A stretch of 64,000 nucleotides of DNA from Sulfitobacter sp. S223 (GTDB lineage Bacteria > Pseudomonadota > Alphaproteobacteria > Rhodobacterales > Rhodobacteraceae). The notes under the pieces were generated by a model. It worked only from the letters and a program-made list of their open reading frames with translations. It did not search any database and had not been told where the DNA came from. The stretch spans positions 558,001 through 622,000 of the forward strand of contig NZ_CP083560.1 in the NCBI RefSeq assembly GCF_025143825.1, given 5' to 3'. Position 1 is the first letter of the stretch, and each line of letters starts with the position of its first letter. Positions 1 through 64,000 of the stretch are shown here, piece after piece. A program made the translations under genes and the position numbers.

Positions 1-2
1 CC

Positions 3-620
3 AGTGTTGGCATAAATGTAGATGCGAAAAAGCTATGTGGCGTTTTTGACGGCGACAACACGCGCCTGTTCGGTAGCGAGCCAGAGCGCGGCGACGTGGT
101 GGTTTTCAGGCATCCGATTTCCGGTCGCGACTATATCAAACGTTTGATCGGTTTGCCCGGTGATCAAATTCAGATCACTGACGGTATCGTCCAGATCAAC
201 GGTGTGGCCGCACCCCAAGAACCCGCGGGCAACTTCGAAGAGCTGATGGAGCTGCAGGGCCCACAAGGTCTGCGTCCACGTTGCGCCAACGGCGCAGTAG
301 GCCAAGGTGGCATATGTAGCAAGGATCGTGCGATTGAAACCTTGCCCAACGGCGTGAGCCATGTGGTGCTTAACATCGGCCCTCAAGCCTCTGATCGCAC
401 CGGCGTCTACACGGTTCCAGAGGGTAACTACTTTTTCATGGGCGATAATCGCGATAACTCTGCTGACAGCCGTTTGGCGCAGACAGCCGGAGGCGTTGGT
501 TTCGTGCCGTTTGAAAACCTGATTGGCCGCGCTGACCGGATTGTGTTCAGCTCTGGTGGACGTTCGATGCTGTTCTTCTGGACGTGGCGCGGCGATCGCT
601 TCTTCAAAGCGATCAAGTGA
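3..620 (+). CDS. lepB: Signal peptidase I, C-terminal part (5' end outside window)
   Basis: Membrane serine protease that removes signal peptides from exported preproteins. The frame is open from the window edge, so the N-terminal membrane anchor and the catalytic Ser motif lie upstream. Visible are [15 protein letters not shown], the box with the catalytic lysine ([11 protein letters not shown]) and the conserved [11 protein letters not shown] box near the C-terminus. The cysteine-containing insert around residues 85-115 of the visible part ([13 protein letters not shown]) is common in alphaproteobacterial LepB. The stop codon overlaps the next start (GTGA), so translation is probably coupled to rnc. 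Family assignment is secure; the true start is unseen. Confidence 0.95.
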
Positions 621-1303
621 AGCTCTCTGCTGAACTCAAAGCGTTCGAGAAACGCCTTGGTTATACGTTCGAGGCACCCAGGCTGCTGAGCGAAGCGGTA
701 ACCCACGCCTCGATGTCTACGGCAAACCGTGACGACAATCAGCGCTTGGAGTTTCTGGGCGACCGTGTTCTGGGTCTGGTAATGGCAGAGGCGCTGTTGG
801 CGCTCGATACAAAAGCCTCAGAGGGTCAGTTGGCCCCGCGCTTTAACGCTCTGGTGCGCAAAGAAGCCTGCGCCGATGTTGCGCGTGAGATCGACATCGG
901 CGCAGTGTTGCGGCTTGGTCGGTCCGAGATGCTGTCAGGCGGGCGGCGCAAGCAGGCGCTACTGGGCGATGCCATGGAGGCGGTGATTGCGGCGGTTTAC
1001 CTTGACGGTGGCTTTGACGCGGCACGCGCGTTGGTGTTGCGTTTGTGGGGTTCGCGGACGACGTCTGTCAAAGAGGACGCGCGCGATGCTAAAACATCCT
1101 TGCAGGAGTGGGCGCAGGCCCGCGGGCTAGAGCCACCTGCCTACGTATTGACGAAGCGGAGCGGACCGGACCACGCTCCGATATTCACAATCGCAGCGCG
1201 CTTGTCCACTGGACAGACCGCAAGTGCGACAGCGGGCGCCAAGCGCGCCGCAGAACAAGACGCCGCAGCATCGCTGCTGGCGCAATTGGAGCGAGACACA
1301 TGA
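617..1303 (+). CDS. rnc: Ribonuclease III
   Basis: Double-strand-specific endoribonuclease that processes rRNA precursors and structured mRNAs. I chose the GTG at 617, which overlaps the lepB stop by four bases and gives [18 protein letters not shown], the normal family N-terminus (228 aa). A longer frame beginning at 584 would run inside lepB. The signature [12 protein letters not shown] carries the catalytic acidic residues near residues 40-50, and a second acidic motif is [17 protein letters not shown] double-stranded RNA-binding domain occupies roughly the last 70 residues (KTSLQEWAQ to AAASLLAQL). The rnc-era order is conserved in proteobacteria; the stop overlaps the era start as ATGA. 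Confidence 0.96.
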
Positions 1304-2217
1304 CCGAAACACCGACACGCGCGGGGTTTGTTGCCCTGATCGGAGAGCCCAACGCAGGCAAGTCGACGCTTTTGAACCGGATGGTTGGTGCGAAAGTCTC
1401 AATCGTCACGCATAAGGTGCAGACAACGCGTGCGCGCATCCGTGGTGTCGCGATGCAGGGTGACAGCCAGATTGTTTTTGTGGATACGCCGGGCCTGTTT
1501 CAACCGCGTCGCCGGTTGGACCGCGCGATGGTTGCCGCAGCGTGGGGCGGTGCATCGGACGCTGATCTGGTGGTGCTTCTGGTAGAAGCGCAGCGCGGAG
1601 TAACCGAAGGTGTCGAACGTATTCTGGCGCGTCTGAACGAGATTGGTGAGAACGCCCGTGTAGCGCTTGCCATCAACAAGATTGACCGTGTAGAGGCGCC
1701 TGTTCTTTTGGGACTAAGCCAGAAGCTGAATGAGGCCTATCCTTTCGTAGAGACCTTCATGATTTCGGCTGAAAAGGGTCATGGCGTAGAGGCTTTGCGC
1801 ACGTGGCTGGCCGGCGAAGTGCCCGAGGGGCCATGGCTGTATCCAGAAGATCAGATCGCTGATCTGCCTATGCGGATGATCGCCGCCGAAATGACGCGGG
1901 AAAAGCTGACTTTGCGCCTGCATCAAGAGCTTCCCTATCAGTTGACGGTAGAAACGGAAAACTGGGAAGAACGCAAGGACGGGTCAGCGCGGATTGACCA
2001 GCTGATCTATGTTATGCGGGATGGCCACAAGGGAATTGTTCTTGGCAACAAAGGTGAGACAATCAAAGCTGTCAGCAAAGCTGCGCGTGAAGAAATGGAG
2101 GAGTTTCTAGGGCGCAAAGTGCATCTTTTCTTGCAGGTGAAGGTTCGTCCGAACTGGCTTGAAGAGGCAGAGCGTTATTCCGAGATGGGGCTGGAGTTCA
2201 AGGACGGCAACCAATGA
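1300..2217 (+). CDS. era: GTPase Era, 16S rRNA-binding ribosome assembly factor
   Basis: Essential GTPase that binds the 3' end of 16S rRNA during 30S maturation. Start is the ATG at 1300 overlapping the rnc stop; upstream in-frame codons belong to rnc sequence. The 305-aa protein has G1 GEPNAGKST near residue 16, G3 VDTPG, G4 NKID and a C-terminal KH domain ([19 protein letters not shown], then [15 protein letters not shown]). Length and domain order are normal. It lies in a run of overlapping genes and is very probably co-transcribed with lepB and rnc. Its own stop is overlapped by a 21-codon ORF (see findings). Confidence 0.97.
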
Positions 2218-2266
2218 CCCGCAACATCGCGTGCGATTGTGGATCTGTTATGATTGAGGGGGCGTC

Positions 2267-2596
2267 GTGCCCCGTCTGACGGCAAGGTTTTGGGTGGATG
2301 CCTATCTGGCACGCCTTCGTACGTTTGATATTCCCGCATTTGTCGTAGCGCACGGAGACGACACCGGTGGTGCTGTGTTGGTAAAGCTTGCCACACTGGA
2401 CGGAAATGCGACCGTCTTTCAACGCTCCTTTGATCTGATGAGCGGTGATAGGGTTTGGGTCGAACTTGCAAAAGGTCCAGAGCCCGAGGTGGACGAAGCG
2501 GTGGGCAAGCAGCGTGGATTCGACCCTGATCTTTGGGTGATTGAGGTGGAAGATCGCGCAGGTCGGCATCTGCTGGATCAAGAGGGTCTTGGCTAA
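2267..2596 (+). CDS. DUF1491 family protein
   Basis: Small protein of 109 aa of unknown function, recognised as the DUF1491 family found beside era and recO in Rhodobacterales. It starts with GTG ([16 protein letters not shown] follows), preceded by a purine-rich GAGGGGG stretch about 10 bases upstream that can act as ribosome binding site. The protein has an alternating beta-strand pattern and ends with [19 protein letters not shown], a conserved family feature. The stop TAA shares a base with the recO ATG (TAATG), so translation with recO is probably coupled. No catalytic motif is visible and no function is proposed. Confidence 0.85.
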
Positions 2597-3321
2597 TGGA
2601 GTGGCGCGATCAGGGCATTTTGCTGAGTACGCGCCGCCATGGAGAGACATCGGCGATCATTGAGATGTTCACGCCTACGCAAGGGCGCCACGCGGGCGTT
2701 GTGCGCGGTGGGACAAGTCGGAAAATCGCCCCCATTTTGCAGCCCGGCGCGCAGTTGGACGTGACTTGGCGCGCGCGGCTTGAAGATCACATGGGGGCGT
2801 TCACTGTTGAGCCCGTCCGCAGCCGCGCCGCGATAGCGATGGGGGGACGGCTAGCATTGGCTGGGCTGAATGCGGTAACAGGGTTGGTCAGTTTCAGTCT
2901 GCCCGAACGTGAGGTGCATTTGCCTCTTTATCGACGTACCGAAGCGTTGCTCGATCTGCTGGGCCAAGACGACATCTGGCCGTTGGCATATCTTCGTTGG
3001 GAGCTGAACCTGCTGGAAGAGCTTGGTTATGGTCTTGATCTGGAAAGCTGCGCTGTGACCGGAGCGACAGAGGGATTGGCCTATGTCTCGCCCAAATCGG
3101 GGCGGGCGGTGTCACGCGAAGGTGCGGGTGAATGGGCTGAACGGCTATTGCCCTTACCGGATGTCTTGCGGGGGATCGGTGATGCAAACGACGCAGAGAT
3201 CGCGCAAAGCTTTAAAACAACTGGCTACTTTCTGACGCATCATCTTGCTACGGGTTTGGGCGGTAGGCCGCTACCGCAAGCGCGCGCGCGCTTTGTTGAG
3301 GCGTTCAGTCGATCGCTTTGA
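2596..3321 (+). CDS. recO: DNA repair protein RecO
   Basis: Recombination mediator that, with RecR, loads RecA on SSB-coated single-stranded DNA in the RecF pathway. The 241-aa protein begins [21 protein letters not shown], the typical N-terminal OB-fold of RecO, and continues with the helical C-terminal half ([24 protein letters not shown]). The usual zinc-finger cysteines of RecO are largely absent, with a single Cys near residue 153, as in many alphaproteobacterial homologues. The start overlaps the previous stop. The 3' end overlaps the converging META-domain gene by 17 bases. Confidence 0.93.
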
Positions 3322-3700
3322 AAACCATTTTGGTGCCGTCCGGGCTGGTGAGCACCAAAGTTCCGTCTTCGACTTTTGAGGTGGTCGCGGTTTCGAGCGC
3401 CGAGAGAAATGCGACTTCGGCTTCCATTTCAGGGCATCCCCTGCGGGTGCTTCCGATGGGGCCGGCATCAAAGGTCGGGTAGGGGGTCTTCATGCCGCCG
3501 AAGTAGCGGTTGCAAGGACCTTCGCCCGCGATTTCACCAGCTTTTGGAAAGGTCAGAGTTGCATGTGCTGGAAAGGTGGTGCCGTTGAACTGTTTCAGCA
3601 GCCAAACGCGATCAGCGCCACCATAAATCCGCTGAAAGTCGTCGGCGCGGCAGGCTGTCAGTGAGACAGCCAGCAGAAAAATCGCAACAAGAAGCTTCAT
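3305..3700 (-). CDS. META-domain (HslJ-like) lipoprotein
   Basis: A 131-aa exported protein. It has a hydrophobic signal followed by a lipobox (VSLTAC), so it is probably lipidated at Cys17. The rest matches the META domain of HslJ-like proteins: GPCNRYFGG and a final strand [21 protein letters not shown] proteins are small envelope proteins linked to stress or motility phenotypes in other bacteria, but a precise role cannot be read from sequence. The start ATG overlaps the stop of the upstream TetR gene by four bases, so the two are very likely one transcript. Its last codons overlap recO tail-to-tail. Confidence 0.8.
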
Positions 3701-4218
3701 GATAGAGCAAGTACCGTATCTACAAGAGCATCAAAGGCGATATGGGTATCGGCCTCTGCCTTGATTTGTGGCAAACCGATAAGCGCGGCCAGCATTGATT
3801 GACCGAAGGCAGGATTGCGCAATCCAATCTGGTTAAGCAGATGCTGGAGATAGGTCAGCCGTTCTGCATCTACTTCAGCCACGGCAACGGCAACGATAGA
3901 ATCGCTTCGCGACCAAACGCGCATCGCAGCTTCGGTTTGATTATCCAGAATACTGTGCCCAAACGCGCGCAGAGCGGAGGCTGCGCTGTCCCCTGTCTTC
4001 AAACGCTTCATCACATCGGAAAGGGCGTTCGTATGCCACTGGCGCACAAGCGCCGCGTGATACGTAGGTACGTCCTTGAAATGCCAATAAAATGAGCCCT
4101 TGGTGGTGCCAAGGCGGCGTGCCATTGGTTCAGCGGCTAGACACGCTGGACCTTCGGCACAAAGTGCCGCGAATCCAGCATTTATCCATTTTTCCGGCGA
4201 GAGGCGCGTGCTTGTCAT
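3697..4218 (-). CDS. TetR-family transcriptional regulator
   Basis: A 173-aa one-component repressor-type regulator. The N-terminal helix-turn-helix is clear at residues about 10-55 (WINAGFAALCAEG, then ARRLGTTKGSFYWHFKD, the TetR recognition helix). The C-terminal ligand domain is not diagnostic. I chose the internal ATG at 4218 (MTSTRLSPEKW) because the longer frame runs back through a GC-rich hairpin and into mcd. It sits 64 bases after mcd on the same strand and overlaps the META lipoprotein gene. It may regulate this small operon; its ligand is unknown. Confidence 0.85.
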   Translation of the reverse strand: MTSTRLSPEKWINAGFAALCAEGPACLAAEPMARRLGTTKGSFYWHFKDVPTYHAALVRQWHTNALSDVMKRLKTGDSAASALRAFGHSILDNQTEAAMRVWSRSDSIVAVAVAEVDAERLTYLQHLLNQIGLRNPAFGQSMLAALIGLPQIKAEADTHIAFDALVDTVLALS

Positions 4219-4238
4219 ACCGTAGGGGGTATGCGCAG

Positions 4239-4267
4239 GCGGGGCGCGCCGCAAGGGGGCGCCCCGC
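4239..4267. other. GC-rich inverted repeat between mcd and tetR
   Basis: A perfect 9-bp inverted repeat (GCGGGGCGC ... GCGCCCCGC) with an 11-base loop lies between the mcd stop and the tetR start. There is no T-run on the mcd side, so it is not a standard intrinsic terminator. It could be an operator for the regulator, an mRNA-stabilising 3' hairpin for mcd, or a weak terminator. Confidence 0.5.
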
Positions 4268-4282
4268 TGTTGTCGGCAAAGA

Positions 4283-5968
4283 TTAGCCCAAGATACGGCG
4301 CGCGATAACCTGTGCCTGAATTTCAGCCGCACCCTCGAAGATGTTCAGGATGCGCGCATCACACAGGACGCGGCTGATTTTGTACTCTAGGGCAAAGCCG
4401 TTACCGCCGTGGATTTGTAGACCGTTATCGGCTGCAGCCCAAGCCACACGCGCGCCAAGCAGTTTCGCCATACCGGCTTCCACATCACAGCGGCGACCCT
4501 CGTCTTTTTCGAAGGCAGAGAAATAGGTGAGCTGACGCGCCACCATGATCTCAACTGCCATCATGGCCAGTTTGCTGGAAACCCGCGGGAAGTTGATCAG
4601 CGCCTTGCCGAACTGTTTGCGGTCAAGCGCGTACTGCATGGAGATATCAAGCGCGGATTGCGCAACACCGATGGCGCGAGCGGCGGTTTGAATGCGCGCG
4701 CTTTCGAAGGTCTCCATCAATTGTTTGAAGCCTTTGCCTTCTTCTCCACCAAGAAGGTTCTCGCCTTTGACCTCAAACCCGTCGAACGCCAGTTCATATT
4801 CCTTCATGCCACGGTAACCGAGCACTTCGATTTCACCGCCGGTCATACCGTCGGTCGGGAAAGGATTTTCGTCGGTACCCGGCGTCTTTTCGGCCAAGAA
4901 CATCGACAGACCTTTGTAGTCGGTTGTCTCAGGGTCTGTGCGCGCCAGCAAAGTCATTACGTGAGTACGCGCGGCGTGGGTGATCCACGTCTTGTTGCCG
5001 GTGACTTTGTAGGTCTCGCCTTCTTTTACGGCGCGTGTTCGCAGTGAACCTAGGTCGGACCCTGTATTCGGCTCCGTAAAAACGGCGGTCGGCAGTGTTT
5101 CTGCGCTTGCTATGCGTGGCAGCCATTTTTGCTTTTGCTCGTCAGTGCCGCCGGCAATAATAAGCTCTGCTGCGATTTCGGAGCGTGTGCCAAGCGAGCC
5201 AACCCCGATATAGCCGCGCGAGAGTTCTTCTGACACAACGCACATGGACGCTTTGGACAAGCCGAAGCCGCCGAATTCTTCCGGAATGGTCAGGCCAAAA
5301 ACGCCCATCTCAGCAAGATCATCGATGATCTCCATCGGGATCAGTTCATCTTTGAGGTGCCATTCGTGGGCAAATGGTTCGACCTTCTCCACCGCGTAGC
5401 GGCGGAACTGCTCGCGAATCATCTCAAGCTCTTCATCAAGGCCCGATGCACCGACCGTCACGTTCGCGGAGTGTTCTTGCATCAGCTCAACAAGGCGCGT
5501 GCGTGCGTTTTGAGTGTTCCCGCCTTGGGTCAACGCCATAATCGCAGGGTCGCTCAAGCCGCGCTGATCTTCCTGGCTAAGACCAAGATCCTGAAGGCGT
5601 ACGATTTCGCCTTGGTTCATCTGGATGCCACCGTAAATCTGCCAGAGGTATTCACCAAACGCGATCTGGTGGATCAGGGCTTCGGTTTCACCGAACTTCC
5701 CATCTTTCTGTAGCGCTTCGGCCCATGACTGCATCTGGCGCAGGGATTGGGCGTAAGTTGCTAGCCATGCCAGCCCATGCGCGGCCGTTTGATTTTGCTC
5801 GACCAGAGCGTTTGAAACGCGGCCGTTTTCAGTGACCATCGTGCGGACTGCTTCGGTTGCGCGGGTAAGGATCGTCTCAACCGGTGCTACGGCTGATGCT
5901 GTAAGCTTCAGCAGATCATCAAGGAGGGCAGGGGCCTCTACGTTCATCTGTCCATCATGTGCCATCAT
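4283..5968 (-). CDS. mcd: (2S)-methylsuccinyl-CoA dehydrogenase (acyl-CoA dehydrogenase family)
   Basis: Flavoenzyme oxidising (2S)-methylsuccinyl-CoA to mesaconyl-CoA in the ethylmalonyl-CoA pathway of acetate assimilation. The 561-aa length, with about 170 extra N-terminal residues before the acyl-CoA dehydrogenase core, is the hallmark of Mcd. Core motifs include FTEPNTGSDLGSLRTRAV, WITHAARTHVM, DRKQFGKALINF and the C-terminal FEGAAEIQ, whose Glu (about residue 545) is the predicted catalytic base. GGATG precedes the start; the second codon is also ATG, so the true start may be three bases later. Electrons should go to ETF, encoded at 24803-26487. A general acyl-CoA dehydrogenase is the alternative, but length and motifs favour Mcd. 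Confidence 0.88.
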   Translation of the reverse strand: MMAHDGQMNVEAPALLDDLLKLTASAVAPVETILTRATEAVRTMVTENGRVSNALVEQNQTAAHGLAWLATYAQSLRQMQSWAEALQKDGKFGETEALIHQIAFGEYLWQIYGGIQMNQGEIVRLQDLGLSQEDQRGLSDPAIMALTQGGNTQNARTRLVELMQEHSANVTVGASGLDEELEMIREQFRRYAVEKVEPFAHEWHLKDELIPMEIIDDLAEMGVFGLTIPEEFGGFGLSKASMCVVSEELSRGYIGVGSLGTRSEIAAELIIAGGTDEQKQKWLPRIASAETLPTAVFTEPNTGSDLGSLRTRAVKEGETYKVTGNKTWITHAARTHVMTLLARTDPETTDYKGLSMFLAEKTPGTDENPFPTDGMTGGEIEVLGYRGMKEYELAFDGFEVKGENLLGGEEGKGFKQLMETFESARIQTAARAIGVAQSALDISMQYALDRKQFGKALINFPRVSSKLAMMAVEIMVARQLTYFSAFEKDEGRRCDVEAGMAKLLGARVAWAAADNGLQIHGGNGFALEYKISRVLCDARILNIFEGAAEIQAQVIARRILG

Positions 5969-6109
5969 TTACATCCTTTTTTACTTAGCGCTCGGCATAA
6001 TCACTTTGCAGGTGCAGCGCAACAAAGATACGTTTTGCTGCGTCAATATGTTCGAAAATTTCGCTAACGAATTGCCGTGCGCCTAAAATTCCATTTGGTA
6101 TGTAGGGCT

Positions 6110-6877
6110 ATGGAAACATTATTCCCGCTTTTATCACCTTACGAGCTTGGCCTCGCAGCTTTAATTGCGATTCTCGCAGGATTTGTCAAAGGAGTCGTGG
6201 GATTCGCCATGCCTCTGGTCTTTATATCAGGCCTGACAATATTCATGCCGCCCGAACTTGCTTTGGCGGGGTTGATTGTTCCAACCCTCGTGACCAACGC
6301 ACATCAGGCATTGCGGCAGGGTATGCATGCCGCAGTTCGATCCACGATAGATTTTCGCGTGTTCTTGGTATGTGGGGGCGTGGCGCTGATTGCTTGTGCT
6401 CAATTGGTACGCATTTTCCCCGATCAGGTGATGCTGGCCGTGATCGGCGTGCCGGTAACTTTCTTCGCGCTGCTTCAGCTTGGCGGCTATACGTTCAAGC
6501 TGTCTCGCCGGAATACACGTGTCGAAGTAGTTGCTGGCGCCGTTGCTGGTGCGCTTGGCGGGCTTTCAGGAATTTGGGGCCCGCCGACCGTGGCATATCT
6601 GACGGCGCTGAATACGCCCAAGCATGAACAGATGCGGATTCAGGGCGTGATATACGGTCTTGGCGCTGTGGCGCTTCTTTTTGCTCATGTCGGCTCGGGT
6701 GTATTACGAGCCGAGACGATAGGCTTTTCTCTCGCGATGGTGCCGACAGCCTATTTGGGGATGTCGATCGGTATGGCGTTCACGGACCGAATCGATCAGA
6801 TGGCATTTCGCCGTGCTACGCTTGCCGTGCTTTTGGTTGCAGGGCTTAACCTGATCCGCCGGGCTTGGCTGGGGTAA
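6110..6877 (+). CDS. TauE/SafE family membrane permease (predicted anion exporter)
   Basis: A 255-aa polytopic inner-membrane protein of the TauE/SafE (DUF81) family, which includes sulfite/sulfonate-related exporters. About seven or eight hydrophobic segments are visible, with the repeated family pattern GFVKGVVGFAMPL near residue 30 and GALGGLSGIWGPPTVAYL near residue 155. I chose the ATG at 6110 (METLFPLLSPYELG) with GTAGGG upstream; the longer frame adds 11 unlikely residues. It is divergent from mcd and abuts the converging XRE gene with no spacer. The substrate is not deducible. Confidence 0.82.
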   Translation: METLFPLLSPYELGLAALIAILAGFVKGVVGFAMPLVFISGLTIFMPPELALAGLIVPTLVTNAHQALRQGMHAAVRSTIDFRVFLVCGGVALIACAQLVRIFPDQVMLAVIGVPVTFFALLQLGGYTFKLSRRNTRVEVVAGAVAGALGGLSGIWGPPTVAYLTALNTPKHEQMRIQGVIYGLGAVALLFAHVGSGVLRAETIGFSLAMVPTAYLGMSIGMAFTDRIDQMAFRRATLAVLLVAGLNLIRRAWLG

Positions 6878-7240
6878 CTACCCCTGCCGCGCCACGGTCA
6901 AACCGGAGACATCTTCGATAAACGTAACGATCCGCGATTTAACTTTATCATCTTGAATAGAGGCCAGAGCGTTTACGATCTCCATTCCAGAATCTCGTTC
7001 AGATACAGCGCTTTTTGCATCTTCGTAGAGACCTTCAAAGAAATAGGCGGGTGAAACTTCGAATATCTGAGCTAATTCGAAAAGGCGGCTTGCCGCAATT
7101 CGGTTAGACCCGATTTCGTATTTCTGAATTTGCTGGAACGATAGTCCAAGACGCTGTGCGACGTCGGTTTGCGAATAACGGCGCAGCGTCCGAATATCTC
7201 TAAGCTTTTGCCCTACGTGTACATCTACTGGATGAGCCAT
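6878..7240 (-). CDS. XRE-family helix-turn-helix regulator
   Basis: A 120-aa regulator with a Cro/CI-type HTH at residues about 10-64 (LRDIRTLRRYSQTDVAQRLG, then FQQIQKYEIGSNRIAASRLFELA). The C-terminal tail of about 55 residues (YFFEGLYEDAKSAV onward) is of the type seen in many small alphaproteobacterial XRE regulators. Its stop lies immediately next to the permease stop, so the genes converge. It is divergent from the LysR-like gene at 7404; the 163-base spacer contains repeats that could be bound by either protein. Targets are unknown. Confidence 0.88.
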   Translation of the reverse strand: MAHPVDVHVGQKLRDIRTLRRYSQTDVAQRLGLSFQQIQKYEIGSNRIAASRLFELAQIFEVSPAYFFEGLYEDAKSAVSERDSGMEIVNALASIQDDKVKSRIVTFIEDVSGLTVARQG

Positions 7241-7292
7241 AACTATTTAACCTCTGGTTGTGCCTTTGTAGCATTGCGAAAAATTGCTCATA

Positions 7293-7330
7293 CGATCAAT
7301 TGGATACATTTATTATATTTCGATCAATTT
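7293..7330. promoter_or_regulatory. Direct repeat CGATCAATT, 28-bp period, upstream of XRE gene
   Basis: CGATCAATT occurs at 7293 and again at 7321 in the AT-rich spacer between the divergent XRE and LysR-like genes. A tandem 9-base repeat this close to the XRE start is a reasonable operator candidate for autoregulation. No binding data are available. Confidence 0.35.
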
Positions 7331-7341
7331 ATGTCAGATAC

Positions 7342-7396
7342 ATGAGTGATTGCGGCAACGGCAATGGGTGATTTTTGTTGCTCGCATGGGTGATTT
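7342..7396 (+). promoter_or_regulatory. Three direct repeats ATGRGTGATTK at 22-bp spacing
   Basis: The 11-mers at 7342 (ATGAGTGATTG), 7364 and 7386 (both ATGGGTGATTT) are spaced exactly 22 bp apart, about two helical turns, so they lie on one face of the DNA. The remaining 11 bases of each unit are not conserved, as expected for protein-binding sites rather than a duplicated tract. The last copy ends seven bases before the start codon of the LysR-like gene. An autoregulatory operator is the simplest reading. Confidence 0.5.
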
Positions 7397-7403
7397 GTGA
7401 TCA

Positions 7404-8321
7404 ATGTTCGGTATGGGATCAAATTTGAAGATATCACTGCCTCCAAAGAAGCAATTTCCAGCTCCGGCTCTGCTGTATGAGATGATGCGTTCTTTTTCTG
7501 CTTTGGCGGATACCCTTAATTTGTCTCAGGCTGTTGAGGAATTAGGCAGTACCCGTCAAACGGTGCGCCGACATATCGGTCATCTTGAAGAAACGATGGG
7601 TCATAAGCTGTTTGATGTTCAACAGCGTCGATATACTTTGACCGATCAGGGCGCGCGCGCTTTGGCACCGGCCCGAACGCTTCTTGATCAAGGAAGTGTT
7701 TGGTTACAGGGCAATTTTCAGGATGTAGAAGGTATGTTGCGGGTCTCTTTTGAAGGAGACACCGGCTGGGTATTCCATCAGCAGCAGCTTCCGCTGAGTA
7801 GGATATGGTCCGGCGATTCGGAGTTACTGCGAGAGGCGCTAAAGGCCTGGACGCAGAGCGAGGGCATGCTTGAAAACAAGGAAATGCTGCATGTCCGGCC
7901 TTATATTCTAGCCTACCGTGATATCGCCGACAGTTGGATTTGTGTAGAAGTCGGGGAAAAGTCGTTCTATTCGAACTGGTATGGTTGGGCCGAGGCGCGC
8001 AGCAGTGTCGGGCGGGACCTCAACCAGTTTCCCGGAGGCGAACAGTTTATGAGCCTCGCTACGGCGCCGTTTACGGATGTAAGCGAGAGCCACGGTGTTC
8101 GATTAGATCAAATTGTAAGTAAAATGCGCCTCAGCGCCGACGGACCTTTACAGTACATTGCTTTCGACAGGTTGTTGTTGGGGGTAAAAATGCCTGATGG
8201 GTCACCCGCGATTATCTCGGTCGTGGATCGGGCAAAAGAGATACTTATCACAGACTTGGACAAAGACCTTTTGGATCAGGTTCCCGACAAAGCAAGAGTG
8301 GATTTTGTCAGGGAAGGATAA
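7404..8321 (+). CDS. LysR-like HTH protein with atypical C-terminal domain
   Basis: A 305-aa protein with a LysR-type winged HTH at residues about 26-90 (FSALADTLNLSQAVEELGSTRQ..., then HLEETMGHKLFDVQQRRYTLTDQG). The C-terminal 200 residues do not show the usual LysR periplasmic-binding-protein-like effector fold. Instead there is a compact tryptophan-rich region (TGWVFHQQQLPLSRIWSG; DSWICVEVGEKSFYSNWYGWAEA) that I do not recognise. The start codon has no clear Shine-Dalgarno; a second Met is at residue 4. Three repeats upstream suggest autoregulation. The gene is followed 64 bases later by a GNAT-fold gene on the same strand, and the two probably work together. DNA binding is likely, the effector unknown. 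Confidence 0.7.
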   Translation: MFGMGSNLKISLPPKKQFPAPALLYEMMRSFSALADTLNLSQAVEELGSTRQTVRRHIGHLEETMGHKLFDVQQRRYTLTDQGARALAPARTLLDQGSVWLQGNFQDVEGMLRVSFEGDTGWVFHQQQLPLSRIWSGDSELLREALKAWTQSEGMLENKEMLHVRPYILAYRDIADSWICVEVGEKSFYSNWYGWAEARSSVGRDLNQFPGGEQFMSLATAPFTDVSESHGVRLDQIVSKMRLSADGPLQYIAFDRLLLGVKMPDGSPAIISVVDRAKEILITDLDKDLLDQVPDKARVDFVREG

Positions 8322-8385
8322 TTTCGGGTGTTTTTCCCCGTGATCCGGTAGCATTTAGGTGTACTGGATGAAGGGGCGATTCCAA

Positions 8386-9102
8386 ATGACACTTATTAAG
8401 ATGCAAACCGGCGACCGTTTTGTCGCAAATAGTGCCGAAATTTTTCAGCGATATGGCGTAACGCTGGAGCTCGGATATGATTTCGAAGAGTATCGGAAGA
8501 TACTAAAATCCGCGCGCCCTGACCATGAGTTGGGCGCCCCTTACGATCCGCGACTCCGTGAAATGAATGCGAATAACGCGCTTTGGATTGTTGGTCGCAA
8601 CGTCGCCGGAGATGTTATCCATACGCAAGCTTTACGCATGTTGGATAATCATTCGCTATCGGTCGGAGAGTATTTTTCGCGCCGTTTTCGTGAATTTCCG
8701 CCGTCCGTACCGGCGCTTGATCTGGAGCGTTCGCGTTTTCGTGCAGGGCCGGGGGCCATGCGGATGTTCGGATCTGTAGCCTACCATGGAGAGTTCTGGA
8801 TCGCGCCAGGCGCAGAAAGCCTGCGCGGCCAAGGCATGTCTTGCGTTCTGGGGCGCTATGGCTTCTACGAAGCGATTCAGCATTGGGACCCAGACCACGT
8901 GGTGGCGTTCATGGCCAAAGGTATTGCGTTCAAGGGGCTGGCAGAGCGTACTGGTTGGATGCACACCCAACCCGGCGCATTGCGCTGGTTTCTGCAAGGC
9001 AATGATGTCCCGATCGAGGGGTTTATGGCCTACATGGACCGGGAAGACCTGCACTATGTTCTGGAGCTTCCTCTTAACGACCTTGTCGCGATGGCAGCCT
9101 AA
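8386..9102 (+). CDS. GNAT-fold protein, possible autoinducer-synthase-like N-acyltransferase
   Basis: A 238-aa protein. I chose the ATG at 8386 because AAGGGGCG lies seven bases before it; the in-frame GTG at 8359 lacks a site. Residues 65-85 (ALWIVGRNVAGDVIHTQAL) and 147-176 (LRGQGMSCVLGRYGF ... VVAFM) resemble the central strands and the acyl-CoA-binding loop of the GNAT fold. LDLERSRF at about 111-118 recalls the ESSRF motif of LuxI-type and related N-acyl synthases. Similarity is from motif reading only and the overall family is not certain. It follows a LysR-like regulator and is bounded by a strong terminator. An unspecified acetyltransferase is the main alternative. Confidence 0.55.
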   Translation: MTLIKMQTGDRFVANSAEIFQRYGVTLELGYDFEEYRKILKSARPDHELGAPYDPRLREMNANNALWIVGRNVAGDVIHTQALRMLDNHSLSVGEYFSRRFREFPPSVPALDLERSRFRAGPGAMRMFGSVAYHGEFWIAPGAESLRGQGMSCVLGRYGFYEAIQHWDPDHVVAFMAKGIAFKGLAERTGWMHTQPGALRWFLQGNDVPIEGFMAYMDREDLHYVLELPLNDLVAMAA

Positions 9103-9125
9103 ATCTCTGAAATTAGTATGATCGC

Positions 9126-9162
9126 AAAAAAGGGCCGCTGTGCGAAACAGCGGCCCTTTTTT
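9126..9162. terminator. Bidirectional intrinsic terminator
   Basis: A perfect 10-bp stem (GGGCCGCTGT / ACAGCGGCCC) with loop GCGAA is flanked by six A on the left and six T on the right. It can therefore end both the rightward HTH/GNAT transcript and the leftward pckA transcript. Confidence 0.92.
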
Positions 9163-9180
9163 GATTAACTCCGCGCTGTA

Positions 9181-10779
9181 TCAGCGAATGATCGCAGCTT
9201 TTACTTCGTCGTCGATGTGCGGCATGTATTGCTCGAAATTGTCGGCGAACATTTTTACCAGCTTTGCCACCTGACGGTCATAGGCTTCCGGATTGTCCCA
9301 AGTGCGGCGTGGATCAAGAAGGATGTCTGCAACACCTTCGACAGATACGGGCACGTCAAATCCAAAGTTTTCGTCGGCGCGGAATTTGCCAGCCATAAGC
9401 GACCCGTCAAGAGCTGCCGTCAGCAATGCACGCGTGGCACGGATAGGCATACGGGAGCCCGTGCCGTATGCGCCACCGGTCCAGCCGGTGTTTACTAGCC
9501 AGCAAGTCGCGCCATGCTGGGCAATCTTTTCACGCAACAGGTTGCCATAGACTTCGGGGCGACGTGGCATGAACGGTGCGCCGAAGCAGGTGGAGAAGGT
9601 TGGTTCTGGCTCTGTCACGCCACGCTCTGTACCCGCTACCTTTGAGGTGAAGCCGGACAGGAAGTGGTACATCGCCTGAGCAGGTGTGAGGCGTGCAATG
9701 GGCGGCAACGTCCCGAAGGCATCGCACGTCAGCATGATGATGTTTTTCGGGTGGCCGCCAATCGCCTTCTTCGACGCATTCGAGATGTAGTGCAACGGAT
9801 ACGCACAGCGCATGTTTGCCGTCAGGCTATCATCGTCAAAGTCGAGCTCTTTGGTTTCGTCGTCGTAGATCATGTTTTCAATCACGGTGCCGAATTTCTC
9901 GGTCGTGGCGTAGATCTCGGGCTCTGCTTCAGCGCTCAGGTTGATGGTCTTGGCATAGCACCCGCCTTCGAAGTTGAAGGTACCTGTATCCGACCAGCCA
10001 TGTTCGTCATCGCCGATCAGGATGCGCTCTGGATCTGCTGATAGAGTTGTCTTGCCGGTGCCAGACAGGCCGAAGAAAATTGCTGTATCAACCGGATTGC
10101 CAACGGCATGGTTGGCTGAGCAATGCATTGGCATTACGCCTTTTTCCGGCAGCAGATAGTTCAGCAGAGAGAAAACAGATTTCTTGTTTTCGCCGGCATA
10201 CTCTGTTCCGCCAATGAGGATCATCTTGCGGTCAAAGTTCATCGCGATGACGGTCTCGGAGCGACAGTCGTGCTTCTTCGGGTCGGCCGAAAAGCTTGGG
10301 CAGTTGATGACGGTGAAATCTGCCAAGAAGTGGTCCAGTTGATCGCGGTCGGGCCGACGCATCATGTGGCGGATGAAAAGCCCGTGCCATGCCAACTCGG
10401 TTACAAAACGCACGTTGATCGCGTGTTTTGGATCTGCGCCACCGACAAGGTCCTGAACGAAATAATCGCCGCCCTTCATGTGGGTCAGCATGTCTTCGTA
10501 CAAAGCGTCAAAGCCCGCCTCGGACATTTCAGCGTTGTTTTCCCACCAGATCGTGTCTTTGACGCTGTCGCTCATGACGACGTGTTTGTCTTTGGGGGAG
10601 CGGCCTGTGAATTTTCCGGTGGTTACCAGAAACGCGCCACCTTTACCCAATGTTCCCTCATCGCGTTTGAGGGCGGTCTCAATCAACGCAGGTTCCATGA
10701 GGTTGTAATATACATTGCCGAGCCCTTTGATCCCTTGATCGTCGAGGCTGAAGTTCGGATTGACCCGTCCGGTTTGCAT
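9181..10779 (-). CDS. pckA: Phosphoenolpyruvate carboxykinase (ATP)
   Basis: Gluconeogenic enzyme converting oxaloacetate and ATP to phosphoenolpyruvate, CO2 and ADP. The 532-aa protein has the P-loop GLSGTGKTT (residues about 237-245), the oxaloacetate-binding region [12 protein letters not shown] near residue 54, the kinase-2-like metal motif LIGDDEHGW, and [13 protein letters not shown]. The start is supported by AAAGGAGA seven bases upstream. It is divergent from chvI-chvG; in other alphaproteobacteria the ChvG/ChvI system influences pckA, and the shared 400-base spacer is the likely control region. The enzyme fits acetate growth together with the ethylmalonyl-CoA pathway genes in this window. 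Confidence 0.98.
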
Positions 10780-11180
10780 GCAATGTCTCCTTTGGAAACT
10801 GCGCGTCTAGCGCAGCGTAATGGGGAATGCCCGGGACCAGAAGCGCACGGGCATCAATGGAATGTCGGCCTCTTAACACGATGATTTGCAGGTTGAACAG
10901 GCGCGTTTGCACAGTTAGCGCCACCACGTAGCCAATTGCCGCAGTACACGACACAATGGCGCGCTTTCGCCTGTGTATGGTTCTGTTGAGTGGGGTTTTG
11001 ATGGCCGGGCGCAGTATCATCGGCGATTAGGTGAGGCAATTTAGCCATTCATAAACAAATTATGTCCCAAATATGACCGTACTATCCACTGATTCGCACT
11101 TTAGGATTGATTCGACAGCAAAAGGAGTGATCAATGCTTGGAAAAACAAAAATACATTGAGCAGCACAAGGAAACAGGCA
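10780..11180. promoter_or_regulatory. Divergent pckA / chvI intergenic region
   Basis: About 400 bases separate the divergent starts of pckA and chvI. I see the pckA ribosome binding site at the left end and a GGAAAC site just before chvI. In between are AT-rich stretches around 11040-11080, but no promoter hexamer pair that I would defend and no convincing small gene. An in-frame extension of chvI back to 11073 lacks a ribosome binding site and conserved residues, so it was not used. Confidence 0.5.
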
Positions 11181-11882
11181 ATGTCAAAAATTGCATTGGT
11201 CGACGACGACAGGAATATCCTGACGTCCGTCTCGATGACTCTTGAAGCCGAAGGTTTTGAGGTGGAAACTTATAATGACGGTCAGGCCGCATTGGACGCG
11301 TTTAACAAGCGTATGCCCGATATGGCCGTGCTTGATATCAAGATGCCGCGGATGGATGGAATGGACCTGCTCCAGCGCCTGCGCCAGAAAACTGCAATGC
11401 CGGTGATTTTTCTCACATCTAAAGATGATGAGATTGACGAAGTTCTGGGCCTGCGCATGGGGGCCGATGACTATGTGAAAAAGCCGTTCTCGCAGCGGCT
11501 GCTGGTAGAACGCATTCGTGCGCTGCTGCGCCGTCAGGACGCGGTTGCCACCGATGAGGTCGGCGATACCGAAGAGACAAAGGTAATGGAGCGCGGCGAC
11601 TTGCGGATGGACCCGCTCCGTCATGCCGTCAGCTGGAAGGGCAAAGATGTATCCCTGACAGTCACAGAATTTCTTTTGTTGCAGGCATTGGCGCAACGGC
11701 CAGGGTTCGTAAAGTCGCGCGATCAGTTGATGGACGTGGCCTATGACGATCAAGTTTATGTGGATGACCGCACAATTGACAGTCATATCAAACGCCTGCG
11801 TAAGAAGATGCGGACCGCGGATGATGAATTCTCCGCGATTGAGACACTTTACGGGATCGGCTACAGGTATAACGAAGAGTGA
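11181..11882 (+). CDS. chvI: Response regulator ChvI
   Basis: OmpR-class response regulator of the ChvG/ChvI (ExoS/ChvI) two-component system that controls envelope, acid and host-interaction responses in alphaproteobacteria. The 233-aa form starts at the ATG at 11181 ([14 protein letters not shown]) with AGGAAAC upstream. The receiver domain has acidic residues 8-10, phospho-acceptor Asp52 (LDIKMP) and Lys in YVKKPF. The C-terminal winged-helix DNA-binding domain ends [16 protein letters not shown] ... [10 protein letters not shown]. It is followed nine bases later by the kinase gene. Confidence 0.96.
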
Positions 11883-11891
11883 TCCGGTATC

Positions 11892-13610
11892 ATGGCGATT
11901 GCCGAAAGGAACTTCGTGCGCGATCTGACACCAGCAAGACGTGATGGTGATGTTGTTCTGGGGGACGATTGGGTCGCCCCAGACAGTGCTGCACCAAATG
12001 AAATCAGAGCCCGCCGCGAACGGCGGGGGCTGTTTTCATTGCGTGCGTCGCCGCTGACGCGGAAAATCATTACCTTCAATCTGATTGCTTTGAATGTTCT
12101 GGTCGCCGGAATCCTTTATCTCAATTCCTCGCGCGAAAGCCTCGCTGTACAGCGTGCGGCCTCACTTGTTTCCGAAGCTGAGCTGATTGCAGATGTGATC
12201 GAAGCGCAGCTGCCGGAAGGGCAATCCGTAGATTTGTCGACCGGTGAAGGCGTGGATATAGACAAAACTCTGTCAGGGCTTGACCTGCGCAGTGGTATTC
12301 AGGTGTTCATCTTTGATCCGGACGGTGCTTTGATCTCTCGTTTCGAAGGCGCCAGTGATGCCCGTGCCGAAGGGCGTGCAGATGGAACCGAGAGCAAGAC
12401 AATATTGACTGATGGCCTGAGTTGGTTGTGGAATGCTGTATCTTCTCCGTTTCGGGGCAATGGTCAGCCAGTGTCTATCGAAGATCGGTTGAAGCCGGTC
12501 ATTGCTGCCGCTCTCGTGAATGGTGCTCAAATCAAGGAGGAGCACGACGACGAAGGTGCTACTCTGCTGGCCGTGGCCACTCCGATTGAGTTTGGCAACA
12601 CATCAATCGGCGCGGTTGCCATTGCGAGCGCTAGCGGTGAGATTGACCGCCTCGTTCGAGGTGAGCGCGAGCGGGTGCTGCAAATGTTTATTATCGCAAC
12701 CCTCGTGTCCATCGGTTTGAGCCTCGTTCTGGCCTCGACCATCGCAAACCCTTTGGCTGATCTGGCTGCTGCGGCAGAATTGGGACGTGACAAAGACGCC
12801 CGCAAGATGAACCCCGGCCGTATCCGCATCCCTGATTTGACGGCGCGCCCCGATGAGATTGGTCGCTTGTCCGCCGCTTTGCGCGGAATGGTCTCCGCAC
12901 TTTACAACCGCATTGAAGGGAATGAACAGTTCGCTGCAGATGTGGCACATGAAATCAAGAACCCGCTTGCTTCGCTGCGCTCGGCTGTTGGCACGTTGCG
13001 TATGATCAAGCGTGAAGACCAGCGGGAAAAGTTGCTGGATGTGATTGACCACGACGTGCGACGCCTTGACCGTTTGGTTAGTGACATTTCGAACGCCTCC
13101 CGTCTCGACAGCGAGCTGGTAAAGGAAGAGGAAGAGCCTTTCGACCTGGTGAACATGCTGGGGAATCTGGGGCAATATCTGGGCGAGGACGCCAAGAGCA
13201 AAGGCATCGACTTTATCGTCGATCTGCCGAAAGACTCGATTGTTGTGCAGGGACTTGAAGCCCGTCTTGCACAGGTTTTTGTGAACTTAATCACCAATGC
13301 GATTTCGTTCTGTGAGGATGGTGATGCAATACGCGTCTGGGCGCGTAAGCGTGAAAACCGGGTCCTTGTGGTGGTTGAAGACACTGGTCCAGGCATTCCG
13401 GATCAGGCGCTTGGCAAGATTTTCAAGCGCTTCTATTCGGAACGACCTGAAGAGCACTTTGGCAATAACTCCGGTCTCGGACTTGCGATTTCCAAACAGA
13501 TTGTCGAAGCGCACGGTGGTGTGATCTGGGCCGAGAACATCCGGCCGACCGATGCTGACATAACTTCTGACCCACTCGGCGCGCGTTTTGTCGTAGGCTT
13601 GCCGATCTAG
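11892..13610 (+). CDS. chvG: Sensor histidine kinase ChvG
   Basis: Inner-membrane sensor kinase partner of ChvI. The 572-aa protein has a cytoplasmic N-terminus of about 55 residues, a first membrane segment (FNLIALNVLVAGILYL), a periplasmic sensing domain of about 200 residues, a second membrane segment (LQMFIIATLVSIGLSLVLAS), a HAMP region and an HisKA domain with the phospho-acceptor His in DVAHEIKNPLASLR. The ATPase domain has N-box FVNLITNAISF, DTGPGIPDQ and GLGLAISKQIVEAHGG. It is transcribed with chvI and with the downstream hprK-rapZ-PTS genes. Confidence 0.96.
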   Translation: MAIAERNFVRDLTPARRDGDVVLGDDWVAPDSAAPNEIRARRERRGLFSLRASPLTRKIITFNLIALNVLVAGILYLNSSRESLAVQRAASLVSEAELIADVIEAQLPEGQSVDLSTGEGVDIDKTLSGLDLRSGIQVFIFDPDGALISRFEGASDARAEGRADGTESKTILTDGLSWLWNAVSSPFRGNGQPVSIEDRLKPVIAAALVNGAQIKEEHDDEGATLLAVATPIEFGNTSIGAVAIASASGEIDRLVRGERERVLQMFIIATLVSIGLSLVLASTIANPLADLAAAAELGRDKDARKMNPGRIRIPDLTARPDEIGRLSAALRGMVSALYNRIEGNEQFAADVAHEIKNPLASLRSAVGTLRMIKREDQREKLLDVIDHDVRRLDRLVSDISNASRLDSELVKEEEEPFDLVNMLGNLGQYLGEDAKSKGIDFIVDLPKDSIVVQGLEARLAQVFVNLITNAISFCEDGDAIRVWARKRENRVLVVVEDTGPGIPDQALGKIFKRFYSERPEEHFGNNSGLGLAISKQIVEAHGGVIWAENIRPTDADITSDPLGARFVVGLPI

Positions 13611-13612
13611 AC

Positions 13613-14044
13613 ATGACTGCTCAAAGCCTGATCCTGCATGGCACCTGTGTTGACGTGGCGGGCAAAGGTGTCCTGATTACGGGAGCATCGGGTAGTGGTA
13701 AGTCATCTTTGGCGCTACAGCTTATGGCGTTAGGAGCAGCGTTGGTTTCGGATGACCGTACTCGGTTGACCTTGGAAAGTGGCAGAATTCGTGCGGCCCC
13801 GCCCCCATCTATTGCTGGATTGATCGAAGCGCGCGGCGTTGGAATACTTCACACAGGTCATACCAAGCAAACTTTGGTGCACCTTGTCGTGGACATGGAC
13901 GTGATTGAAACAAAGCGCCTTCCTGACGCGCATAGTACTACACTGCTGGACATACCGGTACGATGCCTGCACAAAGTTGACGCACCCTATTTTCCTGCGG
14001 CGCTTATTGCTTATCTTGCAGGAAGCGGACCCGAGGTATCATGA
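13613..14044 (+). CDS. hprK: HPr kinase/phosphorylase, short alphaproteobacterial form
   Basis: Phosphorylates and dephosphorylates a serine of HPr, linking PTS state to metabolism. At 143 aa it lacks the N-terminal domain of the Firmicutes enzyme and consists of the catalytic core only, the normal alphaproteobacterial form. The P-loop GASGSGKSS is at residues about 24-32 and ALVSDDRTRL matches the family strand with its acidic residues. The gene starts two bases after chvG and its stop overlaps rapZ by four bases (ATGA). The predicted substrate HPr is encoded at 15339-15608 with Ser46 present. Confidence 0.93.
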   Translation: MTAQSLILHGTCVDVAGKGVLITGASGSGKSSLALQLMALGAALVSDDRTRLTLESGRIRAAPPPSIAGLIEARGVGILHTGHTKQTLVHLVVDMDVIETKRLPDAHSTTLLDIPVRCLHKVDAPYFPAALIAYLAGSGPEVS

Positions 14045-14937
14045 CAGCTCCAGACCATCCACTTCGTCGCATCGTCTTCGTCACCGGCCCTTCGGGGGCG
14101 GGCCTATCGTCTACACTGAACGTGCTAGAGGACGCGGGATTTGAGGTTATCGACAATCTTCCAATGAGACTGCTTCCACTCCTCTTTGAGGATCAGGACC
14201 AAAGCCGACCTCTTGCTCTTGGAATTGATGCACGTAACCGCGACTTTTCGACGAACACCGTAATTGATTTGTTGGGGCATTTGGCAAGCCGTCCGGGCGT
14301 GTTGGCTGAAATGGTATTTCTGGATTGCAGTACTGATGTGCTCTTGCGTCGTTTTTCAGAGACACGCCGTCGTCATCCAATGGCACCAGCGGATCGTCCT
14401 GGTGAGGGCATAGAGGCCGAGCAGCAACTGCTGGAGCCTCTGCGGGCGCGTGCGGATGTGTTGATAGATACATCAGACATTAACGTGCACGAATTGCGGG
14501 CCGAGGTGGAGCATTGGTTTGCACCCGGTGGTAAGCGGCAAATGACTGTTACAGTGCAGTCTTTTTCATACAAGCGCGGTCTGCCGCGGTCCGTGGACAT
14601 GGTTTATGATTGCCGCTTTCTGAAGAACCCATATTGGGAGCCCAGTTTGCGGGAGATGAACGGAACCGATCCGCGCGTGGCAGCACATGTCGCTACTGAT
14701 CCGCGCTATGAAGAGTTCGCGCAGAAGGTTCTGGATATGAGCCTGCTTATTCTGCCAGCCTGCCGTGAAGAGGGGAAAAGCCATTTCTCCATCGCTTTCG
14801 GTTGCACCGGAGGTCAGCACAGGTCTGTGACCCTTGCGGAAAGCCATGCTTTGCGGCTTGCAGAGGAGGGCTGGCAAGTGTCAATAAGGCACAGAGAATT
14901 GAGCGCGCGGCAACGAATAGGGACGCAAGATACGTGA
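14041..14937 (+). CDS. rapZ: RapZ family nucleotide-binding protein (YvcJ/YhbJ)
   Basis: RapZ-family protein, in other bacteria an RNase adaptor that binds nucleotides and controls amino-sugar synthesis; its role in this group is not settled. The 298-aa protein shows the family N-terminus VTGPSGAGLSSTLNVLEDAGF, DNLP, and the conserved C-terminal domain (FSYKRGLPRSVDMVYDCRFLKNP; FGCTGGQHRSVTLAE). The Walker A lysine or arginine expected before the Ser is replaced by Leu22 (codon cta), which may weaken or abolish NTP binding. It overlaps hprK upstream and the EIIA gene downstream (GTGA). Confidence 0.93.
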   Translation: MTAPDHPLRRIVFVTGPSGAGLSSTLNVLEDAGFEVIDNLPMRLLPLLFEDQDQSRPLALGIDARNRDFSTNTVIDLLGHLASRPGVLAEMVFLDCSTDVLLRRFSETRRRHPMAPADRPGEGIEAEQQLLEPLRARADVLIDTSDINVHELRAEVEHWFAPGGKRQMTVTVQSFSYKRGLPRSVDMVYDCRFLKNPYWEPSLREMNGTDPRVAAHVATDPRYEEFAQKVLDMSLLILPACREEGKSHFSIAFGCTGGQHRSVTLAESHALRLAEEGWQVSIRHRELSARQRIGTQDT

Positions 14938-15326
14938 TTGGCATTGTGATCGTGGCACATGGCGGACTGGCCCGTGAATATCTTGCGGCGATCGAACATG
15001 TGGTCGGATCCCAGAATGGTGTCCGCGCAATTGAAATCCGTGCAGACCATGACCGCGCTGCCAAGCAGGCCGAGATTTGCGAAGCCGCTGATGCTGTAGA
15101 TACGGGGCAGGGCGTGGTTGTAGTCACGGATCTGTTCGGAGGCTCTCCGTCAAATCTAAGCTTGCTTGCCTGTCAGCCGGCTGGGCGCCGCATTATATAC
15201 GGCGCAAATCTTCCCATGCTAATCAAGCTGGCGAAAAGCCGTGACAAGCCAGTGCCCGAAGCAGTTCGCGCTGCGCTTGAAGCTGGCAAGAAATATATTG
15301 ATGCGCAAAACGTCAGTACTGAATAA
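14934..15326 (+). CDS. PTS EIIA component, mannose-family type
   Basis: Soluble 130-aa phosphotransferase domain of the EIIA(Man) fold. I chose the GTG at 14934, which overlaps the rapZ stop and gives MIGIVIVAHGGLARE with active-site His9; the longer frame starts inside rapZ. Further motifs are VVVVTDLFGGSPSN and GANLPMLIKLA. No sugar-specific EIIB or EIIC is nearby. As in other alphaproteobacteria it is presumed to be a regulatory PTS component that accepts phosphate from HPr rather than a transporter part. It lies 12 bases before ptsH. Confidence 0.93.
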   Translation: MIGIVIVAHGGLAREYLAAIEHVVGSQNGVRAIEIRADHDRAAKQAEICEAADAVDTGQGVVVVTDLFGGSPSNLSLLACQPAGRRIIYGANLPMLIKLAKSRDKPVPEAVRAALEAGKKYIDAQNVSTE

Positions 15327-15338
15327 CAGGGCAAACCC

Positions 15339-15608
15339 ATGACCAATATCACTCTTGAGATCGTGAACGAAAAAGGTTTGCACGCGCGCGCGTCCGCGAA
15401 ACTGGTCGAAGTCGTTGAGGGCTTTGATGCAAGTGCAGAGGTGTCCAAGGACGGGATGAACGCGTCCGGCGATAGTATCATGGGGCTTTTAATGTTGGCA
15501 GCAGCCAAGGGAAGCTTTATTGACGTGGAAACTTCCGGCCCTGATGCAGAGGCGCTTGCCAGCGCACTGACAGCGCTGGTGGCCGATAAATTTGGTGAGG
15601 GCATGTAG
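15339..15608 (+). CDS. ptsH: HPr family phosphocarrier protein
   Basis: Small phosphocarrier of 89 aa that passes phosphate from enzyme I to EIIA proteins. The active-site His15 is in GLHARASAKL and the regulatory Ser46 in ASGDSIMGLLMLAA, the site for HPr kinase. Together with hprK and EIIA just upstream this gives a regulatory PTS without a sugar permease; enzyme I must lie elsewhere because no ptsI or ptsP is in the window. It is probably co-transcribed with the acyltransferase gene 36 bases downstream. Confidence 0.95.
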   Translation: MTNITLEIVNEKGLHARASAKLVEVVEGFDASAEVSKDGMNASGDSIMGLLMLAAAKGSFIDVETSGPDAEALASALTALVADKFGEGM

Positions 15609-15644
15609 CGTACCGCGCCCGAAGTTGCAGCGAGGTCACCTTAC

Positions 15645-16538
15645 GTGACAGAGAAAACTCAAATCGTTGGTTCGGACGCACCTAACGGCGAAGCCGCTGA
15701 ACAGGTGAGTTTCACTCACTATGACCGGCGCAGCTTGTCATATGCCTCCACTTTCGAGGACCCTTGGAAGTCACGGATGATATCCGCGATCGAGCTGTTC
15801 ACCGGAAAACTGAAGATCCTTCAGATGATCCGGCAATTTGAAAAGCGCGGAGCGCCAAGCGGGCAGGCATTCTGGCGCGCGGCGCTTGATACAATGGGGA
15901 TCGACCTCACAACGCCGCAAGAGCAGCTAGACCTGATCCCCAAAGAGGGGCCGGTAATCGTTGTGGCGAACCATCCACACGGTATGGTGGATGGCATGAT
16001 TTTTGCTGACCTGATTGGACGCGTGCGCCCTGACTACCGAATCCTGACCCGATCTTTGCTGACCTCCATTGACGAAGTGGCAGGCAGCTACATGATCCCT
16101 GTACCCTTTCCGCATGATCCTGATGCACAACGCAAAGGCGTTGAAATGCGGGCAAAGGCGATGGCCCATCTTAAAAGCGGCGGCGTTGTCGCGCTGTTCC
16201 CATCCGGTGTTGTCGCGGCGTCAGATACATGGTGGGGTCCTGCAATTGAGGCGGAATGGAACGTTTTTACGGCCAAGATGATCCGCCGTTCAGGAGCGCA
16301 GGTTGTGCCGTTAAAATTTCCAGGCCAGAACAGCCGCGCCTATCAGATTGCTAATCAAATTTCCCCGATGCTGCGGCAGGGGTTATTGCTGCATGAGATA
16401 GCACATAGCTGCAACAAGCCTCAGGCGCCCGTCGTCGGCGCGCCTATTTCCCAATCCAAGATCGACGCACGCGCGGATGATCCTCGCGCTTTTATGGCGT
16501 GGCTACGGGATCTCACGCTAGGATTAGACGCAAACTGA
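15645..16538 (+). CDS. Lysophospholipid acyltransferase (PlsC-like) family protein
   Basis: A 297-aa protein of the PlsC/LPLAT superfamily. The acyltransferase motif is NHPHGMVDG near residue 107, matching the NHPxGxxDG subtype seen in hemolysin-like and ornithine-lipid-related acyltransferases. A second block is VALFPSGVVAASDTWWGPA, where the substrate-binding glycine/proline region is expected. It has a GTG start with GAGG about ten bases upstream. It is the last gene of the chvI operon and converges on hbd with a one-base gap. Acyl transfer to a membrane-lipid precursor is likely; the exact acceptor is unknown. Confidence 0.8.
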   Translation: MTEKTQIVGSDAPNGEAAEQVSFTHYDRRSLSYASTFEDPWKSRMISAIELFTGKLKILQMIRQFEKRGAPSGQAFWRAALDTMGIDLTTPQEQLDLIPKEGPVIVVANHPHGMVDGMIFADLIGRVRPDYRILTRSLLTSIDEVAGSYMIPVPFPHDPDAQRKGVEMRAKAMAHLKSGGVVALFPSGVVAASDTWWGPAIEAEWNVFTAKMIRRSGAQVVPLKFPGQNSRAYQIANQISPMLRQGLLLHEIAHSCNKPQAPVVGAPISQSKIDARADDPRAFMAWLRDLTLGLDAN

Positions 16539-16539
16539 A

Positions 16540-17415
16540 TTAGCGTGTCGGCACCGGGACATCGCCACGGTAATCGTAAAATCCGCGCTGTGTCTTCCGG
16601 CCTAGCCAGCCGGCCTCGACGTATTTGGTCAAGAGGGGGCAGGGCCGATATTTGGTATCTGCAAGACCATCATGCAGGACGTTCATGATCGCGAGGCATG
16701 TATCCAGCCCGATAAAATCAGCAAGTTCCAGCGGCCCCATCGGATGGTTCGCACCCAGTTTCATGGAGCTATCGATCGACTTCACATTACCGACACCTTC
16801 ATAGAGAGTATAAACCGCTTCGTTGATCATTGGCATCAATATCCGGTTCACAATGAAGGCAGGAAAATCCTCGGCAGAGGCAGAGGTCTTTTCCAACCTA
16901 TCCACGACGGCCTTGCAGGCTGCGAAAGTTTCTTCATCCGTGGCGATCCCGCGAATCAGCTCAACCAGTTGCATCACTGGCACAGGATTCATGAAGTGAA
17001 ATCCCATAAACTTTTCCGGTCGGTCCGTGCGGCTTGCCAGACGGGTGATAGAGATTGACGACGTATTCGAGGTAAGGATTGTCTCGGGCTTGAGGTGGGG
17101 CAAAAGGTCCTCGAAGATCGCCTGCTTGACTGTTTCACGCTCGGTAGCGGCCTCAATGATAAGGTCAGAAGGACCCAGATCGGTTAGTGTTTTCGTTGTT
17201 TTGATGCGTCCCAGCGCTGCATTCATATCTGCTTCGCTGATTTTTCCACGACCAACCTGACGGGACATGTTCCCACGCATGATTTCCATAGCAGACTTCA
17301 GAGAGTCTTCGCTGATGTCGTTCAGCATCACGTCATAACCTGCCAGTGACATTACATGTGCAATGCCGTTGCCCATCTGCCCTGCGCCGACGATGCCGAT
17401 TGTCTGGATGTCCAT
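16540..17415 (-). CDS. hbd: 3-hydroxybutyryl-CoA dehydrogenase
   Basis: NAD(P)-dependent oxidoreductase interconverting acetoacetyl-CoA and 3-hydroxybutyryl-CoA, used in fatty-acid, polyhydroxybutyrate and ethylmalonyl-CoA metabolism. The 291-aa protein has the Rossmann motif GIVGAGQMGNGIAHV at residues 7-21, the catalytic region FMGFHFMNPVPVMQLVE, and the C-terminal domain NHPMGPLELADFIGLDTCLAIM. AAGGAACG precedes the ATG. In related genomes this gene usually follows etfBA; here etfBA lies about 7.4 kb away on the same strand with other genes between. Confidence 0.94.
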   Translation of the reverse strand: MDIQTIGIVGAGQMGNGIAHVMSLAGYDVMLNDISEDSLKSAMEIMRGNMSRQVGRGKISEADMNAALGRIKTTKTLTDLGPSDLIIEAATERETVKQAIFEDLLPHLKPETILTSNTSSISITRLASRTDRPEKFMGFHFMNPVPVMQLVELIRGIATDEETFAACKAVVDRLEKTSASAEDFPAFIVNRILMPMINEAVYTLYEGVGNVKSIDSSMKLGANHPMGPLELADFIGLDTCLAIMNVLHDGLADTKYRPCPLLTKYVEAGWLGRKTQRGFYDYRGDVPVPTR

Positions 17416-17573
17416 GGGGTGCGTTCCTTTGCTGAGATCGCTGTAGCTTACGGTGGACAGTCGCCCCGCCGCAAGGGCTGTCGCACCGGAAAAAATGTCT
17501 CAAATCTGTTCTTTAAGCGAATCGTAAGAGCCAGCTGAACATAGTGCCAGCGGGTGAGAAAAAGGTGGGTGCA

Positions 17574-18398
17574 ATGATCTATGATGTACTGGGGCCAGTG
17601 GCACTGGACTATCTGCCATGCAGATATGGCACGTCAAAATTGATTTTTCGGGGGCCGCAGCGTGAGCTGAAGAACCCTTATATCGCCTTTTTGGGCGGGA
17701 CACAGACTTTTGGAAAATTTATTGAGCAGCCCTATCCCTTGAGGGTGGAGCATTTGACCGGAGTGGCTTCGGTCAATTTCGGGCAGATGAACGCGGGCCT
17801 TGATGTCTTTGCGTCTGATCCGGTCATTGCGGAGGCTGCGCATGGGGCGCGTGTCACAGTGCTTGAGGTGTTGGGCGCTATCAATCTGAGCAACAGGCTC
17901 TATTCCGTGCATCCACGTCGCAATGACCGGTTCCTTCGCACCGCACCCGACCTGAGGGCGCTATATCCAGAGGTGGATTTTTCCCAGTTCAATTTTACGC
18001 AACATATGTTGTCCGATCTCTTCCAGCGCGACAGTCAGCGCTTTGCGACAATGCGCCGGATCTTACAGCGGACATGGGTAAGGCGTATGCGCCAGTTAAT
18101 TGATCGGTTGGGGGGGCACGTGGTGCTTCTGCGAATTGGCAACGATGCACAGGATAAAATATGCCCCGTGGGGCAGGGGTTCGGTCCCGTGTTGGTTAGT
18201 GATGACATGATTGAGGAAGTTCGAGGAGCGGTCAGTGCGATTGTTGACGTTCCCGCAAGCTTAACTGACGGGCCCAACAGATATGATGGGATGATTGTGA
18301 GCGCCCCAGAGGAGGAGGCGGCAAAGGTCGTGGCGCCCGCTCGTGTCCATAGTGCAGTAGCACAAGCGCTACTGCCAGTGCTTGATCAACTCATTTAG
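17574..18398 (+). CDS. DUF6473 family protein
   Basis: A 274-aa protein of unknown function, recognised as the DUF6473 family common in Rhodobacterales. The N-terminus MIYDVLGPVALDYLPCRYG and the blocks FRGPQRELKNPYIAFLGG, VNFGQMNAGLDVF and NRLYSVHPRRNDRFL are family-like. FLGGTQTFGKFIEQPYP and VVLLRIGN suggest an alpha/beta fold, perhaps sulfotransferase- or SGNH-like, but I see no diagnostic catalytic set. I chose the ATG at 17574 with GGTGG upstream instead of one ten codons earlier. It is divergent from hbd. Confidence 0.75.
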   Translation: MIYDVLGPVALDYLPCRYGTSKLIFRGPQRELKNPYIAFLGGTQTFGKFIEQPYPLRVEHLTGVASVNFGQMNAGLDVFASDPVIAEAAHGARVTVLEVLGAINLSNRLYSVHPRRNDRFLRTAPDLRALYPEVDFSQFNFTQHMLSDLFQRDSQRFATMRRILQRTWVRRMRQLIDRLGGHVVLLRIGNDAQDKICPVGQGFGPVLVSDDMIEEVRGAVSAIVDVPASLTDGPNRYDGMIVSAPEEEAAKVVAPARVHSAVAQALLPVLDQLI

Positions 18399-18643
18399 AA
18401 CAGAAAAGGGCCACCGGTATGTGGAGCCATGCCGAGTTGTCGGAGGTAGGCGGCGAGATATTACACCTTGGTTACTCTTCCAACATAGCGGTAATCGGCG
18501 CATCGCGCAGCGAAGGTCCGCAAAGAGCGCTCAATACCTTATGCTGAGTAGTGCGCGAGTGTCGGCAATGGCGAGCCCCACCCGCAATCAAGCAACGTTT
18601 CGCTTTCGCCATATAACCGAAGGAAGTCCACCTTTACACCAGA

Positions 18644-19426
18644 CTAATCGGCAGTCTGCGCTTCGATGATCGCAATAACACTCGCAACTTTCGCGGCATT
18701 GGCGGCGTCTGCATGGGGGGACGCAAATTGCCCGCTGTCGTTATCAAAATACCTGCCCGAAGCGCTTTTGAACCCTTCTGACAGTGCTGCGCGCGTCAGG
18801 ATGTCGACCCCGATATTCAGATCATTACCCGATGTTCCAAAACCCTCCCGCACCATTTTGGTGGCGAGGAGAGAGCCAGGATTGATGGCGACCGAGACCG
18901 GACCATCGGGGTGTTTCGATGCAAAATCCTGACTCCACATCGTCAGGGCCAACTTGCTTTGCGCGTAGGCCTCCATGTCTTGCAGCTGCCGCTTGCCTTT
19001 CATGGCATCAACATCGACCGGCGCTTGTGCAGCAGAGGACAGATGCACCAAGCGGCCGTCTTTAGGCACGATGGGCAGCAGAAGGGTCGACAGAAGAGCG
19101 GGTGCAAAGGTGTTGACGATGAAGCGCACGTCCATTCCGTCGCCCAAACGCGGCTGCGACGTCTTGAATACACCGGCATTGTTGATCACAACGTCAATCC
19201 GGTCATGGACCTTTGTGAGGTCACGGCTCATTTGGGCGACTTGGGCCAAGTCGGACATATCGGCTTGAACGGTTGATAGGTTCGCGCCAATTTCAGCCTT
19301 CAGCTCGTCAAGCTTCTGGGCATTTCGACCGTGTGCGATAATTTTGTGCCCCTGGTTCGCCAAAGCCAGTGCGGTCGCACGGCCAAGTCCGTCGGTTGCA
19401 CCGGTGATCAGGATTGTTTTTGTCAT
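18644..19426 (-). CDS. Short-chain dehydrogenase/reductase
   Basis: A 260-aa SDR oxidoreductase. The NAD(P) motif TGATDGLGRA is at residues 8-17, NNAG at about 83-86, the catalytic serine in LSSAAQAP and YAQSK as the catalytic Tyr/Lys pair; GSLLATKM follows. The ATG at 19426 has AAGGAAC upstream and is one base from the stop of the LLM oxidoreductase gene, so the two are co-transcribed. It is the last gene of a four-gene redox cluster divergent from a LysR regulator. The substrate is unknown. Confidence 0.88.
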   Translation of the reverse strand: MTKTILITGATDGLGRATALALANQGHKIIAHGRNAQKLDELKAEIGANLSTVQADMSDLAQVAQMSRDLTKVHDRIDVVINNAGVFKTSQPRLGDGMDVRFIVNTFAPALLSTLLLPIVPKDGRLVHLSSAAQAPVDVDAMKGKRQLQDMEAYAQSKLALTMWSQDFASKHPDGPVSVAINPGSLLATKMVREGFGTSGNDLNIGVDILTRAALSEGFKSASGRYFDNDSGQFASPHADAANAAKVASVIAIIEAQTAD

Positions 19427-19427
19427 A

Positions 19428-20399
19428 TTATGTTCCTTGTTCAAAAGCGGGCAGGACGTGCTCTGCCAGCCCGTCAAGTGTTGCCTCAACGGGTTTGGAG
19501 TTGAAGCGCAGATTCAACGCGACATGGTTGACGCCGATTTTCTCAAGTTGCCGAAGATATTGGACAAGAGGACGATACCCGGACCGGAAGCCAAGATGTA
19601 TCGGGCTTGGCGACTCATCCGCATCATCGGCGAGGTCGATGTATAGCGGTTGCAAAACAGGTTTCGGCACCTGTCGCAAAGTGGTCAACCGAGTCTGCCA
19701 ATCATGTAAAACGCGGTCCTGCGCCACGCCAGGGCGGGGATAGGTCATCCATCCATCGCCATGTTGTGCAATCCAGTCCGGCGATTGGCGGCTTGATCCA
19801 GTGATCAAAAGCGGCAGCTTCGACCCCGAAGGCCTGGGCAGCATATCAATTGACGAATCTACTTTGCCGAAACGATTTTCGATCTGCGACGCGGTCGTCC
19901 CCATGGCGCGAATGTACTCAAAGCTCTCTCGAAATGCCTCGCCACGGCTGTCGAAGTTGCGGTTCATGGCTGGGTATTCTTCGGGACGGTCGCCGGATGC
20001 CACGCCAAGGATCAGTCGCCCCCCCGACAAAACGTCAGCTGTCGCGGCGGCCTTTGCCACATGTGCGGGGTGGCGAAGGGGCAGGACGATACTTGCGACG
20101 CCCAAAGCGATATCGGTGGTTTTTGCGGCCAGATACCCAAGATAGGTAAAGGGATCGAAAAGCTGCCCCGCATCCCCAAAGCTCGGGACATTGAAGGGTA
20201 CATCGCGCAGCCAGACTGCTTTGAACCCAAGCTGTTCCGCCTGTTGCACACGCTCGAGATGGCCTTCGATATCTGGCACAGGGCTTTGCCCATACTGCGC
20301 AATCGGCACAACAAGCCCGACACTCAGCCGACCGTTCTGGAACGTCGCGGTGAAGCCGCGATTGATCTGTTCGAATGGTGTGTGGGTATCGTCGCGCAC
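19428..20399 (-). CDS. LLM-class flavin-dependent oxidoreductase
   Basis: A 323-aa member of the luciferase-like monooxygenase superfamily. Motifs include QAEQLGFKAVWLRDVPF, GVASIVLPLRHPAHVAKAAATADVLSGG (the F420/FMN-binding bulge region), LGVASGDRPEEYPAM and the C-terminal LEKIGVNHVALNLRF. It starts with GTG preceded by AGGAGA. It may act with the SDR and quinone-reductase-like enzymes of the same operon on a small carbonyl or aromatic compound, but this is inference from neighbourhood. Confidence 0.87.
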   Translation of the reverse strand: MRDDTHTPFEQINRGFTATFQNGRLSVGLVVPIAQYGQSPVPDIEGHLERVQQAEQLGFKAVWLRDVPFNVPSFGDAGQLFDPFTYLGYLAAKTTDIALGVASIVLPLRHPAHVAKAAATADVLSGGRLILGVASGDRPEEYPAMNRNFDSRGEAFRESFEYIRAMGTTASQIENRFGKVDSSIDMLPRPSGSKLPLLITGSSRQSPDWIAQHGDGWMTYPRPGVAQDRVLHDWQTRLTTLRQVPKPVLQPLYIDLADDADESPSPIHLGFRSGYRPLVQYLRQLEKIGVNHVALNLRFNSKPVEATLDGLAEHVLPAFEQGT

Positions 20400-20453
20400 G
20401 GCGGCTCTCCTGTCAGGATGCGCCGCCCCATCTTTGAGGGCGACGCAGGTGTT

Positions 20454-20756
20454 TCAGGCAAGATCGTCTTTGCCCTGGATCAGATAGTGATGGCTGACCG
20501 ATCCGGCGGTCCGTTCGGCCAGATGGGGGGCGTATTGCTCATCTGCCATGAACGCCTTTGCAGCCTCTTTTGACGGCCACTCAATGATAATGCGAAGGCC
20601 CGCCTCTTGTGGCTCGCCTTCCAATTGTTCGTGGCTGGCCGTGCGGGCGATATACTTGCCGCCATGCGCCGCGACACGCTCATTGGCTGTCGGCAAATAG
20701 TCTGGGATCCAGTCTTCGCTGGTGGGCGTTACATCGAGAACAGAATAGTAGGTCAT
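20454..20756 (-). CDS. DUF1330-like small protein
   Basis: A 100-aa protein with the ferredoxin-like alpha/beta pattern of DUF1330 (YSVLDVTPTSEDWIPDYLPT, RIIIEWPSKEAAKAF). I chose the start at MTYYSVLD with GGAAACC upstream; the longer frame reads through the neighbouring gene. Proteins of this fold are found beside oxidoreductase genes and may be small enzymes or binding proteins; no activity can be assigned. It lies between the ADH-like gene and the LLM gene and is presumably co-transcribed. Confidence 0.78.
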   Translation of the reverse strand: MTYYSVLDVTPTSEDWIPDYLPTANERVAAHGGKYIARTASHEQLEGEPQEAGLRIIIEWPSKEAAKAFMADEQYAPHLAERTAGSVSHHYLIQGKDDLA

Positions 20757-20788
20757 GTTTGGTTTCCTTCGTTGGATTTCAGCCGAGG

Positions 20789-21799
20789 TTAAGACGAAAA
20801 TCCGGGAAGAACCTGTTTGCCGATTACACGGCCGCTTTCCTGACGCTTGTGTGCGTTGGTCAACGCTTCCACCGTCAGCACATCGGCGCGTTCGGTGACC
20901 GTGGATTGAAGTGTCCCGGCGTCGATCATCTGGGAAACGCGGTCGAGAAGATCGCGCTGCGCTGTGATGTCGCTGGTGCTGAACATCGAACGTGTGAACA
21001 TGAACTCCCAAGAGATCGTCAGCGCCTTCGGCTTTGCGGCCGAGATATCGAGGCTTTCAGGGTCGTCGATAAGCGCGATGTGACCACGGGGGGCAATGAA
21101 TTCGAGGATCGCGGGCCAATGTTGGTCCGTCGCGGTCAACGCGGCGACATAAGTTGGGACGAGACCCAAGTCTTTCACCTGCGCCGTCAGATCATCGCGG
21201 TGATTAACGACGTGATCGGCCCCCATCCTGCGCACCCAATCTGCGGTTTCGGGCCGGGAGGCTGTCGCGATCACCGTCAGATTTGTCAGGGCTTTCGCAA
21301 GCTGGATCATGATAGAGCCGACACCGCCCGCGCCCCCAATCACCAAAAGCGTCTGGCCATCGCCGCCGCCTTCACCCAAACGGAAGCTGTCAAAGAGCAT
21401 TTCCCATGCGGTAATAGACGTCAGCGGCAGGCCCGCGCTTTCAACGAAATCAAGAGATGCGGGTTTTTTGCCGACGATGCGTTCGTCAACAGCATGAAAT
21501 TCGACGTTTGTCCCGTCGCGGGTCACGTCCCCTGCGTAGAACACCTCGTCACCAACCGCATAGCCCGTGACCTCTGGCCCTGTTTCAACGACCGTGCCAG
21601 CCGCGTCGAAACCCAAAATGCCCAGATCTGACTCAGGCGCACGGGCCTCGCGCAATTTAACGTCGACCGGATTGACGGAGATGCCTTTAACGGCAACCAG
21701 AAGATCGCGAGGGCGCAGCGTTGGTCTGTCTACATCAACGAGGCTCAGTGCGCCTGCGCCTTGAATGGGTCCGTTTTGGGTGTAACCGATGGCTTTCAT
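20789..21799 (-). CDS. Quinone oxidoreductase-like alcohol dehydrogenase (MDR family)
   Basis: A 336-aa medium-chain dehydrogenase/reductase. The GroES-like N-terminus has [12 protein letters not shown] and GFDAAGTV; the Rossmann motif [19 protein letters not shown] is near residue 150. Cysteines and histidines for the structural or catalytic zinc are missing at the usual places, so this is a zinc-free quinone-reductase-type enzyme, probably NADPH-dependent. AGGAG precedes the ATG at 21799; the longer frame adds twelve residues without a site. It is the first gene of the cluster divergent from the LysR regulator. Confidence 0.87.
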
Positions 21800-21906
21800 G
21801 TTCAATGCTCCTGATTGGCGTGATGAACTGGACATATCACTCCGATTTCTGATAAAAACTGCTGATATATTATTTCAGAATTCTGATTTTAGATATAATA
21901 GGGGGC
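21800..21906. promoter_or_regulatory. Divergent promoter region of the LysR regulator and redox cluster
   Basis: This 107-base spacer is AT-rich and repetitive: TTCTGAT, CTGAT and a perfect 12-bp palindrome TCAGAATTCTGA (21875-21886) recur, as expected for a LysR-type operator. TATAAT at 21894-21899 is a consensus -10 element only seven bases before the regulator ATG, which would give a very short or absent leader. The ADH-like gene has AGGAG just before its start on the other strand. Confidence 0.5.
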
Positions 21907-22821
21907 ATGGATACCGACGCCCTTCGCCTTTTCATCGCCGCCTCCGAGCGGCTGAACATTACGGCCGCTGGTCGTGATCTTGGCCTTGCCCCCGCCATGG
22001 CCAGCAATCGTCTGGCGAAATTGGAGCGCGAGCTGGGCACAGAACTGCTGCACCGCACCACTCGAAAAATATCGATCAGTCAGGAGGGCGAAGCCTTCCT
22101 CCCCTATGCCCGCGAGGTCCTCGCCCAAGTGGACGCAGGCCGCGCGGCGTTGGGCGAAGGCACATTGCACCCAAGCGGCACGCTTCGTTTCGCGGCCCCC
22201 AGCAGTTTTGCGCAACTGCATATCATCCCGCTGCTACCGGAGTTTCAGACGCTTTACCCGGACATCACACTTGATCTCAGGCTTTCTGACACACGCCAAG
22301 ACATCATCGAAGGCAGCTTCGATCTGGCCCTGCGCAGTGCGCCCCTTGAAGATAGCAGTCTTTTGGGACGTAAACTTGCAGACGATAGGCGGATACTTTG
22401 CGCGTCGCCTGCCTACACCCAAAATTCCGGCCAACCTATAACGCCAGATGACCTTGAGGGGCACCGCTTCCTGTCATGGTCCAACCTTGCTCCGAGAAAG
22501 ATCATCCACGTGCATGGCCACACTGCATTGCTTGATCCTGCAAAAATGATGTGCCGCACCCTCCTCGACGACGGAACATCGCAACGTCTGGCGACGATGG
22601 CGGGTATGGGTATCTCCATAAATTCGCTCTGGAGCGTTGCGCAGGATATCGCAGCAGGGCGTTTGGTTCGTGTGCTGCCTGACTGGCGCTTACACGACGG
22701 GTCCGTTCTTTGGTTGATTTATCCGAAGTCGAACGTCCTGACCCCGAAAGTCAGGTGCTTCATGGATTTCCTGATTGCCCGGTTGGACTTTGCGAAGCTG
22801 ACAAGCAAGCAAAGACCGTAA
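21907..22821 (+). CDS. LysR-family transcriptional regulator
   Basis: A 304-aa canonical LysR regulator. The HTH spans residues about 1-62 (MDTDALRLFIAASERLNITAAGRDLGLAP... RLAKLERELGTELLHRTTRKI), followed by an effector domain with RFAAPSSFAQLHIIPLLPEF and DLALRSAP. It belongs to the subgroup that commonly regulates divergent oxidoreductase genes, and it lies head-to-head with the ADH/DUF1330/LLM/SDR cluster. It is probably activator of that cluster and repressor of itself. The co-inducer is unknown. Confidence 0.92.
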   Translation: MDTDALRLFIAASERLNITAAGRDLGLAPAMASNRLAKLERELGTELLHRTTRKISISQEGEAFLPYAREVLAQVDAGRAALGEGTLHPSGTLRFAAPSSFAQLHIIPLLPEFQTLYPDITLDLRLSDTRQDIIEGSFDLALRSAPLEDSSLLGRKLADDRRILCASPAYTQNSGQPITPDDLEGHRFLSWSNLAPRKIIHVHGHTALLDPAKMMCRTLLDDGTSQRLATMAGMGISINSLWSVAQDIAAGRLVRVLPDWRLHDGSVLWLIYPKSNVLTPKVRCFMDFLIARLDFAKLTSKQRP

Positions 22822-23060
22822 ACCCTGAGCATGTGTTTTAGCAGAAGAAGCGACAAATCGGATTTTCCAGAGTGTTGTGGGGGGCGGCTACGCGCGCCAC
22901 CTTGGCCGCATTCCAATAGTGGTCATTGCTGGGCGCGCAGGGGACTTTGAGCTAACAAAATGCGTTCAGAACCGTTCGCACATGCAGCTAAGGGCCGGTA
23001 GGAGAACATTTTACCGCGTTTCTGCATCGCGGACACCCTCGGCTTTCACGATGGGGACAA
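22822..23060. other. Non-coding stretch after LysR gene
   Basis: No convincing gene is present here. An ORF in the plus frame from 22877 runs through this stretch and then antisense to the Hint-domain gene; its translation has no recognisable pattern and was discarded. Around 22981-23000 the sequence ATGCAGCTAAGGGCCGG resembles a degenerate element also seen at 18505, 39891 and 41083 (see findings). Confidence 0.4.
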
Positions 23061-23061
23061 T

Positions 23062-23151
23062 ACCGTTCAGCACTCAATTAGGCATTGAGTGGGATTTGTG
23101 GGAGAACCGAACTACGAGGCTTGCGGACGTTCTAAAAACGTCCGTTTTTTT
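23062..23151 (+). ncRNA. Candidate small RNA with two hairpins
   Basis: Two consecutive perfect hairpins lie in a gene-free region: CACTCAAT-TAGGC-ATTGAGTG (23071-23091) and, 33 bases later, an 8-bp stem followed by seven T. The second is an intrinsic terminator reading rightward, yet the nearest upstream rightward gene ends 300 bases before and no ORF leads into it. A short non-coding transcript is the simplest explanation. The 5' end is a guess; I found no strong promoter hexamers. Confidence 0.3.
23124..23151 (+). terminator. Intrinsic terminator, rightward
   Basis: Stem CGGACGTT / AACGTCCG with a five-base loop CTAAA, followed directly by seven T residues (23145-23151). It has no A-run on the left, so it acts only rightward. 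It ends either a long LysR mRNA or an independent small RNA. Confidence 0.75.
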
Positions 23152-23239
23152 GACACGCCACGGGTCCGCTATATGCGTAAATGGACAAAGCTGGCGGCAC
23201 GATGCTCAAACTGGTGGTATATCTGAAAGGGATATTCAC

Positions 23240-24370
23240 TCAGGAATGAAGCCTTGTAACGCGCTGATTAAGACTGGTCCTCCCCTGTGCGTAATGCGCT
23301 GGCGATGGCATTGGAAAATCACCAGTCATCGCCGTTGGGTAGCTTATGGGCAGCTCGCTGGGATCGGGCAGTTCAATGCCTTGCGCAAGGAGGGCACGCC
23401 CCTCTTGGGTGGAAATGAGTGGTAAGCAGGGTGCCTTGCAAATTGGTGCCCAAGCAGCGCGCTCAAGGGATGTTAGCGTCTGCTCAACCATTTCGCCGGG
23501 TAGCAGACTTTCGCTGATTAATCCGCCGCTTTCAATAAGTGCGTGAACCGGTAGGCCAAGATGTACCCAACGCATATGTCGTCGCCCCCTCATGAACCGA
23601 ATACCACGCCAACCAACAAGCGCTTTGGCCGAAAAAAGAAGCAGGCGGCGCTGTTTGCCCACAGCCAATGGGATACGGTGATTGGATGACACAATCAGCG
23701 GCCGGTTGACCCCGGCGCAGTCGATTAGTTTTGATGGGATCAGAACAGGGCGCTGCCTGTCTGGGGTTTTCATGGAATAAGACACTTCCCGGAATCGAAT
23801 TATTCTTAGTTCCTGCAATCCGGCGCTCCACGTGGGAAGCATGGTGCCGGGCTTTAGCATTTCGATGGGAACGCGCCCTTCGAGTGTCCGGATCAGGGTA
23901 CCTTCGGCAAAACAAGCAACATTGCCCGGCGTCAGTGTGCTTGTTACCTCGTAGGTGTCGCCCCTATCGTTGGTGACTAGGCCTGTGCCGTTGCTTGTGG
24001 CAGAGCCCATATACTGGCTGGTCATGCCTGCTGCCGCACCATCTACCGCAGTAAAGGGACCCAAGCCATGTGATACGAATTGCAAAACGCTCCCGCCTGA
24101 GTCTACCAGCGCAATTCCTTCGCCGTCGCCCATTGCGGACGGAAAGTTGACGACCGTATCTTTGCTGAACAGATAGACATCATTTCCAGCGATCGTGGCG
24201 GCAAGGGGAGGGAACGACAGCAAACCATAACTATCTTGGCCGCCTTCCTGATAAAGTTCGAGGGAATACCCTGTTACGTCGGCACCGGCAGGCAGAACCA
24301 CTTCGATGAAGTCGCTTTGCCCGTTCCCTGCGTAGCTGACTTCTGAGATATAAGAGGCGAGTGTTGCCAT
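23240..24370 (-). CDS. Hint-domain (Hedgehog/intein-like) protein with lamin-tail-like N-terminus
   Basis: A 376-aa protein. Residues about 1-120 (ISEVSYAGNGQSDFIEVVLP, GYSLELYQEGG) look like a lamin-tail-type beta-sandwich often found in secreted proteins. Cys153 in CFAEGTLIRT starts a Hint domain, with the autoprocessing histidine candidate in VSSNHRIP (His231) and a C-terminal half through residue about 290. Rhodobacterales encode many such Hint_2 proteins, usually predicted to be extracellular and self-cleaving; no signal peptide is visible, so type I secretion is possible. GGATATTC precedes the ATG. Its true cargo or function is unknown. Confidence 0.78.
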   Translation of the reverse strand: MATLASYISEVSYAGNGQSDFIEVVLPAGADVTGYSLELYQEGGQDSYGLLSFPPLAATIAGNDVYLFSKDTVVNFPSAMGDGEGIALVDSGGSVLQFVSHGLGPFTAVDGAAAGMTSQYMGSATSNGTGLVTNDRGDTYEVTSTLTPGNVACFAEGTLIRTLEGRVPIEMLKPGTMLPTWSAGLQELRIIRFREVSYSMKTPDRQRPVLIPSKLIDCAGVNRPLIVSSNHRIPLAVGKQRRLLLFSAKALVGWRGIRFMRGRRHMRWVHLGLPVHALIESGGLISESLLPGEMVEQTLTSLERAAWAPICKAPCLPLISTQEGRALLAQGIELPDPSELPISYPTAMTGDFPMPSPAHYAQGRTSLNQRVTRLHS

Positions 24371-24419
24371 ATAGAATATCCGTCATAACCCGCCTATGGC
24401 ATAGACTGGAAAGACTGAA

Positions 24420-24596
24420 TTAATTGTAAACCGGCGTAGAATGCTGCTCCAGCACCAGACGTTCAAGAAAGACCTGTTTGTTGAACGGCGGTCCTGAAAC
24501 AAACATTTGTGCTTGTCCTGCAACCTGCCGTTTTGTCCGCATAGCGGTCGTCGAAGTTTGGGGTATGAATGGCGGCTTTTTTCGCATGTCTGACAT
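24420..24596 (-). CDS. Possible small protein (58 aa)
   Basis: A short frame starting MSDMRKKPPFIPQTSTTAM, preceded by ACGGAAAA, ends VLEQHSTPVYN. It is basic and proline-containing with no hydrophobic segment. It fills the gap between the Hint-domain gene and the etf terminator, but another overlapping frame is also open there. There is no family recognition, so this is a weak call; the region may simply be non-coding. Confidence 0.22.
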   Translation of the reverse strand: MSDMRKKPPFIPQTSTTAMRTKRQVAGQAQMFVSGPPFNKQVFLERLVLEQHSTPVYN

Positions 24597-24737
24597 TTTT
24601 CCGTGCAGCATGGCGCCACCTTTGGGCAGTTAAGGCTTTTCGTGGGGGCTGATTAGCGACCGAATGTGCTTGAAAGCTAGGTCCATAGACAAAACCTGCC
24701 AGCTTTTCGTCAGACGGATTTCAGAGAACAATGTCGT

Positions 24738-24774
24738 GCAAAAAAGAAAGGCCCGCCAAGATGTGGCGGGCCTT
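24738..24774 (-). terminator. Intrinsic terminator of the etfB-etfA transcript
   Basis: Ten-bp perfect stem AAGGCCCGCC / GGCGGGCCTT with a seven-base loop; on the minus strand it is followed by TCTTTTTT. It sits 28 bases after the etfA stop. Confidence 0.88.
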
Positions 24775-24802
24775 AAGGATGTTTCAGGTCAGACTATGCT
24801 GA

Positions 24803-25729
24803 TCAAAGCTTACCGATCAGGTCCGGCACTGCTTCGAACAAGTCAGCGACCAGACCGTAGTCAGCAACCTGGAAGATAGGTGCTTCTTCGTCTTTGTTGA
24901 TGGCGACGATGATCTTGCTGTCTTTCATACCGGCAAGGTGCTGGATCGCACCGGAGATGCCGACAGCGACATAGAGGTTCGGCGCAACAACTTTGCCCGT
25001 CTGGCCAACCTGCCAGTCGTTAGGCGCATAACCTGAGTCGACAGCGGCGCGCGATGCACCAACAGCGGCACCCAGCTTGTCTGCCAGTTGTTCGATCAGA
25101 GCAAAGTTATCTTCTGAGCCAACGCCACGGCCACCGGAGACAACAACACCAGCTGATGTCAGCTCGGGGCGGTCGCTTGCGGCAACTTTGTCTTCGACCC
25201 ATTCGGACAGGCCAGGATTTGCAACAGCAGAGATCGTCTCGACTGATGCGGAGCCGCCTTCGCCGGCCGCGTCAAATGTTGACGTGCGGAAGGTGATAAC
25301 CTTCTTGGCATCAGAGGATTTAACAGTCTGGATTGCGTTGCCAGCATAGATTGGCCGCTCGAACGTGTCAGCATCTACAACACCGGAAGCGTCGGAGATG
25401 ATCATCACGTCAAGCAGAGCTGCAACGCGCGGCATCACGTTTTTCGCATCCGTTGTTGCCGGAGCTACGATGTGATCGTAGTCACCCGCCAGTGAAACGA
25501 TCAGCGCTGCTGTCGCTTCGGCAAGACGGTGGCCAAGGGATGCATCTTCGGCGACCAGAACTTTGGATACACCATCGATTTTTGCGGCTGCTTCACCAGC
25601 AGCAGCAGCAGAGCCGCCACAAGCCAATACGGTGACATCACCCAGCTTTTGTGCGGCGGTAACGGCCTTGGCCGTTGCGTCCATCGCCAGCTCGCCGTCG
25701 TTTACTTCTGCAAGGAGTAGAACAGCCAT
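24803..25729 (-). CDS. etfA: Electron transfer flavoprotein, alpha subunit
   Basis: FAD-binding subunit of ETF, which collects electrons from acyl-CoA and related dehydrogenases and delivers them to ETF-ubiquinone oxidoreductase. The 308-aa protein begins [23 protein letters not shown] and carries the FAD-binding C-terminal block [43 protein letters not shown] and [18 protein letters not shown]. The ATG shares one base with the etfB stop (TAATG), so translation is coupled. Mcd is an expected electron donor. Confidence 0.97.
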
Positions 25730-26487
25730 TACACAGCCCCCGCTTCTTTAAGTTTCGCCACCAGCTCGTCAACAGAGCCCACTTTGATCCCTGCGGCACG
25801 TGCAGCAGGCTCTACGGTCTTCACGATTTCGAGGCGGTTAGCCACATCAACGCCGTAGTCGGCAGGTGTCTTTTCATCGAGCGGCTTTTTCTTCGCCTTC
25901 ATGATGTTGGGCAAAGACGCATAGCGCGGTTCGTTGAGGCGCAGGTCAACAGTGATCACTGTTGGCATGCCGACTTTGATCGTCTGCAGACCTCCGTCGA
26001 CTTCACGCGTTACGACAGCTTTGTCGCCTTCGATGGCAACTTCGGAAGCAAATGTCGCTTGCGACCAACCCATCAGCGCGGACAGCATCTGACCTGTTGC
26101 GTTCATGTCGTTATCGATCGCCTGCTTGCCACACATGACAAGGCCGGGCTGCTCTTCGTCAACGATACCTTTAAGAATCTTCGCAACTGTCAGCGGCTCA
26201 ATGTCGTTGTGCACATCATCGGACGCAACCACGAGGATCGCACGGTCCGCACCCATGGCGAGTGCTGTGCGCAGGGTTTCCTGTGCTTGTTTGACGCCGA
26301 TGGATACGACGACAATCTCGTCGGCCTGACCAGCTTCTTTCAGACGAATGGCCTGTTCGACCGAAATCTCGTCAAATGGGTTCATGGACATTTTGACGTT
26401 GGCAAGATCGACACCGGAACCGTCCGCTTTTACGCGCACTTTCACGTTATAGTCGATCACGCGTTTGACAGGTACGAGCACCTTCAT
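25729..26487 (-). CDS. etfB: Electron transfer flavoprotein, beta subunit
   Basis: AMP-binding subunit of the ETF heterodimer. The 252-aa protein starts [20 protein letters not shown] and contains [21 protein letters not shown] and the signature region [27 protein letters not shown] precedes the ATG. It leads the etfB-etfA pair, 212 bases after the cobalamin adenosyltransferase gene on the same strand; that spacer holds no gene and may contain the etf promoter. Confidence 0.97.
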
Positions 26488-26698
26488 GAGCGATTATCTC
26501 CTTGGTTGCGACTCAGGCCCGAAGGGGCCAGTCAATTTATCTTGGCCATGTCTAACGAAGCAATCCCGTGTAAAACAGAGCAAAATCGCCGCATGGCGGG
26601 TGGGGCACGTCACGTTACATTCTTTTTTACCCGCCCAATAGCAAGATTATTGCGCGGGGCGGTGTGATTTTCAGTGGTCCAGGAACGTATGATAGAAG

Positions 26699-27271
26699 TT
26701 ACCGGTTGGCCCCCGGAACCCACAATACATCATCTTTTCCGCTGTTATTGGCGACACGCGCGGCAACGAAGAACCAGTCGCTGAGGCGGTTCAGGTAGCG
26801 CACAGCGGCATCATTCACAGATTCCAAGGTTGCCAGTTGGGTCGCAAGACGCTCTGCACGGCGCGCGACGGTCCGACAAACATGCAGATGCGCGGCAAGC
26901 TCGGTTCCGCCCGGCAGGATAAAGCTGCGCAGAGGTTCCAGCACTGCATTCATCACGTCGATTTCAGCCTCAAGGCGGTCCACCTGAGAGCCAAGCATGC
27001 GCAGCGGCGGATATTCGGAATCGGCGTCTTTATCCATATCGGGGCGGCACAGGTCTGCGCCAAGATCAAAAAGATCATTCTGGATGCGTGAGAGGGCAGC
27101 ATCGGTTTCACCCTTTGCATGCAGGCGGGCCACGCCCACAAAACAGTTCAGCTCATCGGATGTGCCATAGGCTTCTACCCGGACATCATGCTTTGCGACA
27201 CGGGCTCCGTTGCCAAGCGCGGTGTCACCTTTATCGCCGGTGCGCGTGTAGATTTTGTTTAGAACAACCAT
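26699..27271 (-). CDS. Cob(I)yrinic acid a,c-diamide / cobalamin adenosyltransferase, PduO type
   Basis: Transfers adenosyl from ATP to cob(I)alamin, making adenosylcobalamin. The 190-aa protein begins MVVLNKIYTRTGDKGDTAL, the ATP-binding N-terminus of the PduO family, and includes SFILPGGTELAAHLHVCRTVARRAER and LNRLSDWFFVAARVAN, which carry the conserved Arg/Glu/Asp residues of the active site. This is the PduO fold, distinct from BtuR/CobA. The product is the cofactor of ethylmalonyl-CoA and methylmalonyl-CoA mutases, matching mcd and etfAB here. It starts five bases after the upstream small membrane protein gene. Confidence 0.92.
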   Translation of the reverse strand: MVVLNKIYTRTGDKGDTALGNGARVAKHDVRVEAYGTSDELNCFVGVARLHAKGETDAALSRIQNDLFDLGADLCRPDMDKDADSEYPPLRMLGSQVDRLEAEIDVMNAVLEPLRSFILPGGTELAAHLHVCRTVARRAERLATQLATLESVNDAAVRYLNRLSDWFFVAARVANNSGKDDVLWVPGANR

Positions 27272-27276
27272 GTTGC

Positions 27277-27474
27277 TTACCCTTTGAAGAAATAGACGTA
27301 GGCGACGATCAGAACCACGGCGATGAACTGTGCGATAATGCGCCAGCGCATCAGCTTGTTCGAGTTGGCTTTGTTAAACGCTCCCCCGCCAGCAAAGCCG
27401 CCCAAGCCCATCAGCAAAATGATGACCACGGCAATTACGGCGATGACGATCAGGATGAAAAACGGATCGGACAT
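27277..27474 (-). CDS. Small twin-transmembrane protein, HIG1-domain-like
   Basis: A 65-aa membrane protein with two hydrophobic helices (FFILIVIAVIAVVIILLMG and IIAQFIAVVLIVAYVYFF) joined by a basic loop containing NKLMRWRI. This pattern matches small HIG1-type proteins of alphaproteobacteria, related to factors that associate with cytochrome oxidase or respiratory complexes. It is five bases upstream of the adenosyltransferase gene in the same direction. Function here is inferred from fold only. Confidence 0.75.
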   Translation of the reverse strand: MSDPFFILIVIAVIAVVIILLMGLGGFAGGGAFNKANSNKLMRWRIIAQFIAVVLIVAYVYFFKG

Positions 27475-27532
27475 AGTGGTTCCCTTCAGTGCTGCCGAGC
27501 GATGTAGCGGTGTGGCGGGTCACTGCAACCCT

Positions 27533-28360
27533 TTAGCGGCTCATCACGCGGTCCAAAAGCTTTGTAGGCAGTAGCCGCCGCAAGATACCAGCCATATAGG
27601 TGGGTGTTGTGACATAATAGCGCGCCCGAGGGCGTCGTGCTTCGAGAGCATGGATCAATTTTGTGACGACTGCCTTTGGCGGCAGTTCAAATTTGTCCGG
27701 CCCGCCTTCGCCATACAGGCGCTGGCCCAGATCGTTTTCATATTGATCGGCGCGGGCAGAGTTTTCCCAGTCAATCCACCTCTCGAAATGCGGGATGGAG
27801 TTTGCGCGGATCTTTGTCGTGATCGGGCCTGGTTCAATCAGAATAGGATGGACACCTGTCCCCTTCATTTCCAGACGCAGGGTATCTGTCAGCCCTTCAA
27901 GGGCAAACTTTGTGGCGTTGTACGCGCCGCGCCATGGTAGTGCGACAAGCCCCAAGACAGAGGAGCACTGCACAATCCGACCATGACCCTGTGCGCGCAT
28001 AATTGGAATGATGGCTCGCGTCAGTGTGTGCCAGCCAAAGAAATTTGCTTCGAATATCTCGCGCAGGGCCTCTGTGGGCAGGTCTTCTACTGCGCCGGGG
28101 ATCGCGTGTGCACCATTGTTGAAAACAGCATCCAACGTGCCGCCGGTATCCTCAAGCACATCTGCAAGCGCGGTAATGATGCTGTCAGGATCGGTGTAGT
28201 CAATGCGGGGGCTGTCAAAGCCTTCATCGCGCAGGCGCGCGCAATCCAATTCTTGCTTACATGCAGCATATACATGCCAGCCCCGTTCGCGCAGGCCGTA
28301 TGCTGCTGCATAGCCGATGCCAGACGAACAGCCAGTGATGAGAATGGTAGGTTTTGACAT
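27533..28360 (-). CDS. Short-chain dehydrogenase/reductase
   Basis: A 275-aa SDR. TGCSSGIGYA at about residues 9-18 binds NAD(P); NNGAHAIPG replaces the usual NNAG; the active site is SSVLGLVALPWRGAYNATKFAL (Ser, Tyr, Lys); IEPGPITT follows. The C-terminus PTYMAGILRRLLPTKLLDRVM is amphipathic and may touch the membrane. The ATG at 28360 directly abuts the T-tract of a hairpin whose right arm contains the best ribosome binding site (GAGG). Substrate unknown, possibly a retinol-, sterol- or acyl-type compound as in related SDRs. Confidence 0.88.
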   Translation of the reverse strand: MSKPTILITGCSSGIGYAAAYGLRERGWHVYAACKQELDCARLRDEGFDSPRIDYTDPDSIITALADVLEDTGGTLDAVFNNGAHAIPGAVEDLPTEALREIFEANFFGWHTLTRAIIPIMRAQGHGRIVQCSSVLGLVALPWRGAYNATKFALEGLTDTLRLEMKGTGVHPILIEPGPITTKIRANSIPHFERWIDWENSARADQYENDLGQRLYGEGGPDKFELPPKAVVTKLIHALEARRPRARYYVTTPTYMAGILRRLLPTKLLDRVMSR

Positions 28361-28388
28361 GAAAAAGGCCTCGTGCGGGGACGAGGCC
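28361..28388 (-). terminator. Terminator-like hairpin covering the SDR ribosome binding site
   Basis: On the minus strand GGCCTCGT-CCCCGC-ACGAGGCC is followed by TTTTTC and immediately by the SDR ATG. It would end transcripts from the SH3-protein gene, but its 3' arm contains GAGG, the only plausible Shine-Dalgarno for the SDR gene, so it could also hide that site. Confidence 0.65.
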
Positions 28389-28433
28389 CGAAATGCGCCT
28401 TTTTCGAAGATTTGGCAATCGCCCTTGAAAACA

Positions 28434-29024
28434 TCAGCCCGAAGTGAGCAAGAAATCGGCCATCCAGCCTTCTTCGCCACCATCGACAGGCTGCATCCGC
28501 ACCCATCCTTGGCCGTTGTCCTCTAGGATACGAACTTCATCGCCGCGTGTCAGTTTGCTGACAACGCCATAATTTGTAGACGGGCCACCGCGCACATTTA
28601 CACGGTTGCCGGAAACCACACGCACGTCACCATCGCCGCTTGGGCGGGTGTCGGTTGTTGCAATCAGGCTTGGCAGAATGATCTGCGGTGTGTCCGCGCT
28701 ATCGATAACCTTCACGACCGCTGCCGTTGCAGTCTCTTGTTCCTCTTGCGCAGTCGCTTCGCTGACATCTGCAAGATTCAGGGATGCGCGCGTGACATTG
28801 GTGGAGCTGTCAATTTTTGTTATCGACGCAGAGTTGATCAGGGCGGTACCGGTCGTTGGTGCTGCTTCCGCGATTTGCACAGGTTCTTCGACCTTCGGCG
28901 CGGGATCTGCGACTGGCGCAGCGTCTGCAACACGAGCGCTTGCCGGTTCAAATTCTGCACCACCACTCATTTCGTAAAAGGCGAAACCCAGAAAACCGAA
29001 GGTCAAAAGGATAAAGGATTTCAT
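28434..29024 (-). CDS. SH3-domain exported or anchored protein
   Basis: A 196-aa protein with an N-terminal hydrophobic segment (MKSFILLTFGFLGFAFYEM) that anchors or exports it, a long alanine/proline/valine-rich acidic linker (about residues 25-125) and a C-terminal bacterial SH3 domain (VRVVSGNRVNVRGGPSTNYGVV to GWVRMQP, then GWMADFLL). Such SH3b proteins often bind cell-wall peptides. I chose the Met at 29024, which begins the hydrophobic stretch. It is divergent from parC. Confidence 0.82.
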   Translation of the reverse strand: MKSFILLTFGFLGFAFYEMSGGAEFEPASARVADAAPVADPAPKVEEPVQIAEAAPTTGTALINSASITKIDSSTNVTRASLNLADVSEATAQEEQETATAAVVKVIDSADTPQIILPSLIATTDTRPSGDGDVRVVSGNRVNVRGGPSTNYGVVSKLTRGDEVRILEDNGQGWVRMQPVDGGEEGWMADFLLTSG

Positions 29025-29222
29025 TGTTGCATTCCCCACAGCTAGATTGAAAACCCAACGCTTGGTTTCCCCGTTAGTTCCCTAACAAGGATAGCGATTC
29101 GATATTAGGGGGAAACTTTGTAAATCGTGTACGTCGCCTGAATGTCACGATATGTGGCGTTAGTGGGTCGGTTGTTAACGCAGCCGCTTGTCGCCTGTCG
29201 GCGGCAAGGTTACACAGCGGTT

Positions 29223-31526
29223 ATGGCCGATACAACCACACCAGTCCCCCCCCGTTTCGAGGAAACCTCAGAGCCGCTGCGCCGTGCGCTGGGGGATCGC
29301 TATCTGACCTATGCGCTCAGCACGATCATGCACCGTGCGCTGCCGGATGCGAGGGACGGGCTGAAGCCTGTACACCGTCGTATTCTTTATGCGATGAGCC
29401 GGCTGCGGCTTAACTCTACGGGTGGCTTTCTGAAGTCCGCAAAGATTAGCGGCGACACGATGGGTGATTTCCACCCGCACGGTGATGCCGCGATTTATGA
29501 TGCGATGGCGCGTTTGGCGCAGGACTTTAACGTGCGCTACCCGTTGGTCGACGGGCAGGGTAACTTTGGCAATATTGACGGCGATAATCCCGCCGCTAGC
29601 CGTTATACAGAAGCGCGCATGACAGCAGTTGCCGAGGCGATGTTGGAAGGCCTTGGCGAGAACGTCGTCGACTTCCGCGATAACTATGATGGCCGCCTGA
29701 CCGAACCATCTGTTTTGCCTGCCCAATTTCCCAACTTGCTCGCCAATGGCTCTAGCGGGATTGCTGTGGGTATGGCGACGAATATTCCGCCACACAACAT
29801 TGCCGAGCTCTGTGACGCTTGCATCCACCTGATTAAAACGCCGGACGCGCGCGATGATACGCTGCTGAAATACGTGCCCGGTCCCGATTTCCCGACTGGC
29901 GGCGTGATTGTTGAGCCAGCAGAAAACATCGCGACCGCTTACCGCACAGGCAAAGGCGGCTTCCGTCTGCGCTGCCGTTGGGAGGTCGAGGACCTCGGCC
30001 GTGGTCAGTGGCAGATCGTCGTCACCGAGATTCCCTATCAGGTTCAGAAATCCAAGCTGATCGAAAAGATCGCGGAAGCTATCCAGACGAAAAAGATACC
30101 GATTCTTGCCGATGTGCGCGATGAAAGCGCCGAAGACGTGCGCATGGTGCTTGAGCCGCGTTCGAAAAATGTCGATCCCGAAGTTCTAATGGGCATGATG
30201 TTCCGCGCCTCCGACCTTGAAGTGCGCTTTTCACTGAACATGAACGTTCTGATCGATGGCGTAACGCCCAAGGTTTGCTCCATGAAGGAAGTGCTGCGCG
30301 CATTCCTTGATCACCGTCGCGAAGTGCTTGAGCGTCGCTCCCGTCACCGGATGGAAAAGATTGACCACCGTCTGGAGGTTTTGGAAGGCTTTATCGTCGC
30401 TTTCCTCAACCTTGACCGGGTTATCGACATTATCCGTTACGATGATGAGCCCAAGGACGCGCTGATGCGCGAAGACTGGGGCAAAACACACGTTCGCGCA
30501 ATGGACGAGAAAGATTATGTGTCTCCTGCTGCGGGTAGCGGTGAGTTGTCCGAAGTGCAGGCCGAAGCGATCCTGAACATGCGTTTGCGCAGCTTGCGCC
30601 GCCTCGAAGAGCTTGAGCTGTTGCGTGAGCAATCGGAGTTGATGGAAGAACGCGCGGGTCTAGAGGACCTGTTGGAGAATGAGACGCTGCAATGGGACAG
30701 CATCACCGACCAGCTGCGCGAAACGAAAAAACAGTTCGGCAAGGAATACGCTGGCGGCGGTCGCCGTACGACCTTCGCCGAGGCTGGCGAAATCGAGGAC
30801 GTGCCGCTAGAGGCCATGATCGACCGTGAGCCGATTACGGTCGTCTGCTCCGAAATGGGCTGGATTCGTGCGATGACAGGCCACATTGACCTCACGCGTG
30901 AGCTGAAATTCAAAGACGGAGACGGCCCGCGCTTTACCTTCCACGCCGAAACGACCGACCGTCTGTTGGCCTTTGGCAGCAATGGACGGTTCTACACCGT
31001 ATCGGCCGCCAATTTACCTGGTGGGCGCGGTATGGGGGAACCACTGCGTTTGATCGTGGATTTGCCCAATGAGGTGCAGCTGGTCGATTTGTTTATACAT
31101 AAACCCGACGGCAAGCTTTTGGTCGTATCCTCTGCAGGTGACGGGTTCATCGTGCCAGAAGCCGAGGTCGTCGCGCAGACCCGTTCTGGCAAGCAGGTGC
31201 TTAACGTGCGTGGTGATGTGCGTGCGCTGGTGTGCAAAACGGTGACAGGTGACAGTGTGGCGGCAGTGGGCGAGAACCGCAAAGTGCTGGTTTTCGACAT
31301 CGAAGAACTGCCTGAAATGGGCCGCGGTAAAGGTGTGCGCTTGCAAAAGTACAAAGATGGCGGCCTGTCTGATGCCATCACCTTTATCCGCGCCGATGGC
31401 CTGAGCTGGCTTGACCCAGCTGGTCGTACGCGCACCGAAACGGAACTGGACGAATGGACAGGTAAACGTGCCAGCGCCGGCCGTATGGCACCCCGTGGGT
31501 TCCCACGTGACAACAAGTTCACCTGA
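29223..31526 (+). CDS. parC: DNA topoisomerase IV subunit A
   Basis: Breakage-rejoining subunit of topoisomerase IV, which unlinks replicated chromosomes. The 767-aa protein starts MADTTTPVPPRFEETSEPL; the longer frame from 29142 adds 27 atypical residues. The winged-helix region has GDTMGDFHPHGDAAIYDAM (quinolone-resistance region) and the catalytic tyrosine in AASRYTEARMT. QANFG-type residues (GQGNFGNIDGD) and the C-terminal beta-pinwheel (LPGGRGMGEPL; GRGKGVRLQKYKDG) are present. The partner ParE is not in the window. The 3' end overlaps the DUF898 gene. Confidence 0.96.
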   Translation: MADTTTPVPPRFEETSEPLRRALGDRYLTYALSTIMHRALPDARDGLKPVHRRILYAMSRLRLNSTGGFLKSAKISGDTMGDFHPHGDAAIYDAMARLAQDFNVRYPLVDGQGNFGNIDGDNPAASRYTEARMTAVAEAMLEGLGENVVDFRDNYDGRLTEPSVLPAQFPNLLANGSSGIAVGMATNIPPHNIAELCDACIHLIKTPDARDDTLLKYVPGPDFPTGGVIVEPAENIATAYRTGKGGFRLRCRWEVEDLGRGQWQIVVTEIPYQVQKSKLIEKIAEAIQTKKIPILADVRDESAEDVRMVLEPRSKNVDPEVLMGMMFRASDLEVRFSLNMNVLIDGVTPKVCSMKEVLRAFLDHRREVLERRSRHRMEKIDHRLEVLEGFIVAFLNLDRVIDIIRYDDEPKDALMREDWGKTHVRAMDEKDYVSPAAGSGELSEVQAEAILNMRLRSLRRLEELELLREQSELMEERAGLEDLLENETLQWDSITDQLRETKKQFGKEYAGGGRRTTFAEAGEIEDVPLEAMIDREPITVVCSEMGWIRAMTGHIDLTRELKFKDGDGPRFTFHAETTDRLLAFGSNGRFYTVSAANLPGGRGMGEPLRLIVDLPNEVQLVDLFIHKPDGKLLVVSSAGDGFIVPEAEVVAQTRSGKQVLNVRGDVRALVCKTVTGDSVAAVGENRKVLVFDIEELPEMGRGKGVRLQKYKDGGLSDAITFIRADGLSWLDPAGRTRTETELDEWTGKRASAGRMAPRGFPRDNKFT

Positions 31527-32823
31527 TATCTCGCCGCCACCCCTGCCGGAGGAGGGGCTGGATGTGTGGTTTGTCGGAAACCGGTCAGCACTGTTCTGGT
31601 TGGCGCTCAAATCCGGTTTCTGGACGGTGCTGAGCCTTGGGTTCTACCGATTCTGGATGAAGACACGGTTGCGCCGCTGGTACTGGTCGGCGATCCGTCC
31701 GGGCGGACACCCGTTGGAGTATGTGGGCGACCCGTGGGAAAAGCTGTTGGGCTTTTTCATCGCCGTCGTGATCCTCACCTTCTATATCGGGATCGTGAAC
31801 CTGCTGCTCATGTTTGTGAGCTTCTCCCTATTCCAGAACTCGGTCGTCGGGTATTTCGGTAGTTTTATCGGGGTCATTCCCATCTGGTTTTATGCGCAGT
31901 ACAGGGCGCGGCGATACGTATTGGCGCGCACGCGATGGCGCGGCGTGCGTTTCGGATTGGAGGCTGGGGCGTGGGGATATGCCTGGCGCGCTTTGGTGCA
32001 CTGGCTGATTACGATCTGTTCACTGGGTGTGCTGTGGCCAAGGATGACGTTCTGGCTGGAGAAGTATAAGACCGACCGCACTTTCTTCGGGTCGGCTAAG
32101 TTGGTGCAGGGCGGGCGGTGGATAATGCTCTACCGCGCCACTGTGCCTTTTCTTGTGGCTCTTCTGTTAACAGTGGGGCTTGTCTGCTGGCTGGTGTGGT
32201 TGGACCCGCTTATCCCCGACAGCGCAACGCCGTTTGAGGATATTGTAAATGGTTTCGATGATCCGGAGGCTTTCGGATATGCGATCTTTGGGTGGCAAGG
32301 GATTTGGCGGCTCCTTTTGCTGGCTCCGGCTGGATTAGGCCTGATTTATGGCGCTGTGCACTACCGTTTCGTGAGCAAGCGTATTCTTGCGGATCACAAG
32401 TTTAGCGCGGGCGTGCAGATGCGTTCGAACCTCAATGGTCTGCGCATTTCGGTGATATACGTATTGGGCTCCATTATCGCCTATTCGATCCTTGTGATCG
32501 GTATATTCGCGATTGTCGCGGTCGCTTTCGGCCTATTGGGGTCGGGCGTGTTCCTAGAGGCGCAGCTTGGCACTGCGGAGCCTTTGGCAGGGCTTCCGCG
32601 CTGGCTTTCTATCGGGACCGTTGCGATTTTTTATCTGGGGATGTTTCTGTTTTGGGGGGTGTTGCATCATGTCTTCGTGACCTATCCCCTTATGCGGCAT
32701 ATGGCTGTTACTCTTAGCCTTCTAAATGTGGTTGGTCTGACCCAGATCAGCCAACGCGCCCGCGATGAATTCGCAGAGGCCGAAGGCTTTTCCGAGGCGT
32801 TGGATCTGGGAGCAGCGATATGA
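31507..32823 (+). CDS. DUF898 family polytopic membrane protein
   Basis: A 438-aa inner-membrane protein with about six hydrophobic segments and the repeated aromatic/basic motif of the DUF898 family (FWLALKSGFWTVLSLGFYRFWMKTRLRRWYW; later YAWRALVHWLITICSLGVLWPRMTFWLEKY). The start is uncertain: no ATG precedes the conserved region, so a GTG inside the parC tail is used (31507; another is at 31495). Its stop overlaps the M48 protease ATG (ATGA), so the pair is coupled. This family is often found with M48 peptidases; its function is unknown. Confidence 0.8.
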   Translation: MTTSSPDISPPPLPEEGLDVWFVGNRSALFWLALKSGFWTVLSLGFYRFWMKTRLRRWYWSAIRPGGHPLEYVGDPWEKLLGFFIAVVILTFYIGIVNLLLMFVSFSLFQNSVVGYFGSFIGVIPIWFYAQYRARRYVLARTRWRGVRFGLEAGAWGYAWRALVHWLITICSLGVLWPRMTFWLEKYKTDRTFFGSAKLVQGGRWIMLYRATVPFLVALLLTVGLVCWLVWLDPLIPDSATPFEDIVNGFDDPEAFGYAIFGWQGIWRLLLLAPAGLGLIYGAVHYRFVSKRILADHKFSAGVQMRSNLNGLRISVIYVLGSIIAYSILVIGIFAIVAVAFGLLGSGVFLEAQLGTAEPLAGLPRWLSIGTVAIFYLGMFLFWGVLHHVFVTYPLMRHMAVTLSLLNVVGLTQISQRARDEFAEAEGFSEALDLGAAI

Positions 32824-33965
32824 GTTTGCCGCCAGACCTTCCTCCGCAGGTCAGGGCCGAAACACCGGTATTCAACGGGCTGGACAGCTCGTATTTCGAC
32901 GGAAATACGCCTGTTCCGCGCAGTGTCACGCTGATGGTTGATGCGCAGGCACGGGTTCTGGAAATCGGTCTGCCGGGAAGTGATCAGCCGGGGGTGCGCT
33001 GGCCGCTCGATGAAATTCGTCAGTTGGAAGACACAGCAGGGAGCGATGGGGTCATTTTGCGCTGGACGGGTAGTCCTATGGCGCGGCTGCATTTGGCTGA
33101 TCCGTCAATTCTGGCACACATGCCTAGACTAACACGCCGTGCGCCACCCAAAGGACGAGGACGCCTTGCAGCATGGGCGCTGGCCGCAATCGCTGGTGTA
33201 GCGATCCAAATTGGCGTGCTGGTACCGCTGCTTGCGGACAGGCTTGCCACCTTTGTTCCGCCAGCGGGCGAACGGGCGCTGGGCGAGGCCACCTTCGACC
33301 AGATACGTCAGGCATTGGCTGGTGCAGGGCTGCCGCCATTGTCCACCTGCGAAAGCCCCGACGGTATTGCTGCGTTGGAAACGATGCTTGTGGGACTGGG
33401 CGTGCCGCGCGGCTCTGATGATGCGATCAAAGTCTTTGTTTTGGATCACGAGCTGGTTAACGCCTTCGCGCTGCCTGGCGGGTATGTGGTATTTTTTCGC
33501 GGTATGATCGATGCCGCCGTTAGCCCCAATGAAATCGCTGCCGTTCTGGCGCATGAAGTAGGTCACGTGGAGAACCGCGATCCGACACGGCATGCGCTAC
33601 GCTCTGCCGGCTCTATCGGAATTCTGGGGCTACTTTTCGGGGATTTCGCCGGGGGCGCGGCTGTCTTGTTCCTGACAGAGAAGTTGATCAGTGCCAATTA
33701 TGCGCAGGGCGCGGAAAGCGGCGCGGACGAGTTTGCCTATGCTGCCTTGGAAAAGGCCGATGTTTCGCCTGCTGCCCTTGGTGATATGTTCGAGCGCCTG
33801 CGTGCCAAATACGGAGATACCCAGGGCGTGGTGGCGCATTTTGTCAGTCACCCAACCCTATCCAGCCGCATTGAACGCGCACGCGATGCCGCCCGCGCAG
33901 AAGGGGAATATGGGGATATTCTTTCCGTCGACGAATGGTCCGAGCTGAAGGCAATTTGCAACTAG
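32820..33965 (+). CDS. M48-family metallopeptidase, membrane-anchored
   Basis: A 381-aa protein. Residues about 1-100 form a beta-rich cytoplasmic domain, followed by a hydrophobic segment (LAAWALAAIAGVAIQIGVLVPLL) and an M48 peptidase domain with the zinc motif HEVGH (AAVLAHEVGHVENRDPTRHAL) and the third ligand region ESGADEFAYAAL; SHPTLSSRIERA is the conserved downstream block. The active site is probably periplasmic. It is translationally coupled with the DUF898 gene. It may act in envelope protein quality control; substrates are unknown. Confidence 0.88.
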   Translation: MSLPPDLPPQVRAETPVFNGLDSSYFDGNTPVPRSVTLMVDAQARVLEIGLPGSDQPGVRWPLDEIRQLEDTAGSDGVILRWTGSPMARLHLADPSILAHMPRLTRRAPPKGRGRLAAWALAAIAGVAIQIGVLVPLLADRLATFVPPAGERALGEATFDQIRQALAGAGLPPLSTCESPDGIAALETMLVGLGVPRGSDDAIKVFVLDHELVNAFALPGGYVVFFRGMIDAAVSPNEIAAVLAHEVGHVENRDPTRHALRSAGSIGILGLLFGDFAGGAAVLFLTEKLISANYAQGAESGADEFAYAALEKADVSPAALGDMFERLRAKYGDTQGVVAHFVSHPTLSSRIERARDAARAEGEYGDILSVDEWSELKAICN

Positions 33966-34117
33966 GTACGCGAACCGCATTTATGGATTGCCGCAGCGAA
34001 CAGATGCGCCTGCATAACAACAGACGTCGATTGTCCAAGATGGTAGGCCCGCCAGTGCATTGCACCAAACAGACGGGTACGGTATCGCAGTGCCAGCAAT
34101 TTCGAGGGGGATGCACC

Positions 34118-34735
34118 ATGGGGCGGATGACACTGATGCGGAAAACTGGCGCAATGCTGTTGGCGGGCGCTTTGGCCGCCTGTAATGGCGCCTCCGATCT
34201 TAATAAAGCTGCCGTGCCGCTGGGTGACTTCAACCTTGGTCATAACATTGTCGTTGCCCCGAAAGTCCAGAAGGTGCCGCTGTGCCGCGAGATGGACACA
34301 GAGACAATGACCAAGATGTTGCAAGAAGCCGTTGCCGAGCGGTTTGATCGCTATGATGGCGACCGACTCTATCATTTTGGGGTGTCCATCGAAGGTTACT
34401 GCCTTGCTCCTCCGGGTGTGCCCGTTGTTGCTGCTCCGAAGTCGGTCATGATCATTCGTGTCACCGTCTGGGATGATGCTAAGAACAAAAAGCTGAACGC
34501 CACGGCGCATCAGATTACCGTGTTCGAGTCGCTGGATCAGGGGCCCTTGGTTGGCTCCGGCTATACGAAAACAGCCGAGGAGCAGTTCAAGAATCTTAGT
34601 CAGAACGCGGTTAAGCAAATCGAGAATTACCTTGTCCGGCAGAATCGCGAAAAGGGTTGGTTCAACGGCAGCAGTGCAAAATCTACTGTTTCAAAGGGCG
34701 AAGAGGCCGCCGCTGCTGTGCTGACCGAGGACTAG
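34118..34735 (+). CDS. Predicted lipoprotein
   Basis: A 205-aa protein starting at the ATG at 34118, which has GAGGGGG eight bases upstream. The signal MRKTGAMLLAGALAACNG ends in a lipobox (LAAC), so it is probably lipidated; Met at 34127 or 34136 could also start it. The mature part contains VPLCREMDTETMTKMLQEAV and a pair of cysteines but no family I recognise. It lies 152 bases after the protease gene and 145 bases before tuf1. Function unknown. Confidence 0.72.
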   Translation: MGRMTLMRKTGAMLLAGALAACNGASDLNKAAVPLGDFNLGHNIVVAPKVQKVPLCREMDTETMTKMLQEAVAERFDRYDGDRLYHFGVSIEGYCLAPPGVPVVAAPKSVMIIRVTVWDDAKNKKLNATAHQITVFESLDQGPLVGSGYTKTAEEQFKNLSQNAVKQIENYLVRQNREKGWFNGSSAKSTVSKGEEAAAAVLTED

Positions 34736-34792
34736 TAGCAGCCTTTCTAGTGGCCCTTCGGCATGAAACTGCAGCCAGAGGGCAAGACCTGC

Positions 34793-34821
34793 TTGATTTT
34801 GTCGCCCAGACCAAATATGCC
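34793..34821 (+). promoter_or_regulatory. Candidate promoter of tuf1
   Basis: TTGATT (34793-34798), a 17-base spacer and TATGCC (34816-34821) resemble a sigma-70 promoter about 60 bases before the tuf1 start codon. The preceding CTTGA context is typical of alphaproteobacterial -35 elements. No experimental support. Confidence 0.35.
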
Positions 34822-34880
34822 GCGCGCCATACGCAATCCGGGCCCGCGTTGGGCCCTTGGACTTTTGGAAGGGCGCCCCC

Positions 34881-36056
34881 ATGGCAAAGGCAAAGTTTGA
34901 ACGTAACAAACCACACGTCAACATCGGCACAATCGGCCACGTTGACCACGGCAAGACCACACTGACAGCTGCGATCACGAAGTACTTCGGTGATTTCAAA
35001 GCGTACGACCAGATTGACGGCGCGCCAGAAGAAAAAGCGCGTGGTATCACAATCTCCACAGCGCACGTTGAGTACGAGACAGAGGCACGCCACTACGCGC
35101 ACGTCGACTGCCCCGGCCACGCTGACTATGTGAAGAACATGATCACCGGTGCTGCCCAGATGGATGGCGCGATCCTGGTAGTGAACGCGGCCGACGGCCC
35201 AATGCCGCAGACGCGTGAGCACATCCTGCTCGGCCGTCAGGTTGGCATCCCGTACATGGTTGTTTACATGAACAAAGTTGACCAGGTAGACGACGAAGAG
35301 CTGCTGGAACTGGTTGAAATGGAAATCCGTGAGCTGCTGTCCTCTTATGAGTACCCTGGCGACGATATCCCGATCATTCCTGGCTCCGCACTGGCAGCGA
35401 TGGAAGGCCGTGACCCAGAGATCGGCGAAGAGTCCATCAAGAAGCTGATGGCCGCTGTTGACGAATACATCCCGACACCAGCACGTGCTGTAGACCAGCC
35501 GTTCCTGATGCCAGTGGAAGACGTATTCTCGATCTCCGGTCGTGGTACAGTTGTGACAGGCCGTGTTGAGCGTGGCGTGATCAACGTTGGCGACGAAATC
35601 GAAATCGTTGGTATCCGCGACACCAAGAAGACGACCTGCACAGGCGTTGAAATGTTCCGCAAGCTGCTGGACCGTGGTGAAGCTGGCGACAACATCGGCG
35701 CCCTGCTGCGCGGTGTTGACCGTGAAGGCGTTGAGCGTGGTCAGGTTCTTTGTAAGCCAGGTTCCGTGAACCCACACACGAAGTTCACAGCCGAAGCGTA
35801 CATTCTGACCAAAGAAGAGGGTGGCCGTCACACGCCATTCTTCGCGAACTACCGTCCACAGTTCTACTTCCGTACAACGGACGTGACCGGTACCGTTCAG
35901 CTGCCAGAAGGCACAGAAATGGTGATGCCGGGTGACAACCTTCAGTTCGACGTTGAGCTGATCGCCCCGATCGCGATGGAAGACGGTCTGCGCTTTGCGA
36001 TCCGCGAAGGCGGCCGCACAGTCGGCGCCGGCGTGGTTTCCAAAATCACTGAATAA
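34881..36056 (+). CDS. tuf: Elongation factor Tu, copy 1
   Basis: GTPase that delivers aminoacyl-tRNA to the ribosome. The 391-aa protein has G1 GHVDHGKTT at residues 18-26, [17 protein letters not shown] and the usual beta-barrel domains ending [14 protein letters not shown] start at MAKAKFER; an upstream frame from 34857 is not family-like. This copy stands apart from the fusA operon, probably under its own promoter. Its sequence differs from copy 2 (60053-61228) at only about seven silent sites, with sharp loss of identity just outside the gene, which indicates gene conversion. Confidence 0.98.
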
Positions 36057-36062
36057 TCACGT
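34881..36062 (+). repeat. tuf repeat, copy 1 (matches 60053-61234)
   Basis: The entire coding sequence and the first few bases after the stop (TAATCA) match copy 2 with about seven silent differences, for example at positions equal to 35164 (T/C), 35180 (A/T), 35377 (T/C), 35399 (G/T), 35697 (C/T), 35769 (G/T) and 35829 (C/T). Identity ends abruptly at the start codon and after the stop. Confidence 0.95.
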
Positions 36063-36097
36063 CAGACCGCAAGGTCGGACATGTGACTGAGACAAGG

Positions 36098-36127
36098 CAG
36101 GGGCCTCCCGAAAGGGGGGCCCTTGTT
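36098..36127 (+). terminator. Hairpin terminator after tuf1
   Basis: GGGCCTCCC-GAAA-GGGGGGCCC forms a nine-pair stem (one G-T wobble) with a GAAA tetraloop, starting 45 bases after the tuf1 stop. The T-tract is weak (TTGTTG). Confidence 0.55.
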
Positions 36128-36208
36128 GCATTCGGGTGTGCAAATCGGCGTGCTTGGTCTTTGCGATGTGTTGCTGCATATTCCCGACAGTACGCAGGAG
36201 ACCCCATA

Positions 36209-36874
36209 TTGGCCGAAGAAGACGCACAATTCCCCGCTCCAAATACCTCACACCCGGTTACGCTGCCGGATGGGACCCGCCATTCAGGGACCGTGTTCCT
36301 TTCTGCAGTCATTGACCATCCGCGTTTCGAAGTCGGTGATTATTCGTACGCCAGTGCGCATCACCCCCCCGATGATTGGGCGGCCTATCTCGCACCCTAC
36401 CTCTATGACTTTAGCCCAGAGCGGTTGGTCATCGGAAAGTTCTGTCAAATTGCGGATAGTGTGCGGTTCATCACGGCTTCCGCCAATCACCGTTATGACG
36501 GTATTTCAACTTTTCCATTTGCTGTATTTGGTGGCGGAGGACGAGAAGGCAGGCCGTCGTTCCCTCAACAGGTCGGACATGACACGCGCATTGGCAATGA
36601 TGTCTGGATCGGGCAGGGCGCCACCATCTTACCCGGAGCGCAGATAGGCAACGGGGTGATCGTAGGTGCTGGTTCGGTGGTCGGCGGTCAAGTTGCGCCG
36701 TTCAGTGTGGTAGCGGGTAATCCCGCTCGAATCGTTCGCAAGCGTTTCTCGTCAGCGCAAATTGAGATGCTCGAAACTCTTTGTTGGTGGGATTGGCCGA
36801 TCGACCACATTCTAATGCACGAAACGCAGATATGTGGGGGCGATGTCGAAGCTTTGATCATGAAAGCGCCGTGA
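36209..36874 (+). CDS. CatB-like hexapeptide-repeat acetyltransferase
   Basis: A 221-aa left-handed beta-helix O-acetyltransferase of the CatB/xenobiotic acyltransferase type. The core shows hexapeptide repeats (IGKFCQIADSVRFITASANH, then IGNDVWIGQGATILPGAQIGNGVIVGAGSVV), catalytic His in SANHRYDG and the C-terminal FSVVAGNPARIVRKRFS. No ATG or GTG fits; the TTG at 36209 has AGGAG eight bases upstream and is my choice. It could acetylate an antibiotic, sugar or other alcohol; the acceptor cannot be told. It sits between tuf1 and tRNA-Trp. Confidence 0.82.
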   Translation: MAEEDAQFPAPNTSHPVTLPDGTRHSGTVFLSAVIDHPRFEVGDYSYASAHHPPDDWAAYLAPYLYDFSPERLVIGKFCQIADSVRFITASANHRYDGISTFPFAVFGGGGREGRPSFPQQVGHDTRIGNDVWIGQGATILPGAQIGNGVIVGAGSVVGGQVAPFSVVAGNPARIVRKRFSSAQIEMLETLCWWDWPIDHILMHETQICGGDVEALIMKAP

Positions 36875-36971
36875 AGCTTCAGAAGCTGAGAGGCTGCTTT
36901 CGTAGAAGGATTAGTTTAAGAGGTTCCCCCCTGCCGCAGCTTGCGAAAGGGGGAAAACCTGATTTATCAAC

Positions 36972-37472
36972 TTATGCTGCAGCTTCGTTCAAGCCGCTGC
37001 CGCCTGTCGCTATCGCAGTCATGCGACGGTCACCGTCATATGTCTCATCAAGCATCGATTGCAGAATGGCGCCATCTTCGTCAAAGCCGAGACGATTGGC
37101 GAAGGCCACGACGCAACCGTAACCAGCCAGAGCGTAGTGCACCAATCGTTGGTATTGGGTAATGATCATGGCGTCACGTGTGGCGTCATCACCGAACTCT
37201 TGCTTGATGCCGTGCGCGTGCGCTTCTTTAACAAGACCTTCCATGCCTTTGCAGTGTTCTGCTTCTGGGTCCAGATCATGCTCGGCACAGAGTGACTTGA
37301 TTTTGTCCATGCCTTGGCTGATGCCATTTGCACCGGCAATCAACGCTTCGCTCAGTTCTTTGTCCGTGGCAGCGCGCCCCAACTCGGTGGTCGCTTCTAG
37401 CGACTGCTTGCACGCACTGTAGAGATCTTGAAGTTGGTCGAAGTATACATCTTGCAGGTTGTTCATGGTCAT
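36972..37472 (-). CDS. DUF892 (YciE/YciF-like) ferritin-fold protein
   Basis: A 166-aa helical protein of the DUF892 family. It begins MTMNNLQDVYFDQLQDLYSACKQ and continues with the four-helix ferritin-like pattern carrying Glu/His (LCAEHDLDPEAEHCKGMEGLVKEAHAH; YQRLVHYALAGYG), which suggests a di-metal site. Relatives are induced by osmotic or other stress. AAGGAGACC lies six bases before the first ATG; a second ATG is six bases further. It is a lone gene on the minus strand within the tuf-secE interval. Confidence 0.85.
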   Translation of the reverse strand: MTMNNLQDVYFDQLQDLYSACKQSLEATTELGRAATDKELSEALIAGANGISQGMDKIKSLCAEHDLDPEAEHCKGMEGLVKEAHAHGIKQEFGDDATRDAMIITQYQRLVHYALAGYGCVVAFANRLGFDEDGAILQSMLDETYDGDRRMTAIATGGSGLNEAAA

Positions 37473-37625
37473 ATCGGTCTCCTTTAGAGCGATTGTAATT
37501 GCTTACTTGGGGTATCAACCGCAACGGGCGCCAAGATGTTCCAAGTTTTCTGAACGAATTCTGTGGTCAGGGCTCTGATGCCTCTTGATCCTCTGGTCAA
37601 TCCAGACTACCCAGACACCCGGCAT

Positions 37626-37701
37626 AGGGGTTTAGCTCAGTTGGTAGAGCATCGGTCTCCAAAACCGAGGGTCGTGGGTTCGAGTCCCTCAGCCCCTGCC
37701 A
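37626..37701 (+). tRNA. trnW: tRNA-Trp (anticodon CCA)
   Basis: A 76-base tRNA with encoded CCA. The acceptor arm AGGGGTT pairs with AGCCCCT, the D arm is GCTC/GAGC, and the anticodon arm TCGGT-CT-CCA-AA-ACCGA places CCA at positions 34-36. The T arm GTGGG-TTCGAGT-CCCTC has one mismatch-tolerant end pair. The usual tuf / trnW / secE / nusG order of bacteria is kept apart from inserted genes. Confidence 0.97.
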
Positions 37702-37970
37702 ATCAGACGAAGCTATTCCAGTTGTTTGGATGTCAGCTTCGAGGCTGATAATTCTAATTTCACATTATTTGTATTTTGAACGGTTTGCGTGCGGCAGCGT
37801 CTGCGTGGTGCCGGTTTGTATCGTGGCGAACTCGCGCACTGATTTGGGAATGGTGACGTTTTGTCGACTGGCCGGAAACAGTGCCACATTGCTGCCATTT
37901 GGACTTCATCGAAACGCCGTATCGTAAGGCATAACTGTCGATCAAGAAACCAGCGTAATGGTATGGATAG
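37702..37970. other. Spacer between tRNA-Trp and membrane-protein gene
   Basis: The 269 bases after the tRNA hold no convincing gene. A weak hairpin TCAGCT-TCGA-GGCTGA lies at about 37731-37746 and is followed by an AT-rich stretch (ATAATTCTAATTTC), which may help end the tRNA transcript. An open frame at 37730-37927 looks random. Confidence 0.4.
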
Positions 37971-38735
37971 ATGACAGCAGCTTCGAAAAACCCAACCCCC
38001 GAAAATGGGGAAAACGTACTTGATGATCGAGCGCTTGACGCTATCCGCTCGATTCTGACGGAAGAAACGAAGCCCGAACCGCGCCGCCGGTTATCCCGTG
38101 AAAAAGCCGATCTTGCTGAAGAAGCGCCAAAAATAGCACCACCCCCCAGAAAAGCGTCTTTTTTGCCAGAGCTTGAAAGCCCTGAGGTGGTTAGCAACTC
38201 TGGCGTAGTGCAACCCAAGCGGAAAAGCCCCAAGCTTTCGCTTGCGTGGATCCCCAGCCGCCGTGGAGCCAAGACGAAAGAGGCAAAACCGGCCCGGATA
38301 CCGCAGTCCAAGGAGGTTGCGCAGGAAGCTGGGGTAATATCGAACCTTAAAGCGTACCGACCCAAGCCTGCCCATATCGTGCTGGGCGCGCTTGCCTTGC
38401 TGGTTCTTCTGCGTCCCTGGCTTGTGATCGGCTTGACGGTGCTTGCTTTGCTCATTCTGGTCGGGGTGTTCCTGATCGCCGGATATGACGGGTTCTGGAA
38501 GGGAGCTATGAAGCTTGGCCGATGGTATGCGAGCCGCCGACCGGCGCGGGCCGCTGTATTACATGCACGGCTGGACCGTTTTGCTGTCCGTTGGGACGCG
38601 ATTCTGGATCGCTTTCCCGAAGGCTCTGTTGATGCATTGTATCTGCCTGACTTCGGCGATCTGGCAACTGCGGAGGATCGCCATGCGGAGGCTATGGAGC
38701 GCCGCCTGTCAGGTTTGCACGAAAAAGGTGCTTGA
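37971..38735 (+). CDS. Conserved membrane protein of unknown function
   Basis: A 254-aa protein. The first 125 residues are charged and proline-rich, low in order (many Glu/Lys/Pro), followed by two adjacent hydrophobic segments (HIVLGALALLVLLRPWLVIG and TVLALLILVGVFLIAGYDG) and a basic C-terminal domain of about 80 residues (RWYASRRPARAAVLHARLD; LYLPDFGDL). The arrangement suggests an inner-membrane hairpin with cytoplasmic ends. It lies 78 bases before secE. I do not recognise a characterised family; the layout is of a type seen in Rhodobacterales. Confidence 0.75.
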   Translation: MTAASKNPTPENGENVLDDRALDAIRSILTEETKPEPRRRLSREKADLAEEAPKIAPPPRKASFLPELESPEVVSNSGVVQPKRKSPKLSLAWIPSRRGAKTKEAKPARIPQSKEVAQEAGVISNLKAYRPKPAHIVLGALALLVLLRPWLVIGLTVLALLILVGVFLIAGYDGFWKGAMKLGRWYASRRPARAAVLHARLDRFAVRWDAILDRFPEGSVDALYLPDFGDLATAEDRHAEAMERRLSGLHEKGA

Positions 38736-38813
38736 GGCCCCGGAAATTGCAGCCTTGAAACACTTACAATCAGCCGTTAGATGCATCTAACACGAAAAAT
38801 CAGGATGTGATCC

Positions 38814-39011
38814 ATGGCCGTCACCAAACCACTTCATTTTATTCAGCAAGTCCGCGCCGAGGTGGCAAAGGTCGTCTGGCCAACACGCCGTGAGGTGATG
38901 CTAACAACGGTGATGGTATTTATCCTTGCTGCATTGACGGCGGTATTCTTCGCTCTGGTGGATATCGTGATCCGCGGTGGTCTTCAGTATGTGTTGAACA
39001 TGTTTGGCTAA
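38814..39011 (+). CDS. secE: Preprotein translocase subunit SecE
   Basis: Small essential subunit of the SecYEG channel. The 65-aa single-helix form begins MAVTKPLHFIQQVRAEVAKVVWPTRREV, with the amphipathic helix and conserved WPTR motif, followed by one membrane helix (TTVMVFILAALTAVFFALVDIVI). Its length matches the short SecE of most bacteria. It precedes nusG in the standard order; the 225-base spacer to nusG has no gene. Confidence 0.95.
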   Translation: MAVTKPLHFIQQVRAEVAKVVWPTRREVMLTTVMVFILAALTAVFFALVDIVIRGGLQYVLNMFG

Positions 39012-39236
39012 AGCCGGACGGATGCACGATGCGGGCCGTAAGAAGGCTGCAAAATCTTCTGCCAACACTTGAATCCCAATGGCGTGTGGGCTAGTTCGCA
39101 AGCCTGTTCTGCGACACGCGTGCGATGATTCGAGTTGCGCGCCGATGCTGGTTGTAGGTCGGGTGGGCAAAGGCCCAGAAGAGATTTAGGAATTCGCAAG
39201 CGCGCAACGCGCTCTAGACAAGGACGGAAAGATCAA

Positions 39237-39770
39237 ATGGCAAAAAGGTGGTATTCGGTCAGCGTCCTGTCGAACTTTGAGAAAAAGATCGCCGAGCAGA
39301 TTCGCAACACGGTTGCTGAGCAAGAGCTTGAGGACCAGATCGACGAAGTACTTGTGCCCACGGAAGAAGTGATTGAGATTCGTCGCGGCAAGAAAGTCAC
39401 GACCGAGCGTCGCTTTATGCCGGGCTATGTGCTGGTTCACATGGAAATGTCCGATCGTGGCTATCACCTGATCAACTCGATCAACCGCGTCACAGGCTTC
39501 TTGGGCCCACAGGGCCGCCCGATGCCAATGCGCGATGCAGAAGTCACCGCGATCCTTGGTCGTGTTCAAGAGGGTGAAGAAGCGCCTCGAACGCTTATCC
39601 ACTTCGAGATTGGTGAAAAGGTCAAAGTTGCAGACGGTCCGTTCGAAGACTTCGATGGCATGGTCGAGCAGGTGGACGAAGACAACCAGAAGCTCAAAGT
39701 TATGGTGTCCATCTTTGGCCGCGAAACACCCGTCGAACTGGACTTCACTCAGGTGAACAAGCAGGTTTAA
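39237..39770 (+). CDS. nusG: Transcription termination/antitermination protein NusG
   Basis: RNA polymerase-associated factor that couples transcription with translation and Rho. The 177-aa protein starts MAKRWYSVSVLSNFEKKIAEQ; the longer frame lacks a site. The NGN domain ends around residue 115 (MPGYVLVHMEMSDRGYHLINS, FLG) and the KOW domain is at the C-terminus (GEKVKVADGPFEDFDGMVEQVDEDN). The start has AAGGACGG upstream. In most bacteria rplK follows directly; here 1.5 kb including an orphan gene intervenes. Confidence 0.96.
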   Translation: MAKRWYSVSVLSNFEKKIAEQIRNTVAEQELEDQIDEVLVPTEEVIEIRRGKKVTTERRFMPGYVLVHMEMSDRGYHLINSINRVTGFLGPQGRPMPMRDAEVTAILGRVQEGEEAPRTLIHFEIGEKVKVADGPFEDFDGMVEQVDEDNQKLKVMVSIFGRETPVELDFTQVNKQV

Positions 39771-39805
39771 TTACCTCGGCACGTTCCGAACGCAAAATAA
39801 CATTT

Positions 39806-39842
39806 GATGGCGTTACCTTTTGCGAGGTGACGCCATTCTCTA
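39806..39842 (+). terminator. Probable terminator after nusG
   Basis: GATGGCGTTACC and GGTGACGCCATT form a 12-pair stem with two wobble pairs and an eight-base loop, 36 bases after the nusG stop, followed by CTCTATTTTG. The T-tract is interrupted, so termination may be partial. Confidence 0.5.
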
Positions 39843-40048
39843 TTTTGTCGATTGATCAACGGCCTTGGTTCACGGTTTGTGAAAGTCAAAGTCCGCTGAG
39901 CGGAGCTTACTGCCTTTCGCTGCATGTACGTCTATGGCCGGTTTGGTGAGCCGTTCAGCAAACGGTCGTTTTTGAAACGGTGTGAATTGTGAATAGTCTG
40001 CGAGACAAAATGTAGATCAAGGCGGGAAGTTTCTGATAAACTGAAAAA

Positions 40049-40915
40049 ATGAAAAATAATAAGTTAAAACCCACGCAAGCGGCGCAGCACAGAAGAGGGG
40101 CTGCCGCCGAATGTGAGCAAGAGAACCGCTTGCAGAGTTTGAACTCCGAAGACGTTATTTATTGGACGGAAGTGGTGAAGGCAGTGGCGGCAGTTATCCC
40201 CACAATTGCTAAGCCAAAGCGAACGTGTTCCTACCACGCTTGGTCAAGCCTTCTAAATGAGTATTGCGGCAACCCACCTTCTGTAGGTATCGCGCCAGAC
40301 TATCCGACAAATATGTCCTCAAGGTTGATGAGCTTTGCGGAAGATGTTGCGAAACCGGGCTGGCCTGAGCCAATAAGCGACTTAATCGAGTTCGCTTTGG
40401 CTTTTCTTGAAGCCGACGTCATGTTGTTCCGATCAGGTTATACAAAACGTCATTTAGTCAAACGTTTGCAGCAATCTCCGTTGTCGCCGGACCATATTAT
40501 CAGAATTGATCGTTTGTTACGCCGGGCAGTCACCAATGGCACTGGGTTAGAAGAATTCCGCGGTTACCGTAGACTTGCTGCACATCTCGTAGTTAGTGGG
40601 GCGCTTCCAGATCTGCCGACATGGCTAGCCGAGAAAGCGCACTGCGCAATACGGACTGTCGACAGGGCTGAGGGAGAATTATTTGCCGATTTGATGTCAG
40701 ATACTGCCATGTCGGACGCCGATAGAGATCGTGTAACGAAATCGACGTTCTTTGGACGCTTCAAGTGGGGTATGAGTTTCTCGGACTTGTTGGTTGCAGT
40801 TCCTGCGGGCAAGCTAACCGACGAAGATGCGTCTAGAACCAAAGACAATGCATACTTGATGCTGCGTTCGATCCAGCAACGACAATTCTCCGAACGGAAA
40901 ACAAGAGGGTGCTGA
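40049..40915 (+). CDS. Orphan protein of unknown function between nusG and rplK
   Basis: A 288-aa protein I cannot place in a family. It has a lysine-rich AT-rich start (MKNNKLKPTQAAQH) with no clear ribosome binding site, no membrane segment and no obvious catalytic motif. The middle (LIEFALAFLEADVMLFRSGYTKRHLVKRL; FRGYRRLAAHLVVSGALPDLPTWLAEKA) is probably helical. Codon use and base composition look more AT-rich than the flanking ribosomal genes. It interrupts a normally tight nusG-rplK junction and is flanked by degenerate intergenic sequence, suggesting acquisition. It could be a phage- or defence-derived protein, but nothing shows that directly. Confidence 0.6.
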   Translation: MKNNKLKPTQAAQHRRGAAAECEQENRLQSLNSEDVIYWTEVVKAVAAVIPTIAKPKRTCSYHAWSSLLNEYCGNPPSVGIAPDYPTNMSSRLMSFAEDVAKPGWPEPISDLIEFALAFLEADVMLFRSGYTKRHLVKRLQQSPLSPDHIIRIDRLLRRAVTNGTGLEEFRGYRRLAAHLVVSGALPDLPTWLAEKAHCAIRTVDRAEGELFADLMSDTAMSDADRDRVTKSTFFGRFKWGMSFSDLLVAVPAGKLTDEDASRTKDNAYLMLRSIQQRQFSERKTRGC

Positions 40916-41312
40916 CATTCTAGGGTCTTGGCTGAATATCCGTTAAATGCACTTACTCACCATCTGATACATTCTAAAACCCTCCCTTTGGGCCAAGGTT
41001 TAAACTACCCCGATCGATGCTACCAAAAAACTCCGTTCAAAACCTAAGCCGCTGTTGAAGGCTTCGGGCTGTTCGGCGATAGCGTTCATTCGCTGCATTG
41101 CACAAAAGCGGTAACATGGGCTCAGAGCAGACGTTCGAAGGACTGCCTCTAACCATCGCTTGCATTATCAACCCTACATGCGCTATGCGACCCAAGTTGC
41201 CTTAAGGGGTGATTCACATCGTGGGAGGCGAGGGTGCCGCGGCATCCGGACCATAACCGCGCAACACATATCCCGAGGGTCGCGTCCTGAGGGTGTTGAA
41301 AGGAGAGCCATC
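40916..41312. other. Gene-free stretch upstream of rplK
   Basis: About 400 bases. A degenerate element (41083-41140) resembling sequences at 39891 (opposite orientation) and 18505 is present. A ribosome binding site AAGGAGAG precedes rplK. The rplK promoter should be here, but no defensible hexamer pair was found. Confidence 0.4.
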
Positions 41313-41738
41313 ATGGCCAAGAAACTCGTCGGTACGATGAAGTTGCAAGTTAAAGCGGGTCAAGCAAACCCGTCCCCGCCCGTCGGTCCAGCATTGGGTC
41401 AGCGCGGCATCAACATCATGGAATTCTGCAAGGCGTTCAACGCCAAGACAGCGGACATGGAGCCTGGTGCACCTTGCCCGACCATCATCAGCTATTATCA
41501 GGACAAGTCCTTCACGATGGACATCAAGACCCCTCCAGCGTCTCACTACCTGAAAAAAGCGGCTAAAGTTAACTCCGGCGCCAAAACGCCAAGCCGTGAG
41601 ACCGTTGGCACAATCACGCCCAAGCAGCTGCGCGAAATCGCAGAAGCGAAAATGGCTGATTTGTCCGCGAACGACGTCGAACAGGCGATGAAAATCATTT
41701 TGGGCTCCGCAAAGTCCATGGGCATCGAGGTTAAGTAA
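41313..41738 (+). CDS. rplK: 50S ribosomal protein L11
   Basis: L11 forms the GTPase-associated centre with 23S rRNA and the L10/L12 stalk. The 141-aa protein starts [21 protein letters not shown] with AAGGAGAG upstream; the longer frame is not family-like. Conserved features are [22 protein letters not shown], the proline-rich N-terminal domain, and [16 protein letters not shown] in the RNA-binding C-terminal domain. It is one base from rplA, with which it forms an operon. Confidence 0.98.
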
Positions 41739-41739
41739 G

Positions 41740-42438
41740 ATGGCTAAACTTGGAAAACGTATCCGCGCCGCACGTGAAGCATTCGTCGGTAAAGAGGACC
41801 TCACAGTTGAAGAAGCTGTGGCCCTGATCAAAGGTAACTCGAACACCAAGTTCGACGAAACCGTTGAAATCGCCATGAACCTCGGCATTGACCCACGTCA
41901 CGCAGACCAGATGGTTCGCGGCGTTGTAGGCCTGCCAAACGGTACAGGCAAAGATGTGCGCGTAGCCGTATTTGCACGTGGCCCCAAAGCTGATGAAGCT
42001 AAGGAAGCTGGTGCAGATATCGTTGGTGCAGAGGATCTGATGGAAATCGTACAAGGCGGCAAGATCGAATTCGATCGCTGCATTGCGACTCCTGACATGA
42101 TGCCAGTTGTTGGTCGTCTTGGTAAAGTTCTGGGCCCTCGCAACCTGATGCCAAACCCCAAGGTCGGTACTGTGACCATGGACGTTGCTGCAGCTGTGAA
42201 AGCAGCTAAAGGCGGCGAAGTGCAGTTCAAAGCTGAAAAGGGCGGTGTCGTCCATGCAGGCGTTGGCAAAGCATCCTTTGACGAAGGCAAACTGGTTGAA
42301 AACATCCGCGCATTCGTAAGCGCTGTTGCCAAAGCCAAGCCCGCTGGCGCCAAGGGTTCTTACATGAAAAAGATCGCACTGAGCTCCACAATGGGCCCAG
42401 GCGTGACAGTTTCTGTGGACAACGCTGCTGCCGAGTAA
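41740..42438 (+). CDS. rplA: 50S ribosomal protein L1
   Basis: L1 forms the mobile stalk at the ribosomal E site and in many bacteria represses its own rplK-rplA mRNA. The 232-aa protein begins [15 protein letters not shown] and contains [17 protein letters not shown], the signature [18 protein letters not shown] and the C-terminal block [18 protein letters not shown]. It starts one base after rplK and is followed by a strong terminator. Confidence 0.98.
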
Positions 42439-42464
42439 GCTGCTTAAGCAGACTTGAGTTTGAG

Positions 42465-42491
42465 AGGGCGCTCCATCGGGGCGCCCTTTTC
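42465..42491 (+). terminator. Intrinsic terminator of rplK-rplA
   Basis: Stem AGGGCGCTCC / GGGGCGCCCT (ten pairs, one wobble) with a three-base loop, followed by TTTTCTT, 27 bases after the rplA stop. Confidence 0.85.
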
Positions 42492-42508
42492 TTGTCGCGA
42501 GGTCAATT

Positions 42509-42538
42509 TTGACAATTCAACAGCGCTGCCCGTAATCT
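42509..42538 (+). promoter_or_regulatory. Candidate promoter of the fatty-acid hydroxylase gene
   Basis: A consensus -35 TTGACA (42509-42514) is followed 18 bases later by TAATCT (42533-42538), 24 bases before the start codon and just after the rplA terminator. The -10 is a partial match. Confidence 0.35.
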
Positions 42539-42561
42539 TTGACGTGGATGGAGGAGTGGCG

Positions 42562-43287
42562 ATGCAAAGACTAAGAATAATGTTCTCCCATGCGAGCGTA
42601 TGCTTCATGGCGATCGCTGCCCTGTTTGGTCTGGCTGTAATGATTATATCCGCCCCATGGTGGGCCTGGCTGCTTATCCCGCTAGGATTCGTTGCGCAGA
42701 TGTTGAACGAATACAATCTGCACAGATTTATCTTTCATTTGCCTCCGCCGTCGCGCCAGTGGGCTTTTGATTTGCTCTATCAGGCTCATTACGGGCACCA
42801 TGATTTTCCGACCAATCACAAACTCTTCTTTGTGCCGATCTGGATTGCTCTGCCCATTCTGTTTATCAATTTCGGCTTGGTATGGGGGGCAGCGGTTTTG
42901 TTTGGATGGCCCGCACCGTTTCATATAGCTACCGCCATTGTTCTGGTCGGGGGCGTGCTGATGTTCTTGGGGTATGAGTGGTTTCACATGACATCGCATC
43001 TAAATATCCCCAAAACGAAGGTAGAGCGCCATGTGACAACGCTCCATAATCAACATCACTTCCGTGATTTTTCGAAATGGTTTCACGTCAGTCCGGGCGG
43101 CGAGGTGATCGACCGGGCGATGAAAACAGCGATTGATCGCGATGCACTAAAGAATAAGCAGCGGGGTGAATTTATGCGCACACTTGGGTTGCAGCCGGAT
43201 GACCCCCGTCTGGTTTCCGCTCGGTCGAGGTTTTCCAGCAAATATAACTTGTCTCAAGATGAAGTTTCCCGCGCCGCCATGACTTGA
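42562..43287 (+). CDS. Fatty-acid hydroxylase / sterol-desaturase family membrane protein
   Basis: A 241-aa integral-membrane di-iron oxygenase of the fatty-acid hydroxylase superfamily. The ATG at 42562 has GGAGGAG upstream, which decides the start. Histidine clusters that would bind iron are NLHRFIFH, AHYGHHDF, WFHMTSH and HNQHHFRDF, separated by membrane helices (ASVCFMAIAALFGLAVMII; ATAIVLVGGVLMFLGYEW). The family hydroxylates or desaturates lipids, carotenoids or sterols; the substrate is unknown. It splits rplKA from rplJL and has its own candidate promoter. Confidence 0.85.
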   Translation: MQRLRIMFSHASVCFMAIAALFGLAVMIISAPWWAWLLIPLGFVAQMLNEYNLHRFIFHLPPPSRQWAFDLLYQAHYGHHDFPTNHKLFFVPIWIALPILFINFGLVWGAAVLFGWPAPFHIATAIVLVGGVLMFLGYEWFHMTSHLNIPKTKVERHVTTLHNQHHFRDFSKWFHVSPGGEVIDRAMKTAIDRDALKNKQRGEFMRTLGLQPDDPRLVSARSRFSSKYNLSQDEVSRAAMT

Positions 43288-43311
43288 CGCAAGCGCTGCT
43301 GTCTCTAAGTG
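43284..43311 (+). promoter_or_regulatory. Candidate promoter of rplJ-rplL
   Basis: TTGACG (43284-43289), 16 bases and TAAGTG (43306-43311) overlap the hydroxylase stop. It is a modest match; it would give a leader of about 300 bases, suitable for L10 autoregulation. Confidence 0.28.
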
Positions 43312-43405
43312 GTCTGTAGCAGGCTTCTTTGTCGGAAGGTTGCCGAATTACAGTTTCGGTCTTGGCATTCCCTCTCAATCAGACTAATCCCACCCTTGCA
43401 TCATA

Positions 43406-43430
43406 GCGCACGATTCGTCGTGCGCTTTTT
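43406..43430 (+). terminator. Hairpin with T-tract upstream of rplJ
   Basis: GCGCACGA-TTCG-TCGTGCGC forms a perfect eight-pair stem with a TTCG tetraloop, followed by five T. It is either the terminator of the hydroxylase gene or, if a promoter lies before it, an attenuator in the rplJ leader. Confidence 0.75.
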
Positions 43431-43439
43431 GCGCTTCGT

Positions 43440-43624
43440 CCGAGATGGCGGGTGAGCTGGGAGATCAGTTCATAATTCCTGCCTGAGATGGGGAATGACT
43501 AAAGATTTTTCAGGGCTTTGCTCTCGGATGATCTTGGGAAGGACCCGTAAGGACCCGACGTCGGACATCTGTCCGGCAAAACGAGCCCGGAGGGTCACCC
43601 CTCCGATAACTTTGGAGAGAAACT
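43440..43624 (+). promoter_or_regulatory. rplJ leader region (probable L10 autoregulatory leader)
   Basis: The roughly 185 bases before rplJ are gene-free and contain repeated complementary tracts (GGACCCGTAAGGACCC; CGTCGGACATCTGTCCGGC; CCCGGAGGGTCACCCCTCCG). The last two form hairpins. Such a structured leader before rplJL is the usual site where the L10-L12 complex represses translation. The identification rests on position and structure, not on a covariance match. Confidence 0.45.
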
Positions 43625-44137
43625 GTGGATAGAGCACAAAAAGAACAGTTGGTCGACGAACTCGGCCAAATCTTTGAAAGCTCTGGCGTTGTAGTGGTTA
43701 GCCACTACGTCGGTCTGACAGTTGCTGAAATGCAGGACCTTCGTGCGCGCGCTCGCGCTGCGGGCGGGGCCGTGCGTGTTGCCAAAAACAGGCTCGCCAA
43801 GATCGCCCTTGAGGGCAAGCCATGTGAGAGCATTGCTGACCTTCTGACGGGTATGACCGTTCTGACCTATTCTGAGGATCCAGTGGCTGCGGCCAAGGTT
43901 GCTCAGGAATTCGCCAAAGAGAACCCAAAGCTGGTTATTCTCGGTGGTGCCATGGGTGAGAACGCGTTGGACGTCGCCGGTGTAGAAGCCGTGTCCAAAA
44001 TGCCTTCGCGCGAGGAGCTTATCTCCACGATCGCGGGCATGCTGGGCGCACCTGCTTCCAACATCGCTGGCGCCATTGGCGCACCTGCAAGCAACATCGC
44101 ATCTATCTTGTCAACTATCGAAGACAAGGCTGCGTAA
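43625..44137 (+). CDS. rplJ: 50S ribosomal protein L10
   Basis: L10 anchors L7/L12 dimers on the ribosome. The 170-aa protein starts with GTG ([19 protein letters not shown]) with TTTGGAGAG upstream. The rRNA-binding domain has [27 protein letters not shown] and [11 protein letters not shown]; the C-terminal alanine-rich helix ([21 protein letters not shown], a near-repeat) binds L12. It is 79 bases before rplL in one operon. Confidence 0.98.
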
Positions 44138-44216
44138 GCGACAATATCGTCAAATCGACGTTGTGGTTGAAACTACACGTTGGAACACACATATCGTTAA
44201 CGGAAAGAGCTAAAAC

Positions 44217-44588
44217 ATGGCTGATCTGAAAAAACTGGCAGAAGACATCGTTGGTCTGACACTGCTTGAAGCACAAGAACTGAAGACAATCCTCAAAGAC
44301 GAGTACGGCATCGAGCCCGCAGCTGGCGGCGCAGTGATGATGGCTGGTCCTGCAGATGCTGGTGCAGCTGCTGAGGAAAAAACTGAATTCGACGTCGTTC
44401 TGAAGAACGCCGGCGCGTCCAAAATCAACGTGATCAAAGAAGTTCGCGGCATCACCGGTCTGGGCCTGAAAGAAGCCAAAGATCTGGTCGAAGCTGGCGG
44501 CAAGATCAAAGAAGGCGTCGACAAAGCCGAAGCAGAAGACATCAAGGGCAAGCTGGAAGCAGCTGGCGCAGAAGTCGAGCTGGCCTAA
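44217..44588 (+). CDS. rplL: 50S ribosomal protein L7/L12
   Basis: Stalk protein that recruits translational GTPases. The 123-aa protein has the N-terminal dimerisation/L10-binding helix pair ([22 protein letters not shown]), an alanine-rich hinge around residues 37-55 and the C-terminal factor-binding domain ([35 protein letters not shown]). Start with GGAAAGAG upstream. It is followed by a strong hairpin before rpoB. Confidence 0.98.
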
Positions 44589-44624
44589 GCCGTCGCAAGC
44601 AGGGATCTATTTCCTGCATTAAAT

Positions 44625-44660
44625 ACTGGCTGGACGGGGTGAAAACCTCGTCCAGCCAAA
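44625..44660 (+). other. Long hairpin in the rplL-rpoB spacer
   Basis: GGCTGGACGGGGT pairs with ACCTCGTCCAGCC (13 pairs with one wobble) around a GAAA tetraloop at 44628-44657. No T-tract follows. In other bacteria the rplL-rpoB spacer holds an attenuator and an RNase III site, and this stem is a candidate for such processing or for partial termination that sets the ribosomal-to-polymerase ratio. Confidence 0.6.
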
Positions 44661-44833
44661 CCTATCTTGGAAGGCGCTTACGTAAACAAGCGTCTCTCTG
44701 GATAGGTCCATTGGTCGGAAGGGGTGCGGTGGGACGCGCTCCAGCATAGACCGGACTTAGCCGCTCTTATGGGTGTGCATCGCGGCCCCGGCGATGGCGC
44801 ATTCGGCAAGAGACACGAAAGGTGACACGACAC

Positions 44834-47800
44834 ATGGCACAATCCTTCCTTGGCCAGAAGCGTCTACGTAAATATTATGGCAAAATCCGCGAAGTGCTGG
44901 AAATGCCGAACCTCATCGAGGTTCAGAAATCTTCTTATGATTTGTTCCTGAATTCAGGCGACGCCGAAACCCCCACCGATGGTGATGGTATTCAGGGCGT
45001 TTTTCAGTCTGTCTTCCCGATCAAAGACTTTAACGAAACTTCTATCCTTGAGTACGTGAAGTACGAGCTTGAGAAGCCGAAGTATGACGTTGAGGAATGC
45101 CAGCAGCGCGACATGACGTACTCAGCGCCGCTTAAGGTAACGCTCCGTCTGATCGTATTTGATATCGATGAGGATACAGGCGCGAAGTCTGTTAAAGACA
45201 TCAAAGAACAAGACGTGTTCATGGGCGATATGCCTTTGATGACACCGAACGGTACGTTTGTTGTGAACGGCACTGAGCGTGTAATCGTAAGCCAGATGCA
45301 CCGATCACCCGGCGTGTTCTTTGATCACGACAAGGGTAAGACGCATTCTTCGGGCAAGCTTTTGTTTGCTTGCCGGATCATTCCTTACCGTGGTTCGTGG
45401 CTGGATTTCGAATTCGACGCCAAAGACATCGTGTTCGCGCGCATTGACCGTCGCCGTAAGCTGCCTGTCACCACGCTGCTTTACGCGCTGGGTCTTGATC
45501 AAGAAGCGATCATGGATGCCTACTATAACACTGTGAACTTCAAGCTCGATAAGGGCAAAGGCTGGATTTCTCCATTCTTCCCTGAGCGTATTCGTGGCAC
45601 ACGCCCGACCTACGACATCGTAGATGCGGCCAGCGGCGAAGTGCTGTTTGAAGCGGGCAAGAAGATCACGCCACGCGCCGTGAAACAGCTGATCGACGCT
45701 GGCGAAGTAAAAGAGCTTCTGCTGCCATTCGACCACATTCAGGGCAAGTTCGTTTCCAAAGACATCATCAACGAAGAAACCGGCGCGATTTATGTCGAAG
45801 CCGGCGACGAGATGACGCTTGAGTACGACAAAGACGGCACGCTGATCGGCGGGACCGCGAAAGAGCTTGTTGATGCCGGTATCACCGAGATCCCACTCTT
45901 GGATATCGATAACGTCAACGTCGGCCCTTACATGCGTAACACCATGGCGGCAGATAAGAACATGAACCGCGACACCGCGCTCATGGACATCTACCGCGTT
46001 ATGCGCCCGGGCGAGCCGCCCACCGTTGAAGCCGCGTCGAACCTGTTCGACACGCTGTTCTTCGACTCCGAGCGTTACGACCTTTCCGCTGTTGGCCGTG
46101 TGAAAATGAACATGCGTCTGGCGCTGGACAAAGAAGACACCCAGCGTACGCTGGACCGTGCCGATATCGTGGCATGTATCAAGGCGCTGGTTGATCTGCG
46201 CGATGGCCGTGGCGATATCGACGATATCGACCACCTTGGTAACCGTCGTGTGCGCTCCGTTGGCGAACTGATGGAAAACCAGTACCGCGTTGGCCTGCTT
46301 CGTATGGAGCGCGCGATCAAGGAACGTATGTCCTCTGTCGAAATCGACACGGTCATGCCTCAGGACTTGATTAACGCTAAGCCAGCCGCCGCTGCGGTGC
46401 GTGAATTCTTCGGCTCTTCGCAGCTGTCGCAGTTCATGGACCAAACCAACCCGTTGTCCGAGGTCACGCACAAGCGTCGCCTTTCAGCGCTTGGACCAGG
46501 TGGTCTGACGCGTGAGCGTGCCGGCTTTGAGGTGCGTGACGTTCACGCAACCCACTACGGCCGCATGTGCCCGATTGAAACGCCTGAAGGTCCGAACATT
46601 GGTCTGATCAACTCGCTGGCGACCTTCGCCCGTGTGAACAAATACGGTTTCATCGAAACGCCTTATCGTAGGGTGACAGATGGTGTTGTCTCTGATGACG
46701 TACAGTACATGTCCGCCACCGAAGAGATGCGTCATACCGTGGCTCAGGCCAACGCGAACCTTGATGAGAACATGAAGTTCGTCAACGATCTGGTCTCAAC
46801 ACGGAAATCCGGTGACTATACGTTGTCACCTTCCATGAACGTGGATCTGATCGACGTTTCGCCAAAGCAGTTGGTGTCTGTTGCTGCCTCGCTGATCCCG
46901 TTCCTTGAGAACGACGATGCGAACAGGGCTCTGATGGGCTCGAACATGCAACGTCAGGCTGTGCCGCTGCTTCAGGCAGAAGCACCGCTTGTTGGTACAG
47001 GCATCGAAGAAGTTGTGGCACGCGATTCCGGTGCGGCCTATATGGCCAAGCGCGCTGGTATCATCGACCAAGTGGACGCGACACGTATCGTTATCCGCGC
47101 AACCGAAGACCTTGAGCTGGGCGACGCGGGTGTGGACATCTACCGCATGCGTAAATTCCAGCGCTCTAACCAGAACACCTGCATTAACCAGCGTCCGCTG
47201 GTGAAGGTTGGTGATACGGTTACAAAGGGTCAGGTTATTGCCGATGGTCCGTCAACAGACATGGGTGAACTTGCCCTTGGTAAAAACGTGGTCGTCGCGT
47301 TTATGCCTTGGAACGGTTACAACTACGAAGACTCCATCCTGATCTCCGAGCGCGTTTCGCGTGACGACGTCTTCACTTCGATCCACATCGAAGAATTCGA
47401 AGTCGCCGCCCGTGACACGAAGCTTGGGCCAGAGGAAATCACACGCGATATTCCAAACGTTGGTGAAGAAGCGCTGCGCAACCTCGACGAGGCAGGCATC
47501 GTATACATCGGTGCGGACGTTGAGCCGGGCGATATCCTTGTGGGTAAGATCACGCCAAAAGGCGAAAGCCCGATGACACCAGAAGAAAAGCTTCTGCGCG
47601 CCATCTTTGGTGAGAAAGCCTCTGACGTGCGCGATACATCGCTGCGCGTAAAGCCGGGTGACTTTGGTACAGTTGTCGAGGTTCGTGTATTCAACCGCCA
47701 CGGCGTTGAAAAAGACGAACGTGCGCTCCAGATCGAGCGTGAAGAAGTCGAACGTCTGGCCCGTGACCGCGACGATGAGCTCGCGATCCTTGACCGTAAC

Positions 47801-48973
47801 ATCTATGCGCGTCTGCGTGAGATGCTGCTGGGTAAAATCGCAGTCAAAGGCCCCAAAGGTGTTAAGCCAGGGAGCCAGATCACAGATGAAACACTGGACG
47901 ATGTTCTGTCCCGTGGTCAGTGGTGGCAGCTTGCCCTTGAGGACGAAGACGATGCGAAAATCGTTGAGGCCCTGAACGAGCAGTACGAGATCCAGAAGCG
48001 GACCTTGGATGCGCGCTTTGAGGACAAAGTCGAGAAAGTACGCCGTGGCGATGACCTGCCCCCCGGTGTGATGAAGATGGTCAAAGTATTCGTCGCGGTG
48101 AAGCGTAAGCTGCAGCCAGGCGATAAAATGGCCGGTCGTCACGGGAACAAGGGTGTTATCTCCAAAGTGGTACCAATGGAGGACATGCCGTTCCTCGCAG
48201 ATGGGACGCCGGTTGATTTCTGTCTGAACCCACTTGGCGTTCCATCGCGTATGAACGTCGGTCAGATCCTTGAGACACACATGGGCTGGGCCGCACGCGG
48301 TCTGGGCATCAACATCGACGAAGCGCTGCAGGAATATAAGCGTTCCGGCGACATGACACCTGTGCGTGAAGCGATGAAGCTGGCCTACGGCGATGATGTC
48401 TACGAAGAGGGCATCACCGGCATGGACGAGGAAGAGCTGTTGGAAGCAGCGGGCAATGTGACCCGCGGCGTGCCAATCGCAACGCCTGTCTTTGACGGCG
48501 CGAAGGAAGCGGATGTGAACGACAGCCTTGCACGTGCAGGCTTTGACACATCCGGTCAGTCTGTCCTGTTTGATGGTCGCACAGGCGAGCAGTTCAGCCG
48601 TAAGGTTACTGTTGGCGTGAAATACCTGCTGAAGCTGCACCACCTTGTGGATGACAAAATCCACGCGCGTTCTACCGGGCCATACTCGCTGGTTACCCAG
48701 CAGCCATTGGGCGGTAAAGCACAGTTCGGTGGTCAGCGCTTTGGTGAGATGGAGGTCTGGGCACTTGAAGCTTACGGCGCTGCATACACCTTGCAGGAAA
48801 TGCTGACTGTGAAATCGGATGACGTCGCTGGCCGTACAAAAGTGTACGAGAGCATTGTCAAAGGCGAGGACAACTTCGAAGCCGGTATTCCGGAATCGTT
48901 CAACGTTCTGGTCAAAGAGGTCCGCGGTTTGGGTCTCAATATGGAACTCCTGGATGCGGAGGACGAAGAGTAG
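44834..48973 (+). CDS. rpoB: DNA-directed RNA polymerase subunit beta
   Basis: Catalytic beta subunit. The 1379-aa protein starts [20 protein letters not shown]; an upstream in-frame codon at 44822 is less likely. The rifampicin region is normal ([30 protein letters not shown]). Further blocks are [19 protein letters not shown] and, near the C-terminus, [14 protein letters not shown] and [25 protein letters not shown]. Length is typical of alphaproteobacteria. It is 94 bases before rpoC in the same transcript. Confidence 0.99.
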
Positions 48974-49067
48974 GGCAACGCTGGAATTTAGATATTCCAG
49001 TCCGGTCTTCCACGCGGAGACCGGACCCTCTCTCCCCCGCTTTCGAGAATAAATCTAAGGACATCCA

Positions 49068-52000
49068 ATGAACCAAGAACTTACAAACAACCCGTTTAAC
49101 CCCGTCGCGCCTACCAAGACGTTTGACGAGATCAAGGTATCTTTGGCATCGCCAGAGCGTATCCTGTCTTGGTCATTCGGTGAGATCAAGAAACCCGAAA
49201 CCATCAACTACCGTACGTTCAAGCCAGAGCGGGACGGTCTGTTCTGTGCACGTATCTTTGGCCCGATCAAAGACTACGAATGTCTGTGCGGCAAATATAA
49301 GCGCATGAAATATCGCGGCGTTGTCTGCGAAAAATGTGGTGTTGAAGTTACACTGCAAAAAGTTCGCCGTGACCGCATGGGCCACATCGAATTGGCATCG
49401 CCAGTTGCACACATCTGGTTCCTCAAGTCGCTGCCATCGCGCATCGGCCTGATGCTGGACATGACACTGCGTGATCTTGAGCGTGTTCTTTACTTTGAAA
49501 ACTACGTTGTGATCGAGCCGGGCCTGACGGACCTCACATACGGTCAGATGATGACCGAAGAAGAGTTCATGGACGCGCAAGACGCCTACGGCATGGATGC
49601 CTTCACCGCCAACATCGGCGCTGAAGCGATCCGCGAAATGCTGGCCGCGATCGACCTCGAAGCTGAGGCCGACCAGCTGCGTGAAGAGCTGAAAGAAGCC
49701 ACAGGCGAGCTGAAGCCGAAGAAGATCATCAAGCGCCTCAAGGTGGTTGAGTCCTTCCTCGAATCCGGCAACCGCCCTGAGTGGATGGTTCTGACAGTGA
49801 TCCCTGTGATCCCGCCAGAGCTGCGCCCGTTGGTACCACTGGACGGTGGCCGCTTTGCGACCTCCGACCTTAACGACCTGTACCGTCGTGTGATCAACCG
49901 GAACAACCGTTTGAAGCGACTGATTGAGCTGCGCGCGCCCGATATCATCGTGCGTAACGAAAAGCGTATGTTGCAGGAATCAGTCGACGCATTGTTCGAC
50001 AACGGCCGTCGTGGCCGCGTGATCACGGGTGCCAACAAGCGTCCGCTGAAATCACTGTCCGACATGCTGAAAGGTAAGCAGGGTCGTTTCCGTCAGAACC
50101 TTTTGGGTAAGCGCGTCGACTTCTCCGGCCGTTCGGTCATTGTGACGGGTCCTGAGCTCAAGTTGCACCAGTGTGGCTTGCCGAAAAAGATGGCGCTCGA
50201 ACTGTTCAAGCCGTTCATCTACTCACGTCTTGAAGCCAAAGGTCTTTCTTCCACAGTGAAGCAAGCCAAGAAACTGGTCGAGAAAGAGCGTCCCGAAGTC
50301 TGGGATATCCTCGACGAGGTTATCCGCGAGCATCCAGTCATGTTGAACCGTGCGCCTACATTGCACCGTCTTGGCATTCAGGCTTTTGAGCCCGTTCTGA
50401 TCGAAGGTAAAGCTATCCAGCTGCACCCGCTGGTCTGCTCTGCCTTTAACGCTGACTTTGACGGTGACCAGATGGCCGTGCACGTTCCGCTGAGCCTTGA
50501 GGCCCAGTTGGAAGCGCGCGTTCTGATGATGTCCACGAACAACGTTCTGTCACCTGCAAACGGTGCACCTATCATTGTTCCTTCTCAGGATATGATCTTG
50601 GGCCTGTATTACGTCACGCTTGAGCGTGAAGGTATGAAGGGTGAGGGCATGGTGTTCGGCTCCGTGGAAGAAGTGCAGCACGCACTCGATTCCGGCGAAG
50701 TGCACCTGCACGCGAAAGTCAAAGCGCGGATCAAGCAGATCGACAACGAAGGCAACGAAATCATGGTGCGTTTCGATACGACACCTGGTCGTGTGCGCCT
50801 TGGTGCCTTGCTGCCACTGAATGCAAAAGCACCGTTTGATCTGGTGAACCGTCTGCTGCGCAAGAAAGAAGTGCAGCAGGTCATCGATACCGTCTACCGC
50901 TATTGTGGCCAGAAAGAATCGGTCATCTTCTGTGACCAGATCATGACACTGGGCTTCCGCGAGGCTTTCAGAGCCGGTATTTCGTTTGGTAAAGACGACA
51001 TGTTGATCCCCGAGACCAAGTGGACACTGGTGGAAGACACCCGTGAACAGGTTAAGGATTTTGAACAGCAGTACATGGACGGCCTGATCACTCAGGGTGA
51101 AAAGTACAACAAAGTCGTTGATGCATGGTCAAAGTGTAACGACAAAGTCACCGACGCGATGATGGGCTCTATCTCTGCCACCACATATGCCGAGAACGGT
51201 TCCGAGAATGAACCGAACTCCGTATACATGATGGCGCACTCCGGTGCGCGTGGCTCTGTTACGCAGATGAAACAGCTTGGCGGTATGCGCGGCCTGATGG
51301 CCAAACCGAACGGCGACATCATCGAGACACCGATTATCTCGAACTTTAAAGAAGGTCTGACCGTTCTTGAGTACTTCAACTCGACGCACGGTGCGCGTAA
51401 GGGTCTGTCGGATACAGCTCTGAAAACAGCGAACTCCGGTTATCTGACACGTCGTCTGGTGGATGTGGCACAGGACTGCATCATTCGTATGCACGACTGT
51501 GGCACTGATGTTGCGATCACAGCGACTGCTGCGGTCAACGACGGTGAGGTTGTTTCCTCACTGGCCGAGCGTCTGCTGGGTCGCGTCGTTGCAGAAGACA
51601 TCATGCGTCCGGGCACGGACGAGGTTCTGATTGCCAACGGAACAATCGTTGACGAACGTCTTGCTGATATCATTGATGAGGCCAGCGTTGCTTCTGCGCG
51701 TATCCGTTCGCCTCTGACTTGTGAGGCCGAAGAGGGCGTTTGCGCCATGTGTTACGGTCGCGACCTTGCACGCGGTACGCTGGTTAACCAAGGTGAGGCC
51801 GTTGGCATCATCGCGGCTCAGTCCATTGGTGAACCCGGTACACAGCTGACGATGCGGACATTCCACATCGGCGGTGTTGCTCAGGGTGGTCAACAATCCT
51901 TCCAGGAAGCCGGTCAGGCAGGTAAGATCCAGTTCGAAAACTCCATGACGCTGCAGAATTCCGCAGATGAAACCATGGTTATGGGTCGTAACATGAAGCT

Positions 52001-53318
52001 TCTCATCATCGACGAAAACGGTGACGAACGGGCGAGCCACAAAGTGGGTTACGGTACCAAGCTGTTTGTCAAAGAAGGTCAGACAGTCGAACGCGGTGAC
52101 AAGCTGTATGAATGGGACCCCTACACGCTGCCGATCATTGCGGAAGCAGCTGGTACGGCCAAGCACGTCGATCTTGTCTCCGGCATTGCCGTCAAAGACG
52201 AGACCGATGACGCAACGGGCATGACCCAGAAGATCGTGATCGACTGGCGCTCTGCTGCCAAAGGGAACGAGCTGAAGCCAGAGATCATCCTTGTGGGTGC
52301 CGATGGGGAACCTGTGCGTAACGATGCAGGCAACCCGATTACTTATCCGATGTCTGTGGACGCGGTTCTGTCTGTTGAAGACGGAAACGAAGTGCAGGCC
52401 GGTGACGTAATCGCGCGCATCCCGCGTGAAGGTGCCAAGACCAAGGACATCACCGGTGGTCTGCCACGTGTGGCCGAACTCTTTGAGGCACGTCGCCCCA
52501 AAGATCACGCCATCATCGCAGAAATCGACGGCTATGTGCGTTACGGCAAAGACTACAAGAACAAGCGCCGCATCGCGATCGAGAGCTCCGAAGATCCGGA
52601 TCACAAGGTCGAATACATGGTGCCGAAGGGCAAACACATCCCCGTGGCCGAAGGCGACTTCGTGCAGAAGGGCGATTACATCATGGACGGCAACCCAGCG
52701 CCGCATGACATTCTCGCCATCATGGGTGTTGAAGCTCTTGCTGACTACATGATCGACGAAGTGCAGGATGTTTATCGTCTTCAAGGTGTGAAGATCAACG
52801 ATAAGCACATCGAAGTCATCGTGCGTCAGATGCTGCAGAAGTGGGAGATCCAGGAGAGCGGGGACACCACGCTGCTGAAAGGCGAGCATGTGGACAAGCA
52901 GGAATTCGACACCGCCAACGAAAAGGCGCTGAAGAAGGGTGGCCGTCCCGCTAAAGGCGAACCTATCTTGCTTGGTATCACCAAGGCGTCGTTGCAAACC
53001 CGCAGCTTCATCTCGGCAGCATCGTTCCAGGAAACCACACGTGTTCTCACCGAAGCATCGGTGCAGGGTAAGCGCGATAAACTTGTGGGCCTGAAAGAGA
53101 ACGTGATTGTTGGCCGTCTGATCCCAGCGGGCACAGGTGGGGCAACCCAGCAGATGCGCCGTGTGGCTCAGGATCGCGACAATGTTGTGATCGAAGCCCG
53201 CCGTATCGAAGCAGAAGAAGCGGCACGTCTGGCAGCACCTTCGGCGCCAGCTGAAGATGTCGTCGGTGGTGACGTATTCTCTTCGCCGACAGCCTTTGAT
53301 GAGGATAGCCGCGATTAA
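49068..53318 (+). CDS. rpoC: DNA-directed RNA polymerase subunit beta'
   Basis: Catalytic beta' subunit of 1416 aa. The zinc-ribbon cysteines are in [20 protein letters not shown], the active-site magnesium loop is [12 protein letters not shown] (within [19 protein letters not shown]), and the second zinc site includes [19 protein letters not shown]. The trigger-loop region follows ([28 protein letters not shown]). Length and order are normal. A strong terminator follows 31 bases after the stop. Confidence 0.99.
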
Positions 53319-53349
53319 TAACGCGCCTAAATTCTGCTAAATATTAGAG

Positions 53350-53383
53350 GCCCCCGCATCCAACTGGATCCGGGGGCTTTTTT
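53350..53383 (+). terminator. Intrinsic terminator of rpoB-rpoC
   Basis: GCCCCCGCATCC / GGATCCGGGGGC (one internal mismatch) with loop AACT, followed by six T. It closes the rplJL-rpoBC transcription unit. Confidence 0.9.
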
Positions 53384-53516
53384 CTGCGCCCCGGTCAGCC
53401 GCAGCTGAAGAGCTGCATTGGCGAAATAATCTCCTTTCTTGCCTCGCACCTGCGACGACGCATTGCTCTAGGGATGACATTCGCCCAGAGTTGCGTTCAG
53501 GTTCTAGGAAAGTCTG

Positions 53517-54383
53517 ATGTCCCCAAATACTGCCGGTGCTTTGCTGATGATGGCCTCCATGGCCTCCTTCGTGCTGAATGATACATTTTTGAAAACCACA
53601 AATGGCGCCGTGCCTTTGTTCCAGCTGATTTTTCTCCGTGGAATTTTGGCTACTGTGCTTATTTTTCTTCTGGCCCGTTCGCTGGGTACATTGAGATTAC
53701 AGATTTCGGGACGGGACAAAGCGTTGATTGCTCTTCGCGGTTTGGCCGAAGTCATCACCGCATACTTCTTTCTGACGGCGTTGTTCAAAATGCCGATCGG
53801 GAACCTTAACGCGATCATGCAGGTGGTCCCGTTAACCGTCACATTGGGAACGGCCCTGTTTTACCGAGAGGCGGTTGGCTGGAGGCGCATGCTCGCCATC
53901 GTGATCGGACTGGGCGGCGTTATGCTGATTGTTCGACCTGGCGCGGAAGGATTTAACATCTGGTCACTCTACGCAGTTGCCGCTGTGATTGGTGTGACTG
54001 TCCGCGATCTGATCACTCGCAGGCTTTCTTCGGAAGTCTCGGGGATGAGCGTCACATTAGGCACCACATTGGCGGTAATGATTGCGGCAGGAGCCGCATC
54101 GGCAACGCAGGAATGGGCCGCGATATCTGCTTCGTCAGCACTGTGCATCTGCGCATCGGCAATCTTTGTTTTGCTGGGATACTTTTCCAGCATACAGGCA
54201 ATGCGCACCGGAGATGTCTCATTCATCGCGCCCTTCCGCTACACTGGTCTGGTTGGCGCGATGCTGATCGGTTTCTTCGTGTTTGACGAGGTGCCGCGCG
54301 GGCTCACTCTGCTGGGGGCAGCCATTGTCATGGCTACGGGCATCTTCACGTTTTACCGAGAGCGTAAACTATCACGGGCGTGA
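53517..54383 (+). CDS. EamA/DMT-family transporter
   Basis: A 288-aa inner-membrane transporter with about ten predicted helices in two EamA repeats (first LLMMASMASFVLNDTFLK; second YAVAAVIGVTVRDLITRRL). Conserved family positions include FLRGILATVLIFLL and FRYTGLVGAMLIGFFVFDEVPRGLTLLGAAIV. Such proteins export or import metabolites; specificity cannot be told. The 3' end overlaps the converging glycosyltransferase gene by 12 bases. It lies between rpoC and the str operon. Confidence 0.87.
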   Translation: MSPNTAGALLMMASMASFVLNDTFLKTTNGAVPLFQLIFLRGILATVLIFLLARSLGTLRLQISGRDKALIALRGLAEVITAYFFLTALFKMPIGNLNAIMQVVPLTVTLGTALFYREAVGWRRMLAIVIGLGGVMLIVRPGAEGFNIWSLYAVAAVIGVTVRDLITRRLSSEVSGMSVTLGTTLAVMIAAGAASATQEWAAISASSALCICASAIFVLLGYFSSIQAMRTGDVSFIAPFRYTGLVGAMLIGFFVFDEVPRGLTLLGAAIVMATGIFTFYRERKLSRA

Positions 54384-55181
54384 AAAAATCTGCTTCACGT
54401 AATCGTTGTCGATGCCGAATGTCCTGTAGATATGTGCCGACTGTTCTGCAGTCATAGGCTGATAGTCAAAGACGTTCTTGTTGCCCTGCAAACGGCTGTC
54501 GTTATAGTCGTTGTGTCCCCGCATCATCATGTCTTCGCCCGTGAAGGTCATCGTCGGGATTGTTTTCCACAGGTTCTGATGCCCATGGCTCATGATGGTG
54601 TCGTCGTTGCCGGCTTGCACGATCATTCCCAGAGCTATCGCAGAATAGGGATAGTTATATGGCCATAGCTTTACCCCGTCAGATCCTGCGGTAAAGACGT
54701 AGCCCTGATTGAAATCCACTGCTACCGCACTGTGCCTCGCCGTGATTGCACCAAGGTCTTGCGCTGTTTGTTTGAGCCGCTCGACGAAGGTTAAGGCCAT
54801 TGCATCATCATCGTCTAAACGAAATTGCAAACAGGGATCGTCTGGTGGACCGCGCCAGTCATTTATCGCCTTTGCCATGATTTTGCGATGCGGTCGTGGC
54901 GGATATTGACGGATTTCACATTGCCGGATGTCGGCCGTCAGTTCGCGCAAGCGTTTGAGATACTTTTCCGGAAACCATTTTCCGGTGACGATCAGAAATG
55001 TGAAATCGGGGTCAGTCTGCGCAGCGACACAGGGCAAGGTGATCGCTTCGAACAGTCGAAACCGTTCTTCCATCCGCGCTTCCCCGTAAAGGAACGCAGC
55101 CAGCGCTTTCGGATCTTCCGCGCCCACCTTGAACCCCCCTTTGCCGTGATAGGAAAACCGGCAAATTCCGATCGTGCGCAT
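54372..55181 (-). CDS. Putative rhamnosyl-type glycosyltransferase (copy B)
   Basis: A 269-aa protein of the putative rhamnosyltransferase family. It begins MRTIGICRFSYHGKGGFKV; the GT-A-like core has FLIVTGKWFPEKYLKRL and the acidic metal-binding cluster FRLDDDDAMAL near residue 125. I chose the Met at 55181 because the longer frame runs into the neighbouring gene. It is the downstream member of a tandem paralogous pair, one base after copy A. The donor sugar and acceptor are unknown; surface polysaccharide synthesis is likely. Confidence 0.8.
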   Translation of the reverse strand: MRTIGICRFSYHGKGGFKVGAEDPKALAAFLYGEARMEERFRLFEAITLPCVAAQTDPDFTFLIVTGKWFPEKYLKRLRELTADIRQCEIRQYPPRPHRKIMAKAINDWRGPPDDPCLQFRLDDDDAMALTFVERLKQTAQDLGAITARHSAVAVDFNQGYVFTAGSDGVKLWPYNYPYSAIALGMIVQAGNDDTIMSHGHQNLWKTIPTMTFTGEDMMMRGHNDYNDSRLQGNKNVFDYQPMTAEQSAHIYRTFGIDNDYVKQIFSRP

Positions 55182-55182
55182 G

Positions 55183-55995
55183 TTAGCTGCCTCCGAACAC
55201 GCGCTGGACATGATCAATATCGATGGCAAAGCGATCGCGGTACATTTCGGCTTGCTCGAAGGTGGCGGGCTTCACTGGCACAGCCTTTACCTGCTTTTGG
55301 CGGCTGTCGTTTGAGCCGTTGTGACTGCGCACAAACATTGGGGGATCAGCATAGCTGACCACTGGCATAAACCGAGCAATTTTTTCATGTGCGAAATTCA
55401 TGATGGTCAGGGGCGAATTGCCACGTATCTGCATGCCCATCGCAGCTGGGTAAAGTTGCCGGAAGATATCAGTTGAAGCGATCCCCTTGGAGCCAAACTC
55501 GGCAACGTGTCCCTTGTTCCAGTCAAAGTTGACGGCCTTGTGCTTTGCCGTCAGGCTTTTCGCATCATCAGATGCGGCACGGAGGCGTTCGATAAAGTCG
55601 ACTGCAAAGGCATCGTCGTCGTCATGCCGAAACTGTAGGCAGGGTTCTGAGGGATTCTTGCGCGCTTTGTTCAATATCTCTTTCATCACTTCGCGCTGCG
55701 GGCGCGGAGGTTCTTCGACAATCCGAACTTGCGGGATATTGGCGGTGATATCGTTCAGGCGGTCACGGTGTTTCTTGGGTAGCTGATCGCCGATCACCAC
55801 GATAAGTTCGAAATCCTGATCGGTCTGTGCCTTGATGCAAGGGAGCGCAATCGCTTCCATCAGACGGAAGCGTTCTTCCAGACGGGCGTGATCGTAAAGA
55901 TACGCGACGCGCTCTTCGATGGTTTCATGTTCGACCTGAAATCCGCCAATGGCAGGATAGGAAAACCGGCAAAGGCCAATTACTTGGAGTGTCAC
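55183..55995 (-). CDS. Putative rhamnosyl-type glycosyltransferase (copy A)
   Basis: A 270-aa paralogue of the gene immediately downstream. It starts with GTG at 55995 (VTLQVIGLCRFSYPAIGG), which has GAGGA six bases upstream; the frame further upstream is GC-rich and not family-like. Shared blocks are EERFRLMEAIALPCIKAQTD, IVVIGDQLPKKHRDRL and FRHDDDDAFAVDFIERL; both proteins end in a related RTFGI/DRFAID-type helix. The two copies have diverged widely, so the duplication is old. Confidence 0.8.
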   Translation of the reverse strand: MTLQVIGLCRFSYPAIGGFQVEHETIEERVAYLYDHARLEERFRLMEAIALPCIKAQTDQDFELIVVIGDQLPKKHRDRLNDITANIPQVRIVEEPPRPQREVMKEILNKARKNPSEPCLQFRHDDDDAFAVDFIERLRAASDDAKSLTAKHKAVNFDWNKGHVAEFGSKGIASTDIFRQLYPAAMGMQIRGNSPLTIMNFAHEKIARFMPVVSYADPPMFVRSHNGSNDSRQKQVKAVPVKPATFEQAEMYRDRFAIDIDHVQRVFGGS

Positions 55996-56342
55996 TGCTG
56001 TCCTCGTTGGTTTTGAGCAGACTATGCGGGGGCAGGGGGGGCTTTGGCAAGGGGGCGCCCCTGTTGACAGCATAGCCGACTCCCCGTATACGCGCGCTAT
56101 CTAGCAACTGGGGGTCGCCCCTGCTGCGCATATCATATTGCATGTGGTCAAGATCCAGGCCGCCTTAATTGGCCCGATCCTCTGAAAGCATAGCCGCCTC
56201 GCTTACCTCGGTACGGAAGCGTTGCGGCCATATTGCTTTGGATCATCTGCTCCAGACCGCCGCATGGACGCATGTAGCACTATTCACCGCACGGGGGTCC
56301 GCCCAAGTGCAAACACGACAGCAACACGGGGATAAAACCGGA
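55996..56342. promoter_or_regulatory. str-operon leader region
   Basis: This 347-base gap holds no gene. It contains the promoter candidate at 56064, GC-rich inverted tracts (GGGGGCGCCCCTGT) and a spacer of about 250 bases up to rpsL. A frame open from 56169 into rpsL is not part of S12. Confidence 0.45.
56064..56092 (+). promoter_or_regulatory. Candidate sigma-70 promoter of the rpsL-rpsG-fusA operon
   Basis: A perfect -35 TTGACA (56064-56069), a 17-base spacer and TATACG (56087-56092). This is the best promoter match in the window by eye and is correctly placed and oriented for rpsL, with a leader of about 245 bases. Confidence 0.5.
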
Positions 56343-56714
56343 ATGCCAACGATTCAGCAGCTGATCCGCAAACCGCGCCAGCCAAAACGCAAGTACTCGA
56401 AATCCATGCACCTGCAGGAATGCCCGCAAAAGCGCGGCGTCTGCACACGTGTTTACACAACCACTCCTAAGAAGCCGAACTCCGCTATGCGGAAAGTTGC
56501 GAAGGTTCGCCTGACCAACGGTTTCGAAGTGATCTCCTACATTCCGGGTGAAAGCCACAACCTTCAGGAGCACTCCGTGGTTCTGATCCGCGGCGGTCGT
56601 GTAAAAGACCTTCCAGGTGTGCGTTACCACATTCTGCGCGGTGTTCTCGATACGCAAGGCGTTAAAGACCGTAAGCAGCGCCGCTCCAAGTACGGTGCGA
56701 AGCGTCCGAAGTAA
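56343..56714 (+). CDS. rpsL: 30S ribosomal protein S12
   Basis: Decoding-centre protein of 123 aa ([20 protein letters not shown]). The [19 protein letters not shown] loop contains the lysine linked to streptomycin resistance when changed, here the sensitive-type Lys, and the second loop [16 protein letters not shown] is normal. The upstream in-frame extension to 56169 has no S12 character. It heads the str operon. Confidence 0.98.
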
Positions 56715-56738
56715 GATCGCCTGTGGCCGGGTGGCTGA

Positions 56739-57278
<540 letters not shown>

Positions 57279-57356
57279 TATACCTTCAAGATCGGAGCCC
57301 GGGCACGCTGGGCTCCTGACCCTTTTCAAAGCAAAACCTCTGAGGACGCTTTACAA

Positions 57357-59482
<2,126 letters not shown>

Positions 59483-59483
<1 letters not shown>

Positions 59484-59965
59484 TGATCAATCGTCGCGAG
59501 ATCATCGCGTTGGGTGGGGCAGCGTCCTTCGCTGCCCTTTCCGCGTGTTCGAGCGGCACGCCGTCCTCACGTGGGGGCGCGTTGCTTGATCAAGTGACGA
59601 TTCGGAGTTTTCGCGTTGATGCAACGGGAGCGGGCAACGTGATCGGCGACCATGTCGAAACACTCGGTATCGAGAGGGTGGCCGCTGAACTCGCATCTTA
59701 TCTGAACGCTAATCTTGCAGGTATGGGCCAGGGGTCTCGATCTCTTGATCTCACTGTGCGGGTGGAATTTGCTTCGGTGGCGCGGACCGTTCTTGGCGAA
59801 AGTCATTTGCGGACCACGGTCAGCGCCTCGGACGGATCCGGCATCCTGATCGGTCGTCTGCGCGGCGAAACTGCCGGTCCAAGACAACAAGGCGCCGAGG
59901 CTGAGCTTCGCAATCTTGTCGCTGGCTACACTGCGCAGATGAGGCAGCTTCTCTTGCGGAGCTAA
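59483..59965 (+). CDS. Putative Tat-exported lipoprotein between fusA and tuf2
   Basis: A 160-aa protein starting at ATG 59483 (TGATG overlap with fusA). The N-terminus MINRREIIALGGAASFAALSACSSG combines a twin-arginine pair, a hydrophobic stretch and a lipobox (LSAC), so it is probably a Tat-dependent lipoprotein lipidated at Cys23 or so. The mature part has alternating beta strands (LDLTVRVEFASVARTVLGESHLRT, ILIGRLRGETAG), but I recognise no characterised family. It rides in the fusA-tuf2 transcript, an unusual place for an envelope protein. Confidence 0.72.
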
Positions 59966-60052
59966 TGAACACCAGTGTCAGAGGTCCGATCGAGTATCCG
60001 TCGGGCCGCTGGCAGGCTAAAACTATCAAATGACCACAAAGGAGCCAACACC

Positions 60053-61228
60053 ATGGCAAAGGCAAAGTTTGAACGTAACAAACCACACGTCAACATCGGC
60101 ACAATCGGCCACGTTGACCACGGCAAGACCACACTGACAGCTGCGATCACGAAGTACTTCGGTGATTTCAAAGCGTACGACCAGATTGACGGCGCGCCAG
60201 AAGAAAAAGCGCGTGGTATCACAATCTCCACAGCGCACGTTGAGTACGAGACAGAGGCACGCCACTACGCGCACGTCGACTGCCCCGGCCACGCTGACTA
60301 TGTGAAGAACATGATCACCGGTGCTGCCCAGATGGACGGCGCGATCCTGGTTGTGAACGCGGCCGACGGCCCAATGCCGCAGACGCGTGAGCACATCCTG
60401 CTCGGCCGTCAGGTTGGCATCCCGTACATGGTTGTTTACATGAACAAAGTTGACCAGGTAGACGACGAAGAGCTGCTGGAACTGGTTGAAATGGAAATCC
60501 GTGAGCTGCTGTCCTCTTATGAGTACCCTGGCGACGATATCCCGATCATCCCTGGCTCCGCACTGGCAGCTATGGAAGGCCGTGACCCAGAGATCGGCGA
60601 AGAGTCCATCAAGAAGCTGATGGCCGCTGTTGACGAATACATCCCGACACCAGCACGTGCTGTAGACCAGCCGTTCCTGATGCCAGTGGAAGACGTATTC
60701 TCGATCTCCGGTCGTGGTACAGTTGTGACAGGCCGTGTTGAGCGTGGCGTGATCAACGTTGGCGACGAAATCGAAATCGTTGGTATCCGCGACACCAAGA
60801 AGACGACCTGCACAGGCGTTGAAATGTTCCGCAAGCTGCTGGACCGTGGTGAAGCTGGCGACAACATTGGCGCCCTGCTGCGCGGTGTTGACCGTGAAGG
60901 CGTTGAGCGTGGTCAGGTTCTTTGTAAGCCAGGTTCCGTTAACCCACACACGAAGTTCACAGCCGAAGCGTACATTCTGACCAAAGAAGAGGGTGGCCGT
61001 CATACGCCATTCTTCGCGAACTACCGTCCACAGTTCTACTTCCGTACAACGGACGTGACCGGTACCGTTCAGCTGCCAGAAGGCACAGAAATGGTGATGC
61101 CGGGTGACAACCTTCAGTTCGACGTTGAGCTGATCGCCCCGATCGCGATGGAAGACGGTCTGCGCTTTGCGATCCGCGAAGGCGGCCGCACAGTCGGCGC
61201 CGGCGTGGTTTCCAAAATCACTGAATAA
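60053..61228 (+). CDS. tuf: Elongation factor Tu, copy 2
   Basis: Second EF-Tu gene, at the normal str-operon position after fusA. The 391-aa product is identical to copy 1 by inspection. AAAGGAGCC lies before the ATG. Motifs are as in copy 1 ([21 protein letters not shown]). It is closed by a 15-bp terminator hairpin. The upstream frame from 59975 is not translated protein of this family. Confidence 0.98.
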
Positions 61229-61234
61229 TCATAA
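60053..61234 (+). repeat. tuf repeat, copy 2 (matches 34881-36062)
   Basis: Second member of the direct repeat. Copies lie 25 kb apart in the same orientation and could recombine to delete or tandemly duplicate the intervening ribosomal and polymerase genes. Confidence 0.95.
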
Positions 61235-61291
61235 TGCGCGGGCGTAAGCCCGTGCATATCTTCCCCTAAGGGGACATGATTGCTGAATAAA

Positions 61292-61330
61292 GAATAAGGC
61301 CGCTCCTTACCGGAGCGGCCTTATTCTGTT
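61292..61330 (+). terminator. Intrinsic terminator after tuf2
   Basis: A perfect 15-bp stem GAATAAGGCCGCTCC / GGAGCGGCCTTATTC with loop TTACC. The A/T-rich foot supplies the U-rich end. Smaller hairpins (CGGGC-GTAA-GCCCG, CCCC-TAA-GGGG) precede it. Confidence 0.85.
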
Positions 61331-61460
61331 TGGTTAATGAGGGCAGTGGGGCATTTCAATTGTGTGGAATATAATTGGCTGCGGAGGGATTGCAGTAAGT
61401 GCAATAGTTTTGGGGTTGATGCGGCCACACTTGGTCTTTGCGAGTGACCACCTTGGACAT

Positions 61461-61494
61461 AAAAAAACACCTATCGAGGACGTCCCGATAGGTG
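61461..61494 (-). terminator. Intrinsic terminator of the desaturase gene
   Basis: CACCTATCG / CGATAGGTG nine-bp stem; read on the minus strand it is followed by seven T. It lies 28 bases past the desaturase stop. Confidence 0.85.
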
Positions 61495-61522
61495 CAAATG
61501 TCTCAGTACGTGTGTGGTGGCC

Positions 61523-62560
61523 TTAGGCCATTGCCGCTCCTTGCTTCACTTCAGCAAACGACAGCAGCCTTTTGGAGCTTTCATCCCAGAGGTGTAGGCG
61601 TGCGTTGGCAAAGCTTTCACGTATTGTCATTCGGTTGATCTCTGCGAGACCGGCATGGTCCTTCAGGACTTCTGGCAACCTGTAGAACGGGATACGGCTA
61701 TAGAGATGGTGAATGTGGTGGATGCCAATGTTTGCGCTTAACCATTGCAGAACGGAAGGCAGGACATAGTGAGAGCTGCCTTGCAGGGCGGCGTCATGCA
61801 GATCCCAGTCCTGGTCGTCTTCCCAATGGGTCGTTTCAAACTGGTGCTGCACATAAAAGAGCCAGACACCGGCCGTGGCGGCCAGCAGGGTGGACGGCAC
61901 GAAAATCAACAGGATCGGCATCAGTCCGCCAAAATACCAGATCACCAAGAGGGCAACGATAATCGCTGCATTGGTGCACATTGCGCTGATCCAGTATTTT
62001 GCATGGGCCATCAAGCCGAGCGGCAGCCGGTTCTGCAAGAAAAACAAGTAGCCTGGTCCGACGCCGAACAAGACAATGGGATGCCGATATAGACGGTATC
62101 GGAACTGTCTGTAGCGCGAGAGGCTTTGGTATTCTGCGACAGTGAGAGTGTCGATGTCGCCAATACCCCGGCGACCGAGGTTGCCCGCCGAGCTGTGGTG
62201 AATCGAGTGTGCGCGACGCCAGACATCATAGGGCGTAAGGGTCAAAACCCCCAGTACCCGTCCGACCCAGTCACTCAACGCGCGGTCCTTGAAGAATGAA
62301 CTATGGCCGCAATCATGCTGGATGGCGAACAATCGCAGCAAGAAGGCAGCATTGCACAATGAGATCGCTAGGGTCAGCCATGCGCTGATTGAAAGGGACC
62401 ACCATGCGAGAGCCCAAAGAGCGACGAAGGGACCAAGTGTGACAGCCAGTTCATACAGGCTGCGGGATGTTTTCGGCTCGCGGTAATTTGCGAGTACTTT
62501 TACCCACTCCCTCGCGTGCTTTGGAGCGGGGGTGATTTCAGTGCTTGAGTGTTGGATCAT
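61523..62560 (-). CDS. Membrane fatty-acid desaturase
   Basis: A 345-aa integral-membrane di-iron desaturase. The three histidine boxes are HDCGH (about residue 84), HSIHH (about residue 120) and HHIHH (about residue 285), with membrane helices between (LAVTLGPFVALWALAWW; ILLIFVPSTLLAATAGVWLF). It may introduce a double bond into acyl lipids. The start is the ATG at 62560 (MIQHSSTEITPAPKHA); a TTG at 62587 could extend it by nine residues. It is a single gene on the minus strand inserted between tuf2 and the S10 operon, with its own terminator. Confidence 0.88.
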   Translation of the reverse strand: MIQHSSTEITPAPKHAREWVKVLANYREPKTSRSLYELAVTLGPFVALWALAWWSLSISAWLTLAISLCNAAFLLRLFAIQHDCGHSSFFKDRALSDWVGRVLGVLTLTPYDVWRRAHSIHHSSAGNLGRRGIGDIDTLTVAEYQSLSRYRQFRYRLYRHPIVLFGVGPGYLFFLQNRLPLGLMAHAKYWISAMCTNAAIIVALLVIWYFGGLMPILLIFVPSTLLAATAGVWLFYVQHQFETTHWEDDQDWDLHDAALQGSSHYVLPSVLQWLSANIGIHHIHHLYSRIPFYRLPEVLKDHAGLAEINRMTIRESFANARLHLWDESSKRLLSFAEVKQGAAMA

Positions 62561-63001
62561 ATGCCTGCTTCTTATCTTCTTTGGCAACTTGATAGACCAA
62601 TGTGCTCATTGAACAACTTATAAAGACACGAGGATCATTAAGATTTCTCGAATAAGGCATTTATTCTGGTGTTTTCGCCCCGATTTGGCGGTCACGTGGC
62701 GTTTTGCCGCGCTGGCATACGAATATGTCAGTCTCAATAACCATGTGTTCGAGTCGTACCGTGAGCTGTATCAGGCACTCAATATAAGTAATCTTGATGG
62801 GTGGTCGTGGGTCTTCTTATCCCAATGATGGCTGAGCTCAAATCCCCTCTTGCCACGTGTGCTGATTCCCCCTATAGCCGCCTCAACCACCGGGGTGCGT
62901 GTATTCGCGCCCCGTGTGCGTTGTCAAAAAGGCGCGAAGAGGCGAGGCGATGAGCGTTTCCCCTCCAATCCGTTTCCATCCCAGATAAAGGGATTTGCAT
63001 T
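62561..63001. other. Gap between desaturase and rpsJ (S10 operon leader)
   Basis: About 440 bases without a convincing gene. TTGATG (62794-62799), 17 bases and TTATCC (62817-62822) could be a promoter for the S10 operon, giving a leader of about 170 bases with GC-rich complementary tracts (62880-62960). A frame at 62850-63266 overlaps rpsJ out of frame and was discarded. Confidence 0.4.
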
Positions 63002-63319
63002 ATGGCTGCTAGCCAAAACATCCGCATCCGCCTTAAGGCGTTTGATTATCGGGTGCTTGATGCTTCCACTCAGGAAATCGTCAACACCGCCAAGCGCACA
63101 GGCGCTTCCGTTCGCGGCCCAATTCCGCTGCCGAACAAGATTGAAAAATTCACCGTTCTTCGTGGCCCCCACGTTGACAAGAAGTCCCGTGACCAGTTCG
63201 AAATCCGCACGCACAAGCGCCTGCTGGATATCGTTGATCCGACTCCCCAGACTGTGGACGCGCTGATGAAGCTCGACCTTGCTGCTGGTGTGGATGTCGA
63301 GATCAAGCTGCAATCATAA
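63002..63319 (+). CDS. rpsJ: 30S ribosomal protein S10
   Basis: S10 of the 30S head, also NusE in antitermination. The 105-aa protein begins [23 protein letters not shown] and has [41 protein letters not shown]. Length and motifs are normal. It heads the S10-spc ribosomal protein operon, which continues past the window. Confidence 0.98.
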
Positions 63320-63337
63320 ACGTAGGAGGGTAATATC

Positions 63338-64000
63338 ATGTTGCGCTCAGGCGTTATTGCAAAAAAAGTCGGTATGACCCGGCTGTTCATGGAAGACGGC
63401 AAGCAGATTCCTGTGACCGTTCTTCAGCTCGACAACCTTCAGGTTATCGCGCAGCGCACAATCGAGAAGGACGGCTATCTTGCTGTTCAGCTTGGCGCTG
63501 GCACAGCGAAGGTTAAGCGGACATCTCAAGCGATGCGCGGCCACTTTGCCGCTGCAAAGGTAGAGCCAAAGCGTAAGGTTGCGGAATTCCGCATCGACGC
63601 GGAAGCAATGCTGCCCGTCGGCGAAGAGATCATCGCGGATCACTATTTCGCAGGTCAGTACGTTGACGTTGCCGGTACATCCATTGGTAAAGGTTTTGCC
63701 GGTGCGATGAAGCGTCACAACTTTGGCGGTCTGCGTGCGACACACGGTGTTTCCGTGTCTCACCGTTCACACGGCTCTACAGGTCAGTGTCAGGATCCAG
63801 GCAAAGTTTTCAAAGGTAAGAAAATGGCTGGTCACATGGGCGCTGCTCGCGTGACGACCCAGAACCTTGAGGTTGTCAAAACCGATACCGCTCGTGGTCT
63901 GATCATGGTCAAAGGCGCGGTTCCGGGCTCCAAGGGTGGTTGGGTCACAGTTAAAGATGCTGTGAAAAAGCCTTTCCCTGACAGCGCGATCGTTCCTGCC
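63338..64000 (+). CDS. rplC: 50S ribosomal protein L3 (3' end outside window)
   Basis: L3, an early-assembly protein near the peptidyl-transferase centre. The ATG at 63338 has GTAGGAGGG upstream. The visible 221 codons start [17 protein letters not shown] and include [32 protein letters not shown] and [21 protein letters not shown], the site of the glutamine methylation in other bacteria being the GQ region. Only the last part is cut by the window edge. It follows rpsJ after 18 bases. Confidence 0.97.

Follow-up and report, generated by a model that had tools for sequence, protein, structure and literature searches.

The gene P0001, which separates nusG from rplK in Sulfitobacter sp. S223, is probably the cargo of a site-specific gene cassette that is exchanged at site I of a res site by a serine recombinase acting in trans. 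The sequences bordering the gene are the two ends of a recurring cassette, and these ends are paired in one orientation around unrelated, mostly single genes. The right border would be a res-type site, consisting of a crossover site I and predicted accessory sites II and III, and the left border would be a single palindrome resembling site I. The candidate enzyme, which would exchange DNA between the left site and site I, is a small serine recombinase of the invertase/resolvase type whose gene, in members of the same genus, lies directly behind a res of this kind. In this way a gene could be removed from, added to or replaced in a res platform, in a manner resembling the use of attI and attC by integrons: the recombinase would join, in trans, site I of the platform with the single site of a cassette, to give the order left site, cargo, site I-II-III. 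That this recombinase performs the exchange, and that a circular cassette is the intermediate, is what we infer from the arrangement. The features of the locus are collected in Table 1; the window is the whole stretch of 64,000 nucleotides that was analyzed (NZ_CP083560.1, positions 558,001 to 622,000).

Table 1. Features of the P0001 cassette, its surroundings and the second cassette, in window coordinates
Feature	Position	Strand	Basis
nusG, upstream neighbor	39240..39770	+	ORF and synteny in the genus
Intrinsic terminator after nusG, upstream of the cassette	39806..39837	+	14-pair stem and T tail
Left end of cassette (outer part and site L)	39889..39974	+	Model R2, 79.8 bits; copy in the model's alignment
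Site L, 26-bp imperfect palindrome, crossover-like, core GT	39953..39978	+	Site matrix, 38.9 bits; among the sites that built the matrix
Cargo gene P0001, 288 aa, ARM/HEAT-like helical repeat protein	40049..40915	+	ORF, homologs, AlphaFold2 pLDDT 86.9
Right site I, degenerate	40970..40995	+	Site matrix, 18.0 bits
Right end, res-like (site I, spacer, II/III)	40972..41068	+	Model R1, 70.6 bits; copy in the model's alignment
Right outer repeat of cassette	41069..41137	+	DNA match of 40976-41137 to other cassettes
Promoter-like motif of rplK, TTGCAT-17-CTATGC, downstream of the cassette	41160..41188	+	By eye
rplK, downstream neighbor	41313..41738	+	ORF and synteny in the genus
Second window cassette, left end	24465..24550	-	Model R2, 32.9 bits
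Second window cassette, cargo, 376-aa Hint-domain protein	23240..24370	-	PF13403, E 4.7e-25
Second window cassette, decayed res	23060..23149	-	Model R1, 30 bits

The gap of 1.5 kb with a 288-aa ORF given in the preliminary description measures 1,542 bp, and P0001 is the sole long plus-strand ORF within it. The accompanying premise that nusG and rplK are usually adjacent holds for part of the genus but not for the rest, as 19 of 37 measured junctions, a set chosen so that long gaps were included, are at least 782 bp long and the longest reaches 12.1 kb. The terminator after nusG has a predicted RNA fold of -21.5 kcal/mol (z -5.9), and a similar hairpin occupies the same position in the relative G016. 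The motif before rplK is likewise common to the window and G016, although a consensus promoter scan does not call it; rplK, whose possession of a promoter of its own had been queried, thus keeps a promoter-like motif downstream of the insert. Lying between the terminator and this motif, the insert should therefore do little harm. That P0001 was inserted is supported by its absence from all 57 other sampled Sulfitobacter genomes, and conservation of the ORF at this place across the order, which would speak for a long-standing resident, was not seen: in a class-wide sample of 385 genomes only its own genome has the gene.

Long nusG-rplK gaps in other species (L044-L062) contain genes that are unrelated by eye, namely a chemotaxis receptor, a cation antiporter, a TRAP transporter and a serine hydrolase, and the gap of genome G042 holds a 12-kb block. 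We discarded the view that only these cassettes use the junction as a hotspot, because most long gaps contain other genes. BLAST of the cassette ends against the 37 junctions found pieces in L054 and L045 only, and models R1 and R2 run on 23 junction loci gave only weak or partial additional matches. A strong res lies upstream of rplK in G056, on a broken contig; a candidate res inside the G042 gap was rejected, as its coordinates place it beyond rplA. Within the window, a fatty-acid-hydroxylase-like ORF (42454-43287, plus strand) lies between rplA and rplJ, and an ORF that is similar by eye is found in the nusG-rplK gap of G019 (L048), which suggests that the ribosomal cluster acquires extra genes at more than one gap. 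A Rhodo-rpoB RNA (RF03074, 58.3 bits) is present at 44712-44801 on the plus strand.

The low GC noted at the outset for P0001 is reproduced. In 500-bp steps, GC is 0.48-0.50 over the gene versus 0.51-0.55 over nusG and rplK/rplA (it is also low, 0.50, at the ORF 42454-43287); GC3 is 0.51 versus 0.61 for the 49 long ORFs of the window; and the codon-adaptation index, computed on the same 49 ORFs, is 0.619, the lowest of them all, with a median of 0.736. As also remarked before, no Shine-Dalgarno sequence is visible by eye in front of the ATG at 40049. The gene is nevertheless not the orphan it was taken for: other Rhodobacteraceae genera have homologs with as much as 52% identity, and weaker, partial relatives occur in the Rhizobiales and beyond. 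It was found in 5 other genomes of a family sample of 394, one of the five being weak, and a pattern scan of named genomes gave 28 loci. The closest are in a Loktanella MAG (52%; L092, with two stops in the translated stretch), Palleronia pontilimi (49%) and Marimonas arenosa (44%), followed by Silicimonas, Candidatus Rhodobacter lobularis and Lentibacter (30%); about 20 weaker, partial relatives in Rhizobiales, Gammaproteobacteria and others are grouped around the motif FLEAD..FRSGY.K. Homologs elsewhere occupy other genomic neighborhoods: those at L086 and L098 adjoin genes that we take from their translations to be xth-like and trx-like, and those at L084 and L094 lie between presumed HpcH-like and DgcN-like genes. 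An FAD_binding_4 oxidase gene adjoins the homologs in three genomes (L085-L087), and a similar oxidase ORF, judged by eye, is present in the S223 genome itself (L144:2074-4850) beside PF00239 genes and a partial res.

The AlphaFold2 model of P0001 is a confident all-helical repeat, and judging from it the protein would most likely be a protein-binding scaffold of the ARM/HEAT-like type. Foldseek returned no match to the model at E <= 0.001, and the best VIA match was MO25 (Z 8.2, rmsd 3.5, 153 residues), within a range that is common for helical models. Searches of Pfam, NCBIfam and PADLOC gave no match at E <= 1, the PHROG search gave two chance-level matches only (0.17 and 0.31), and no homolog was found in phages. 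The only match on a plasmid is a weak one from Sinorhizobium RAC02 (28.5% across 48% of the protein length). Its neighbors SMI1/KNR4 and DUF1963 hinted at a role in defense or immunity, which is unsupported by PADLOC or by the other neighborhoods that were read.

The left end of the cassette is approximately 86 bp long and closes in a 26-bp imperfect palindrome with the consensus GTTCAACAAACGGTCGTTTTTGGAAG. The right end opens with a similar palindrome (GTTCCAAAAACGCTCCTTTTTGGCAC) and continues for approximately 73 bp, so that the res-like site is approximately 99 bp in total; its site I is clearly palindromic, and the putative sites II and III were assigned by eye, in A2. The borders had been described as related and oppositely oriented, and both statements stand. 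For the originally recognized stretches (39891-39924 and 41083-41140), the inverted local alignment score is 11 versus a shuffle mean of 6.3 and is reached in 2 of 500 shuffles, and the direct score of 9 is reached in 22 of 500. With wider ends (39881-39990 and 40961-41150) the inverted score is 19 versus 9.5, reached in none of 500 shuffles, and the direct score of 11 is reached in 62 of 500. The borders are not special to this locus, however, but are the ends of a cassette family that extends through much of the genus and into other genera. When the S223 genome was searched at the DNA level, both recurred 1.1 Mb away, flanking another gene with order and orientation unchanged. Across the family, the ends are inversely similar at the 5% level in 13 of 29 cassettes and directly similar in 4 of 29 (this set, used also for the identity and GC comparisons, includes the two window cassettes and leaves out L121 and L122, which are copies of L120, and two empty platforms).

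The right-end model R1 matches 142 places in 37 of 58 genus genomes, with up to 18 per genome, among the matches listed. In the same 58 genomes, and again among the matches listed, 68 left ends extend to site L; of these, 38 have a res no more than 5 kb away and 30 do not, the counts omitting R2 rows that end before model position 82, which are mostly general repeat. The nearest res to these 38 left ends is downstream on the same strand in 36 cases, upstream and weak in one and on the opposite strand in one, where chance would give roughly 0.0015 for each pairing. Eleven of the 36 same-strand pairs contributed at least one end to the model alignments or are duplicates of identical sequence, and the count is therefore not fully independent. 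For this reason polarity was tested on the res loci of the family sample, in which res occurs in 45 of 295 genomes. Taking one locus per genome from other genera (29 of the 45 genomes with a match), a further palindrome is found within 1.5 kb on the site-I side in 14 and on the other side in none (sign test, 0.00012), with 15 lacking a partner site. The fetched genus loci have the partner palindrome on the site-I side in 36 of 52 res copies, many of these palindromes having served to build the site matrix, and 16 have none; the other side has 10 palindromes, all of them part of second res copies or of a neighboring cassette.

Cargo was extracted by pairing left ends with fetched loci only, and 31 of the 33 end pairs enclose cargo, from 214 bp to 4.5 kb. 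In 23 of 29 cassettes the longest ORF takes up at least 60% of the cargo, and this ORF runs along the cassette in 13 of 29 and against it in 16 of 29 (here the two window cassettes are excluded and the copies included). Cargo GC is lower than that of the flanks in 24 of 29 cassettes, with a median difference of -0.052. Pfam names assigned to the cargo are Hint, MFS, DUF421, ThiC, Peptidase S58, DUF4062, NYN RNase, HPP-CBS, DUF1275, YHYH, MarR, SNase and MacB; some of the cargos searched have none, and no transposase gene is present among the cargo ORFs looked at. Two pairs are empty platforms, where a single palindrome is the overlap of left end and res (L185, 42.5 bits, and, as a weak case, L137, 22.1 bits), and the S223 locus L007 has three palindromes in series with small ORFs between them. 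The second cassette of the window is decayed (23060-24550, minus strand) and lies between LysR-like and electron-transfer-flavoprotein-like genes, as judged by eye. A thiC cassette in G005 is 100% identical over 4,352 bp to the Dinoroseobacter shibae plasmid pDSHI01, and L120, L121, L122 and L218 are mutually 100% identical over 2.7-5.0 kb; each of these sets therefore represents one plasmid lineage and not independent transfers.

The recombinase encoded at L127 matches PF00239 (E 6.8e-48) and the resolvase helix-turn-helix family PF02796 (E 4.4e-6), and with a resolvase catalytic domain and a C-terminal HTH it belongs to the small serine recombinases. Its best solved relatives are DNA-invertases (4m6f, E 2.9e-44, and 3uj3), which we take to be Gin, followed by gamma-delta resolvase. 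With a threshold of E <= 1e-40, 19 of the 58 genus genomes contain it. At 9 of the 22 places listed a res lies directly upstream of the recombinase gene, six of them strong (59-94 bits) and three weak (22-23 bits), an arrangement that corresponds to the layout of resolvase res systems as described in PMC12217951. At L125 and L127 the right end of a cassette is immediately followed by the recombinase gene. L125 and L200 are plasmid-like contigs of approximately 5 kb with a replication-type gene (by translation), and res is also present on a 5.9-kb Sulfitobacter plasmid. The recombinase and an HTH-type gene are found between two inverted res at L125:2690-3940, L197:2210-3534 and L198:2268-3572, the last of these modules being flanked by apparent ilvD and catalase genes. 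On pTHAF37_a (L223:5001-8711), TniQ/TniB/TniA-type genes start approximately 0.2 kb from a cassette res, as expected of res hunters; res-hunting transposons (PMC12217951) are relatives in kind. Three Dinoroseobacter shibae plasmids (L215, L246 and L247) carry a block of AAA ATPase, Mu-type transposase, recombinase, thiC and res.

The S223 genome contains no close copy of the recombinase. What it does have is a decayed recombinase fragment together with two intact PF00239 genes that are more distantly related. One of these is on a contig of plasmid size and is not preceded by this res; the other is chromosomal, starting approximately 185 bp beyond a partial res and adjoining the decayed fragment. 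The right site I of the P0001 cassette scores 18.0 bits, where most sites scored exceed 24. Because this site is degenerate and the genome is without a close copy of the recombinase, the cassette beside rplK is probably stranded.

Four comparisons between loci place the switches of sequence identity at the sites. The pairs come from an all-versus-all comparison of the fetched cassette loci and from the comparison of L006 with L119. L135 and L210 correspond to one locus in two species, with flanks 78.8% and 77.8% identical, 22 of 24 positions shared in the left site and 71.1% identity in res, and cargo at 40.2%, which is the level of an unrelated pair (40.1%). In L213 and L251, from two genera, the cargo is 95.4% identical, res 74.2% and the flanks 45.1% and 43.0%. 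The S223 locus L006 shares with L119 a unit that is 99.7% identical, with res at 77.0% and the left flank at 41.7%; with L182 it shares res (82.2%) and the right flank (85.2%), and the identity falls to 42.7% left of site I. L006 is therefore a chimera joined in site I.

A different account of the same arrangement is that the cassettes are non-autonomous transposons of MITE- or TIME-like type, with terminal inverted repeats and a transposase in trans, and that res is a passenger that resolves cointegrates. We regard this as unlikely, though it survives better than the other alternatives. It would explain why the window ends are inverted copies of each other, as are the ends of 13 of 29 cassettes at the 5% level, and why the unit common to L006 and L119 starts 53 bp outside the left 26-bp site. 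A published precedent exists in the Tn3-derived TIMEs (TIME-COMP, TIME-RES), which are also non-autonomous, with inverted ends, cargo and in some cases res; PMC4133298 gives them 38-bp Tn3 inverted repeats and 5-6 bp target duplications. The cassettes differ in that no Tn3-type repeat was recognized by eye and exchange takes place at the site. The breakpoints in L135/L210, L213/L251 and L006/L182 lie at the sites and not at the outer ends, 16 of the 29 cassettes have no inverted similarity at the 5% level, and no transposase gene was seen among the cargo ORFs that were inspected. Empty targets lacking a platform were not found.

Homologous recombination between dispersed res repeats, with res serving as passive homology while adjacent DNA is swapped, is less probable still. 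The repeats are numerous enough to make it conceivable, but they are only approximately 100 bp long and 71-82% alike in the compared pairs, which is too little for efficient RecA exchange. Moreover, exchange respects the 26-bp left site in L135/L210 and L213/L251, and the partner sites are on one side only. It is very improbable that P0001 is an old resident lost in relatives and flanked by decayed, immobile intergenic repeats: the core-type genes beside its homologs in other genera and the resemblance of the outer parts to common intergenic repeats (partial R2 matches) would suit such a history, but the gene is absent from every other sampled genome of the genus, its codon adaptation is the lowest of the 49 ORFs, and its ends match paired ends around unrelated genes elsewhere.

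Several observations also count against exchange by a serine recombinase at site I. The central dinucleotide of the left sites is mostly GT (G in 31 and T in 27 of 33), and that of the right sites is mostly CT (C in 22 and T in 28 of 30, three poor right sites having been dropped). Resolvases are expected to need equal core dinucleotides in partner sites, and as the two cores are not shared, the sites are best said to work like a resolvase crossover pair without being a proven member of that class. The 53-bp offset in L006/L119, the inverted ends of some cassettes, which would also fit a transposon, the lack of a close recombinase copy in the S223 genome, the left ends without a nearby res, the partnerless res copies in the genus and in other genera, and the presence of res at only 9 of the 22 recombinase places point in the same direction.

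Like integron cassettes, these are mostly single genes lying between recombination sites, one type of site being complex (res, comparable to attI) and the other simple; several stand in a row in L007; and at L125 and L127 cargo with a single site adjoins a res that abuts the recombinase gene. They differ in that the sites here are palindromes of 26 bp and the candidate enzyme is a small serine recombinase, whereas integrons use a folded attC and a tyrosine integrase; cargo here lies on either strand, and the cassettes are mostly single and scattered. The enzyme beside res is of the serine type (PF00239), whereas an integron has a tyrosine IntI beside attI. The recombinase belongs to the same protein family as the Gin/Hin invertases and the gamma-delta/Tn3 resolvases, which invert phage or phase-variation segments or resolve cointegrates. 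We know of no role for these enzymes in moving gene cassettes; the swapping of cassettes at a fixed site is known for tyrosine recombinases, in integrons and pdif modules. The pdif modules (XerC/XerD) are also small gene modules between recombination sites that are moved in trans; they use dif-like sites and tyrosine recombinases, in contrast to the serine recombinase and longer res described here. A further parallel is found in Acinetobacter plasmids carrying CinH-RS2, where a serine resolvase recombines its own and foreign res sites and thereby reshuffles segments (PMC9501444, which cites Kholodii 2001). The cassettes differ from that shuffling in being a small, recurring unit that has a lone left site and a complete res on the right; this res is present in 37 of the 58 genus genomes and in 45 of the 295 genomes of the family sample. 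A search of titles and abstracts in the open-access literature found no description of such cassettes.

It is conceivable, although we hold this broader proposal only tentatively, that the Rhodobacteraceae possess a serine-recombinase counterpart of the integron, in which circular single-gene cassettes with one simple site would move into and out of res platforms through Gin-like recombinases supplied in trans, often from small plasmids. If true, it would be a second, chemically unrelated route to gene-cassette capture, through which genes spread among chromosomes and plasmids in marine bacteria. Were such a serine-recombinase system common in a marine family, accessory genes (in this case thiC, a peptidase, a nuclease, membrane proteins and genes of unknown function) would have an additional way of reaching chromosomes and plasmids. 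The system could explain some of the strange single genes found in gaps of conserved operons, such as the one between nusG and rplK, and the res model provides a handle for the bulk discovery of unknown accessory genes.
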